Assembly: GCA_032358255.1 (NCBI GenBank)
Contig: JAULBX010001114.1
Span: forward strand, 1 to 64,000
Reading direction: 5' to 3'
DNA length: 64,000 bases
Source of the DNA: Heterotrichella gracilis
Lineage: Eukaryota > Sar > Xanthophyceae > Tribonematales > Xanthonemataceae
Shown: one piece after another, positions 1-64,000 of the stretch
Layout: each line of letters starts with the position of its first letter
Position numbering within the stretch: the first letter of the stretch is position 1
The notes under the pieces: model-generated
The model's input: only the letters and a program-made list of their open reading frames with translations
Databases searched by the model: none
What the model was told of the DNA's origin: nothing
Made by a program: the position numbers and the translations under genes

Positions 1-647
1 GCGTGTGTCATGTGTGAGTTGCGTACAAGAACTGATTCCAATAGGTCAACGTATAATCCAAAGAGAGTGGGTGACAATCAATAATGTCTTCGGGTTTATG
101 AATTAATAATGATTAATGATCATTAATCAAGTTTTTTAAAGTTGATCATCAAGCATCCAACCTTGCTGGATGAAAGGTACCAGGGTCTGAACAAGTTTAA
201 GAAAAGGTCTGCCACAGGGCTGGTGCTAAGGTTCCACTGCACCACCCTGGTTACAGATAAATGAAGACTTGGTAATGGCCAGCGCCAAAGTTGGCGCTGC
301 CTGCGTCAAGTGAAGCCTTGCACCATCCAAATTGTCCGAGCTACCTAACTACACTCATATGGACCTGCAAGGCATTCACTATAGCTATGCCAGCAGTCGC
401 AAGCCACACCTGACTGCATTTCCCCTCAAAAGGTGCCTGGTTCATTATTTATAAAGTTGCATGGAGCGTACACAAATGTTGAAAAAGCTCAAATTTTGCT
501 GTGTCGTTCAGTTATAGAGCATGCCAACATTTTGTTTGTGCTGTGCTCCATCACACCTGTACAGGGTTGTAAGGAAATAAACAAACCATTGCCAGAGCCG
601 GAGCCATCGTCAACCCCACACGCATGGCCATCAAAACAGCCCTGGCG
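1..647. other. Left-edge non-coding stretch with a 20-bp palindrome
   Basis: I see no convincing gene here. The only clear structure is a perfect 20-bp palindrome at 110-129, centred on TGATCA, in an A+T-rich patch. The right part is the 3' flank of the minus-strand gene that stops at 648. Confidence 0.5.
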
Positions 648-1700
648 CTAGTTCACGCCCCGTCCGGATCCATTCAACTTCCCACCCATTGCCACTTTGT
701 GCCCACCCATAGCTGGGGGTCCCTGCTCCACAACCTGGGCCGGGTTTGCAGCCTGCCACTTCTGCATCGCCTGCTGCAGCACTGTGAATTGCTTCGCTGA
801 CACGCCCTGCACCGCCACCAACAGATCCTGGAGGTCCTGTGCATCTTTGTCTAGCTTGTCGAGCCGCTGGCCATGCTGGGTCAGGGCAGCAGCGAGCTGG
901 GAGGCCTGGCCTTGAACCTCCCCGAGCGGCGAGCGCAGGCCGGTGTGCAGCCGGAACCGCAGCCTCAGCTTCTCGGCCTGCTGGGAGAGCCTGGACAGCT
1001 GCTGCGTGTGCGCTGCCGCTGTCTGCTGTAGCTTGACCAGTGCGACAGTGGCTTCGGCGCTGCCCGATAGCACGTCGGTCCTGGAAGCAGCTGAAGCACG
1101 CCTGCAAGACAACTCTGGCAGTGGGTACGACAATGGGATACGCAGTACTCTGTTCCGCAGTGGGATACACAAATATTGCTGAACACACAGCAAGGCAACA
1201 GTAGGGCTGAGGCGACAACAGTCTCATCAAGTTAATGTCCTGCGTGTTATGTATGACTGTGTGTGTGCAAAGCTGCCCTGCCGACAGTGCAAAAGGCCTA
1301 CCCACCGTGAACTGGTCCACTGGGCAACCTTGCTGAAGCACAGTGCCAGTATCAAGCACAACACCGATAGGTTGGTGGCTGCATCGGGTTGGCTTACTGG
1401 ATGCGTTGGGGGTGTCGGTGGTTGCGCAACGCCTGTGGTGCTTTGGGTGAGCCCTGTGGCAGGCGCTGTCTTGCTGAACTGTGCAGAGATCAGCTCAGAA
1501 GCCTTGGGGAGGTACTTGGCACAGTGAACAGCAACTGCAGCTGCTATGCTGAGATTTTCAGTGGCGCTGGCCATGGCATGCAATGCCTCCAGGGTGCCCT
1601 GGGAACTGCCCTGGGATGGACGCATAGCAGCACTGGCGGTGGCGTGTGAAGCCCGACATCTGACTGGTAAGGACTTGCAAACTCGTGTTAATATTGGCGC
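648..1700 (-). CDS. Coiled-coil protein, C-terminal exons (5' end not resolved)
   Basis: The minus-strand frame ending at the TAG at 648-650 encodes about 150 residues rich in Gln, Ala, Leu and Lys. Heptad-like runs such as VALVKLQQTAAAHTQQLSRL are followed by QHGQRLDKLDKDAQDLQDLL and a short Gly-rich tail, which predicts a coiled coil. An upstream open segment at about 1400-1640 (AVHCAKYLPKASELISAQF, then a Thr/Pro-rich linker) looks like a preceding exon, because splice-like sites lie between the two. I could not make the splice phase agree between these segments, so the exon junction and the start are unknown. An overlapping frame in the same DNA is longer but low in complexity (Ala/Arg/Gly), so I take it as a shadow. 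I recognise no family; kinetochore, augmin and tethering proteins share this composition. Confidence 0.45.
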
Positions 1701-2084
1701 TGCTTGTGGAACACACCTGTGTGCCTGTGCCAGTCTCATTGTATGAACGCATGCCAATGCGTGCATGTTACAGAAAAGCACCAGTATAAACTTCCGGCAG
1801 CGGAGACAAATGAAGTGCTTCCGAACTGTAAGGATCTCGAAACTTTGCCATCGCTGTAGTCTCAAACACAATGATCTGTCAGTCACTGGCTCCTGCTGGG
1901 ATAATCTGGCAAGGGATAATCTGGCAAGGGATTTGCCCAGTTTCTGTCGGCTGCATTGGGTGCAAACGTCTGCGCGTTTCATCAACTGAGTTGCTGAGGT
2001 TACCTTGAAGGGGCAACCGTTTGGGACTGCACCCCTCGCCTGTCCAAGAAATTTGCCTGTTCCCGCCAATTATTGCAAACCCGG

Positions 2085-2119
2085 ATGCATGCATAAGCGA
2101 GGAAAATTGCATGCATAAG
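2085..2119. promoter_or_regulatory. Paired CATGCATA elements upstream of the membrane-protein gene
   Basis: Two copies of GCATGCATAAG lie 22 bases apart, about 400 bases upstream of the ATG at 2503. The core matches the RY-type CATGCATG element that recurs in many 5' flanks of this window. A promoter role is inferred. Confidence 0.4.
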
Positions 2120-2502
2120 AACTACTGCGGCTACTTGGCTGTGGTACCTGGTAGAACTTGTTTATCTCGCGCTTCCATCACGTTCATATCCCAGAAGGCA
2201 AAGTAGCACACTATTGGCCGTTGGGTCGGGTACACCACTGCCTTGAGAAGGAATGGTGCCAGAGAGGCTGAGGCAAAGGCAGCAGGCCAGCACGTCTACA
2301 GACCTGCTCCAGGTCAAACAGCTGTCAGTTAGGTTGCAAAACTACCCAGTTCATATATAGTGCTTCTCACAGTTATGGGTACAAGGGTCCACCCACATGG
2401 GTTGTCCAAACACCATTGACGATGCACACATTCAGAGGTAGCTGCTCGTGGCTGAAGTTGGGCAATGGCACACTGTAACGAGTTACATGGAGCTTTATTG
2501 CA

Positions 2503-3807
2503 GTGACAGAAAAAGTGTCAGTAAAGGCATGCTCCCCATGGCTGAACCCGGGGTTTGTTTGCCAGGAGGACTACCTAGACACCGATGAGCAACAGGACCT
2601 GTTGAAAGAGCTTGAAACCAACTTGCTGCGGCAGCTGAGCACATGGCACAGCATCTGGGCTGTCATTTCTGCTGGCATGTCAGCCGTGTACCTGTGCAGT
2701 GCATGCCACCAGCAGTGGGATCCATGGGGCACGCGGCACCACGCTCACTTCCACGGTACGTCGTGCCAAAGCTTGGTTTGGGTTACAACAAAGAATCCAG
2801 TGAAACTTTGATTGCGTTTCTATCAATCGTCATATGCCTATGCCATGCAAGGTCTTAAGGCAATCACTGCGTCCTGCCTACAGCATCCTGTGCTCTCAAT
2901 AAACCACTGATAACATCGGTGCTTCTGCTGTAGGAACACTGTCTTCCTTCACTCTGTCACTGGGCGAGCTTCTATCAGGGCTGTGTGTGGCATCCATGGC
3001 CCTGGCATCCTGGCAACACCGACCGCCGCGCCATGGTGAGCTGTTCAACCATGTTTATAATTTTTTATTGAATTATTCAAATTGTTTAATCTATTGATAG
3101 GCTTGGACTGCAACACACGCGCATACGCCTGTTCTATCCAGCCAATGCGTATCAAGTGGATGCTCAAGGAGTGCCATGTCCATGGCAGTTTTGTTTCAAT
3201 ATTGCTGTGTGGCTTTGACCGTTTGGGCAGCCATGAATGATGCCATGCGTGATGCCAGGGCCAAACCCATTCCAAGAGTGGTACAAGAGAAGTGCATTTG
3301 AAAGGAAGGTGCTGATATGGGCGGCCGCATGCGGGGTGTTGCTGGGATTGGCGTGGACGTGGGCATTGTGGCACAGCACAGAAGTGCAACAGGAGACTTT
3401 GGTGAGGACATTTGCTGCCCTAAGAGAAATGCGGAGTGGTTTTGCCATACGATTCAATGCGCGCCGCCATCTGTCCATCCAAATGACAAGTCTTTCACCC
3501 AGACAGTCCCATAGTGCGACCGATATTAGATGATGCCCATCACATCCTTCACCTGTTGGTGGGCCTGTGATAGCATCATGCAGGTTGGCGTGACCCGGCC
3601 CTGCGCGGCGATGGAATTTGGCTGCCATGCAAACGCTTCTTACCACTGCCCTCCTGCATGCAGGCACAACAGCAGCGCTACTTGTGGATCCCTGTCCTGC
3701 CACTGCTTGTGGCCGGCATCAGCGCCTACATGTTGGGCTCATTCAGAGATGCTGCAGCTGGCTTGCTGGCCATGCATGGTTCAACGTACGAGTTCAAGAA
3801 GGCATGA
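2503..3807 (+). CDS. Small multi-pass membrane protein, four exons
   Basis: Exons at 2503(or 2566)-2755, 2934-3035, 3259-3401 and 3664-3807 join with agreeing phases (1, 1, 0) at gt/ag sites and end at TGA 3805-3807. The product is about 185 residues. An acidic start (DYLDTDEQQDLLKELETNLL) precedes a hydrophobic segment (WAVISAGMSAVYLC). Further hydrophobic segments are TLSLGELLSGLCVASMALA, VLIWAAACGVLLGLAWTW and WIPVLPLLVAGISAYMLG, so there are four likely transmembrane helices with a short cytosolic tail ending in FKKA. The start may be the ATG at 2503, or an unseen 5' exon spliced to 2566, where a cag|GAG acceptor lies in the same frame. I do not recognise the family and infer only an integral membrane protein. 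Confidence 0.75.
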
Positions 3808-5135
3808 ACGTCCCCAGCTGTTGACAATGCTCTATGTAAGGGATGCGTGACAGCCTGCCTTACGCAGAGATAATCGAATGCAGTGCATGCATGGGCCATG
3901 CTACAGCCCATCAGATATGTGGATGGGTCCTATGTGCCGGGTTGATACTGTCATGCGTTCCAGGGGCTGCACCCTGGGCGCATGGCACCCTTGCATGCCT
4001 GTCGAGGCTCCCCGGGAGTGAGACTGCTCCACCGGAAATTTGCTATGCCATGAACAGTTTATCTGAAACAGTGGGCTATCCACTAACCATTCTGTTACCC
4101 ACCTGATGGGTCATAAAGCACTGCAGTGCAATCTTGGTGAAACATTTACAGAGGCAATTTTGGTGGGTGCCCAAGAACCCCCACAGGGTTTGAGGGGCCC
4201 CATGTGGGGCCCGCCCGCTGGTTGCAACCATCTTATATCTCTTGTTGGGTTGTAGCTGATATCCGTCTGGAAAGTAATAGCAAGTGTGTTTGCAGCAATA
4301 TCTTGCCATAGGGTGTACCTGTAAAAGGGTAATCCCTAGGAACTTTCCTGACAGCCAGCGGCTTGACATTATTACTGGTCCCTTGCTGTTTATGCATGCA
4401 TATGGCCTCTTGCATGCATATTTATGCATGCAACTTGCTACTCACTAAGCGCCCTCCAGAAAACGCAAGAGCAACACTGGGTCACTTTTACTATAAATGC
4501 AGTGCAAGGCCACTTCGACTTTTGATAACTGTGCATGTCACCTTTACAACTGGGCACTGAGCATACAACTACAGGTTCCGTTTGGTTCACCTGGTGGTGG
4601 GTCCCAACTAACTTGTTTGTAGTGTCTACGATTCGGTTCGAGAGGCTGGAATAGCTCGGAAAATAGCGTCGTTACTGGCAACTTACCTGCTGGGTCTGTT
4701 AATAGGTGGTACCTCCTGTGCTCTTCGGATGAGTTTCAAGTGACAGTGAGTAGGTCTGCTGCACCCTACGTCTTGGTGCACCCATGCCACTGTTCCTGTT
4801 TGGTTGAAGGCAAGATAGGGTTTGCAATGACAGCACGCTGTGCTTATCCTGTGCATTTGCCCTGCCCCACTGTCAACTGTAACCGCACACTTGGTATGCT
4901 CTTGTCGCTATGAAAAGCCTCTGTTGGTCTTATGGGGCGGCTCAGCCATGGTTGACATAAGCTGGCACCCTGCGTTGTAACCAATATGCACTATCCCTAG
5001 CTGTACTGCTATCGCTTGGGTGCAGCTGCAAAATATATAACAAGATTGGTTGTTGTGCAGCACACCCGTGACCATCAATCTCAGTGCTGCACCCCGAAGC
5101 AGTGGCGCACCCTTCAGGGAAACCCACCTGCACCC
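3808..5135. other. Intergenic region upstream of PHS1
   Basis: I find no supportable gene. The region carries three copies of the TGCATGCA core at 4391-4432 and otherwise ordinary mixed sequence. It must hold the promoter and possibly a 5' untranslated or coding exon of the PHS1 gene. In-frame codons continue upstream of 5136 to about 5016, so the true start could be earlier. Confidence 0.45.
4391..4432. promoter_or_regulatory. Triple TGCATGCA cluster upstream of PHS1
   Basis: Three TGCATGCA cores occur within 42 bases (near 4393, 4411 and 4425), separated by A/T-rich spacers, about 700 bases before the first PHS1 coding exon. The function is inferred from recurrence in other 5' flanks. Confidence 0.4.
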
Positions 5136-8100
5136 ATGGAGCAGATTTTGCGCCAACTGACTCGCAAGCTGTCCTCAGCCGTTCTGAAAGAGCAGGGTGA
5201 AGCCCCACCCCGGCCTTGCACAGCTCCACGGCCGGTGATCAGCCTACCACCTATCAACACGTCTGATGGGCCTGGTAGTGAGCGTACCTCGGAGACTGGG
5301 AGCAGCAATGAGCGGGTATGGGTAAAACCTCAACCCTGTACCAGCTAGTGTAGGTATCATGAATGACCCGTGGAACCCCGCAGCTGTGCCATCACCGCTT
5401 TGCACCTCACACGGTAAATGTGGTTCAGGATGGGGAGTTTGCCTGGGATACCTTGTCAGAGCAGCCAGAGCATGCCAATGAGATTGCTGCGGTGCTGAGT
5501 GAAGCTGCGCCAAAGCTGCGCCTTCCACTGTGTGTCACACCGAAGGCGGTACGGCAGCCCTCCAACAGGTACGTGCATATATATGCGCTCTTGTAAAGGT
5601 CGTTGTTCTTTATGCCAATTCAATCAATAGCTTTGTGGGGAGTAGCAGCAATTGTGGGCAAAATGTATGTATTGTGAAAACTAAGTGCTCAGACTTGCAG
5701 ATGCTCAACCACTTAGTATCTGGATTGTGGGACATCTACTAGGTATTACCTTGCGGCATGGAGCAGAATCATATTATCACTTCAGCTGCAACAAAGCAAT
5801 GCTGCTGGGTGCTACTATTTGTCAGGCTCAGCTCATCCTGCTGCTAAAATTGATCCTTGTGAATGCAGGCGTGCTGTTGAGCCCAATTTCAAGCAGAGGG
5901 TAAGAGCAGCACAGCCGCTGTCAATAGGTATGTACTAATAAGACTGCCTCCTCTCGCCTTTCTATCAAAATCTTGCTGTCAATCCCAAGATGAGACACAC
6001 ATGTGTGTTTGTTACACGCGCCCTGTCGCTGATAGCAGCAAACACCTCATGCCACGTATGCCTGCTCCCGCAGGAGACGGTGTTTGCTCCCAAGCAGCGC
6101 CCCTTGACTGGTCACGCCTAGTTAAGGTGATCACTAGCGAGGCGCTGAGTGCGGAGGATGTGGGGATGGTACCTGGATCCCCTGGGGATTTGGTGGAGGT
6201 CAACAGCGGCGGCAAGGTGCTGTTCTGCCTGTTTGCACCGGCTGCAGTCCCTGGTTGTGTGGCAGATGGAGGTGGCGGTGTGGGTGCTCCTGCCCCTGAG
6301 GGCTGTGTCATCGCCAAGTTCAATGCATCCAGGCTGGCAACGCAGAGCGAGCAGTTTGCCAACCAGATAACGCAGCTGGCAGGGGTTGGGGCGCCGGCTT
6401 GTAGAATCGTGAGGAAAAAGGTGCGTCCTTTATGTGCTGCGATGCCACAAACACGCACTTGCAGCCATAGAAACGCATTCACATCCAAAATCTTTATGCA
6501 AGAGCATAGTGCATATTAGCCGTTTCTTCTCAAAGCCATTCCGTCCACTGGCATCAGCCATTCACATGCCCATCAGGCCGCGCCTCCGCCTGTAGGGACC
6601 CAGTGAAGACGAATGGCAAGAGGCGTATGCTGCTGCATCCTGCCTGGGCAATGACGGCTGTGCGCTGGTGGATGAACTAGGGCGCAGCAACACAATGCTG
6701 GTGATGGAGTTTGTACCAGGAAGGGCACTGTTCAAGGTGGCGGAGCCCTTCAGCAAGGACATCATGGCCACTGCAGAGGTGGGTGGATTTGAAGGAGCTG
6801 TGACATGAGCATGGAAAAGGTTGCCCCGATGCATTCATGCACCATCTCCTCATGGCGTTTATTTGCAACAAATTTCAAACCATGTGTTGTATATTCAACT
6901 TTCTGTGTCCTTTCTGTGGGTAAAAGTATGCATCACCAACGGTGTCCAATGGGAGTGCCAAGCGCAGCTTAAATGGCATGCGCTTTGGACCAACAGGCTC
7001 CACCAGCAATATACTAGCCAACCATTGGGCTATTCAACTTCCATCTGTATAATCAGATGGAACATCACCATGTCAAGCTGCCATTCTGCCATTTTTGAGT
7101 GCCTATTTACCACCTGTGCAGGACCTTGGTCGCCTCTTTTTGGTGGACATGCTGCTTGGCAATGCCGATCGGCTGCCGTGCGAGGCACTGGGGTGGCGAG
7201 GGAACCCCGACAACATCCTGTACTGCCTGTCAGGCCCAGGGGCGGGGCGCATCATGGCCATTGACAGCATGGTTCAGCGGCGGCCGCCAGGGGGGCGCGT
7301 GAGTGTCGAGGACGCTGCGTGTCACAAGCTGACTGAGCTGGCCCTCAACATCACAGAGGTGCGCTCTGAAAGGAAACGCTAGGTGCCATGCCCATGGGAA
7401 CCAGAATCATGGCAGCAGATCTTGTTGTCGAGACCAAGATGTGCGGGGTTTTGGGGCTGGCATATTTGCAATTAGCTGTTGTATATGGAAATGTGCAAGT
7501 CATGAGCTGAGCAGGAGGATCTTGTTCACATGTATTTGCCAAGTGGGCGCATGAGGTAGCCATAAACCTCGCCCTTTTGCCATTGTCAGTGTAACATCCC
7601 GCACCCACCAAGTGCATGCCTTCTGTGGCGCAGGTGGCTGGGCAGGTGCTGCGCGAGGCTGTGTGTGGCAGTGCTGTGGCTGTGCTTGCAGTGGCAGACC
7701 CAAGCGTGCACAAGGCGTTCCAAAAGGTGCGCATTTGCAACTGATTGCCAACTTTTTTGTGTGTCATTCAGACGTTCTATGGCTCATGTTCGCCCCATGA
7801 CATGCACCACAGATGCGTATGACCCTGTCAGCTTTCCTGTTGCTGCACCTCATTCAACAACCATATCACATGAGCATGCGCCATTGCCCTACCCTGACAC
7901 TGGTGGACCTGTTGTTCAATGGAATTGGATGAGACTCATCACGGAGTTGACATGCTGCAAGCATTGTCATGCCATGCTGAAACAAACCCACGATGTGATA
8001 AAAAATGCAGATTTGCCATCCCCCCTGCAGGGCCTCTCTGCATCCCTCTCCCGGCTCATGCAGCTCAAGGGCCTGCTGGAAATGCTGACTGAAGTTCTGG

Positions 8101-11041
8101 AGGCCTCCATGTGCGAATTCCTGGCTGATCTGGAGGTGGTTGCCCTGCCTGAACCCAGCCCTGGCGGAAGCCGGAGGAGCAGCTGGAAGGGGGACTCGCC
8201 AACAACCACCATGAAGATCCGCACCCTGGCCACCCAGGCCAACCGGGACAAAACCCTAAGGGACAAGCTGCGCGCGTGGGAGGTCCACTTCAGGGAGATG
8301 GGTGCGTGAAGCAACCTGGAAAGTGATTGTCGGCACTTGCATCCAATGTTGTGCCTGCACAATATGTACAGATTATCCGCTGTACAACCACACAGCTGCA
8401 GAGTCTATGGATAGGGCCCTCAAGCCTAAACCCCATAATGCTGGGAAATGACACGGCTGTCATGCTGATCACATCCTGGTGGTTTGTTGACACTGCATCC
8501 CTACAGGGCATCCTGTTGAGGTGCGCATTTGCAGTTGGATCCACCAGATCCCGGCTGTGGCATGGTACAGGTGAGGAGCTCAAAGTTGCCATCGCCAGCT
8601 GGCAGTCCAAGCACTCTGCAGACCCTGTGCCACTGGATGTTGGCGGATTTCTGGATGGAACACTGCCTGTGGTGGACCTGTACGAACTAAAGGTATGCAC
8701 CCAGGCACCAACAAGCATGTGCTGTACCCAAAGAGCTGCAGCAAAATGAAAACGTGGTGCCATGTTGTCAAGCAATCCCCAACTGCATCCCAGCTGCCGC
8801 CACCGCCAGACGCAATGCGAATGTGACCCTATCTTGCCATGCCCCATGACAGGATCTTGTTGTCCACGTGCCCAATCCCGTTGCTTCCTCGCTGCCGTGC
8901 CATGCCTGCGCTCCTATCTCCTCCTCCACACTGCTGTCGCGCCATTCATGACCTCCTTCCACTCCCCAACCCGCCCTTTCCCTCCCACCCTAAACCCTAA
9001 ACCTTCTCCCCCGCAGGTGCGCCTGGAGCACATGATGCAGCGGCTGCGGGTGCTGCAGGACGCTGCAGCCACCGCCTGCCCCGCGCCCCTGCTGCCGCAC
9101 CTGTACCTGTCGGGGGCAGTGGCCGCGCACTCCTACCACGTGCTGCACCACCTGGGGATAAGCCATGTGGTGAATGCAACAGAGGTGGGGCAGGGCAGGG
9201 TGGGAGCATGCAGTGGTCATGCTGGACCTACATGGCATTCAGATTGCCATGGGATAATTTACTGCAATTGAACGTGTCTTGGATTATGCCAGTGGAGTGG
9301 GCGTCCAGGCTGGTCCCACAGGAACTCAAGAATCAATGCATCGTTGTTGTGCCTGCCAAAACCAAGGCAGGCCATCACGTTTTTGTACTTTATTTACTTC
9401 AAATAAACAAATAATAATAAAAATAAAAATTGATGTGTAAATGACAAGGCAATTCAAGTTGCTACAGCTTTACATTGCAGTCACCTGCACCCTTTGCCCA
9501 AAAGAGTGGAGTGAAAACTGGCAAAGCAACCATCTTGCCAGTCATTCACATCGCCACGTAAATTGAATGTGCACACAATTTCCCCTCTTTGCTTACCTCC
9601 ACCCTTGCACACCCCGCCTGCAGGATGTGCTTGAGCCAGACCCTGAGAGCGGCCTGGTGTGCCTGCGGTGCCCCCTGAGGGACAGCGAGGAGGCAAACCT
9701 GCAGGGGCACATGGAGGCAGCGCATGAGTTCATCACAGAGGCGGCGGAGGGGGGCGGCAAGGTGCGGTGCCGACTGCAGCATTGTACTGTATTTTTGTAA
9801 GAATAATATACTTTATCACATTGTTTTATTAACTGATTAAGAGCGCGTGAGTTCATTGCGGAGGCAGCGCAGGGGGGCGGCAAGGTGTGGCAACGGCTGA
9901 AAAGCTGGTCAGTTAATTGCAATCATGACGGGGTGGGTCGTCATGGGCACCTATGTGTGCATGTTGACTGGTATGAGGGTGCAATGGTGCTACCCATCAA
10001 TGTAATGCCTCATATACAGCAACGCGCCCCTAATTAGCCATAATGCAGTGATATAATATGATCCAATTTGCCAGATCCGGAGATGGTGTCTGTTCTTGCT
10101 GCTCTCCATGCCTCCGCAATGGCAAAGAGTTTCAACACCTTCACACTCCACATGTACCCTCCCCTCCTGCAGGTGCTGGTGCACTGCCACGAGGGCCGCT
10201 CCCGCAGCGTCTCCCTGGTGCTCTACCACCTCATGTGCACCCTCAGATGGCCGCTGCGCAAGGCGCTGGCGTGGGTGGGGTCGCGCCACGCCGTGGCGGG
10301 CCCTAACCCGGGATTTTTGACCCAGCTGCTGGAGGCCGAGGAGGCCCTGCTGGGGTCCCGCTCCTCCCTCAAGGTGAAGAAGAGCAGACCGGAACCGCAG
10401 GTGAGCCCATTGAGCATGCTTGGTGTGCAGATATGGCAAGTTGATACTATCCCTACACAGTATCTAAGTGGAGGGCAAGGACTTACCCTGCCAGGGCATT
10501 TGAGTGAGCCAATGGCAATGGGGTTTGGTCTGTCAGCAAAATGAACAGCGCACAATGCATGCGGTGTTAGGTGTGATGGAGTGGTTGAGCGACTGGGTCA
10601 ACGGGGTGGACTCGTCAATACTATCAACATGACAATCACCACTGTGTTACAATTGGCCTGTTTATCCTTTTATAATTGCAAGATTCTGATCAGGTGCTTT
10701 TTATAAAGGGAAGGGCTATGTCACCATGTTTGTGATGATTGCAGATTTGCCCCTTCTGCCATGAGCGTGTGGGCGTGTCAGTCCAAACCCTGCTGGTACA
10801 CGTGCGCAAGCATCACCCAAGCCACGACAGGGAGCTGCCGCAGGAGGTGCAGGACAGCCTGTCAGGCCTCGCCTCGCCCCGGCCCTCCACACCGCACAGT
10901 GCCAGTCGGTCGCCGCGGGTGGAGGCGTCCGGCCTGCTTTCGCTGCCACCGTCGCCGCGCCTCGCACGAGTGTGGACTGACGGTGACGCCACAGGATTGC
11001 CTGCGGCGCAACGATTGCCATCTTTCCAGGGCCATGGATAG
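5136..11041 (+). CDS. PHS1: PHS1-like atypical tubulin kinase / dual-specificity phosphatase
   Basis: The protein runs across about 13 exons. The first half is an actin-fragmin-kinase-like domain: KVLFCLFAP and CVIAKFNASR in the exon ending at 6419; MLVMEFVPGRALFK in 6595-6777; then LVDMLLGNADRLP, WRGNPDNILY and IMAIDSM in 7121-7357, which supply the catalytic Asp, the Asn and the metal-binding Asp. After a helical linker (8029-8692) comes a dual-specificity phosphatase domain: LPHLYLSGAVAAH (9018-9183), RCPLRDSEEAN with the general-acid Asp (9624-9761), and the P-loop HCHEGRSRS with the nucleophilic Cys (10174-10399). The last exon (10743-11041) opens with a CxxC...H...H finger (ICPFCHERVG, HVRKHH), as in plant PHS1. 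In plants PHS1 phosphorylates alpha-tubulin under hyperosmotic stress and its phosphatase restrains that kinase, controlling cortical microtubules. Start at ATG 5136 is tentative; 5'-most exons (5136-5900) are weakly conserved. Confidence 0.92.
8986..9003. repeat. Telomere-like CCCTAAA repeat in PHS1 intron
   Basis: Two tandem CCCTAAA units sit in a C-rich intron end just before the acceptor of the exon at 9018. The unit matches the plant-type telomere repeat. Confidence 0.8.
9842..9889 (+). repeat. Intronic copy of a PHS1 exon 3' end
   Basis: This stretch repeats, with a few differences, the end of the exon that stops at 9761 (copy at 9719-9768). The shared parts are GAGTTCAT, the purine-rich tract ending GGGGGCGGCAAG, and the donor gtg. 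The copy lies about 120 bases into the downstream intron and is open in the exon's frame for most of its length. Confidence 0.75.
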
Positions 11042-12079
11042 CTAGCCTTAGGGTTTAGGTGACCACACTGCGAAAGGCCCATGTACCGTAGTACCATATA
11101 TCACATTGACAATGTGCATTCAGATATCATCAATATACATTGTCAAACACGTTTAACTTGTTGACAAATTGCTAGCCCAAGCACTGCTTCACCAAAATAT
11201 CTAACATTCCTTTCAAGTCCCAAATAGGGCTGAGGTAGGGTTTAGAAATGTAAACCACGCCCATGTGGTCCAGGACCTGTAAAAAGTTACGACATTGTAT
11301 ACCATATGTACTCACACCGTTCGGCTGCCGCAATGCCATGCCATCATCGCGGGCCGCGTTGCCACCACTGGTCTAGTAGACTAATACTAAGTATCATAGC
11401 AATTCAAACACTTGGCAATTCAAACACTTTGCAATGCAACTGAGATGCTCAGAAGCCTCAAGGTCTTGAACAAACATGTCCACTATTTGTGTCTAGCTAT
11501 TAATACAGTAATTATAATCATACCGTATACCAGGGCCTGATATCTTCTAACCGGAACGCCACAGCTCATGGACCAGGTATAATACTTATGTCTGAGTATT
11601 TGGCAGGGTCCCAAATCCAGACTCAAGAGTCTGTTGAGCGTGTCAGGGTCCTGGATCCAAACAGTGCTGAACACGCAAAGGTGCTCTTGTGCCCAGCACA
11701 GGTGGTGGGTTTCTGCATGCGCCAATGGTAACCCAACAAAGTAACCGCCTGTGACAGCGCCTATCTACCGTACAGAATATAAATGTATTGTGACTGAGCC
11801 GTGCAACACCAAGGTCAACCCCTGCGACCTCCACTAAATCCAGCTCAGTTGAGTCAACACCCAGCAAAACAAACGGCAACCACAATTGTTAACTGGAGCA
11901 GACACATCTTGTCTTGACCAGAATCAGCATAAGACCCTCGCCCCTAAAGAAAACCCTAGGAAAATGTCTGCACATCTGCCGACTGGTTCCACCTACAACA
12001 ACAACACCTGTTTTCTATGTTTCATTCTATTCTCATCCAACAAGCCACCCTGCATATCTGGCACCTTCTTCACCAACAC
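11042..12079. other. Convergent intergenic region between PHS1 and limit dextrinase
   Basis: There is no supportable gene. It contains TTAGGGTTTAGG immediately after the PHS1 stop (11047-11058), an inverted repeat TTGACAATGT/ACATTGTCAA (11106-11115 and 11137-11146), and a direct repeat of GGCAATTCAAACACTT near 11398-11430. It must carry the 3' ends of both genes. Confidence 0.55.
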
Positions 12080-15000
12080 CTACACCGCCCCCCTTGGCTC
12101 TACATACACTGCCACAGTGCGGGGCGCCACCGTCACGGCGCGCCCCTCCGCCGTACTGGTGCAGGCACGCACATTGGGGTCCACCGACTCCTGCTGGATC
12201 CCATGCAGTTCCAGGGCGCTGGCGTCCTTTGGCCACGACTCGACGTGCTGCCCCACGCGCGCATTGATCACCACAAAGATCCTGCGATAGGCAGGGTCAT
12301 GCACCCCGCCATCCCAGCTGATTGCATCGCTGCTGAGGAGCTCCATGACGATGACACCTGGCACCTGCAAGCCATGTGGGTCAGAAGCTTGTAAACCTGT
12401 TTATATGATTTCTATATATTCGAATATTAAATGTAATATACTTGGCATTTAAATGTGCGGGCTGCAGCAACACGGAATATCCTAAGCACTTGCCCATACA
12501 GCATAGACATTACCACATGCGGCTATTAATTCACGGGTTGGGCCGGTGTGGTACACGGGTTAGGCCGGTGTGGCAAAGCAACAAGACTTGGGCCACAGTC
12601 AATGGACCGGTGAGTGGGTAAACAGTTTTCAAGAAAGTCGTTTTGCTGTTGGGGACTAGCAAGTTGTGCGGATCGGGGATTTAATACTGTGGATCAGATA
12701 TCGTTTGGCAATTTGGGCCAGCCGGCGTACGTGTAGGGGCAGCTAATTACTGTACCTGGGATGGCCCGTTGTTGTGGAATTTAAGCTGGCGGCATACTGC
12801 TTCGGCTGTGGGTAGGCGGAACAGTGACGATGAGTAGCGCACCCTCAGCATCTCAAAGAAATGGTCCCTGGTACAAGGGTGAATGTCAGAATGAACATGC
12901 ACAAATTTTGCGGTTGCGGATGGCGATTAATGGACATACAGGCTGTATGATACAGCAGTGCCAGGTACATCATGACAGTGTGGGATGGCTGCTGTGTCGG
13001 CAATAAGAAACCTTGTGGCACCCTAATTGGGATCGGAAAACCCTATACAACTGTATGCCTTGAGAACTCCTAAAGTTCACGTTTAAAATTTCTAAAACCC
13101 ACCACAGTCACGCCAACAGGGTTGCACCATTTGTGGCCGCGCTACGGTGAGGGATGCCCAGCAGCAGTTCCAGTGTGCTCACCTGGACCGCTTCATCATC
13201 TCAGGGGTGGGCTTCAGGTCTGGGTTCCCCAGCAGGGGCCGCATCAATCCCCAATTGTGCTCATTCTTGGTGGCAACAGGCAGCCCAACCCCAAACCCAC
13301 TGGTTTCTCCCGTCCAGTCAATCTGGTTGAACCAATCCCCGGAGTTGTACGAATCCCTGTCCATGGATTTGGACCGCAGCAGCTCATCCCCGGCATGGTA
13401 GAAGGGAATTCCTTGGGTGACTGCCACAATGGCGTTTGCCAGCTGGCACATGCGGGTGCGGTCATCCAAGGTACACTCGGCAGCTGCCTTGAAGGTCACC
13501 TGCGTGGTTTTACAATTGCAGTTGGCAAACAAATGAGAATAGAAATTGCCGCATGTACATGTGCATGTGCGTCTGGTGTCACAGACTGGATAATATTACA
13601 AGCATTGTGCTCTAGGAAGCTCTGGTGCAGGTGCCCAAAGCAAAGCAGACCTTGAACATGGTGCTGGAATGCATCCAACTTCCCTACATGTACCAGACCC
13701 AACCGGTGTCTCGTGGGTGCAAGGCCCCGCGATGCAATGGCTCAAGCGCTCAAAGCCACCTGGGCCACAAAGAGGACAGGGTTCTACTACTTTCATGATC
13801 CAAGAGACACGCAGACCATGACCTGTATGATGCAGGCACATACCTGGTCGTACAGTGTCCAATTGTCATGGCAGGAGGCGTAGTTCACAATCTCGTGAGG
13901 AATGGCAGCATATGCCGCGGGGACTCCCCAGATGATAAACTCCCTGCCCTTCTTCTTGGTCCCGTGGTAGTCGGTCAGATGGTAGTCTTTCAAGTTGGCC
14001 GCGAGGGAGAGTTTGAGCAAGTCTGAGTACTCGAGGAGGTTTTTCAGCTGGTCAGGAGTGCTGAATTCCGCCTGCATGCTATAGGCTTTCAGACAGGCAC
14101 AAGAGTGTGGCAATGAACTAGCCATTGTGACACATCCAGACACCATACAATGCTGTACTGCTGCCAGTTGAGCAAAAAACAAATGATTCATGGCGCCAAG
14201 ATTCATGGCGCCCTACCCATGGTTCATAAAGAAATCAGATGAACCATGGATGGGACCATTAGGGATTGTCGTCGCATGGCATTAACAAATGCTGTACCAG
14301 GCGAAAGGGGCAATCAAAAATGTGCCTATGAAGACAACAATTTAAGCTGAAGCCCAATGTGCCTACCTCAGTGTAAGAATTTGGCTGGAGGTTCATCCCC
14401 GTAGCAAATCCCTGAAACTGGGGAGGGGCAAATGGATTCCCACCCATGAGAGAATCCCTGAACCTGTCATTGAACGTGCCCAACCCAGTCCCCGCGATGT
14501 TCAGCTGGCCTGCATTCCTCCCCCTCTGGTTGCAGGTCATCTGCAGCAAAGTTAAACATTGAGTGGTCAGTTCAAACCCACAACCAAACGCCTATCGGAT
14601 CCCTGTCATGCGCACTGCATGGTCAAGCAATTCCTGCCACACTGCAATCAACAATCGTTTTTCTGGTGCAATGTCACATAAAGGCAGCAACTGATGCCTG
14701 TGCATAAATGTCCACTTGCAATCCCCGCACTCACTTCGCCAAAGTCCCAGGCCTCGCCATAGATGTAGACCTTGGACCCATCCACTCCATCCTTGTCTAC
14801 CGTCAGCCCCCTGACTGCCTCCTGGATCTTGTGCATGGTGCTCACCATGAGGTGGCCCATGATGTCGAATCGGAAGCCATCAATCTGCACACACATGGTG
14901 CGTGTTACTGCCAGCTGGTCAGGTCAGCATGCTAGTGCATTCATGCCACGCCAGGTGGTTCCAGCTGTGCCATTGCCTGTCCTTGTCGGTAGACATTCGT

Positions 15001-18000
15001 CCCATGGACAGGGATTCATTGCCTTTTTCTATGACCCTCTGCTGTTTGAAGTAATTAGCACGGAAGTGCGGTACGCGGCACGTCTGATTGCCCACCATCT
15101 GCCACTGGAAACAGTGTCAGACAAGCCTTGACTCCTGGACTGGGGTGAGATTTACCTGGCTTCAAGGCTGATATGCACATGAGTACATATTTAAGGCGAG
15201 GGAGTGCAGCAGAAGTGGCCAATGAACTTAGCATAGTAGCATCAACTCGAGGCTACTTTCATGGGCCAACCTTTGCTCCCCATTGCCATGCCTCACCTTG
15301 TAGTTTGTTGCCCAGTGCACCACATCATCAATGATGAGCCGCTCACACATGGCATGCTCACTGGCAGTGTTGTTGCAGCAAGCGCTTGCACAGATGAACC
15401 CCTCCTCATCTCGACGGTGGTAGTAGCCAGGAACGATCTTGTCCAGCACAGAAGTCTTGGAATGAGGGCCTACCCACCACCACAGCCGTGTCAATACCGA
15501 AATCTATGTATAGACATGATTATCTTGGTAGAGCAAGGGAAATTCCAATTTCTGCAGATTTGCGCATGCATCCGTGCTTGAAGCATGTGCAACGGCTCTT
15601 TATGATAGCTGCCTAAGGAGCGGTGCCCTGTCACTGTGCACATGGTGAAGATCAGTATTTCAATGAATTTAGTAAACGCCCTTGAGAAGTGCACATCTGA
15701 ATGGGTACCACCCACCAACAGCGTTAATGCCACTAGCTTTTGCTTTCCCTCCACAACCCTTCTGCACCTACCTGCTGAGAATGTGTGGTTGTAGACCACG
15801 TCCTGCACAACCCTGAACCCTTTCGAGTGCAGCGCTGCCACCATGATCCTGTACTCCAGTGTCCGCGTGGGGCCATCCGGATCCGTTGCATAGCTTCCTT
15901 CTGGCACGCCGTAGTGCACCGGGTCATAGCCCCACTGGAAAGCATCCATGTCAGCAACAGCGAGCACAGCAGCCTGCTGAGCCTCCGAGTCAGGCGGGTA
16001 CTTGGAAAGATCGTCCTGGGGATGGAATGGAGGGTGTTCTTTGTTCAGATGCATACAAGTAGACATATCCTCCTAAACTATTTAGGTACTGCAACCCTGC
16101 GTAGTACTCTCTGTACTATACAGGTACTGCAGCCTGGTTGATATAGAGCAAGCATACAGCTTCAGAATGGCACGATATATCCATGCATGTTTCCACCGTC
16201 GTCAAAGTGGATCTTTACTTTTGTTTCACACCTGCCCTGCAGGGCCTGGCTCATCACCAACTGATTGGGTCAAATAAACCCCTTCATCATCCAAGTCGCT
16301 ACAATCATGCTGGTACGTGGCCTGGAGATGGGCTGAGTGGGCACACATTCTGCTGCCAACCACCCAGCTCAGCCACATGTCCACCGGTTGGTACCATTAC
16401 CATTGCATAGAGATGACGTTGCAACGTACCTGCACCACGTGCTGGTCCTCTGCTCGTTCTGGTGCCGACCCAAAGTCATATGACGGTAGCAGGTGCATGT
16501 GGGTGATGCCAGCGGCTTGCAAGGCGCGCAGGTGGGTGGCGCCGTGGCTGGAGTCCTCAGCGAATGCCACGTATCTGCCGCGGATCTCAGGAGGCACCGA
16601 CTCGTCCATTGCACTGCAATAGGTGAAAGAATGGATAAAGAGAGGTTTGCCACCAGGAATGGGTTTACCCAACAATGCCAATGAGCGTTACGACACTGAT
16701 CACAGTGGCAGTAGATTAGATATATGCAATCAAGTTAGCCACAAGCACCTGCCGTTTAGAAATGGCCAGCCCTCAGTCATCAAAGATGATTCTTCACAGC
16801 AACCATCAAGATGTTTGGTGAAGCTGGATCACATGGGTGCTACATCCCTAAAGACCAAAGTTCTAGGACAGAGCATGCATCTCAACAACAGGACGCCTGT
16901 ACCTGAAGTCCCTGATGTGCAGCTCGTAGACCGATATGTCATGGAACCCCTCCAAAGGCGGAATTTTGGAATCAGCCCACCCAGGTGGGAACAGGTGTGA
17001 TGCGTTGATGTCCACGATCTGTGACCTCTCCCCATCAGCTGCCAGGGACCTTGAGTAGGGATCCGTGGCTTCAGATACCTCAATCTTGCGAGTCCAAGGA
17101 CAGTACACCTTGACCCTGTACTTGTAATACCTCCCTTCCCAGTCCTTGGTGCCCTGCAGCAGCGGCCATGCAACACTTCACTTGCAAATCAATTTGACTC
17201 TTAAGGTGGATGACTTGCATGCCTGCTTACAGTCATGACCAGTATACCAGTATAGGTACAGGTTTGTATGTGCCTTACTTTGATGCCTGCCTTCCAAGAC
17301 TGCCTTGCAGCGTTTGCAGCAAACAAGACAATCAAGTCAATTGTGTTTTTTCACGATCCACTTACCGATGCACTCCACACCCCCTTATCTCCCTCCTGCA
17401 TTGGCACGACCTCGCAGTCCCCGCCCCTTGCACCCTTGTACAGCAGCAGCTCCACATGCTGGGCAGTGGGTGCCCACACGTTGACAGACACAGATTCTGG
17501 CTCCAGGCCGGCTCCAAGGGGGCCAGCATAGTAGAAGAGATCATCCAGGACGGCTGTCAGATGTACCCCTAGGAAGGCAAAAACCCAAGCTTTGGTAAAA
17601 TGGGGTGCTTACCGTTAGGAGAACCAGGTACCTGGTATGGAAGAGCTTTATAATTGTCGCGGTCTGCATGCCTCGAATGCAAAGTACTGGTACTGTGCTT
17701 AGTGCCCGCTGTGCCTCAATATCACGCATCGGTGTGCTCTGGAGCAACCCACAACTGGAGGTTGATTCAGCAGCATGCCGGGCATCACTGGTGGCATGAA
17801 AACATGGGTAGTGTCATGAGTGTGCAGCATGTGCTGGTGTCTACCTGTAGCATCCAGGGGGGTGCCATCCGCTGCATGCACTGACACCGCCAGCTGGCAC
17901 TTCACAAAATGGGGCAGCTGGGACATAGCATCTTCAGGCAGGGCCAGTGCAGCGCAGCCACTCAGGTAAGGGAATTTCTTCCTGAGATGGACGGGTATGT

Positions 18001-19430
18001 CGGTCCCCGCCACCGTCAGTTGGACACTGCCATCTGCACCCTCAACTCCGTTGCCTGTGCCACAAGAAAAGGAGGCGCTATCATAATCAATTTTTGAACA
18101 TATTTATTTTTCTATTTACATTGACGTTGTTATCAGGTGCCACTGCAACATGGCCTACAGAATGTGGTTCTTGAGATGCATAGATTCCAGCCATTGGTGC
18201 TCCATCAGCCTGTAACGGCATGCACGAGCATCTGCAAACTCTGGCGCAGAGGCCAATCCTATGACCAAAATCAGCATTGGTATCTCTGCACGCACATAAG
18301 ATGGCTCTTAGCAAACGATGTGAGGCCTCACCTGTGATCGCTAGCTGGGCATCCTTGCTCCAATGCAGAAAGAACTTGTAGCTCTCACCATCGCTCCCCT
18401 TTGTGCCCTTTCTCCACGCCAGCACATCCTGCGAAATCCTGGTAAACACACACAGTTTGTGTTACAAATTGATTTTCCAATTGACAACTGGCTCAATCAT
18501 CTGAAGCCTGTCAGAAATGCTTGTGACCTGGCAGCAGTTAGTTAGCAACGGGCAAAAGAGGTATGCCTCCAAATGCGGGTAAAAGGTGCCAGGTAACATA
18601 CGATTGTTAGCTGGCACATGTTACCTGGCACCGTTACGTTACCGGGTGAGCACCATACCAGGTGCCATCACATACGATTCAAAACAAACAAAAAGCTTTT
18701 TTGTGCACATGCGCGCATGCTATACCCAGGTTTCCATGAGGGTAACAGGAATGCCTTGTTGCCTCACCAGACAGCCTTACTCCGCTCCAGGGACCCTGCC
18801 GGTATGGTGCTCAGGCTCGGCTCAGTGCCAAAGGCTTCGTCCACGCCTGCCACCAGATAGACGTGTGGAAGTGCACTAGAGGGGGAGCAGCGGGCCCTCA
18901 CGCTGGGTCCCTCATTGGCTGCACATCCAGGAGAGAAATCAAAGAAAGAACTTTTCGCCCAAGAAATGGATTGAGTATTCACTAAAACTGGCTACATGCG
19001 AATTTTAGCAATGAGTTCATGGACTTCCGCATTGAAGCCACCACCAGCCAAGGCATGGCATCAAACCTCTGCTTGATTACACAACATGATATCCCTTCTA
19101 CCCGATATGCTCATAATAAATTTTCTAGAGGTTTATGATAACTGTCCTTGAAGCAAAAACTCTGCAACCTCAGACCATATACAGTCAACTATTCTTGCTG
19201 GCAACCGTAAAGTACCCCAGATTTAAATCCTGCCTGTTTCCATCATGCCCCGTGACGCACGCAATTCATGGTAGTGATACGTTTCTGCGGAAGATGGCAT
19301 ACCACTACACCCTTCCAACACCCCACCCACCATACCTTTGCCTACCACAAGCACCACGTTGTCACTCAGCAGGCTGCGATCAATTTTCCATGAACCAGCC
19401 AGGCCATTTGTTGTGCTGCAAGGCAACGTA
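12080..19430 (-). CDS. Limit dextrinase (plant-type pullulanase, GH13)
   Basis: A starch debranching enzyme that hydrolyses alpha-1,6 links of limit dextrins, in the plastid in plants. It is read on the minus strand across many exons. From the N-terminal side: [16 protein letters not shown] (18.8-18.4 kb, like the barley ARAYWVTSSLIAWN region), [11 protein letters not shown] (18.0 kb), [17 protein letters not shown] (17.5 kb), [10 protein letters not shown] (16.9 kb). Catalytic regions follow: [11 protein letters not shown] (15.8 kb), [11 protein letters not shown] with the nucleophile Asp (14.9 kb), [12 protein letters not shown] with the acid Glu (14.7 kb), [15 protein letters not shown] with the stabilising Asp (13.9 kb). 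Later come [20 protein letters not shown] (13.4 kb), [14 protein letters not shown] (12.8 kb) and [10 protein letters not shown]. The C-terminus, [12 protein letters not shown], ends at TAG 12082-12080. All catalytic residues are present. The 5' end is uncertain; an exon with [15 protein letters not shown] near 19.35-19.42 kb may be the first or a middle exon. Confidence 0.9.
12531..12575. repeat. Two-unit 22-bp tandem repeat in a limit dextrinase intron
   Basis: CACGGGTT(g/a)GGCCGGTGTGG occurs twice in direct succession with one internal difference. It lies between the last coding exons of limit dextrinase. Confidence 0.75.
18585..18632. repeat. Perfect 15-bp inverted repeat in a limit dextrinase intron
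   Basis: GGTGCCAGGTAACAT at 18585-18599 is matched exactly by its reverse complement at 18618-18632, leaving an 18-nt loop. Another partial copy of the arm (ACCAGGTGCCAT) follows at about 18657. It could be a remnant of a small inverted-repeat element. Confidence 0.8.
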
Positions 19431-19669
19431 GCATAAAATCAGGCACTGAATGTGGGGGCTGGTCAGTTGCGGTTCATGCAGGGTCTTGCGGCCGATCCTG
19501 CCATGCGCCGATGCAGCGCCCAAGGCACGCTCACAAGCACGAGGTATAAAATGAGGTGAACGAGCCTTTCATATCTATTGGATTGTGTAAGCCCAAAATT
19601 GTCAGTTATGTCTGCCCAAGTGGCCATGTGCTGCAACGTGGTCCAGTAGCAAAACAACAACGTGTGGAG

Positions 19670-20448
19670 GCTTGATGTCAAACCTGACAAGAGGTATGGG
19701 TCCCACAATGACCGCGCTGTCACGGCTGGCATCTTGCACGGTCAGCTCGTAACCCTGCACCCAGCCGGTGTAGATGTGAACGGCGTGTTACTAACATATT
19801 TTGGTAAAGTATTGACCTGTAGGCTGGGACAAGATATTCTTGCTTATTCATATGCGCTGTGTGGCACTGACATCGGTCCAATTTAATGGGCACGTTACTT
19901 ATTGTACCCAGACTGTGACAGTGCGCAATCAAAAGGTCCCTGGGCCATGCATGCAAACATATTAAAATAGTACTGATATATGCTGCCCAGGTGGTGGTGG
20001 CAGCCCGCGAACCGTTCTTAGCACGCATGCCGTGTGATATCAGTGTTGCGATATATGGTCTACAAAGGCTTCTGCACAGGCACCTGCATCAAACGTTTGA
20101 AATCTGGGCGGTCCAGATCGAGGCTAGTTGCAATATGCATGCACTGTCTGCTCGCACCGCGTACTCTCTGTCCTTTCGAATGTAGGTCACCGTAAACAGC
20201 CCGGTAAGCAAAGATCCAATGGGAGAGTCTTCGACCACCATGCCAACTTGCTGCTGCTGCTCCTGCTCGGCTTCCACAGCATGCGCTACCTCGCACACTT
20301 GTAAGCACAGCTGTCGACGAGCCCCTTGCTGGCTCAGAAACTGCTTTGAACCAAGATCAGCATGCGTCCTGAGCAAACTTGTCCGACGGGACGTCGGGCG
20401 GTGCAAAGAGGGTGTTGAGACACCCCCCAGTTGGCTTGACCGGAACAT
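19670..20448 (-). CDS. Possible 5' exons of limit dextrinase, or a separate small plastid protein
   Basis: Two coding-like pieces lie here. The first starts at ATG 20448 and has the look of a plastid transit peptide (Ser/Thr/Arg-rich, RPTSRRTSLLRTHADLG). It continues through a Gln-rich stretch to SLLTGLFTVTYIRKDRE. The second, at about 19680-19790, encodes GWVQGYELTVQDASRDSAV followed by IVGPIPLV. If spliced to the exon near 19.4 kb, they would add a transit peptide and an extra beta-rich N-terminal domain to limit dextrinase, which would otherwise lack targeting. I could not fix the junctions. Alternatively this is an independent gene whose 3' end lies near 19.6 kb. Confidence 0.35.
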
Positions 20449-21195
20449 GGAGCTGCAGATGGCATGGACCGTTTTGTCTCTGAGAAGGTTGCAGGGAACG
20501 GTTTGCCGTACTCAAGCAGCCGCTATAAGAGCGCAACAGATGCTCAGCTTGCATAGAGCTGGACGTTTGAAAGGAAAGTGTGGGTTTCGGCCATCCCAAA
20601 ATCACCAATCCACTGCAAAAAACTGCCCCGCTCAATTATATTTCCCCCTGGATGCCCATCGTGCCATGGTCATGCATGAGTTCTGCAGATCACTCAAGAC
20701 GAACAGTTCTGTACTCGCGGCTACATAATTTTCACTCAAAAGGCTAACATTTTGCCACCAGCCACTGGGCTGTAATTCAGTCATTGCCCACTTTCCACCC
20801 GCAGACCACGCCCCTGCTCCCGCTGACAGCTGGGTCCATGATACTACACGTCACCAACAGACACTGCCTGTTAAGAAAGCCATAGATTGTTCTTTGCCAG
20901 AGCTCCAACGGTTGCCCCTCCCCCCTCCCCCCCCACCAGTTGTGCATTTATAAAGGTAAGCTGGCTGGCACGTGCTAGTTCCGCCTGGTAATAACAGGCC
21001 AGGTGAAAGCCAAATATATTTGCCAAATCCTGGCCACTGAATACTAGACTCCAAGCTCTGTTATCCAGCTGGTTCGGCCTCGTTGCTTGGCTGTTAAGAG
21101 GAGGTGGCTGAGCATCCACGCTAGTGCTGCTGGTGTAGAATGTGGGATGGCCTGTGCCTTGCTCCACCCTGTTTGGTTTGTCTACACCTCGCGTG

Positions 21196-22083
21196 TCACA
21201 AGCTTGTTGACGATGAAGATCCTTTGCAAGGACAATTTGCTTGGGAGCACGTTGCTGGGTCATTCAGCCCGCCGCACTCCTCGCACAGCCCCAGCTCTTT
21301 CCTCTGCGCCTTTGCTACAAACTTGTCCAGGAGTGGTGCGGCATAGTAGGTGGCCACCAGGAGCATCTGCGCAAACAAACACAGCTGTTTGCTAGAACTG
21401 GCTGTGGGGCCCTACTATTCGCTGCGGGGTCATCTAAAAGGTTGTTACAATTGACGCAGTAAGGCAGCACCTGCCAGTGATTGATTTATGAGAGGTTGTC
21501 ACTATGTGTGATGTGAGTTCTTCACATGCTTCAGTCCACTGGCAAGTGGGGAGTGTTGATGCTAGCATGGCATGGCTCAAAAGTGGGGAATAAAGGCATG
21601 GCGATTGTCGCCGTGCTCTTTACTCACCGCAAAGGCCATCCCTGCTATTTGATCCAAAGTCCAAGCCGGGTTCTCCAAATTGACGCCAACTCTGGCCACA
21701 TGCTGCAGAACAGCAGGGGTACGAGAGTGTGACAAAGGGTAAGATGCATTGCAAGACACTCCAACGCCTGGAAACCTTGTTTGCAACTGTATCTTTTCAG
21801 GGTCCAACTATTGCTGGGTGATTCACCATCGGACTTACTATTACAAACAATCAAGAAACAACACAACCAAACCCGCAGGGTGGCCAGTTGGGCGCACACA
21901 TGCATGCATGCATGGATATGAAGGTGTGGAATTATCTCGTACCGTGGGTGGCCTCCTATGCTGTTTTAGCTTGTCCGAAAAATGCTGTTGTGCAGGTACT
22001 CTCCTCGCCGATGGAGGCGGTGCGTGCGAGGTAGTGGCGCGAGAGGTTGCGCAGGTGCACAATGCAGCACAGGTCATCCTCAT
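21196..22083 (-). CDS. Small predicted plastid membrane protein with CxxC tail (109 aa)
   Basis: Three exons join in phase 0: 22083-22000, 21702-21628 and 21366-21196 (TGA). Exon 1 gives a Thr/Ser/Ala/Arg-rich basic leader (CATSRATTSHAPPPSARR), typical of a plastid transit peptide. Exon 2 carries VNLENPAWTLDQIAGMAFA. Exon 3 continues with a hydrophobic stretch (MLLVATYYAAPLLDKFVAKA), then RKELGLCEECGGLNDPATC and SQANCPCK. The paired Cys (CEEC, C...C.C) suggest metal or redox chemistry. The short length, one or two hydrophobic segments and Cys-rich end suggest an organelle membrane accessory factor. I do not recognise a named family. It faces the DCN1-like gene across 540 bases. Confidence 0.72.
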
Positions 22084-22622
22084 GTTGCCCAACACAGTCA
22101 AGAAAAACAGGGTCTTCAAACCTTGGCAGAGGTGTTCACGGTTACGAAGGCTTCTTAATTTGCAACAATCGTTGTTAAATAAAGCAGACCTTTCCAAAGA
22201 AGTTGCTGTTTATCAAGATAAATAGCGGTCATTTTATCAGAAAACCTGATTATCCCTTCAACTCTTTAGAAATGGTTCTTCCCAAAAAAAGCTACAGATA
22301 AAGCCCTTCACCCTTCACGCCCTATTTCAGCGTTACCGTATCGCGGGTTCTGCAAAAGCAACGTTGGTGCGAGCAGACGAAATTGTGGAATGCTTGCAAT
22401 GCATGCATATGGCAATCAGTGTGCAAAAATGCGTTGTTGTGGCGTGGTAGTGCGACCCATAACAAGCCGGGAAAACAGCACGGACATATGCTGCTGTACC
22501 AAAACCGAATAGAACATCTGCTCTGAGGACATAGTGGATTGTTGGTGAACTGGAGGCAAGTAACTGTATCCGAAAGGAACAGGCTCTGACGAACGACTAC
22601 AAGGAGGAGGTTGATAAAAGCC
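22084..22622. promoter_or_regulatory. Divergent promoter region with TGCATGCA core
   Basis: This 539-base stretch separates the divergent starts at 22083 (-) and 22623 (+), and so should hold both promoters. It contains AATGCATGCATAT at 22398-22410. I found no other gene. Confidence 0.5.
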
Positions 22623-25173
22623 ATGCAGTCAAACACTCGTGAAAGTCCTCCAGCAAGCTACTCTCAAGGACCAGTGCAGTTGCAGCACTTGGCAAGGGCG
22701 TTTACCCAGTACAACTGTGAGTGTTCAAGTTAGTGTCCCTCACAAGGGCAACAGTGGGGGGTGGCTGCTGTTTGCCACTCTGTCTCAATGCTTTTACGTT
22801 CTTTGTTGTTATTGATGTGTGTGCTACATTTCAGGTATCTTGGAAAGCGGGAACATCGAATTAACAAAACTCCAGGTGGCAAAACTGTTCGAAGACGTGC
22901 AGCATTGGGGCCTTTATGGGTAAGCCCGCCGTTCGACTCTTCTGTGCCTTTGCACTGCATTCCAACTGTGGAGGTGTTGAATATCTTGTTTTGTTACAGG
23001 GAGGATGCTGTTGAGCTCATTGCGGGCAACTCCAGGGCGCTCTGCTTACAAGTACGGTTCTCTGTACTGGACTTTTTCCTTCCTCTTGCTATCAATAATA
23101 GGTGTCTGACCGGTTAGCCACTTGCCACCAGCACCTTTGACAGCTCATTGACTATTGTGCAGGACATGGAGTCAGCGGCCTTCACCAACTTCTATCGGTT
23201 TGCCTTCAACGTGTGCAAGGACCCAAGCAGGCGGAGTTTGCAAGTATGAGCAGTGCTATCAACCAACAACCATTTCCAACCTTGGAGTGTCTCTGTCAAG
23301 CGGTTCAGGTCATGCCATGCCCGTGCGCACGCCGCTTACTTGCTGTGTTAAGAAAGTCAGCCTGGCAGCTATTGCTGTGACAGGCAGGCGCTGTCCTGAG
23401 GTGCATGTTGGTGCTCGCACCCCAGTTGACCCACCACATATATAGCCTGAAGGACATTATTTAGGTGCACATAGAAGCACCATTGGAAGGTGGGTTTTGT
23501 TGAAGTTCCACAATATAAATTTCCAATGTACAGATGGGTAGAGCAGTCCGGCTTTGGCAGGGGCTGTTGATAGGCCGATTTCGGCTGTTGGATCGCTGGT
23601 GCGGCTTCATCAACAATTGCAGTGGTAAAGAAGTGGTCAGCGAGGACACATGGCGCCAGGTGAGCAATTTGTAAAGCCGCATAAACGCATTGTACGTCGT
23701 GGCGCCCAAAGGGTACGGTACAAATGGAAAATTTTCAGCAACTCCAAAGCTTGCGTCTTTCCAGCACTTAAGGCTCACCATGGCACACTGAGACAGTGGC
23801 ATGGCATTTGATGTGTTGCGCCATTAATACACTTCCAGTCGATCCTTGGGACACTGGAGTGTGTGGAAATTGTTGCCGTTGCCATTCTTCTCTCAGCCAT
23901 AGTTCCTGTGGTATTGTGGTGTTTGCCGGCCGAACAATTGCAAAACTTGCGCACAGTCATGCCATCAATGTTGCAGCACCAGTCACATCTACCGCCCCCC
24001 TTGCAGCTCCTTGACTTCAGCCGCTGCATCCTGGAGGATCTGAGCAACTATGACCCGCATGGCGCATGGTGCGTCGTTTTGTTTTCCTTCGAGTATATTG
24101 CCAACTTGACATGGCATGATATGTTTCTGATCAAGCATGCTGTTCTGTCTCGCAGGCCTGTGCTGATTGATGAGTTTGTGGAGGCTTGCAGAAGCGGCCG
24201 GCACCAGCTCCACACTGCAGTCAGGTATTGTATTGTATTTTGCAAGTGCATGGACTTGCTGGTTGTCCATTAATGCATAACCTTTTTCCATTACAAAAAT
24301 AGGACGTTATGGGCGCAGTTGATATGGGGACCATTCTGTTGCCGATTATGCATGGTTGAACATGTTGTAGGGGCCATTAAATCACCACCACCTACAGTTC
24401 GTATGTTGTCTGCACTGCTAAGAGTGCGTTTGCAGTTGCAGGGTTGCGCTCCTCAAATCTCTGTGGCTTTACAACCTTCAGGGTGTTGAAGAGTGTAACA
24501 GGTCACTATAGAAACACTTAGCTGGTCTACTAAACTGCAGTTGCATCAGGAGTCGGGTCCTAAGTGCTGCATGAACACCAAATTCGTATTACTCTGGTCG
24601 TAAACCACTCTCGAGCTCATGACCACATGCATAGGTGTATCTGTATGGGCGAGGCAATGCAGCTTACTTTGTGTTTCATTCCAGGGATGATGGTTGCACC
24701 GCATCTACACGGCGTTGCACACCAGCCAGCCAAGTTTTCTGCACCTCGCCGTCTAGCATGAAACCGATATCGCCATCCGCTGGCAGGTGAGCTACTGAAC
24801 ATACACGCACCATTTTTATATGTTGTGGGCAAGCAAAATCGGGCGGGCACTGCCTATATATGTCCTCCTGCAGCTGGTTGTGTGGGGGTGGTGCGCTGAG
24901 AGTTGCTCATCTTGCAAGCACAATAGCAAGGCGATCCTTGTGCATCTCACGTCTTGTCAGGCATGCAGAGACACTATGTTGAATGCTTTAAGCACATGCT
25001 GTGTCTTTGATCCTCGTGTGATTTGCAGCAAGCGGCGCTGCCCCGATATTGACACCATCACTCAACAGCTGTCACACCTGCCCTTGGCGGCGCATGAGCG
25101 CTTGGATAAATGGCATGAAGAAGCAGAATGGACGAGCAAAAAGTACTGCCTGCGCTTGGCAAATTCGACTTGA
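22623..25173 (+). CDS. DCN1-like cullin neddylation factor with C-terminal extension
   Basis: DCN1 proteins bind cullin WHB domains and the NEDD8 E2 and promote cullin neddylation. Exons 22623-22716, 22835-22919, 23000-23051, 23163-23243, 23534-23659, then about 24004-24069, 24156-24227, 24686-24787 and 25030-25173 join with consistent phases to about 270 residues. The family (PONY/cullin-binding) domain is clear: ESAAFTNFYRFAFNVCKDPS; RRSLQMGRAVRLWQGLLIGR; FRLLDRWCGFI; SEDTWRQLLDFSRCILEDLS; NYDPHGAWPVLIDEFVE, which includes the conserved Asp/Ala-Trp/Asp patch. There is no N-terminal UBA domain, only about 20 extra residues. After the domain an unusual 80-residue tail follows, Cys/Ser-rich then helical and acidic (LPLAAHERLDKWHEEAEW). 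Phases support it as the same protein. Confidence 0.88.
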
Positions 25174-26105
25174 CAACCTACCACCTGCCATCTTTTTTGT
25201 AGCTATTTGGGTGCTAATGGGCCATTCATAACTGTGCTGGTGGCGCTTTGTTTAGGGGTAGTTTACTATGTAGGTAGCTTTTGCAAAAGCTGTGACATTT
25301 CTCACTGGAATATCTCTTTGTTTCTCGTTTTGCGTTAAATTATCAATAACAAAGCGCTTGATTATGCGGCAGCTTGTCGCAGCAGGGTTTGTATAGTAGT
25401 TCCACTTGCATGCATTGCTTCTTTAGGTCTGCGTATACGCATCTGTGTTGCAGCCAGACCTGTAGGTGGTTGAACCAGCATGTCACTAGGCATTTAATGC
25501 AGTAATACACATTGTAGTCTGGGTAAATTACGTTACATTAACACGAGGGGCAGTTGTTGGCAAAGGCAGACCTACTTACAACAACGCCCCAAATTGTTTG
25601 CTGAACTTGTTTACCTATTAATCCCCTGTTGCCACTGTGCAACTGTTGACTGGGCAACCCTGGATATCACTGTTGTGAACTGCATTATTGACCCAGTGGC
25701 TACACCCTTGGTTGTGTCTCGTAATTTTTCGACTGGTTATACCGTGCTTTAATTCCAATCTACAGCCTTCACCAGTGACCGCAGAATTGTCAGGTGCGCT
25801 GTGTTGGTGGCGGCCCATATATGCATGCATTGCATGCATACTGCACGGTCGGGTGCTTAGTTTTCGCCTCCTGGAACTGCACTTGCAATATTCTGCGCAC
25901 ATTGTGCGCTTCATACCAAGTAAGTGCTTGACACAACATAAGCACGCGTGCTTAACGTGCTTAGTACCACATGTTGCAGCTTTGCATGTTTGCATGCATC
26001 TATCCTACGGCTCTAGTCTTCCCTCAGGAACGGACTGAAACTCATATACTTTGCATCTATGCCATTAACTTTGTTTGCCAACGCCCACTGCTGCAGATAT
26101 GTCGC
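25174..26105. other. Intergenic region between DCN1-like and TRM10
   Basis: No gene is supportable. It holds the 3' flank of the DCN1-like gene and the TRM10 promoter. Overlapping CATGCATTGCATGCATAC occurs at 25822-25840, and another TGCATGCAT occurs at 25991-25999, about 110 bases before the TRM10 ATG. Confidence 0.5.
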
Positions 26106-29100
26106 ATGCCGCCCCGCTTTCCCATGCGTAGCGTGGCCTCGTTTTTCAGAGCTACACAAGTGGTGGGGACTTCGCAGCCTGCTGCTTTCAAGTATACATT
26201 GCACCCTTGGGGCGGATTGCCTCAGCCGGCCACCTCTGGCTATCTGCGGAAGCCTGATAGGCTGGGCGACTTTCTTCCTCCTGGCAGCCAGCTCCACCAT
26301 CGCATCAACATGGCAACTCCCAACAAGTTCTCCTCACAAGCTGCTGTTCAAGAACAGTCTTGGCAGGATTCAGGCACAACGCATGCAGGAGTGGATGCCG
26401 GTGACAAACTTCAACCGGCAGCCTTGGCAACAGTGCAGGCGAGTGAATGCTCTCAGATCCCAATCAACCCCGCAAACCAACTCAGCGCCACGGGCATCGC
26501 CTCTCAGGTGCAGCAGCTAGAGGTTTCCGGTGTTGTGCCACCACAGTTAGCAAACGCAGCAATTCAGCAGCCTGCAGCCGCATCAGGGGACGATGACAAT
26601 GCCGAGGCACATACCAGTGCAGCGCATGCTAGCCAGGACGAGGATCCCAGCAAAGCCGCAGCAGATGGTGCCACTGGCGCCGACGATGGGCTGCCCTGGT
26701 GGAGCAAAGTGCGGCGCTCCACCTTGCCTGACGAGTTTTGGGAGGAGCGGCGCAAGGCGCGCAACCGGGGCAGGTGGGGACACTTCCCGGGCTGTTTTAG
26801 GCTTGTGGGTTGTGTGGCCACTCGTCGGGGCACATCCGTAGGAGCTGGTGGGGGGTAATGCCCTGGAGCTGCAAAAGCTACACATGCCACTGCTGTGTGT
26901 AATGCCGCTACAGCAAGGCGCCTAAGTGGATGTTGCATGCAGCATGCTACCGATCATGATGCGCACATGACGCAATCGGTCGTTTGCATGGGAATGCAGG
27001 TAGCTGGATTAAATCTTCCCTGCATTCATCTGCCGCGTTATCTTCTTTTTGGGGGGGGGCTTAGCTTATGGTCGAGAATTTTGCATGGCGTTGTTCAGTG
27101 GAGTATTCAAATGGACTTACCATCTGAACACCAACGCGCCGCTTTACCTTCATGGTGCAACCTTTGAAGCTGGTCCCGTTGACCTGCTTGTCTGCATGGA
27201 TTTGCACATTTTATCACCAGCAGCATGACTCTGGTTATTCAGTGAAATAATGTGATTACTTTACTATGCATATAAATATAGGGGCTGGCCTCAATCTCTT
27301 TTTATTAAGCATAATCTGTTTTTATTACTATCGAATGTATTAAGTGAGTAGTCTTTCCCTAAGCATCTCATATGAAAGCATTATAAAATGTACAATGACA
27401 CCTTCCGTGCCCCACAGGCAGGAGAAGCGGAAGCAGAAGCAGCGTGAGAAGCGGGTGGAGGCCGAGCGCACAGGCGTGCCATTGCGGCCTGTGGAGGACC
27501 CAGAAGCAGTGGACCGGGTAGGTTGGCCGTCGCACATTCATCCTGACTCATTGCTTGCAAACACTTACGGTAAACTGCTTCAATTGCATGCAAGTCTCAG
27601 CCGCAAAAAGGACCACTATCTTAATTTTGCACGCCCATGAATGTAAAATGCGTCAATATGTGCTGCACTGTCCTTGCGGCACCTATAGGAATATGGTGTT
27701 ATGTGGACCATGCGAGCGTGAAAAAAATAGTGTGAGTTGCTGAGATGCATCGGTGTGTGCACATCAAGCCTGGCACAATTTATTTGAAAAGATGGGTTCC
27801 AAGCCGGGTATTGGCACATGCAAAACCACAAGCTGCAAATTGTTAGCATTCAGGAGCGGTTGTCAGTGGCAAAGTTGTGGACGGCCCGTGTTCCGTGTGC
27901 AGGCCATCTCCGCCCACAATGCCCAGCAGGCAAAGCTTAGGGAGGCGCACCAGAGCGGCCTGAAGGTGGTGGTTGACTGCGGGATTGAGCTTGAGGTGCA
28001 GCCCCGGCTGATGCGCAGCCTGGTGAAGCAGATCCAGTACTGCCTCAACTGCAACAAGAAGGCCCAGCAGCCCGTGGCCCTGCACATCACGCACTATACT
28101 GGTAGGCTGGTGGCATGGGTGGTGGACAGCTGAAATACGTGGTTTGCTTCAAAAGAATGCAATTTAAATGAAATTCTACAATTCTACAATTCATTATTTT
28201 GTTCAGATCAATTTCATTTTATTTGCATTATGGTATGTGGATCACGCAGATTTGTTGGCATTACCAGAAAGCACCAGACCGCCCATTGGCTGTATGGCAT
28301 AGAAGCGGGTGACCCTGAACAAGCAGCCCAATGTATGTAGGCTTGTTAAATCAAAAGTTTCGACCATGCCTCATTGGTTCCACAGGGAAGGTAGAGGAGG
28401 TGGCATCTTACCTGGGTGGAGACAACTGGCTTGCGCATCGCCACAGCGGATCCACGCTGGATACCTTTGCTGGTTGCAAGCTGGTGATTCTGTCCCCGGA
28501 TGCTGAAGAGCCATTGATGGAGCTAGAGGATGATGCGGTGTATGTGATCGGGGGCATCGTTGATCGCAGCGTGAAGAAAGGGATCACGTTGCAGTTTGCG
28601 GTGAGTGCACTGGCAAAGTCTCCATGTTTTGCAACCAGTATTTGGCAAGGGCTGGCATTGGTGGTTCTATAGTACAACACCCTGGTATTCACTGTGCGAG
28701 TGTCTCTGTAGTTGTGCTGCGGATGCGATGCTGTGCTGACAATTTTTTAGTGGTGCACATGTAAAAGCCACGGGCTTTGATCCTGATAGGGTGCACGTAC
28801 GAAAAATTTTCGAGCCAATGATCACTCATGAATGGGGTGAGTAGGAGGAGCATCAGCTGCGGTGCCGCCGATTGCCAGTCCAGGAGTATGCGCAGGAGAT
28901 GCAAGGGGGGCAGCCTGTTGCCAAGAAGTAAGTATGCGACGCAACAGATCTTGATATTGCAACTCAATCATCTAATCTACCTCGGGCTGATTTACAGCAA
29001 TTTGGTAGATCATTTGATAGCAAATAGTTTCGCAAACAAGTATGGCCAGTACGGTATGTGCCTTGACCTGCATTGAGTTGGTTAGCACGCGCTGCTTGCA

Positions 29101-29269
29101 TGTCCTTGCTGCCATGGCAGACCCTAAAGCCACTGTGTGTACCTGCAGGAGCTTGGTGCTCAACATCAACGACGTCTTTGCTGCACTTGTGCACTATCAT
29201 GGGAACAAGGATTGGACCACCGCCCTGGACCTGGCAATACCCAACAGGAAACGAGAAAACAGGTCTTGA
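26106..29269 (+). CDS. TRM10: TRM10-family tRNA (guanine-9 or adenine-9) N1-methyltransferase
   Basis: Uses S-adenosylmethionine to methylate purine 9 of tRNA with a trefoil-knot SPOUT fold. Exons 26106-26773, 27418-27517, 27903-28101, 28386-28600, 28845-28927 and 29149-29269 join with matching phases to about 460 residues. The first 220 residues are low-complexity (Ala/Gln/Ser, then acidic) after an Arg/Phe-rich start (PPRFPMRSVASFFRATQ) that could target mitochondria. The catalytic domain shows KVVVDCGIELE, LMRSLVKQIQYCLNCNKKAQ, PVALHITHYTGK, LVILSPDAEEPLMELEDD with the catalytic Asp, and YVIGGIVDRSVKKGITL. It ends RRLPVQEY, then VLNINDVFAALVHY and AIPNRKRENRS. A Lys/Arg-rich helix (QEKRKQKQREKRVEAER) precedes the domain, as in other TRM10s. 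Cytosolic/nuclear TRM10 and the mitochondrial RNase P-type paralogue cannot be separated from sequence alone. Confidence 0.92.
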
Positions 29270-29831
29270 TGGCACGGGCAGCAGCAACTAGTGTTGCATG
29301 CGGCGGAGCAGCGTGCAAGTCTTGGAGTGAAGGAGCGCCTACGCAGGGTCAGCGATTGGCGGCAGGGATACATGTCAAGTTGCATGTGGCATGCTTCGGT
29401 GTAGCTGCGTATGAAATTCCTTATTGGGGGTTCCAGCTATATCACGCATTTGGTGGAGCCTTACAGAGCCAGCATCCTTCTTTAGGGTTTCTTGGTCAAT
29501 GACATATGCCAGTAAACCTTCATGTACTACTTACTTGAAATATGATGGAATATATACAGTAGAAATCATTTTGTTGCACCTGGAGGCAGACCCTGGTCTG
29601 GATACAAGGCCGCTGGCGGCAGCAGCTAGCACCAGTGACAATGTCATGACAAACCCTATATGGTGTAATGACTGACCCTAAGGACCATACGCAGTACTCC
29701 AAGTATGATGCATGCATTTACAATTGGCAAATCGAGTTTATGAATTGCAATTGTGTCGTAAGAATTCCACATGCCCCTCTCGTACAGTTGGAATTAAAAT
29801 ACTCACTGGCTGGTAGGGTGACCCAAGCTGG
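29270..29831. other. Convergent intergenic region
   Basis: Nothing coding can be supported. It separates the TRM10 stop from the stop of the minus-strand TPR-methyltransferase gene. A TGCATGCA core occurs near 29708. Confidence 0.5.
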
Positions 29832-31118
29832 CTAGGCAGGACTACGGCGCCCTGTGTAAATAACAATGCCTGAATCCAAGTCACCCTGTGCTGCCAATGG
29901 CTCCAACTGGAACCCACAGAGCCGCACACTGGACAACAAGCATTGATCCACAGCATCATGTCGGTGTTTGTGAGCCAGGAGCAAGGCTGCCTTGGGATTG
30001 TTTGCACACACTGCCAGCATCGCATTCATCAAGTGCTGCACAGGCTGCAAGCTGTACACTAGATCCGCGCCAATGATGAGGTCAAAGTGCGAGCTTGCAA
30101 CCTCCGAATGCCCTGGGTCCCGCCAATCCAATGCTGTGCAAGACGCTGATCCTCCTTGCTGCTCAATGAGCGCTGCATTGTGGCTTATGTTGATTGCCAG
30201 GTGGTCCAGGGCATCTTGGACATCTGTCAGAACCACGTGCGCTCCCAAAGCAGCTGCACTTATCCCCGCAACGCCCGTGCCAGCACCAACCTCCAGCACC
30301 CTTCTGCCGCGGATCTCCGCTGATTGACATTGAACCAAGTATTGCGCCAGAAGGATCCCTGCTTCCCATACAACACTGCTGGGGCCCTTCTCGCCGCCTG
30401 CGGCAATGCAATGTTGTCACTTGCCAGGTATAGCTCGCCAATACCAAATGCACCGCCTCCAAGTTGCAAGGCTCCCTCATCCTTAGTCAGCTCTGCAAAG
30501 GCCTGAAATGGACTCACCAAACACCTGATCGATGTGCAGCAAAGGCAGCCCAACTTGGTGGGCTATCTGTGCTCTCAGCAGCCCTTTGGCTTCTTCAAGT
30601 TCATCACCCACTTCGAGAGGACTAGTTGGCAAGACCTGCACCGCACAAGTCATTCACCTGCTGCGTGTGCTTCAGTGGGCGTACACAACTGGGAACGGGT
30701 TTTTTTTATTTGTACAAACTCAAACTTACTGACTGAAAACACTTGACGGCCTCCTGAAACCTTCCAGTGTTGCGGCAGGCTCGAGCGTAAGTTAGTACCC
30801 CCTCTGGCCACTGCACCCAGCAGAGCGTCTGTCACCCCGCTTGTACAGAACCAAGCAAAACCTCATTGACTTGGAAGTAAGTATGGAAAGCCCTACCTCG
30901 GGACTTATTCTCGTGGCCTCCGCTGCGTGCTCGTATGCAGCTTCAAAGCGTCCAAGTTCTGTGTAACACTGGCATAGCAGCTCGTGCAGGACCGCGGTCT
31001 CTGGCTGTACTTGCAAAGCTGCCTCGAACACCTCAATTGCTTGCAAAAACTCCCCACTTTCGGCAAAAGCACAGCCCTTATCTTGCAGTTGGCGCCTTAC
31101 TGTGTCGGTGCTGCTCAT
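29832..31118 (-). CDS. TPR-methyltransferase fusion (METTL21-like class I)
   Basis: Exon 1 (31118-30897) encodes a helical repeat: TVRRQLQDKGCAFAESGEFL, EVFEAALQVQPETAVLHELL, ELGRFEAAYEHAAEATRISP. Exon 2 (about 30814-30734) adds WPEGVLTYARACRNTGRFQE AVKCF. Together they make two to three TPR motifs. Exon 3 is a linker helix (VGDELEEAKGLLRAQIAH). The last exon (30397-29832) is a Rossmann methyltransferase: VVWEAGILLAQYL, motif I VLEVGAGTGVAGISAAALGA, VVLTDV, then DLIIGADLVYS, in the manner of METTL21-type protein-lysine methyltransferases. The exons connect only if very short introns are removed at 30493-30517 (25 nt) and 30398-30420 (23 nt). A 47-nt alternative exists for the second. The substrate is unknown. 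Confidence 0.82.
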
Positions 31119-31829
31119 CTAGCCCTGCCTCACATGAGAACACGGTTGGGGAACTGCCCATTCGGGGCTGTGCTCCCTGTCTAGCGCACGAGAACGGGAG
31201 GTAATATGCACCTTATCAACTGTTAACACGCAAACGCTGGCCACAGCACGAGACTTAACGAGCGTGTCACAAGCGCGCGATGCATGCATGGGTGAATGCA
31301 TGCATGCAAGTTGCAGTTTAATGCGTGCGCGAAGCCACAGTCAACTAGTTGCAAGTTTCAAAGAAGGAAAATGAATCTATAGGCAGCAGCAGGCTCTATC
31401 GATATATCTAGTGTATTGTTGGGCCCAGTTGAAAAACAGTAAACTCCGCTGCCTGCCTGACCCCTAACAGTGGCATGGGATATAACCGAGCAGGGGTGCT
31501 TCGTGAGTTTCAGACCGTGTCAAGCGTTGCAGACGTATGAGGAAGCTGGGTTTCGCTGGGTTGCACGGAGTGAACACTCCTTTCTTCATTTTCAAAGCAT
31601 CGCTCCAAAACCGGTCATGCATGCATATGGGTGGATGCACAATCACTGTCACAGCTCACAGCCCCTGACCACTTCACTGTTTATCTGAAGTGGCAGTGGA
31701 CTATTTGAACATGTTGCGGAGAATACCGGTCTTGTTGAAAGACCTGCAGTTGGCTGAGCTGCGATTTTAGTTGATCAAACGCCCACTACCACCCTGGTGA
31801 CAGCCACACTACTGACAGCCACTGCAAGC
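31119..31829. promoter_or_regulatory. Divergent promoter region with three TGCATGCA elements
   Basis: It lies between divergent starts at 31118 (-) and 31830 (+). TGCATGCATG occurs at 31281-31290, again at 31298-31308, and TCATGCATGCAT at 31615-31626. A short G-to-T-rich 5' UTR-like tract follows. No gene is visible. Confidence 0.5.
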
Positions 31830-34800
31830 ATGGCTGAGGCGCTTGCTCAGCGGGCTAAACAGCTGAGAGAATGCCTCACTTGGAGCGACACCTTGACGAA
31901 AGACGCGGTCAGCCTGCTGGAGAGCTACACAGAGGAACTGGAGGAGATTGACAGCACCGTTCAGGATGTTGCCAAGCGGTCTGCTAATCTGGTCAAAGCC
32001 CGGGAAAGCATCAGGAGGGCTCGGGACAAGGCAGAAGAGGTCCTGGAGTTCCTTGACGCCTCGAGAAAGGTGGGTGATGTTGACATCACCCCCACAACAT
32101 GCCGCAATGGCACTTGTTTAAAACCACTACACCAACTAATACACCAACTAAGGAACCATGATGGGTGCAGATCGAGCCCATTATCAAGCGAGGACCTCGA
32201 GAAGACCTGGAGGGCTACTTGAAAGCCATGGAGCGACTGGAACTGGCGATACAGTACCTTTCAGAACACAGGTGTGTTGCGCGGTTGTAGCACACGACAA
32301 GGCCAGTACTAAGTTGCCTAGCAGTAGCAGGCTGGGAGGAAAAAGGCCTTGCTTTCTTTAAACGTGTATGAGTGCTGGGGTGCTGCATATGAAGAGCTCC
32401 CTTGACAGTCACCAGCAGGTTCTCTGGATGCACTTCAAGTGAGACACATCGTATGCCTGCCTTTCAGGAACTACCACACCGCCGGCGAAGCCCTGAACGC
32501 AACCACGGAGCTGCGCCAAGATGGGCTCATGCTGCTGCACAACGACTTTGTCACCACGCTGCAGCAGTACAAGGTCACGCCGCAGATGCTGCTCTCCACG
32601 CAAGCCGACATGGTGGAGGCGATCGGCGATGGCACCCCCGCAGTGCTTGCAGTGCTTGACAAGGTGCCCCGGCTGCCCCCCACGCTTGTGTACCGCCTGC
32701 ATGCGCTTTCGGTGGTGCTGGTGAGGAGCGGCAAGGGCACGCAGTGCCTCAAGAGCTACAGCGACCTGCGCAGGTGCGCTGCAAACCCTAGCTTGTGGTG
32801 CAGGCCCACTACCTGCCGGTCTTCGGAATACAGATGGAAAATTCAGACCCTTGCGCTGTTGCATCCCCAGCAACCTGTTACGCAAAGGGACCACCTGCAA
32901 GAACATTTTTTGTCGAGGGCATTGCCCCAAGGTCACCTCGGTGTGCAGCACTACGTATTGCTAAGGTGGGGCTGGCTCTCTGTGCAGGGGTGTGCTTGAC
33001 CGGGCGCTTCAGAACATGCATCAAGAGATGCCGAGCAAGGACGAGTTCCTCAAGCTCAGCTGGGGCACCATCGAGAAGAAGGTCCAGCGGTGCGCGACGC
33101 ATTAAATTCATATCAATAAGAAAAGTAAAATAAGTATATAAAAAAACAGTAATTTAATAAAAGTAATAAATTTAATAAGAAACCGCCATGTCTTAATTAA
33201 TGACAATTGTTCAGGAATAAGTAACATAACTCGTGTGTATCAACCACACGCAGATGGATTCAAGCCCTTGGTGTAATGACTGCTGATGCGTTCATGGAGT
33301 GCCGCAACTGCCAGGAGATTTTTGACCTGCCCATCTCCGAGAGAGCATATGTGGAGGTGCGCTTTGCACCTGGTTGATCAACACAAGGGCGTGATAGTAC
33401 ACCTGCCATCCATGGATCATCTCGACTGGTGCAGAACTATGCGTCAGTGCTTCTGCTTAGACATGGCCGTGCGCCGCATGTAACCCTGAGTGGTTTGCTT
33501 GCCTCAGGGCGTGGCCGCACTCCCCACCTCCCTCATACCGTTGGTGACCTGGTGGTGCTTTATAGCCAGGTTTAGCATTGGTGGGCAAGCCACACCCCAC
33601 TAAAAAGAGCCAAGGCTTGTCAAACCCTTCTTTCCAGTGTGGCAAGTCTTGGTTGGTGCGTGCGGTACCTCTGCAATCATGACCCACCCACATGTGAGGT
33701 GATCCTGATTGCCTTGCCTGGCTCAGGGCGTGGGCGCACCCCTAACAGCCCTCATCAATTTTGGTGACCTGGTGATGCAAACACGGCGCCTGCCCGACAA
33801 GATGTTTGGCCTACTGGACATGCTGCAGCAATTGGAGGTCCTCTCGCCCATCCTGCAGCAGACGGACTTCTCAGGTAAGCATGTGTGGCCACGGGGTTGG
33901 GCGTGTGGCTGCGTCATGACCGCGTGGTGAAAGCTTGCTTTGCTGGTGTTCAATTGGGTAAACACATGCATTTAAGCAGTTATGCCGCATCAGCAGTAAG
34001 CCTTGCACAAGCAGTTCTGCACTGCAGCTCTTTATCGGTACCATTTTACCATGCTGGTTGTGGATCCCACTGATGTGTCCTACTGGAAATAAACCTTCAA
34101 AGTTGAATATGGCTCATGTCACTCCTTTGAATTGGCTGTTATTTACCACCGCATTTGGCCAAGTTTGGGCGGAACTGCTTGGCAGTCGAGGTCATCCTAT
34201 TGAATGTCTTGCTGAATATGGTGTTGCACTGACCTGGCCATTGCTGCCTCATCCTGCAGGTGCAATCGCAGCTCTCACCAAGGATTTGGTCAAGCTGGGT
34301 GTGCAGCTGCGGCAGGAAACCAAGGACATATTTGCAGAGTTCCAGTCATCCATTGGGAACGAGATGGCCAAAGCAGTGGGTAAGTAGCGTTTGGCGATGA
34401 TCACCGCATACATGCCCATTACCATCCCGTTGCCAATATATGTAAAATGGTATTAAATTAATATATTATGTAATATTAAGAATATTGTAATACTTCATTG
34501 CCCTTGCCCATACCTGTAGTGCCAACATCAATCGACGATGTCCCGGGGCAATCCATGGGGATTGATTGATGTTGGCACTACAGCATGCCAACATAATCAA
34601 TGCTAAAGACCTTTGGGAGCAACAACAACATTCTGCGCTCTGCGCAGTGCATGCAAGTTCACCCCCTGTGTGCTTTCCCTGCAGTTGCTGAGGGCACGGT
34701 GCACCCCCACACCGCCTACACCCTGTCCTTCCTCAAGCGCATGCTCACGCACGATACAGCCCTGACAGTGCTGTTTGGGTACAAGAAGCTGGTGGCAACC

Positions 34801-36933
34801 CCCTCGCAGCAAGCTGCCAGGCCGGATCGACTGCACAAGTGAGTGTGGAAGCCACTGCGTTGCAATCTGCTGTGCATGTATGGCCCCATCGGCTGATGGT
34901 ATGGTACTGCCGGTGTTGTTAGACGCCCCCTGGATAGGCGCGGGCTGGCCCAAACTGCCCAAAGACATCGGATCCGGGGATTTTCCGATGCCCACACCTA
35001 GCTAGTCCCAACTGCACAAACATGCCTTCCTCCTCCTGCCTATTCAGGCGCACCACCTCAGAGATGCCCAAGCTGGAGCCCGATGCCCTAGCTAAGGTTA
35101 CTGCAGCGCTGCAGCGGGTGCTGGGGGCATTGGAGGAGGCGCTCAACAGGAGTGCAGGGGGATACAAAAGCAGGGTAAGTCGCAGCCTTCAAATGGCACA
35201 CATGGCAATGAGGGGATGAGGGCTGGAAATGCATGTGAGAAGGAAGGAGCACAGTAGTTAGGCCCCTGGTGACGTCAGTACTGCTAAAACAACCAACCAG
35301 GATCAGCCAGGCCCTTCCGCAACAAAAGTCACAACCCAATCCTCAGAATCACAGCAATATCAGAATTTTGTTTTGCCGTGCAGGCGCTGAATGCCCTCTT
35401 CATGATGAACAACACCAACTTTGTCGCTCGCACCGTGGAGGCCAGCGAGGCACTGAAGATGGTGGGGCCAGTGTGGATGGAGGAGCGGCGCAACGCAGTG
35501 GAGGAGTATCTGTTCGAGTTCCAGGTGAGGGCGCTGCGGGTCCCTAAACCCTAAACCTGTAAGCCCTAAAACCCTAAATCCTAAACAGTTCCAGGTGAGG
35601 GCTGCGGGTCCTGCATGGGTGCTTTATACATACAGATGTGGGGTCATTATCCCGTCACTCTGCCCTGCCTCTAGCAAAACGTGTGTTGCTGCTGCACATG
35701 CAATGCCTGTCACAACTTGCCTGAAATTACAACGAGAATGGCTGTCGTCGTGCTATCCCTGGGATCCATTTACATCCCAAATTAGATGCTGAAAATCTGG
35801 ATCCAATCCCCAAAGTGGCAAAATCCAGTGGCAAAATCCAATCTAATAGCAAAATGGAAGGCCTCCCAGCAATAGCGGTATCACGGTACCATATCATCTG
35901 CTCGTGTGCTGACCGCCATCCCTGGGATTTACCCCTTGCAGGCACAGGCGTGGGGCCAGCTGCTGAGTTGGCTGTCGAATGACGAGGAGCAAAGCGGCAG
36001 AGGAGCAGCTGGATCTGGGAAAGTTGCCAGGGTGCGTGGGTAACAATTAGTTTTTCATGTTTTGTGCAATTTTGAAAGGATGTGTATGCAACCCTTATGG
36101 CGCAATGCCTGCTGCATGTGAGCAGTGATCTATGCTCCTTCTTGGTCTTTGCTGTGTGTCCTCAACGTGATTGCACGTGCATTGCTTCATAAGGAGTTAA
36201 GCACAGGCCTCCTGCCACGTTGAGCGCCTCAATATGCCTCCCTGCTGCTTCCCATAGCAGTGTCTGTATTCTAGTTTATTGTTTAATGATTTGATAATTT
36301 AGTGAAGTTTTAGTGAAATAAGTGCATGTGTTTCAGCAGTACAACCACCTGGTGGAGCTTGGTTTTGAATGGAATATACACTCTACTGTAACTTCCTGTT
36401 TGCTCTAACGTTCTGTTTGCATGCTGCACCTGATGCTCACTTGCTTTTTGATGGGCCTGCAGAACGCGGTGAAAGACAAGTTCAAGCATGTGAACAGCAG
36501 CCTGGATGCGCTGTGCTCCTCACTTTGCAGCTGGAGCATTGCTGACGCGGCGCTCAAGCAGAGGCTGAAGGAGGCAGCAATCGACGACATCGTGCCGGCA
36601 TTCACGGTATGACCCCGTTTATTTCCTTGTTGATCATGTATTGACTATGTTTGGTAGCGAAGCTTCATGCCTGGATCAGCGGTTATTTACAGGACTGGAA
36701 ATTGAGTTCATCTTTCGCTGCATATACACGATTTCCTGGGAAGGTATAAACCCTGAAAGCCCTGATGTTGTCAGGAGTTCCTGCGGCGCTACGAGTCAAC
36801 CCCCTTCACCAAGAACAAGGAGAAGTACTTCCGCTACACGCCCGACCAGCTGCGCACCATCATGCGCACAGCCTTCTTCGAGGCCATGGACGCAGGCGCC
36901 ATCACAAAGCTGACGGGCGCAAAGAAGGGGTAG
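31830..36933 (+). CDS. EXO70: Exocyst complex subunit EXO70
   Basis: EXO70 is the exocyst subunit that binds plasma-membrane phosphoinositides and tethers secretory vesicles. About 13 exons are readable. 31830-32069 gives an N-terminal coiled coil (AEALAQRAKQLRECLTWSDT, KARESIRRARDKAEEVLEFL). 32171-32271 gives RGPREDLEGYLKAMERLELA. About 32469-32774 gives NYHTAGEALNATTELRQDGL. 33727-33873 gives INFGDLVMQTRRLPDKMFGL. Later come HTAYTLSFLKRMLTHDTALT, ALNALFMMNNTNFVARTVEA, KDKFKHVNSSLDALCSSL, and the family-typical C-terminus RRYESTPFTKNKEKYFRYTP followed by QLRTIMRTAFFEA, ending at TAG 36931-36933. The start is ATG 31830; codons upstream stay open but contain no earlier ATG. Two of its introns carry duplicated exon edges. 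Confidence 0.92.
33497..33561 (+). repeat. Decayed intronic copy of an EXO70 exon start
   Basis: CTCAGGGCGTGG(c)CGCAC..., with GGTGACCTGGTGGTG downstream, repeats the acceptor and first 50 bases of the true exon at 33727 (GGCGTGGGCGCACC...GGTGACCTGGTGATG). It lies 217 bases upstream and differs at several bases, so it is a degraded duplicate of the exon start. Confidence 0.75.
34514..34583. repeat. 70-bp element with perfect 20-bp inverted repeats in an EXO70 intron
   Basis: CTGTAGTGCCAACATCAATC (34514-34533) is exactly mirrored at 34564-34583, with a 30-nt spacer that includes CCCGGGGC. It would form a strong hairpin in the transcript. I see no clear target-site duplication, so calling it a MITE is speculative. 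Confidence 0.85.
35517..35612 (+). repeat. Duplicated exon 3' end flanking telomere-like repeats (EXO70 intron)
   Basis: The true exon end and donor AGTTCCAG|gtgagg at 35517-35543 recurs at 35587-35612 with the following intron bases (CTGCGGGTCC). The 43 bases between are a degenerate CCCTAAA array (CCCTAAACCCTAAACC, CCCTAAAACCCTAAATCC). Confidence 0.88.
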
Positions 36934-37760
36934 TCGGTCTTAGAGGGACACGAGACTGCATGGAGCTGTGTGGAATGCCAACTTTGACGCCAAGCATGTG
37001 GCAGCCCATGGGGCTAGATGCGGGTGATTATGGGTCGGCCAGTAAATGGTCTCTTCAAGCCAATAGTACTGGCCGCCAGGCTGAAGAGCGGGAACATTTT
37101 ATGTCAGGTGGTGCGGGGGCCACATGGGTAATTCATTTTCTCATCTTAGTTTATATGCAAATCGCATGCGCAGTTGCTCAATGTGTTTTGAGTTCAAACT
37201 TAGCAAGTCGTCATCGGCATCGTCATCATATGTCATCATTGATAGAAATGTGCAACAATACTGTTTTTTGGTTGCCCCAGGGACCTTTCCCTGCACCCCG
37301 CCCTGCACCCTTCACAATGAGTGTAGTTAATGCACTCAGTGTACAACCAGCATGGCCAACGTTGTACAACACGGTAAGGGTACAACAATCACTCTCTTTT
37401 GTTTATTCCCTTTCAATGACATGCCATAGGCTGGCCAATATCAAAAGCTGTCAGCAAATAGACTGCAATCAGTATTTAATGTTCATAATATGGCATTATC
37501 ATAGGCCTTAGATCAAGATTAGGTCAGGTATGCCCAGTAACAATGTCAGGCATCATCATTAGAAATTCTAATGATGATGCCTGACATTCAATGACAAGTT
37601 GCGGCATTCAATTGGGGCACGCAAGTTGCTCCACAACTCCTCCCACATTCACGTGTGACCGCTGCTGTGGGTGCTCAGCGTGTTTGAAATTCTCCTTGGC
37701 AAGCAATGCTTCAAGCATCATGCTGGTCGCCATGGCCTGTAACCTCAATGCCATACCCCA
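36934..37760. other. Convergent intergenic region between EXO70 and a methyltransferase gene
   Basis: No gene is supportable. The notable feature is a near-zero-loop palindrome at 37542-37588, listed separately. It holds both 3' ends. Confidence 0.5.
37542..37588. repeat. Perfect 23-bp inverted repeat with 1-nt centre
   Basis: The left arm 37542-37564 (starts AATGTCAGGCATCATC) and right arm 37566-37588 are exact reverse complements around a single A. The structure could extrude as a cruciform or form a long RNA hairpin at the 3' ends of two convergent genes. Confidence 0.9.
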
Positions 37761-39676
37761 TTAGGCCTGCCCCGTCCCTCTGCCAAAGACCATGATAGTG
37801 TTCTTGAGCCAGAGCAGCCGTGTGGCAACGCGCAGCTGAGCTTCCTGTTCGCGCGCGGGTGACCACCCAAATTCCTTCAGACGCGTGCGGATGTAGGCAT
37901 TGGGCCTGCACGCCATTGAGGGATCCCACTTAGTGAGTCACGTCCGCTGGGAAGGACACCCAGCTAGTTAGTCACATGCGTACCAGCAACACTACAGCCA
38001 AATTTAATCTAATATCATATGCTAAAGTTTAGCACTTTTAATCCGATTGGCAATGAAGCACGGTGCCATGGCGCCAAGTGAGCTTCAACAATCTGGACTC
38101 GAGTACTAGTAATACTATCACAGCCATGCTGCCAATGAACCTTGCTAGGGTTGCAAAGCAAGTCCAAAAATTGGAAAATACGATTGGAAGCAGAAGTGAA
38201 CTCGCAATGCATAGGTGCAAGCCACAGTACCCATGGATTCAGAAAGCCCCGTAAGCCTCAAGGGATGAGCCATACCTGCAATTGACGTGGCCCACTCCAA
38301 CCTGCCCTGGGAGCGCCCAGCTGGCAATGATCCCCTTGGTTGCATGTGCCGCAAGGTTGTTCAGCACTGCTGCCTCATACTGGCGAGGCACATGCTCGCC
38401 AGTCTGTAACAATTGCACAGGCAAGCGATCAGTAGTCCTCATACAGTGCGGCCATGGCGATACGGTTGGCATAAGGTTCCTACTATGGATATCACGAGGG
38501 AGGGAGGGTACATGACGAGGGCATTCACTGCCTCATGCCACAACCAAACACTGCTGTAACAGGAGCATTAACTTTGTAACTTGCCCTTGCAACCAACCAA
38601 ACTGACGTTACATGCAATGAAGTAGCAGCTACGCAACGCATTACCGCAGGTGGTGCAAGAAACATGCTCCAACGTATCACAGCACATGGACTGCATGAAT
38701 AGTCACTAGCACACATTGGCCAATGGCCAGGACCTCGCTCGCAACCCAGTTCCCCGTCCACACCCACCTCCAGACACAGCACCCACGCTCTTGGCGCCAA
38801 ACCCAGGGTCTGCGTGAGGTCCCCATGTGCCACCACTCCACCACTCAGGCTGCTGATGTTGAGCGCACCATCAAATGCATCAATGATCTGCACAATGACT
38901 GGACCTCTCAGATGACATGATATGTGATGATTGTGAATCGCGAGTCACAATGTGAGGGGTTCAAAATTAAAATTGATACCAATTTTTGAACTGCAGGAGG
39001 AGCAGCAGGCACTTAGTTGCATGATCCTGATTTGCTGGTATTATGTATGCGATATGCATTTAAGCATTCCAAGCAGGAAAGGCTGTATGGTGCGACCTCA
39101 TCCCATGTGGAGGGTTGTGAAACTAAATCGCACCTTCACCCCATGCTGCCGCAAGTACCGAACATATAGCCCCTTGCCCGCACCAAACTCGTACACCGAT
39201 TCCCCTTTCAGCAGCGTCGCCTGGAAGTACCAGCCTTGTGTCAACACACTGCATTCACCTCAGTACTCGTGGTTTGCAAGGTGAACCAGTGTACGTATAG
39301 GTATGCAATGCCAGCCCCATCTGCCACTATGCGCTATGAATTCTTTCTTCAGCTTGCTAGTAGCCACTTGACCTCCCCTTAATGAGCCTGGAGCGGCAGG
39401 CAGTTGGCTTGCGGATGGCGTTGACAGTGCAGTTGTGGGGTAATCTACTCACAAGGTGTGAGACAAGCTGCGCACCAGAGCTTGTGCCAGCTGCTCATCA
39501 AAGTAGTATTTATAGCCCTGAGACAGCAGCCATGCTCCCGTGTCTGTTTGTCCAGGTATGCTGTCTGTACCGCCTCGAGCACGTGCACTGCTTTGGGAGC
39601 TGTTCAGCGCTTTGCCAAAGTGGGTGATAGAAGCGAGGAGAAAGGCAGGCAGCAGTACCCAGGTAAATCTGGGCAT
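37761..39676 (-). CDS. Secretory-pathway SAM-dependent methyltransferase-like protein
   Basis: The first exon starts at ATG 39676 with a clear signal peptide or anchor (FTWVLLPAFLLASITHFG), then GAWLLSQGYKYYFDEQLAQA. It splices in phase 2 to an exon beginning VLTQGWYFQATLLKGE, which carries methyltransferase motif I VYEFGAGKGLYVRYLRQHG. Further minus-strand exons encode IIDAFDGALNISSLSGG, DLTQTLGLAPRAWVLCLE, GEHVPRQYEAAVLNNLAAHA, KGIIASWALPGQVGVGHVN and a C-terminal helix (ANAYIRTRLKEFGWSPARE) ending in GRGTGQA and TAA 37763-37761. The LE-x-GEH and SWA-PGQ-G-GHVN motifs mark an acidic binding loop seen in a poorly characterised methyltransferase group. The presumed location is lumenal or extracellular and the substrate is unknown. 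Confidence 0.8.
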
Positions 39677-41444
39677 GGTGTTGGCTGTCTTGCACAGTGG
39701 TGGGTGTGAGCAGCTCTCTGTGTTGTTTGTTCACTGGCTTGGCGTGAGTATGGCTTGCGATACCCTGCAGAGGGTATTTACTGGCATGGGACAGGATCCC
39801 CTCATCAGCCACAGTGTCACAATTCAGAAATGCAAGTTCTCACACGAAGCTGATATATGCATGCTTGTGTTACTTGACCATTCTTGTGTGAACGCATGTG
39901 ATCACTGGGTGGGTGATCTCATGAAAAGCGTAGCATTTTGAGAAATTCAAGGACTTGTTAAGCACAACGAAACTGTGATGGATGAATAATCAACAAGCAA
40001 AAGGGCGACAAACGTTGGAGGGTGCAACAAACAGGTGCCCCCAAGTAGGTCGTGGCATGCACCTTCAGGGTGGGGGTGCCCTCCCAACCCGTGCACATCC
40101 CTGTGCTAACATACATGCAACTTTCTTAACCCACATGCGTCACGAAAGAGGGCCACGGTAGTAAGAAACGAACCTTGCAACAGGTCATGTGGGCAGCAAC
40201 CGGCCATGACAAGCTCCTGTGCGCCAATGTAGCAACTCTGGACAGGCTATGCCAACCAGGGCACCCTCATACCTCTCGCAACCGATACTTTACAGGTTTT
40301 CAAGATCGGTGTTGACGTTTGAAGCAATGACCTTGTCTAAGGCCTCAACACTATTGGGCACAAGCGTGGTAACAACCTAGTACAACGGCATGTACCGCAG
40401 TGGGCCTCCTGGCATGTACCTTCTGGTGGTACCGCATGCCGTATTCTGCCACCGCAGAACACTGCGCAGAATTTTCGGCGTGATGGTGAGCGCAAATTTT
40501 TCCAACGATGATGTTTGGACCAAGCATCCGGCGTGCGCATGTATACAACCACTCAAAATAGCCACTGAGTGGTTTGTGATGGAAGTTGGGGGCGCCAAAT
40601 ATGCAATCCCAGTACTTTGTCGTTCAAGCCCATTCAACTGAAGTCCCATTTGCGCCCACCTGTCCGCAATTAGGCGTACTGGTAGCTACAGCTTTTTTTT
40701 AGAGGAACTTGTTGCAGCAAAGTCTGCTATTCAGTGTCCGATGCTGGCACGGTGGCAATGCCACGGCACAATGCGCGTCATCATGTCATTTAACGTGCCA
40801 TTCATCAGGTCATTCAAGTTTGCAACCATCACGTCTGGAGGACGTCAACTTGTTAAAAAATATGTGCATACTGTCCACTGAGGGAACATTGTGTGTGCCT
40901 ATAATTGACTGCAATTTCTATGACCCTTTGAGTGCAAAACCAAGGGCGCGTGGTTTGAAGCCGTGCCATGCTGTGAGGGTTGTTCTTGCGGTACACGTCA
41001 ACGCTTACAGGAGGATAAGATATGCATCCATGTGAAAGTGCAGCAACAGGATGATGCTACAATGTGCCATTATGACTGTAGTAGATCGTCTTACATAAAG
41101 GTGCAATGTAAAGAGCGTAGGCATCATCATCATGCCTATCCCATGCTTGCTTGCCAGACATCAGATTAGACATTGCATGGATCAAAATTGTACCACCAGG
41201 TCTATAAGAAATTTTGGTCGGCATGTACGTAGAAACAGGTTAACTAGCAAAACACTAGTAAGAACAGTCGGGTGATGATACCAGCTCATGTGTGTGTGTA
41301 GTATGCAGCATGCATGCAAGCCATTCTGTCTGCAATACCCTAAGGGGCTCATACACCTGCAATCGGTGAGTACTGTACTACGTGCAGTCACCATCCATGT
41401 AGCTGCACATTTGGGCTGTGGCGCCACTGTCACCTTCTGTGGGC
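39677..41444. other. Long intergenic stretch
   Basis: I read both strands and find only short, unconserved open frames. TATGCATGC occurs at 39857-39865 in the 5' flank of the methyltransferase gene. A CATGCATGCA core occurs at 41309-41318 near the superoxide dismutase 3' end. An unrecognised lineage-specific gene cannot be excluded. Confidence 0.45.
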
Positions 41445-43819
41445 TCAGCCTGAAGCCGACACTGATCCCTGCTTTGCAACAGCGTAGTTGTCGCTGACCT
41501 GTTTCCAGTTGAGCACATTCCAGAACGCACCAAGGTACTCTGGCCGCTTGTTCTGGTACTTGAGGTAGTACCTGATGCATGGGAACAGCGCAAGCATTGG
41601 TTATGGTATTTATAGCTTTGGCTTTGGCCACAACGTGTGTAAACTATTTAGTGCTGCACAAACGGTGGCAGACATTCAACGGTGGCAAGTGACGCAGCAC
41701 AGCGGCCAAACCAAGCTTCCAATGGACGCATGGTAAAGAGCCACTCACGCGTGTTCCCAGACGTCCAGCGCCAGGACGGGCCTCGCTGCCTTGCCCACCA
41801 AAGCGCTCATCAGGGGGCTGTCCTGGTTGGGGCTGGTGGTGATGATGAGCTGGCCGCTGTCATCGGTTGCCAGCCACGCCCACCCAGAGCCAAACACCGA
41901 TGCTCCGGCAGCGTTGAACTTGGTCTTCAGCTCCTCGTAGCTCCCAAAGGAGGCAGTGATGGCGTCCTTCAGCTCTGCACGGGGTTGGGCGGTGTCAAAG
42001 CCATGCCAGAGGTCAACCAAATTGTCACTCATCAGTGAACAATGCCAATGGTTGATGGTGGTTGCCAGATCCATTGTCAAGTGTTGATTGCTGAGAGACA
42101 TTGTTCAAATTGGGCAATGCAGTCTGCTGCCGCCAGCCTACGAACACTGCCAATGACGCAGGAGGGATGTCACCAGCAAGCTGGCAAGTAATTTGCGTGC
42201 AATTAACAGGGAGCCAAAGGCATGGCCACTACATGTATATCCAATAAACAAAAAAGCAGATAAAAAAGCCCACTTACGGCAGCAGGCATCAAAACAGCAG
42301 TCGAAATCACACCAAATTATTCGCATTCACCCACACATCCTGCACCCATGGCTCACCTTTTGAAGCTGACTGCTGGTAATCAACCTCTGTGGATGAAGGC
42401 GCTGCCAACACCCTCCAGAAGAAAGAGTGGTTCCAGTGTCCACCGGCATTGTTGCGCACCAGGGTGGCCACATCGCTGGGGATGGTGCTGGTCCCCGTGG
42501 ATTTCACAATCTGCTCTAGGGACAGCTTGTCCAGCTCCGGGTACTTGTCCAGTGCCTGTAGAAATTTTGAAAATTATAAATATCAACAGGAACCAAGATA
42601 CAAGCAGCATAGTCCACATGCCATAGCCACAGCCAAACATTGAAATAAAGAGCCAATCCACAGGCAAAAGCACAAGATGTACCAGCAGAAGGAGTGCAGA
42701 CATCAAACATGGGAGTGCGTGTACAAAGATGCACAGATGTGCATGCAAGCAGGTAACACGCACCGTTTTCAGGTTGTTGATGTACGCCTGGTGGTGACGG
42801 TTGTAGTGGATGTCGTTGGTGGTGGCATCAATGTAGGGCTCCAACGCTTCTGCGCTGTATGCACGGGCCGGAAGGGTGCGCTTGTCAACCCCAGCCAGCA
42901 GCTCTGAACCCTGCAGTAGGGTTTGGCGGATTCGACGTTGGGAATGCACACCCCTTCTGTGCGTAATTCAAGACAGCGTGTTCGATACTGGTTACAATAG
43001 TACACATGGAATGGCTCAAGCCAAACGGCATTGATCCGTGATGCCAGCCCACAAAATCCGTTGACACAATGTGATGCGTGCCAATCCTTGGCAAGTACAA
43101 GAACAAAGGTCATTGGCACAGCCATAAAGTATTCCGAATCCTTCACCAAATTCCTTACCTGAGATTGTGACGGACTCAGTGCTGCCACGGCACCATCCGC
43201 AAGGCCTCGAGCTGCGGGACACAGTAAAGTTGACATAACTTTTTGAGGAAACCTGCGTTCATGCATCATCACAGTCTGGAAGCAAGAATAGATCAAACAC
43301 TGGTGGTCTCAGAAAGAGGATGTGCCATTTGCATGCTGGAAAGAGCAACAGCTCACCTTGGATGAAGTCTGAAGTCCTAGCATCAGCAAGGGCGGCATCG
43401 GAAATCCCCATCGCCACCACAAGCCCCGCCAGTGACGCTACCAGCCCCTGCTTGAGCCACATGGTGGGACCACTCGCAGTGCTTGTGGTTGTGCCTGTGC
43501 TGTCCTGCTGCTGGGCTGTGGTGTGCACCTGTCTAGCTGCGCTGGGGAAGGTGCGAGGGTGGGGTGCTGGGGAGAAGGCAGCACTCCTAGGTTGCCCTGT
43601 CAAAAGCTTCCTGGAGACTGGAAGGAAGGCGGGATGGCGGGAAACAGCCCGGACTGGAGCGAAGGCCTTGGGTGCCTGCAGATTGTCAACAACTGATGGC
43701 CTGGCGACTTGATGGCTGCAGCCAGACAAATATTGGCGACCCCAAGGAGTCGCATCATTATATAGTGCCCACAGCTGGTGGGTCAGGTAGTAGGTTCCAT
43801 ATTCCACTATGGGTAGCAT
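41445..43819 (-). CDS. Mn/Fe superoxide dismutase with plastid/thylakoid-type presequence
   Basis: Converts superoxide to oxygen and hydrogen peroxide. The mature enzyme is read across minus-strand exons: [20 protein letters not shown] (first His ligand), [30 protein letters not shown] (second His), [52 protein letters not shown] (Asp and third His) and [14 protein letters not shown], ending GSVSASG and TGA 41447-41445. The C-terminal motifs are the Mn-type pattern of cyanobacteria and algae. The N-terminal exon is long, basic and Ser/Pro-rich, then [20 protein letters not shown] followed by ADARTSD, which looks like a Sec-type thylakoid signal with an Ala-x-Ala cleavage site. The exon [19 protein letters not shown] joins it to the mature domain in phase. 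The first codon is uncertain (43819 is the farthest open ATG). Confidence 0.88.
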
Positions 43820-44416
43820 GGTGAGGTGCTTGGTGCACTAGAAACAGCTAACCACTGTACTTATGCGCGGTCAGTGTATGGGAACCTGGCACCCCCCCCC
43901 CTCAGCACCACATCCTAGGACAAGCCAACTGGACATCACACTTACCATTGAGGTGGAGCACTGAGCAGTACGCATCACAGTCGACAAGTTGTACGACCGA
44001 TAAGCCTCAGGAGCTTCTGCAAGTATGGCGTCGAAATAGGTTGACGATGTCTTCCTGCGCGTACTTGATGAGGCTATGTAGGACACATGCATGCATGCGA
44101 CGAACCAAGGGGCAGAATTACACAAATTGTAGGGAAAACGCACATGCATGTAAGTCCAGCTGCTCACAAGCGGTGTCAACAAGTTTAGAGGTAAAGTCTT
44201 CGCTTTAAGACGTACAAATGTAGCTTAAAGGCTGCCGAACACCACCAGGTTAACCTTTGCAGCGCGTGCGATAGCCAGGGCCCGACCCGCGCATGCATGC
44301 ATATTGTGCGTGGGCTTTTAATTCGGTAACTTCTCGCAGTGTTGTGATGCAATAACCGTGTCCAGTCCTCTCCGCACATAACAGACGTGCTAGAGTGCGT
44401 CAGACAGTGCTCAACC
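43820..44416. promoter_or_regulatory. Divergent promoter region between superoxide dismutase and PFK-2/FBPase-2
   Basis: CATGCATGCATGCG occurs at 44086-44099 and GCATGCATGCAT at 44291-44302. A short open minus segment at about 43925-44080 (EAPEAYRSYNLSTVMRTAQ) is too isolated to call a gene. Confidence 0.45.
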
Positions 44417-47400
44417 ATGTGGGAGTTCTGGCGGTCTAAAGCAAGCAAGAAGTACAAGAGCAGACCTGGCTCGGACTCGGACAGTCCCTCAACCGCGCGT
44501 CATGGTACGGTGTATATCGTGGTGGTGGTAGCAATAATTAAGGGAAGCAAGGTCTGTTCTCGCGCTCAGAATGTGCTCGCACGTCAGGCAGCATATATAT
44601 AATGCATGCATGTGGTGTCGCGGTGTACTCGTGGCCAAAGAGCGGTAACCGCGCTTGCTGTTACATACGCGTTGTGTCCGCGTTGTTCCCACTCAGCTTG
44701 AATTGAACTGAATACCTTGTCTGCAGTGCCGCGCGTTGCTTTAGGCAGGTTGTGCAAGTCTGGTGCAAACAGTCACAAGTTGCCACCTGGCCACCTTTCT
44801 GCTCCTGCTCCTGTGCCGCCTGAAAGCAAGTGTGCAAGTGATCACAAGCTTGCTAGCAAACACCGTGTACTCATACTTCTCAACCCTGTGTCTCTTGCCT
44901 GGACCCCCGCCTTGCGGCCTGTGCGTTCCCGACATGCGCCCAACCAAGGTGCACTGCCTGTGATACAACGGCACCCCTGGATCCTAAGTTGAAGCCTGCT
45001 GACCTTCCCAGCTCACGAACCACACCGGCGAGCTCCATCCTCCCTTGCTGACAGCGCTCCATTGCCCCTGCAGGCAACCCAGTATGGGACAACATGCACC
45101 TGGCGCCGGGTATGTCCCCCGAGGCCTCCACCCACGTGTTCTTCAAGGACCTCAAGCTGCCAGCCAACGACAGCGACGAGCACCTGGACGACTTTGAGGA
45201 GGTACATATTCCCCCATGTACAGCACTAGCAGATGCGCCTGAATGCTTGGCAGTTAGGTTTCCAAGATCCAGCGTCACCGGTTATGCAGGGTATCATTGG
45301 TTTACACTCATAATGTCGTGTGTTAAAAACACTTGCTCTTGCACACGTGATCAGCGGTTATTTGTAGTGTTATAAAAACAACAATTTAACTTATGATTGT
45401 ATCTTTAGGGTTCGGACAAGGGCATGGCTAGGTCGCGCACCAGCTCCCGGCTGCAGCTGGCAGGGGTGAGCATGGCCAGGCGCATCGACAAGCAGAAGCT
45501 CATAATCATCCTGGTGGGGCTGCCGGGCAGGGGCAAGACCTTCCTGTGCAACAAGCTTATGAGCTACCTCAACTGGTGCGTGCGCTGGCTGGCGGTGGCG
45601 CGGCGCAGCTCGTGAACGTTGACGGGGCATATGCTGTGCAATCTGCTCGTGCTCGTGTGTGGGGGACACACTTGACTCGCGACAGGGTACACTAACCCCT
45701 TGACAGTATTGGAAGCCATCCGTAATTTCAGCAATGTTCCACCTCCTAAGGCCCCATGCCAACCATAGTAGCAGTGCGCCATTGCCTGAGAAGCGCTGGT
45801 TCCCTCCCCTGTGTCTTACGTACTGAATCTTCCCCCGCAGGCTGGCCCACCCCACCCGCCACTTCAATGTAGGGCTGTACAGGCGCAAGCTCAAGGGGGC
45901 GGACGAGATCCAGGACGCAGCCTTCTTTGACCACAGCAACCCGGTAGGGAAACCCTACAAACCCCACGCCGGCACCCAACCACGCCCTGGTCGATGGCCA
46001 CTGCAACATTGCTTGCAGCTGCGCCAGACCCTTGTGCAAGCCTAGCGGCATGCGTGTCTGTCGAGACCCACCACCACGGTGCGCTGCACATGGAAAATTC
46101 TTTTGCGCCTGTCGCAAAACCCTGAAAACACCCTGTCGGCGGTGCAGATAGGGCTTGAGGCGCGCCACCATGCGCTGTACCTTGCCCTGGAGGACATGGA
46201 GAGCTGGCTGTCGAGCGAGGGCGCCCAGGTGGCCATCTTTGACGCAACAAACTCGACCGAGGAGCGGCGGCAGCTGCTGGTGAGTCAAATGCCCTAAAAG
46301 CACCCTTATTGTTGATGTAATTGCTGATGTAGTAGCTGAGACACTGAAGGCATAAAGTGGGCAACCCTAGGAACCCTTGTTTTAGTAGACAGCTCCCAAT
46401 CAGCTGGAGATTGCAGCTGCAGCTGAGGCAAATGCCCTGGAAAACCTCCCGTGGGTTGGGTAATCAACTCCACAGGGAGGCACATTGCAGTGACGAGGCC
46501 AATACCCTCCAAACGTGATAACGATGTACCCCAGAGCCATCAAGAGCAGAAATCAGCCACACTTGGCACACTACATCCCGCCATTGAGAGTGCTCGTTGC
46601 ACTGTGGTCCCACCCAGGCTGCTTATCCTCACCCTCACCCTAAACCCTAAACCCTCGTCCTGCCCTTCATCTTGACCCTCACCTTCTGTTGCCTCCCCGC
46701 AGCGCGACCGCTTTCACGGCACCTGGCAGTACCTGTTCATCGAGTCCATCTGCAACGACCCGCTGGTGCTTGAGCAGAACTACCGCTCCAAGATGATGTA
46801 CTCGCCTGACTACAAGGGGATGGACACCACGCAGGTGAGCAGGGGGGGGCGAGGAGCAATGCTTGCAGGGTTGACACGCTGGCTAGGTGCTGGCGCCGCC
46901 TGTAGGCTTCCCTGCCAACCTGGAGAAAGGCTGGCCTCCCCATTGCAATCCTGCCATTCCTTCCATTTGCACCTACATGTAGGAGGAATGCCTCCTGTGG
47001 GATTTCCAGGCATCGTTCCATTAGACGACTCACTCCATAAAAAAATGCAGGGAGGTCTTGTTTTCCCTTTTGACCTGTTCCCCGCGCAGGCAATCGAGGA
47101 CTTCCGGGCGCGCATACGCAACTACGAGGAGGTGTACGACACGATCACAGACAGGAACCTGCACTACATCAAGCTCATCGACATGTGCGTGCGCTGTTGC
47201 AAACCCTAAACCCTGAACCCTGAACCTGCACTACATCAAGCTCATCGACATGTGCGCGCGCTGCTGCAAACCCTAAACCCTAACCCTGAACCTGCACTAC
47301 ATCTAGCTCATCGGCATGTGCGCGCGCTGCCGACAAATCTAAACCCTGAACCCTGAAGTCCTCAAGTATAGTCACGAGGCATCAGCTAGAGGGTGTTTTG

Positions 47401-50400
47401 TGAGCGCTGGACCAACGCCTGGTGGAGCCTGTCGACCCAAACTCCCAAGATGTGGATGTATCTTCACTTATGCAATGCAAAATATGTACAGTCGCAGCGG
47501 CCTGCGTGGTGGAGTTGTATATCAAGCGCTGTTTCCCCATTGCAGGGTGACAGGCCGCGGCTACATGGATGTGAACCGCATCAGCGGCTACATCCCAGGG
47601 AAGATGGTGTTCTTCCTGATGCAGGTGGGAATACTTGTACTGTCTGTGGGTGTTGCATTCCCCGGTCCGGCTAGTTAAATGCACGCAGGAGTGAGTGGAG
47701 GCAACCTGGGGCCAACGCATGTGACTGTTAACCCTGAAATGGTAGTGTTCCCTCCCCTGCTACTTGCTTCATGGCTTTCCCCTACCGGCAGGTGTGCAAG
47801 GTGGGCCTGACACGAGTGAGGAAGATTTGGATGACTCGCCACGGGGAGAGCGAGTACAACACTATGGAGAAGATAGGGGGGGATAGCCGGCTGAGTCCCA
47901 GGGGGGAGATATACTCAAAGCTGCTCCCTGAGCTGCTGGTCAGCAGGGTGCCCATGGTGCGCTGCCAAACCCTAAGCAAGGGTTAGGGTCATGTACCTGC
48001 AGGAACACTTGCCTGCGTGTCCTCGGCCGGAAGGGATCCATGCATCAGTGGCTACACGCCATGCATTCCTGTCCTTTGCAAATATGTACAGTGTATAAGT
48101 AGAATGTGATCCCACTACACAGTGTCCCCTTCTTCACACCCCACCCCTGTCCCCCTCTTGACTGCCTCACTCCATCTCCACCCTCTACTGGACTCCCGCC
48201 CCACCCCACACCACACCACACCACACCACACCACGCCACGCCACACCACACCACACCACACCACACCACACCACCTGACCCCATCCCACCCCACCTTGCA
48301 GACCCAGGACGGCTCCCTCGCCCCCGTGTCAGTGTGGACCTCCACCCTGCGCCGCACCATCCAGACCGCGCTCAACCTGCCCTTCCCCAAGCTGCGCTGG
48401 AAGGCGCTGGACGAGATTCAGGCGGGCATCATGGACGGCATGACCTACGAGCAGATCTCGCACACCATGCCGGACGAGTTTGCGCTGCGCAAGCAGGACA
48501 AGCTGCGCTACAGGTGCGGCGGAGGTTAGGGTTTGGGGTTTTTAGGGTTCTGTTATAAGCAGAGGTTGCACAATTCCTCCAAATTGGATTGTGGTGCGCA
48601 AGCAGGACAAGCTGCGCTACAGGTGCGGCCCAGAGGACCCTAAACTCTACACATGCATGAGCTGCTGTAAGGTGTGGTTTAGTCAGGGTTTGGGTTATGC
48701 GCTGGGCACGCAGGACAAGCTGCTGTTGGAATCCTGGTTGTTGGGGTGGAGATAAACCCGAACTAGATGTGGTGCAACTTGAAATCCCTACACCCTTGAC
48801 CCTACGCAGGGGCCCTGCTGGCAAGAGCTACATGATTGTGGTGCAGTATGAATATCCATTTTTGTGCATACACCTTGAGCAAACCCTACCGTCAACCCAT
48901 GCAGGTACCCCGCCGGCGAGAGCTACATGGATGTGGTGCAGCGCCTGGAGCCCGTGGTGATTGAGATGGAGCGCGAGAAGGAGTGCGTGTGCATCGTGGG
49001 CCACCAGGCCATCCTGCGGGTGCTGTACGGATACTTCACACTTACGCCGCTGGAGGTGCGCGCCGCGATGGAAACCCTAGCGCAGCTGCGGCCAAAACCC
49101 TAGCGCTGCCCTGTGCATCTGCGCAGCATGTTTCTGCTGAAACAGGGGGCATCTGTTTGGACCACCTGCCGCCCTTGCGGTTGTCCAGACCCTCCAATGA
49201 CCCGCCCGCAGCGGTTGTTCGCCAAGTGTGCATCCCTTGGTGTTTTGCACACCCTCTTCATCACCTTTTGGCTCCTGCTGTGTCCTCCCTGGTCAGTTGC
49301 TGACTTTACATACATCCCAGCACCTGGGCCAATAATCAGTCAGCATTGCACGGGCATCTGTCCTGGCACTGTTCATACCATGTCTTGATTTCTCGGTACC
49401 CCCTTGTTTTCCCTGTCCCATGACCCTCCCCTTGGTTCCTTGTGGTGCAGCAAATCCCGCGCCTGGAGATCCCCCTCCACACCCTCACCGAGCTCACCCC
49501 TCGGCCCGACGGCACCATGCACATCGAGCGCATCCCCATCGACGTGGACTCCGCGCTGGCGCAGGAGCAGGCCATGCACGCGTGAGTGGTGCATCCACAA
49601 TCATGTGCATGGTCAAAGTTTGAAATGAATTAACAATCACCCCCTCACCCTCCCCCCGCCTCTTACCAAAAAAAACTGAAGTATAATTTACGATATATTT
49701 CACTCCCAAGGCACATCACTCTTTAGTAAGCACGTAGATTTATACAAATGGATAAAATTATGAGCAATATCACAAATGCGGTGTGCAGTGAAATGATCGC
49801 ATGCATGTCTGCGCACCCATAGTCAGGCGCATGGTGAAATCCATGCGCAAAGGTACCCTGCGCCTGCAATTGGGCGCATGAGGGCATGCAGGATTGGGTG
49901 CATGCTGTGGCACCAGCAAACTGCAAGATGGCGCACAAATGTAAATGGCGGGGTGACCCATTTGCTGATGGTGGTGAAGGTTGGGTTGAGGTTGGATTGG
50001 CTTTGTGGTTGGACAGTGGCATTAATCATGGGCATGGTACACATGCACTAACACTGCATATATATGATGGCCGCGTGTGCACATTGCACAACTATAGGCA
50101 GTAGTGACGCCAGCCACCGGAATATAAATTGGCCATAAATAAGTGGAACAAAGAGTGCTTCAACCTGCACGAGGAAGTTGCACCGCCCACTGCTGTCGTG
50201 TGTGTTATAAGCAGTGCTTGCTAGTGAGACTCTGCGTACCCATCAGCGCAACTTCTGAAATACAACCGCTGCAATATACTCTCGCGTTGGCTTAGACTTG
50301 CACATAGCAGCAGTTCCCCTTGGGTTGATTGTTGCATCCACCTTGCACTGGCCCATTAAATGCCCCATGGCTTGAAGGCGAACATTGAGTATGTATGTGT

Positions 50401-51871
50401 CCACGAGCCACATGGCTCCCCTTAGCATGGGTCAGGATGCCACATGCCCTCCCCTGGGCCATTCTGACCCATGTGCACTTGCCAGGGGTGGTTGCCCAGT
50501 GCTGTGAAACGCCTCAAATCTGCAATAACCAGCCCGTGAGCTAGCAGCATGCGAGGAATTCAAAAGCTTATCCCTGCAGACAGTTTCCTCGCAATGCCGC
50601 TGTCTCCCTGTGCTGTGGCGTATTCCTGCCATCACGCGTCGCGTCCACATGGCCCACCACATCTGCCCACAAATACACCACTTGCGCATCGACACACTTT
50701 CTGCCCACCGACGCTCAATTTTGCCACCCACACTTACCACCCCACGAATTTGCAGCAGTCATGCGCCTGGCGCCACCAACGGGGATGCGGAGGGGGGGGC
50801 AGCCCCCTCCGCCAAATGTGTCACTTGGGAGGATCCCCTGTCTCGGGAGGTGGTTGATCGCGCCCTGTCAGGCGTGGTGGTGCTGCCCTCGGGGCTGGAG
50901 ACAAGGGGGGACTCTATGGATCTGAAGGAGGAGGGGGGTGGGGGAGCGGAGGTGGGCGGGGGCTGTGCGGGGGCAGGGGGCGCTGAAGATGCTGGTGGGG
51001 GTTTGGGCCCCGGGCAGGGTGCGGGCTGTGTGGAGCTGGAGACAGGGGAGGGGGACGTCCCGGACATGTGCGTAGAATGCGGGGGTTTGGAAGGGGCTAG
51101 CTACAGTAGTGGCTGACAGGGGTAGCTGGGGAGGTGCATCGATGGAGTGGGTGGGGGTGGGTATTGTGATGGTAGTTGGTGGTGATGGTTAGGGGGTGGT
51201 CTGCCCCACCCCACAGGCTGATTTGGGGGTTATGGAGCTGGGCCACATCCTTAGCACCTCTGCTGGTGAGATGTTCAGTCTGACTGCCTAGCTATCAATA
51301 GCCTTGGCAGATTCTGAACATGCCGCTGGTGGGAGGCGCACCCCACGTCCTCGCTCCCAGCCTCTAAGCCAGTGGCAGGGATTGGAGCTTGGCCCCTTGT
51401 GCAGCCGTGGTGCAGAACATGGGCAGCTGGTCACACGCTCCCAGTATGCAGCACGCGCCTTCACACCATGTGTTCCTCCCCTTGTTACATTACAAACCCT
51501 AAACCCTAAACAAAGGCTCTGAATATGTATCTGCGCCTTGACGCGTCGCGCGTTTCCTCCCCTGTATGTCTGACTGTATGTTTTCCCCCTTTTACAGGTT
51601 TGGCAGCATGGAGTCCCCCTCCCCCTCCCGAGCCATCACGGTGGAGTACTCCACCCCCCTCTCAATACCCCCCATGGGGAACAGCAGGGACAGGGAGGCG
51701 GGCAGCGTCAGCCCTGCGCAGCCAAGCGCGGAACCGTCGCCGCCAACCGTTTTCACCCTTGATGGGGACAACCCCGTGTTGGAAGCCAGCCAGCCCATGC
51801 CCATTCCTGCTGTCCCAGGGGTGCTGCCGGGGATGGCAAGCCACAGCGTGGCCTGGCCTGAGGAGGGATGA
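44417..51871 (+). CDS. 6-phosphofructo-2-kinase / fructose-2,6-bisphosphatase
   Basis: A bifunctional enzyme that makes and breaks fructose 2,6-bisphosphate, which regulates cytosolic glycolysis and gluconeogenesis. Exon 1 (44417-44504) starts MWEFWRSKASKKYKSRPG; a disordered second exon and NPVWDNMHLAPGMSPEASTH follow, with phases agreeing. The kinase domain has P-loop IIILVGLPGRGKTFLCNKLM, NVGLYRRKL, IFDATNSTEERR, FIESICNDP and the C-terminal RGYMDVNRISGYIPGKMVFF. The phosphatase domain has IWMTRHGESEYN with the catalytic His, STLRRTIQTA and CIVGHQAILRVLYGYF. The catalytic part ends near 49581 (SALAQEQAMHA). Phases allow two further exons (50759-51065 and 51600-51871) giving a Gly/Ala/Ser/Pro-rich tail after a 1.2-kb intron; the tail is probable, not certain. 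No starch-binding CBM20 module is seen at the N-terminus, unlike land-plant F2KP. Confidence 0.9.
46631..46655. repeat. Telomere-like CCCTAAA repeat in PFK-2/FBPase-2 intron
   Basis: CCCTAAACCCTAAACCCTCG follows CACCCTCACC in a C-rich intron end before the exon at about 46703. Confidence 0.8.
47155..47357 (+). repeat. Three tandem copies of an exon 3' end plus telomere-like tail
   Basis: The unit GAACCTGCACTACATCAAGC...GACATGTGCG, followed by GCAAACCCTAAACCCTGAA, occurs at 47155, 47222 and 47288 (period 67 then 66). The first copy is the true exon end and donor (exon ends 47184). The second copy is nearly perfect; the third has several changes, including one that makes an in-frame TAG. Each unit ends in CCCTAAA/CCCTGAA units. 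Confidence 0.92.
48195..48275. repeat. (CCACA)n microsatellite
   Basis: About fourteen CCACA/CCACG pentamers lie in the C-rich intron before the exon starting at 48302. On the minus strand it reads TGTGG repeats. Confidence 0.95.
48486..48629 (+). repeat. Perfect 35-bp duplication of an exon end with telomere-like DNA between
   Basis: TGCGCAAGCAGGACAAGCTG and the next 15 bases to GGTGCGGC at 48486-48520 include the exon end and donor. The stretch recurs without change at 48595-48629. Between them lies GGTTAGGGTTTGGGGTTTTT and AGGGTTC, a degenerate TTTAGGG array; after copy 2 comes ACCCTAAAC. A fragment (CAGGACAAGCTGCT) recurs at about 48711. Confidence 0.9.
48802..48848 (+). repeat. Decayed copy of the next exon's start in a PFK-2/FBPase-2 intron
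   Basis: CCTACGCAGGGGCCCTGCTG and the following GCAAGAGCTACATGATTGTG repeat the acceptor and first bases of the true exon at 48904 (GTACCCCGCCGGCGAGAGCT, then ACATGGATGTGGTGCAG), about 95 bases upstream of it, with scattered differences. Confidence 0.8.
51490..51512. repeat. Telomere-like CCCTAAA pair
   Basis: ACAAACCCTAAACCCTAAAC lies in the last intron before the terminal exon at about 51600. Confidence 0.8.
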
Positions 51872-53213
51872 GGGCTGGGTGCCATGTGGCGCCTCCCGGG
51901 TGTGAACTGCAAAGGCTTGGAGATGTGACCTGCGTTTTTATTCTTGCGCGCGCATGAATGCGGGATTAGGTAGCGGCCAGGGGCTAGAAACAAGCTAAGA
52001 GAGAGCGCCTCATGCGCCACTAGAGGCACCAGCTCATCCCCCCTGGCAACCAAGGGCAAACTAGCCCCTGGCTCTTAGTCTGTTTCCACAGATATTTTTG
52101 TACTACTGGGGGAGCATGGCAACGGCATCTGTGCCAGACTTTAGCCGAGTAGTATGTGGTACTGCCAGAGCCTTTGCGTGGGGCACATTCAAAGTTTGCG
52201 CATGCACCTGGTGCAGCGGCTGGTGTGGTCAGTGACAGTAGTAAAACATGGGGCTGCACCCAAATTGGATGTGTTTATTCGAGACCAGTCCTTTGCAACT
52301 TTAAGGGGACATGTGGGACATGGCAGTATTAGTGTGGCACAACTTGTAGGGCGCAACCGGTATTAGCTAAATGATCTGGCCAACCGCGTTTGCAGTGCAG
52401 GTTAAGGCTGTACACGTCAATCAGTTTGAGCAGCTGCTAGCTTGTTAGATGTGGGCATTAGGCACTGCACACAAGCTTATTGCGAGCAACTAGTTTTCTG
52501 GATTTCATATATTTTACAGTAATACAGCCCGGGCCCTATATTTACTAGATAAAGAAAATAAAATGAGAGATTCCTTTGTCAAAACAGTGATTCAAAAAAG
52601 ACCAGTTATAAATAATGAAAAATTCATAACAAATACTGTTCTGTCAGGCCCTGGGCAGACAATCCTGTCAGGGCAGACAATTCTGATGTCCCATTAAATG
52701 CCAGACTGTGACTTGATTCCAAAGGCATGCAGGCAATGCTATTTCGAACTTCCAATACTCCTCTGTAGAACCTATAATTTGTGACTCCGCCTCCGTCCCC
52801 TTTCTTTCATTATAAGACTTTCTGACAACTTCAATATGATTTGAACTGGACAGGGCGCTTATCAACTTTGGTACAAGAGGCGGGAATAACCATTGCCAGG
52901 GCGGGGGTGTCATTGAAGCCAACAGCACAAAATCCAGGCCAGAAAGGAATCATGCGCCAAAAACATCAAAAAAAATCAGTGAGCTTTCTGAATTTCAGCT
53001 TTCAAAGCTGAATCAGTGACACATGGCTCATGCGCACTGCCGACATCACGGGTATCAACTGCCTGGCAATGTCTACCCTGGTTCATAGCTCTGCCTCTTC
53101 AGGCCAAACATGCACAATCCCAGTCGGCCGCCAGCTGCATTGCAAACCACATCCTCCGGTGCACCGCACATGCATGAGACACCTGTAGCATGATCAGCGC
53201 TGGCAAGGTCCCA
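51872..53213. other. Convergent intergenic region
   Basis: I see no gene. An imperfect direct repeat, GGGCAGACAATCCTGTCAGG then GGGCAGACAATTCTG, lies at about 52656-52684. An A/T-rich tract covers 52500-52640. It separates the PFK-2/FBPase-2 and glycosyltransferase 3' ends. Confidence 0.5.
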
Positions 53214-54484
53214 CTACTTGGGGATTCGCAGCTGTCGCTGGCTGCACGTCATGGTCCCCCCCTTGTGGCTGATCGCAATGTACCAGGGGTAATGTGTCAG
53301 GTAGGCCACTGCACTGTAGGTACTGCCTTGGCTGCCTATCAGTACCTTTGTGCTGGATAGCAACATCAGGTCTGCTGCTGCATCACGCAGGCTGTCGAGG
53401 TCAGCTCGGGCCGCTTTTGCAGAGGCCAGGTACGTCTTGTTGGTGCTGTGGACCACACCGAGTGGGAACGCCTCCTGCACCACCTCGAGGGCTTGCAGGG
53501 ATTCGGTGGCCACATAGAAGCGCAGCTCCTTCTTGGCAATTTGAACACCTGCCGGGCTGCAGTGCTGGAACCCCACGGTGCGCATCGCCTTGACAAAGCT
53601 ACTCACGGGGTAGATTGTGTCCAGCGCTTGCGTGGAGTTGCCAGCCCTGCGGCTGTGCTTCCTGTTTTTCTTCAATGTGATCTCTAGCCTGTCCCCGTGC
53701 CGGATGTGCACGCCAACCCAGTCGTGCTTCTCCCACTCGGTTGCCCTCTTGAAGGTGTCTATGCGGTGCTGCACAGCCTTGGCGGGTGTGAGGGCTTGGA
53801 AGAACCACTGGCTGGAGGTGGGCCATGGTTCTAGGTAGAACCCCACCGCCCCTCCGTTGATGCACACCACGTCCTTGCCATCGATGGTTGTCCAGTTGAG
53901 CGAGGAGAGCACCTCTGAGAGTGTGTAGGGGTGCTGGTGGTGGGCCGCGTTGTTTATCACGCACGCCTTGGGGAAGTTGCCCAGTGTGAAGTCTGGGTAC
54001 TGGTACAGCTCATCCCACGATGCATTGCAGTGGTCCTCCACGCGTGGCCAGTGGACCACAAAGTTGGCGTTCATCAGCTTCGCCAGGGTGGCAGCTGAGG
54101 CAATGGATCGCAGCCGGTTGCCGAGGCCTGCAATACAGGAAAGGGTTTTCTCATCACAAGCATGATACTGCCGGGATATACTTGCAGGTGTGTAGGTCAA
54201 TGCGCCGTGCATACACAACATACTGGACTGGAAAGGCTCCTCAAGCCCACCGCACCATGCTGTGTACTGGTAGTACTGCACATAGAGTTCAACGCCCAAT
54301 GTTCACGCAAACATACACCATAGTACAGGTTTTAGAAGCCAACTGACATACCGTGCCCTGTTCCAAAGTGGACTGTTGTTGTCCTGGACGCGAGCTGTCC
54401 CCACTGATATTGCTGTGCAGATGCCAGGGTGGCAGACCATAGCAGCGTGCTGAGCCAGGTGCAAACCAAAGGGTTGGACACCAT
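53214..54484 (-). CDS. Secretory GT-B fucosyltransferase-like glycosyltransferase (348 aa)
   Basis: Two exons, 54484-54352 and 54127-53214, join in phase 1 to give 348 residues. The N-terminus is a textbook signal peptide (PLVCTWLSTLLWSATLASA, cut before QQYQWG). The enzyme body shows GHGLGNRLRSIASAATLAKL with the donor-binding GLGNRLR, ANFVVHWPRVEDHCNASWDE, the acceptor-side VGVHIRHGDR, and near the C-terminus LIGSQGSTYSAVAYLTHYP. This arrangement (GxGNRL, HxRxGD, GSxxSTxS) is that of the NodZ/O-fucosyltransferase GT-B superfamily. Sequons at NASW, NSTQ and NKTY fit a lumenal fold. Donor and acceptor are unknown; a cell-wall or glycoprotein fucosyltransferase is likely. Confidence 0.85.
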
Positions 54485-56799
54485 CAGAAAGGGTGCCGTT
54501 CAGAGTTGAAAGCCAGACGAATTGCACGTTACTGTTGAAGCGGCCTTTGCATTTTGAACAGCTTCAACATACGAAACCTCCATAATGACCTGTGGGGCAT
54601 TCAAGGGTTGATCAGCAACGCACTGGCAACAGCTTGCCTTTGCAATAGACGTTGCAGGTAAAGTACTGGTTGCACATCGTGCAGTGTGCTCTGATCAGCC
54701 CGCAGCTGCCTGAGATTGTACGAGTGGTGGGCAAGGTCCAGCCCTTTCTCAATCTGGCTAGTTTTGCATTTGTGCGCAAGGGCGTACTCGGGTGCTACCC
54801 TCTGACCTAGATGGGTCCTACCCTCTATATACCTGGCGGGCCTTCTTCCGCTACGTTGAATGTCCCGCCTGCTGCCCACACCCTAAATCGATCGTAGCTT
54901 GCACTTGCAAGTTGTAGGGAGTGTACATCTTCCTCGATCTGAAGAACTCATGCGCGCATGCAGTGCATGCATGCATGCATACGAAAGACGCTTCCTCGTA
55001 CTTCCTCTCCTCCCAACCCGTGTGCCACCCCCACATACCTCTTTTCTCCTCAACCCAATTAATTCGACATCGTGGCCGGCTTCGAAACATGCCGGACTGT
55101 GAAGTTCAGCAGAACATCCAGGTTAAACGCTGCGGCGGCTGCCCCACCCAGCTCAGCCTTGGCAGGCCCTGAACTTATGGCTGAAGCGCTTTTAAGTGTG
55201 TCAAAATCAAATCAGGGCAGCCCATGTGGCCCTGGGTGTCCCGACACCCCCAATTTCTCCTATGGAGGCACTTCTGGAACCTTGAAGGGCATCACCCTTT
55301 GGGGTTATTGCTCCAAGGCCAACTGCCTCCTGCCTGGTAGCACGTAGCAAACTATGCTACAGCAAAATGTTGGGTAGTCCTGGACATTATTGCACCCACA
55401 TCTCAAACCAGGCCTGGTTTTGGTTGCGGGAGCAGAAGGGCGCTCCACCATGCAGCAGGAAGCAGTCTTAGGTGGCTTTAACAAAGCAAATGGGTTGTAA
55501 CTGTAGGCCTGTCGGGGTGCACACAGCATATACATGCTCCTGCACTCCGTTTGTGCCCAATGGCAAACAATTGTGGTAGCCGTTAACCACGTTAGCCACA
55601 TTTTTCCCAGTTACATAATATGTAACGGCCTGAATATTATTCAGTCCGTTACAGGGCAAGTTACCAGCCTATCTTTGGGTCCTGGAGAGAATGCAAACAA
55701 AACAAGTCTTTGGACAATGTCTGCTAACGGCTCAGCAAGTCAACGTTGGCTGATATGGTACTGAGGCACACAAATGAAAGTGACCAATTCTCGGTGGGCA
55801 TGTAGTTGTAGCACAACTCAGTCCTTGGATCACCAGTGCGCAATGCCACGAGGTTTTAAGTCAGTGTATGTATTACAGTACTGGCCAGTGGTGTCTGTGG
55901 TCTGATTCCATGGTATCTGAATCCAGCTTGCTGAAATTTTATTTATGTAACATCGCGCAGCCAAATGTCACCACCATACTTGCCAGTGGTGATGCAAGTG
56001 CTAATTCTGGTCCACCACAAAGGAAAATAAATTGTACAGTGGCCACACCTACCTTTTGGTCCACTACAAGGACGTACATGCGTTGCGATTGGGTACATAG
56101 AGGAGTCAAAGCTGAATTGTTATTGTTGTTGCGTTTCTAAACACGCCATATCAGTACCCATTGTGTAGCAGTTCTTGTATGTCAATACTCTTGTGCTATG
56201 TGACTTGGCGCTTTGTGACCAAAGAATAAAACAAAGAATTATGTAGTGGACCAAACAAACGGCTTTATTTGTCCCACGTTCTAGACGTAGTGTTCCACTT
56301 GTGACACTAGTCCATGAACCCTAAGCGGAAGCCCACCAAAACTATCAATTTATTCAACACCCTACATCATGACTGACAAACTGATCACACTTGTGCTTGA
56401 GTCCCCTTGGAATTTGGGCTAGCGGCCTGGTGTGCAGAAGGCACTGAAAAAGCTATACAGTATAGGTATCCTGTCAAATGTACAACCCATCTCGAGCAAA
56501 AGCTGCGCTTGCAAGACAAATGTCTTGAGAGTTGAAGCCTAGTAAGCAGGTTGTGTTGAGGAACACAATTTTATTAAAAAGCAAGAGGTGGAAACCCACT
56601 CGAAAAACTTGATACACTGACATAAGTGGACCATGTGGCCAATTGGGACCCCCACCATGGTTGATCACTTGAAAAAGGACATGGAGCAGTCAACGTGACG
56701 GCTGCATCAAGCTGGAATTACTGGCAAAGGTAAGGTGGCTAAAAAAGCGTACATATCAGGGGCTCTTTCCCTCGCCTGTTGTGGCACAAGTCTGCCATG
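54485..56799. other. Long region with only weak coding signals
   Basis: A TGCATGCATGCATGCAT run is at 54964-54980. Three neighbouring plus-strand open segments (about 55072-55350, 55534-55764, 55868-56140) have near-protein-like composition, with Asn/Ser/Thr-rich stretches such as GENANKTSLWTMSANGS. I could not join them, and they match no family I know. A minus-strand TATATA box-like site is at about 54826-54834 upstream of the glycosyltransferase. Confidence 0.35.
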
Positions 56800-57456
56800 C
56801 TACGCGCTCGCGGCGGAGAGCGTCACCGCGGAAATAGTCAGGTTGGCGGACATGTGGAAGGTTTGGCCTTGAGCCATGTTTGCCAGCCACCTGCGCCTTG
56901 CCTCTTTCCCTTTCAACTTGCGCACTTTTCCTGTGCGCGTACAAGTGGGACAACCCGGCTTTATCGGTGTGGAAGTCGCGTTGCTTAGCACCTGCGACAT
57001 GGGGGGTGGGTGGGTGATCCAAGCGTGGCTATACATCGACCTAGGACTCTTCGAGATGATAGCAATTTGACAAGGAAAAAGGCAACGCGCAGTGGGCACA
57101 AAACGCAAGCGCAGGTGCACAGCTGTTCAACAACGCTGGAGGTTAGTAACATCGCAACCCATATGCTCATACTCTAGGATCTTGTGACGTCGTGCGGCGT
57201 GCCATACCTGAATTGATTCAGTCTCCTCGGTCGGCTTCAGTACTTGGTCGTATGCATCAGCAAGTTGCCTGTACTCGACGCCGCGCAGCGCTCGCCTGTG
57301 TGTGAGGCTTGCACCAGTCGCCCCACCAGTCACCGGCAGTGCGTCATGTGCATGCGTCCGCGAAACCGCATGCTGTACCAACCCCACAACTGCCAGAGAG
57401 AGGAGGGTAATTGAGGACAATTGAAAGAAGCGCTTACGGGCTGCTTGGACCTCCAT
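56800..57456 (-). CDS. Small single-pass membrane protein (146 aa)
   Basis: Exon 1 (57456-57208, 83 codons) and exon 2 (56991-56800, 63 codons plus TAG) join exactly in phase 0. The N-terminus is basic, then SSITLLSLAVVGLVQHAV, a signal anchor placing the rest in a lumen or intermembrane space. After a Gly/Thr-rich stretch comes RQLADAYDQVLKPTEETESI. Exon 2 carries a CxxC motif in KPGCPTCTRTGKVRKLKG and ends in SANLTISAVTLSAASA. The pre-exon ATG at 57519 would add 21 residues and weaken the anchor, so 57456 is preferred. I do not recognise the family. Confidence 0.65.
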
Positions 57457-58390
57457 GTCTATCAGGACCTGATTCAGGTGTGGGTGTGTGGGGTAGGAAG
57501 TGGGCCAGGGTGGGTGCACCGGGGGGCGTCACAATACAGTACTGGGATCGCGTCCGCGGAATGAGTTTGGGTGCAAAGAGTCCAACGCTAGGAGGTGGCC
57601 ACAATAGGTAGTTGGAGCACAAAGGCTCAACCGTTCACCGGCAGCACAATACTCAATCGTGCCAGCTGAAACAAGTGTGCCTGCGCAGCTAGGACACGTC
57701 CATGCCAGGACGAAATGGAAAGCCTAGCTATCAGCATACCACGAAAGGAAACCCCGTTGTATCAAACAAGAAAAAATCGGGAACGAACACTGACTCGGCT
57801 GTCAACACTGGTGCCTTTTCTTGTGCAGGCCGCCGCTATATAGCAACAGGTGAGCTAGGAAAGGCGAGTCGCTCCAGGCGATGTAGTCTGCCCGCAACGA
57901 TGCATCTGAGCCTCTCCTGCCCGCTTGTAGGCAAGATGACGTCGTTTATCTGCCTATCCGTACTGCTGAGCACAGTTTTTTCGTCAGCGAAATCTGAAGC
58001 CGCGTGATGGTGTGATCTGAATGACGTCACATTTGAGACAAATCCAGGTCCATTTTTGGTAAAATCAGAGATGTGATCATGCAGCTCTTCAACTCGAGTT
58101 CGAGCATTCAAAAAGCATTTAATGGCGTTGGATAAATGCATGCAGCGCATACTTGCTGAGCAAAGCGCACTTCCCCGCCTCATGCTAACAAAGAGGGGAA
58201 CCGGAACGACTCCAGGGTGTGCGTTGCACATCGCCAACGCATGCTCCCTTCACCACCAGGCGTTGCAGCTGCACCAAGGCGTGGAAACTACCCTTCGTTG
58301 TTGGCTGCAGCTTGTGAGAGTGTACCAAGGCAAAAGTGCTGGCTTTGAGCCGTTTTCTTGCAGCATCGTGCTGCGTCTCCCTTAGTGCTG
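57457..58390. promoter_or_regulatory. Divergent region upstream of serine decarboxylase
   Basis: It lies between the starts at 57456 (-) and 58391 (+). ATGCATGCAG is at 58136-58145. A plus-strand open segment at 57702-58007 contains a possible signal-like end (SFICLSVLLSTVFSS) but lacks any recognisable domain, so I leave it as a candidate only. Confidence 0.4.
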
Positions 58391-61300
58391 ATGGAGGAAG
58401 CTATTGCCGCCTCCCACCAAGCGGACCATGCAGCTAACTTGAAGCTGCACCACATGCCTGCTCTACCTCAGGAGGCTGGCCAGCCATGCAGCTCATCGTT
58501 GGCAATGGTGGACTCCCCAGTAGCCCCTTACCAGGCCCTGCCATTCAACAGCATTATGAGGCAATATTTCACACCGGCCTTGTCGATCCCAGAGCGCCAG
58601 GAACAAACGGAGCAGGTACACCTCTGGAACCCTACAAACCCTGCAAAAGTACCCACTGTGTTTCCACTGCTAAGGCACTTTCCCTGAAGGCACCTGTCCA
58701 GAAGCCTGGGCTGTCCAATACAGCATTGCATTGGGCAGCAGCTTAGCGATGTTGCCACCACCCTGTTGTGCAGGAGTTCAATGAAAAGATGAGCGAGCTC
58801 TTCAAGGACTACCGTGAGAAATTGGAAAGCAAGACCTTTCACCATGTTGGGTAAGGAGCACTCCGTATTTTTTCCGTGGCTGGGTATATGCATGCATATA
58901 GCAGCCTGACAGGATGTGACCTGCACACACCTCAACCCCATACGTGCTGATCAAGGGCAACCGACATTGCAGCTACCCATACAACCTGGACTTCGACTAC
59001 GGGCCACTTGAGCAGCTACAAAAGTTCTGTATCAACAACCTGGGCGACCCATTCATCGAGAGCAACTATGGTGTGCACTCTCGAGAGTTTGAGGTGGGCT
59101 CCCCTTGCATTGCACCCTGCCTGTCAGCAGACCCTGTCCAGTTGCATCCATTGCACACCCAGCCGTTCCACTGCTGGGCCGCCTTGGTAGTGGTCAATGT
59201 GGTGTGAACTTCTGTGTCAACTGTCAGGCTGTCAACTGAGGCCTGGTTTGGGTGTTTTCCCAGATTGGAGTGCTAGACTGGTTTGCACAGCTGTGGGATA
59301 TTGAGTTGGACGAGTACTGGGGGTACATCACCAACTGCGGCACAGAGGGAAACCTGCACGGCATCCTGGTGGGGAGGGAGAATTTGCCAGATGGTGCGGT
59401 GCGCCGCAGCATGTGACGCAAATTTGTATTTTGCTCTTGGGAGTGCTGGAAAAGTGCTTTCCCTTGTGTGGTGCATCATGCTGCACCATTGCGCTGGCAT
59501 GACGAGGCACCGCAAGTTTTCTCCAGGGTTTTTTGCTGAGCCTTCCCCCTGCCTGTTCCCGCCCCTAGCCTGCCGCCAGCGGGCCTCTGCATCCTGCACA
59601 CCTCTCACTGGCCGCCAACCGCCATGCAGGCATCCTCTACGCCTCTCGGGAGTCGCACTACTCTGTGTTTAAGGCGGCGCGCATGTACCGCATGGACGCC
59701 ATGCACGTGGACACCCTCCCCTCGGGCGAGCTCGACTGCGCCCACCTGCGCCAGCTGCTGCGCGCCAATGCGCACCGCCCCGCCATCATCAACGTCAACA
59801 TCGGCACCACCGTGCGGGGGGCGGTGGATGACCTGGACGCCATCCTGGCGGTGCTCAAGGAGAGCGGGTTTGAGGAGGAGCGGTTCTTCATCCACTGCGA
59901 TGGCGCGCTGTTTGGCCTCATGGTAGGGCGGGCAGCGGCGACAAATGCGGTTGCATGCATTGCATGCAGGATGGCCACGGCCAACTGGGACAGCTAAACG
60001 AAATTCTCTGCAAATATGGTATCGCGGACAGGGGTGACAGATACCATTTGCATGCATCGCATGCAGGCCAGCGCGATGCTAGAAATGCGTATGGTGTGGA
60101 GATGCGTATGTTGAGCCTATTGGTATAAATTAGGAAGGCACCACCATTAGAGCAGCGATAAGGGGCAGGGTGTGTGGGACTGGCACCCGACGCACACAGA
60201 CCAACTCGATGCTGCACCAAAACATTGGCCACGCAGGGAAGGCGATCCTGTGTGATCAGCACACCATAATGGGACATGAGCATCCAGCGTGTTTGCCAAC
60301 TGCTCTGCTTCACCTCCCCGTGCAGATCCCATTCGTGAAGCACGCCCCCTTGGTCACCTTCCGCAAGCCCATCGGCTCCATCTCGGTTTCTGGCCACAAG
60401 TTTGTGGGCTCGCCGGTGCCGTGTGGCGTGGTCATGACGCGCTCCCGCTACATCAAGGCGCTGTCAACAGAGGTGGAGTACCTCAACTCAAGGTGGTGAT
60501 CTTATCTCTAATTTTCGGTGATGTATCTTCTGTGAATTTTCTGCGGTCAGTATCACTACTTTCAGAAATGTTCATTGTGAATCATTTACTTTATTTTTAG
60601 TGTTTATACCGTTGTCTCTTAAGCTACTGCACCATGATATGGCAATCGTTTCTAATAATCTCCTCAACTCCCAATCAAATTAATATTGACTGCTAAATGT
60701 GGCTGTATAGCTGTAGTGCATGAAACAGGTAGAATTTAAACCTTATGTTCCTCCCTCTAGGGACGCCACTATCATGGGATCCCGCAACGGCCATGCGCCG
60801 CTGTACATGTGGTACACACTGGCGCGCAAGGGCAGGGACGGCATCCGCAAGGACGTTGAGAAGTGCCTGCGCAATGCGCACCTGCTGCTGGTGAGCCCCG
60901 CTTGCCCTTGTACTTGTTCAAGTTGTTGCATGCGGATGCAGGGCTTTGGTAATGATCAACTGCAAACTACGCATTACATGGCTGGCTACCGCAAGCACAT
61001 AGGGCAAATTGCTCATCTGGCGGTATTGCATGCAACTATGACCAGTTGTACAGCCAGATCAGCAGCCACCCCTGCACAGCCTGTGCCAACGGGCTCGTTG
61101 ACTTTAGGCAGGCTGTAACCCATGTTTAATATTCATCCTCTATGTGGAATGTCAAGTGTGCATGCCGCCGATTGCGGGCGGGTTTGTCACCCATGAATGG
61201 GCCCCCTGCAGCGCCCTCCCCTGCCTGAATGTGATGAGCACCTGCCCCCACCTTGCACCCACCCCCTGTTGGTTGCTGTGTAGGCCAAGCTCCATGAAGG

Positions 61301-61691
61301 CTGCGTGCCTGCCTCCCTCAATGACCTGTCCAGCACTGTGGTGTTTGAGAGGCCGCTGGATGAGACGTTTGTCAAAAAGTGGCAGCTGGCATGCGAGGGG
61401 CCCATTGCGCACGTGGTGGTCATGCCCAACATCGACCCAGAGAAGATTGAGCTGTTTGTGAGCGACTTGCTGGCCAGCAGGAAGCGGGTGGGACAGGGGG
61501 AGGGCAATGGTGTACCAAACGGGGATGTGGCGAACGGGGAGAGCAGCGGGACAGCACATGGGGAGGGCAATGGTGCAGCAAACGGGAATGCTTTGAGTAG
61601 GAAAAGCAATGGTGCAGCGAACGGCGATGCGATGAATGGGGAGAGGAACGGTGCACCCAACGGGGAGGCAGAGGTAGGGGTAGCAGAGTGA
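58391..61691 (+). CDS. SDC: Serine decarboxylase (PLP group II)
   Basis: Decarboxylates serine to ethanolamine, the precursor of phosphatidylethanolamine and choline lipids. Exons 58391-58615, 58774-58853, 58973-59093, 59264-59394, 59630-59922, about 60327-60492, 60762-60892 and 61284-61691 agree in phase where checked. Diagnostic stretches are [97 protein letters not shown], and [13 protein letters not shown] with the PLP-pyridine Asp. The PLP lysine is in [15 protein letters not shown], followed by [15 protein letters not shown]. The N-terminal 75 residues are unconserved. After SDLLASRKR a tail of about 55 residues made of NG-x-x repeats ([24 protein letters not shown]) ends at TGA 61689-61691. 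Histidine decarboxylase-like paralogues are the main alternative. Confidence 0.92.
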
Positions 61692-62719
61692 GGAGAAGCT
61701 AGTGAGCTGATGAGAGAGACAGGAGAGGAGTGAGCTGATGCTGTGCTGACACTAGAATTAAGGAATGGTGCAATTCCTTGAGTGTGATATTTTGTTGTTT
61801 AGGCCAAGGAACTGTTTTTTGTTGTTTTAGGCCAAGGAATCGTTTCTCCCTCACCCCAAATGAGTGTCTATATAGGCAGACACATGTCACAGTCGCTGTG
61901 TGTGAATAAGCTCCAACCACTGAGTGGTGATTGACACCATGAGCACTTTTGACCTCACAAGGCTAGGTGTAGGTTGCAATCAATCCTGTTGCATAACATC
62001 GCGTAGATTATTAGTCCCCCTGCTATGGTAATGATTATCATGGATTGAAGGCAGGATTGAAGGCTGAATTTTGAATTTAGGCTATTTGAGACCTCCTGGT
62101 AGAGAAGTGCAATGTACTTTTTTTATTTGCAGTATCCCAAGTGGATGCAAAATGTTCATCCATGTGCGGCACTGCTATTGGGTTTGAGTGGTACATGTTG
62201 CAGCATTTGCCTGCTTGATTCTGCATGATATTATCACAGGATTGGTGTACACGTGCTACTGTGGCAGTATTGGACACCAAGTGTGCTAGCAGGTGTAGTG
62301 TTCACTTTCTATAGTGAAGCAGCATGACAAACAAATACGGGATAAATTCAGAATCCCCTCAACATGACCACCGCATGGCATTGGCAGGAGTTCCGAGTAA
62401 TGCTACGCCCCATATGGTATGACAACAACATTGTTTGGGCGGGTGGTCCGACACCCGGTGCTGTAATGAAGAATCTTTTGCTGAGTCTCTCTTATGATCA
62501 ATTTGATATGCGTGTAATTATACTGCTGCTAACAGTGTGCACACGAAATGCTGCAAAAAGCCGCTGCAGTTGATGAACCCATTGCAAATTCTGATGTTAA
62601 AACTGTGGCAGGCTGCGAGTCCACGCCTATGTGCTGGCAGCTGCTTGTATCTGTCTGTTACCATGTTGTCTAGTGCATTCAATGAAAGATCCTTGGCCAG
62701 TCCATGCCTTGACCCGCTG
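61692..62719. other. Convergent intergenic region
   Basis: There is no gene. A direct repeat, TTGTTGTTTAGGCCAAGGAA (about 61792-61811) and TTGTTGTTTTAGGCCAAGGA (61819-61838), lies in the serine decarboxylase 3' flank. Confidence 0.5.
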
Positions 62720-63960
62720 TCACAGCTCGCGCTCCGGCGTGTCCTCCCCTCCTTCACCCTCCTGCACCTCCTCCGTCAACCCCATCCCTCTGGCAGCCGC
62801 CTCCCATGCCGCCCATGGCCCTGGGTTCACCAACATGAAGTGCACCTCGCGCAGCGGTGGGCCGGCAACCTCCTGGCACGTGGAGAGCGCAACCTGCAGG
62901 CAATGAAAGCTTCTATGCTCACTTCATCACACAGTGTATGGTGCGCTGAAAAGGGCTAAAGGTACACAGCCCATGGCGGGCACTCAGAAATATGTGTAGG
63001 CTATATAGGCTTTGGGGTGCATGCTGACCAGCATTATTTGCCATAACTTCCAGCAATGAGCCATTAAGGCACGCACCTGGGCGGCTTCATCGAAGGGGTA
63101 CCCAAAGACACCGCAGCTGATGGCTGGGAAGGCTATGGTCTTGAACTGGTTTGCCCGTGCAATGGTGAGGGAGCTCCTGCAAGCAGCAGCATGGGGACAT
63201 CTCTCTATAGTGGCCGAGCATCGACATGTGCTGCCAACGGCACAGCGGCACAACCTAGCAGTCCCATTAACTGATGCATGGTGGGTCGCAATTCATTACC
63301 CATGGATCATGACACCTGGTGTCACAGGGGCAAACTGGTAGAAGTGCATTTGCGGCTGAAGCAATGCACCAGGGCTCAGCAAAACAATTGCATAGGCAAT
63401 CATGGTGGTGGCTTACTCACCTGTATGCGCTGGCCAGCAGCGGCGCCGATTGTGCAGCGTCCTCGTACACCGGCCCAACTGTGTGGATCACATACTCAGC
63501 TGGCAGATTGAAACCCCTGCACAATGGGAACCAGCCATGGAACCAGGTGCACGAGGAGTGCTGGCATGGCCAACCACACACACCATGCCTGGCAACCTGG
63601 CAAACATGCAGCCAGCCGCAAAGAATTCCACCAGAAATTCCACGCTGCCAGCCACCTGTCTAGGTGACACCAACCCACCAGCATGGTGGAACTCTACACC
63701 AAATCAAAGTAAACATCCGATAGCATGCGGTGTGTGCGTTTTGAAGGCTGATCTCGTCAGCTGGAGACAGCCACAGGGACTGATGCATTAGGAAATGGCA
63801 GTGGACCTTACGCTGTGACTCGCGCGTCGCCTGTAGGGCATCGCACGCCAGGCTCCACTTCATGCACGCGCGCACATGCCTCCCGTAGAGCCGGGCCCGC
63901 CGCCCGATGAATGGCGCCATCCACCCCTCCACCGCCCAGCATGCGCTCGTTGGCTGTAAG
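62720..63960 (-). CDS. Macro-domain (ADP-ribose-binding) protein, cut by the window edge
   Basis: Minus-strand exons read, in order: [20 protein letters not shown] followed by PALREAC (about 63953-63830); [20 protein letters not shown] (about 63505-63412); [20 protein letters not shown], then [13 protein letters not shown] (about 63180-63080); and [20 protein letters not shown], then [13 protein letters not shown] (about 62892-62720). Phases 2, 2 and 0 agree. The stop is TGA 62722-62720. The [14 protein letters not shown] loop, TVGPVY and the FPAISxGVFGYP signature identify a MACROD/YmdB-type macro domain that binds ADP-ribose or removes it from proteins or O-acetyl-ADP-ribose. The N-terminal exons with the first Asp and Asn of the site lie beyond the right edge. 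The short acidic C-terminus ([17 protein letters not shown]) is extra. Confidence 0.9.
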
Positions 63961-64000
63961 GTGTGGGAGAATGGCACTTCAGGCATTGGGTAGGGTCATG

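What the first reader, a model, noticed from the sequence alone, without database searches (positions are those of the whole stretch)
47155..47357. Exon end triplicated in its own intron, each copy capped by telomere-like DNA
Three tandem 66-67 bp units reproduce the last 30 bases of a PFK-2/FBPase-2 exon, its donor site, and an AAACCCTAAACCCTGAA tail. The first is functional, the second nearly identical, and the third decayed with an in-frame stop. This looks like repeated copying of an exon edge together with TTTAGGG-type DNA. A break-repair or telomerase-assisted event creating intron sequence is one explanation; I know of no named system for it.
Basis: partly seen in the sequence, partly recalled or inferred. 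Interest (0 to 1): 0.75.

Follow-up and report, generated by a model that had tools for sequence, protein, structure and literature searches.

The report
Triplicated exon edge with telomere-like tails
In a green-alga-like gene for a sugar-phosphate regulatory enzyme, the end of one exon and a bit of telomere-like DNA were copied twice into the following intron. This is probably a scar of ordinary DNA-break or replication repair, though similar scars with telomere-like DNA recur at neighbouring exon edges.

Summary
Window 47155-47357 holds three head-to-tail units (67, 66 and 70 bp). Each carries the last 30 nt of a PFK-2/FBPase-2 exon, its 5' splice site, and an AAACCCT-type tail. Units 1 and 2 match at 64/67 columns; unit 3 is decayed. 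Chance and assembly error are poor explanations.

The locus is not alone. The window has eight local direct duplications with 67-219 bp offsets outside coding repeats. Seven straddle an exon edge (2.4 expected), and six contain telomere-like heptamers (about 1.2 expected). Four of the eight lie in this same gene. At 35517-35611 a 43-bp telomere-like insert is flanked by a 25/27-bp copy of another exon edge, which is the published geometry of telomeric insertion at a staggered break.

Best explanation: a short interstitial telomeric tract lay just after the splice site, and two small tandem duplications then copied edge plus tract. The tract and the exon share GAACC(C)TG, a possible microhomology. 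No new intron was made and telomerase is not needed at this locus. The organism, sister species, RNA and reads could not be examined. The ingredients are known; their repeated pairing at exon edges of one gene is a modestly surprising variant.

The parts
47090..47184 (+). PFK-2/FBPase-2 exon ending ...DRNLHYIKLIDM; its last 30 nt (47155-47184) are the copied exon edge
   Evidence: Gene model; protein alignment to PFKFB structures through this junction
47155..47221 (+). Unit 1: exon end (30 nt) + donor GTGCGT at 47185 + AAACCCTAAACCCTGAACCCT (47201-47221)
47222..47287 (+). Unit 2, intronic: exon part 30/30 identical, donor-like GTGCGC at 47252, telomere-like tail 47268-47287
   Evidence: 64/67 aligned columns identical to unit 1
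47288..47357 (+). Unit 3, intronic, decayed: AAG->TAG and other changes, donor-like GTGCGC at 47318, degenerate tail AAATCTAAACCCTGAACCCTGAA
   Evidence: 60/71 columns identical to unit 1
47185..47545 (+). Host intron (361 nt) containing units 2 and 3
44417..49585 (+). PFK-2/FBPase-2 gene (5' start and 3' end approximate). Six of its eight introns between 45944 and 49450 have a telomere-like heptamer starting within 18 nt of the donor
48480..48737 (+). Second case, a later exon of the same gene: edge + donor (48480-48520) copied at 48589-48629 (39/41) and partly at 48698-48723, with fillers containing TTAGGG/CCCTAAA-like DNA that are not homologous to each other
48775..48941 (+). Third case, same intron, acceptor side: start of exon 48905-49055 with its 3' splice site has an older copy 96 bp upstream (74% over 74 nt)
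46270..46450 (+). Weak case, same gene: donor edge with CCCTAAA copied 143 bp downstream (82% over 38 nt)
35517..35611 (+). Exo70 gene: 27-nt exon edge + donor and its 25-nt copy (2-nt deletion) directly flank a 43-bp degenerate (CCCTAAA)n insert
33485..33778 (+). Exo70 gene: acceptor edge with older copy 219 bp upstream in its own intron (79% over 75 nt)
9719..9890 (+). Dual-specificity phosphatase-type gene: donor edge copied 123 bp downstream (86% over 49 nt), no telomere-like DNA

Best explanation
This is a young, decaying tandem-duplication scar, not an active element. Step 1 (inferred): a short TTTAGGG-type interstitial tract lay 16 nt inside the intron, next to the 5' splice site; it was probably acquired by break repair, as interstitial telomeric sequences are elsewhere. 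Step 2 (inferred): replication slippage or end joining of a break used the partial match between the tract (GAACCCTGAA) and the exon (GAACCTG) to duplicate the block 'exon edge + donor + tract', and this happened again to give three units. Step 3 (shown as sequence): the extra exon pieces lie inside the existing intron, where they are apparently spliced out and free to mutate. Similar scars at other exon edges suggest that telomere-like tracts and small local duplications arise together here, either because both are products of the same break repair or because the tracts destabilise their surroundings. Shown: copies, order, divergence, association. Inferred: the enzymes, the order of events, and splicing out of the copies.
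For: Head-to-tail direct copies with unit-specific differences. All three units, including the last, carry the tract. The junction CCCTGAACCTGCAC can be read as intron tract and as exon with 3-5 nt shared. Local direct repeats (<300 bp apart) occur at about 0.65 per million position pairs, against about 0.01 for distant pairs at 30 bits. Exon edges recur in their own introns only in direct orientation; no reverse-complement copies exceed chance. Telomere-like motifs occur in 6 of 8 duplication spans against about 1.2 expected (P<2e-4, 5000 draws). In introns as a whole they number 75 sense + 22 antisense against 12.6 + 6.5 in simulations. The 35517 case shows tract insertion with a target duplication, a geometry described for mammals (PMC2246262, PMC7215372). 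Interstitial telomeric tracts placed in a yeast intron are unstable (PMC9272169). Small tandem duplications form at breaks with complementary overhangs through CST-Pol alpha (PMC8355091).
Against: No empty allele or sister species could be seen, so the order of events is inferred. The microhomology is short and lies in a periodic tract, so it could be fortuitous. At 48480 the fillers between copies are not homologous, so one simple model does not fit every case. The telomere association is dominated by one gene (4 of 8 events), so events may not be independent.
Confidence: 0.6

Rival explanations
1. Telomerase (or capture of telomeric fragments) added TTTAGGG repeats at staggered breaks at the exon edge. 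Fill-in of the overhangs duplicated the edge on both sides of the insert, once for each event.
For: This geometry is present at 35517-35611: 27/25-nt flanking repeat, 43-bp degenerate (CCCTAAA)n insert, and a CC in register at one junction. About 5-16% of mammalian ITS insertions carry target duplications (PMC2246262: 4.6% rodents, 16% primates; PMC7215372: 4.5% horse). Intronic telomere motifs cluster within 25 nt of donors (9 seen, 2.3 expected).
Against: At the reported locus the last copy is also followed by the tract, so edges do not outnumber tracts as this model predicts. Two independent insertions of near-identical tails at the same nucleotide are less simple than duplicating one block.
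Confidence: 0.2
2. The intronic copies are kept by selection as decoy or alternative 5' splice sites; their use would bring in an early stop codon and lower PFK-2 output.
For: The three donors score almost equally (8.9, 8.3, 8.3 bits; median real donor 8.6). Unit 2's exon part is unchanged over 30 nt.
Against: Unit 3 has decayed. The tract itself gives an in-frame stop about 20 nt into the intron whichever downstream donor is used. No RNA evidence. Unit 2 is young enough for 30/30 identity to mean little.
Confidence: 0.08
3. Assembly error: one repeat unit was expanded or chimeric reads were joined.
For: Tandem units of this size can be miscounted by short-read assemblers (general knowledge).
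Against: The three units differ from one another by substitutions and indels, the third strongly. Independent exon-edge copies with different lengths occur elsewhere in the window.
Confidence: 0.04
4. Ordinary tandem duplications happen everywhere, and those over exon edges are merely easier to see because the exon copy stays conserved. The telomere-like motif is just a common intron word in this gene.
For: About 30% of tolerated duplications should straddle an edge anyway (2.4 of 8). Short (13-28 bp) tandem duplications in the window are not at edges. Telomere motifs are concentrated in this one gene.
Against: 7 of 8 at edges, P=0.001 (0.006 with the short arrays included). Motif co-occurrence 6 of 8 against about 1.2 even when null spans are anchored at exon edges.
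Confidence: 0.3

Closest known systems
Small tandem duplications at DNA breaks (CST/Pol alpha-primase fill-in and end joining; PMC8355091)
   Same: Head-to-tail copies of tens of bases at one site
   Different: The unit carries a telomere-like tract and was duplicated more than once; the enzyme is unknown here
Interstitial telomeric sequence insertion at double-strand breaks (PMC2246262, PMC7215372)
   Same: Short telomere-type tract at an internal site; the 35517 case has a target duplication
   Different: At the reported locus the tract follows every copy and is not bracketed by two; TTTAGGG type in an alga-like genome, concentrated near 5' splice sites
Intron change by tandem duplication across an exon-intron border (potato RdRp, PMC4974935)
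   Same: The duplicated block crosses an intron boundary and includes splice signals
   Different: Here no new intron is made; the copies only lengthen the existing intron
Plant telo boxes and their proposed spread by telomerase acting on 3' ends in transcribed DNA (PMC3022908)
   Same: AAACCCTA-type motif in genes, with a proposed telomerase origin
   Different: Telo boxes concentrate in 5'UTRs, promoters and first introns; here they lie near donors of internal introns and associate with exon-edge duplication
Introners (PMC9860276)
   Same: Recent intron-associated sequence gain in algae
   Different: No dispersed family of similar introns in the window; target duplications there are 3-9 bp

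Membership tests
Small tandem duplication scar / minisatellite | Adjacent head-to-tail copies | tested here: met
Small tandem duplication scar / minisatellite | Junction microhomology or fill-in signature | tested here: inconclusive
   3-5 nt GAA(CC) shared, but within a periodic tract
Small tandem duplication scar / minisatellite | Single-copy state in relatives | not testable with these tools
   No genome held for the window; no relatives in viral or prokaryote collections
ITS insertion at a double-strand break | Telomere-type tract at an internal site, more than chance | tested here: met
ITS insertion at a double-strand break | Tract inserted between target copies (one tract fewer than copies), in the variant with target duplication | tested here: not met
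   Reported locus has 3 tracts for 3 edges; met at 35517-35611
ITS insertion at a double-strand break | Empty orthologous site | not testable with these tools
   No related genome available
[quoted passage not shown]
   Reading frame and protein alignment need one intron 47185-47545 covering both extra copies; splicing itself not observed
Introner | Similar introns at many sites | tested here: not met
   No dispersed intron family in the window; genome-wide not tested
Plant telo box | AAACCCTA motif | tested here: met
Plant telo box | Location in 5'UTR, promoter or first introns | tested here: not met
   Motifs lie in internal introns near donors

The most novel reading that the evidence does not exclude
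In this lineage, telomeric repeat addition at breaks near 5' splice sites, followed by local copying of the exon edge, is a recurrent mutational route by which introns grow and gain decoy splice sites across the genome.
Probability: 0.15. Interest if true: 0.72.

Novelty: new variant of a known kind. Interest (0 to 1): 0.45.

Why it matters
If the pairing of telomere-like tracts with exon-edge duplication holds across the genome, it would link telomere-type repair to intron growth and to the origin of alternative splice sites. It would also give a sequence signature (exon edge + CCCTAAA tract + edge copy) that can be counted in any genome. If it does not hold, the locus is a neat but ordinary repair scar.

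Tried and rejected
Own genome search: none held. Non-coding RNA and tRNA: none. The first gene-finder run gave useless tiny exons because splice penalties were too weak; fixed. A self-BLAST of the window at a very loose cut-off timed out. Shared secondary structure: the G-rich strand of the locus does not fold better than shuffles (z +1.4). The idea that the two fillers at 48480 are one duplicated filler was rejected (alignment score within the random range). An introner-like intron family was rejected within the window. The idea that donor-proximal AAACCC is the top intron 5'-end word in the window was not upheld: it is 14th by P value (about 0.002) among tested hexamers and not significant after correction. 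The paper on ITS-induced rearrangements in yeast (PMC3856781) is not held.

Full report
OBSERVATION. The window (64 kb, 52.5% GC, no N) shows intron-rich genes typical of a nuclear genome. A home-made gene finder trained on the window gave nine gene models with 104 introns, exon GC 61%, intron GC 50%, mean exon 133 and intron 345 nt, donor consensus AG|GTGCGTG. The composition is close to that published for the green alga Coccomyxa subellipsoidea (53% GC, exon 59%, intron 49%, mean intron 240; PMC3446292). This is a resemblance only; the organism was not identified. At 47155-47357 lie three tandem units of 67, 66 and 70 bp. Unit 1 is the end of exon 47090-47184, its donor, and AAACCCTAAACCCTGAACCCT. 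Units 2 and 3 are copies inside the intron. The gene is a PFK-2/FBPase-2: Pfam 6PF2K E=2.2e-67 and His_Phos_1 E=1.6e-32, and colinear with solved PFKFB structures across the junctions. Chance is excluded, and the substitutions between units make an assembly duplication unlikely.

WIDER SEARCH. A self-comparison of the whole window showed that local direct duplications are far more frequent than distant matches (about 0.65 against about 0.01 per million position pairs at 30 bits). Eight events with offsets of 67-219 bp remain after setting aside a coding repeat and simple repeats: 9719, 33485, 35517, 46270, 47155, 48480, 48775 and 59920. Seven straddle an exon edge, donor or acceptor. If a duplication may fall anywhere that leaves the coding sequence intact, 2.4 of 8 are expected (P=0.001; 0.006 with the short arrays added). 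This is probably inflated, because the functional exon copy changes slowly and so old edge copies are easier to recognise. Matches of exon ends to their own introns exceed matches to other introns in the direct sense only, not as reverse complements, which fits tandem duplication.

TELOMERE-LIKE DNA. Heptamers of TTTAGGG type are in excess in introns (75 sense, 22 antisense; 12.6 and 6.5 in third-order simulations), most strongly in the PFK-2 gene but also outside it (31 and 14 against 13.0 and 5.6). Within introns, sense clusters favour the first 25 nt (9 against 2.3 expected, P=5e-5). Most of that comes from the PFK-2 gene, where six of the eight introns between 45944 and 49450 have a motif starting within 18 nt of the donor (one of them antisense). 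Six of the eight duplication spans contain a motif, against 1.2 for spans of equal length anchored at random exon edges (0.8 when the PFK-2 gene is left out of the null; no draw of 5000 reached 6). Four of the eight events are in one gene, so they may not be independent.

ANATOMY AND MECHANISM. Two geometries occur. In the Exo70 gene at 35517-35611, a 43-bp degenerate (CCCTAAA)n stretch lies between a 27-nt exon edge and its 25-nt copy, and nothing telomeric follows the second copy. This is the published pattern of a telomeric insertion at a staggered break with target duplication, seen in roughly 5-16% of mammalian cases (PMC2246262, PMC7215372). At the reported locus every copy, also the last, is followed by the tract. 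The simplest history is that edge and tract were already neighbours and that the block was duplicated twice. The end of the tract (GAACCCTGAA) and the start of the copied exon part (GAACCTG) share 3-5 nt exactly, more with one slipped base, so slippage or microhomology-mediated joining can explain the boundary. Small tandem duplications at breaks are documented, partly through the telomere-associated CST complex and Pol alpha (PMC8355091), and telomeric tracts placed in a yeast intron are unstable (PMC9272169). At 48480-48737, in a later exon of the same gene, the edge recurs at spacings of 109 and 108 bp, but the fillers between are not homologous, so a third path such as templated filler at a break is possible there.

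CONSEQUENCE. The intronic copies keep donor-like sites that score about as well as the real one. The reading frame runs into a stop in the first tract about 20 nt past the real donor, so use of a copied donor would give a truncated product. Unit 3 is decaying. Nothing indicates that the copies are maintained. No new intron has arisen, unlike the potato case in which a duplication across an intron boundary made one (PMC4974935).

VERDICT. The reading of the sequence is right, and the feature belongs to a small set of similar scars in the window. The most likely explanation is known repair chemistry acting on a gene rich in telomere-like tracts. The open point is whether telomere-like tracts and exon-edge duplications are linked across the genome; the window suggests it but cannot settle it.

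Noticed in passing
35517-35611: 43-bp degenerate (CCCTAAA)n stretch flanked by a 25/27-nt copy of an Exo70 exon edge with donor; looks like a telomeric insertion with target duplication.
   Followed up: partly
48480-48941: One PFK-2 intron carries copies of both its upstream exon end (two copies, spacing 109 and 108 bp) and its downstream exon start (96 bp upstream); fillers between the donor-edge copies are not homologous although the first edge copy is 95% identical.
   Followed up: partly
32774 and 47957: Introns of two different genes begin almost identically (GTGCGCTGCAAACCCTAG and GTGCGCTGCCAAACCCTAA).
   Followed up: partly
33485-33778: An Exo70 exon start with its acceptor has a 79%-identical copy 219 bp upstream inside the intron.
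   Followed up: partly
59920-60067: Intron segment that starts at the donor is repeated 96 bp on (79% over 52 nt), includes GCATGCATTGCATGCAGG-like palindromic DNA, no telomere motif.
   Followed up: no
48195-48295: CCACA/CCCAC pentamer array (about 20 copies) directly before a PFK-2 acceptor site.
   Followed up: no
61493-61668: Imperfect 39-63 bp coding repeats at the C-terminal end of a PLP-dependent decarboxylase (Asn/Gly-rich tail).
   Followed up: no
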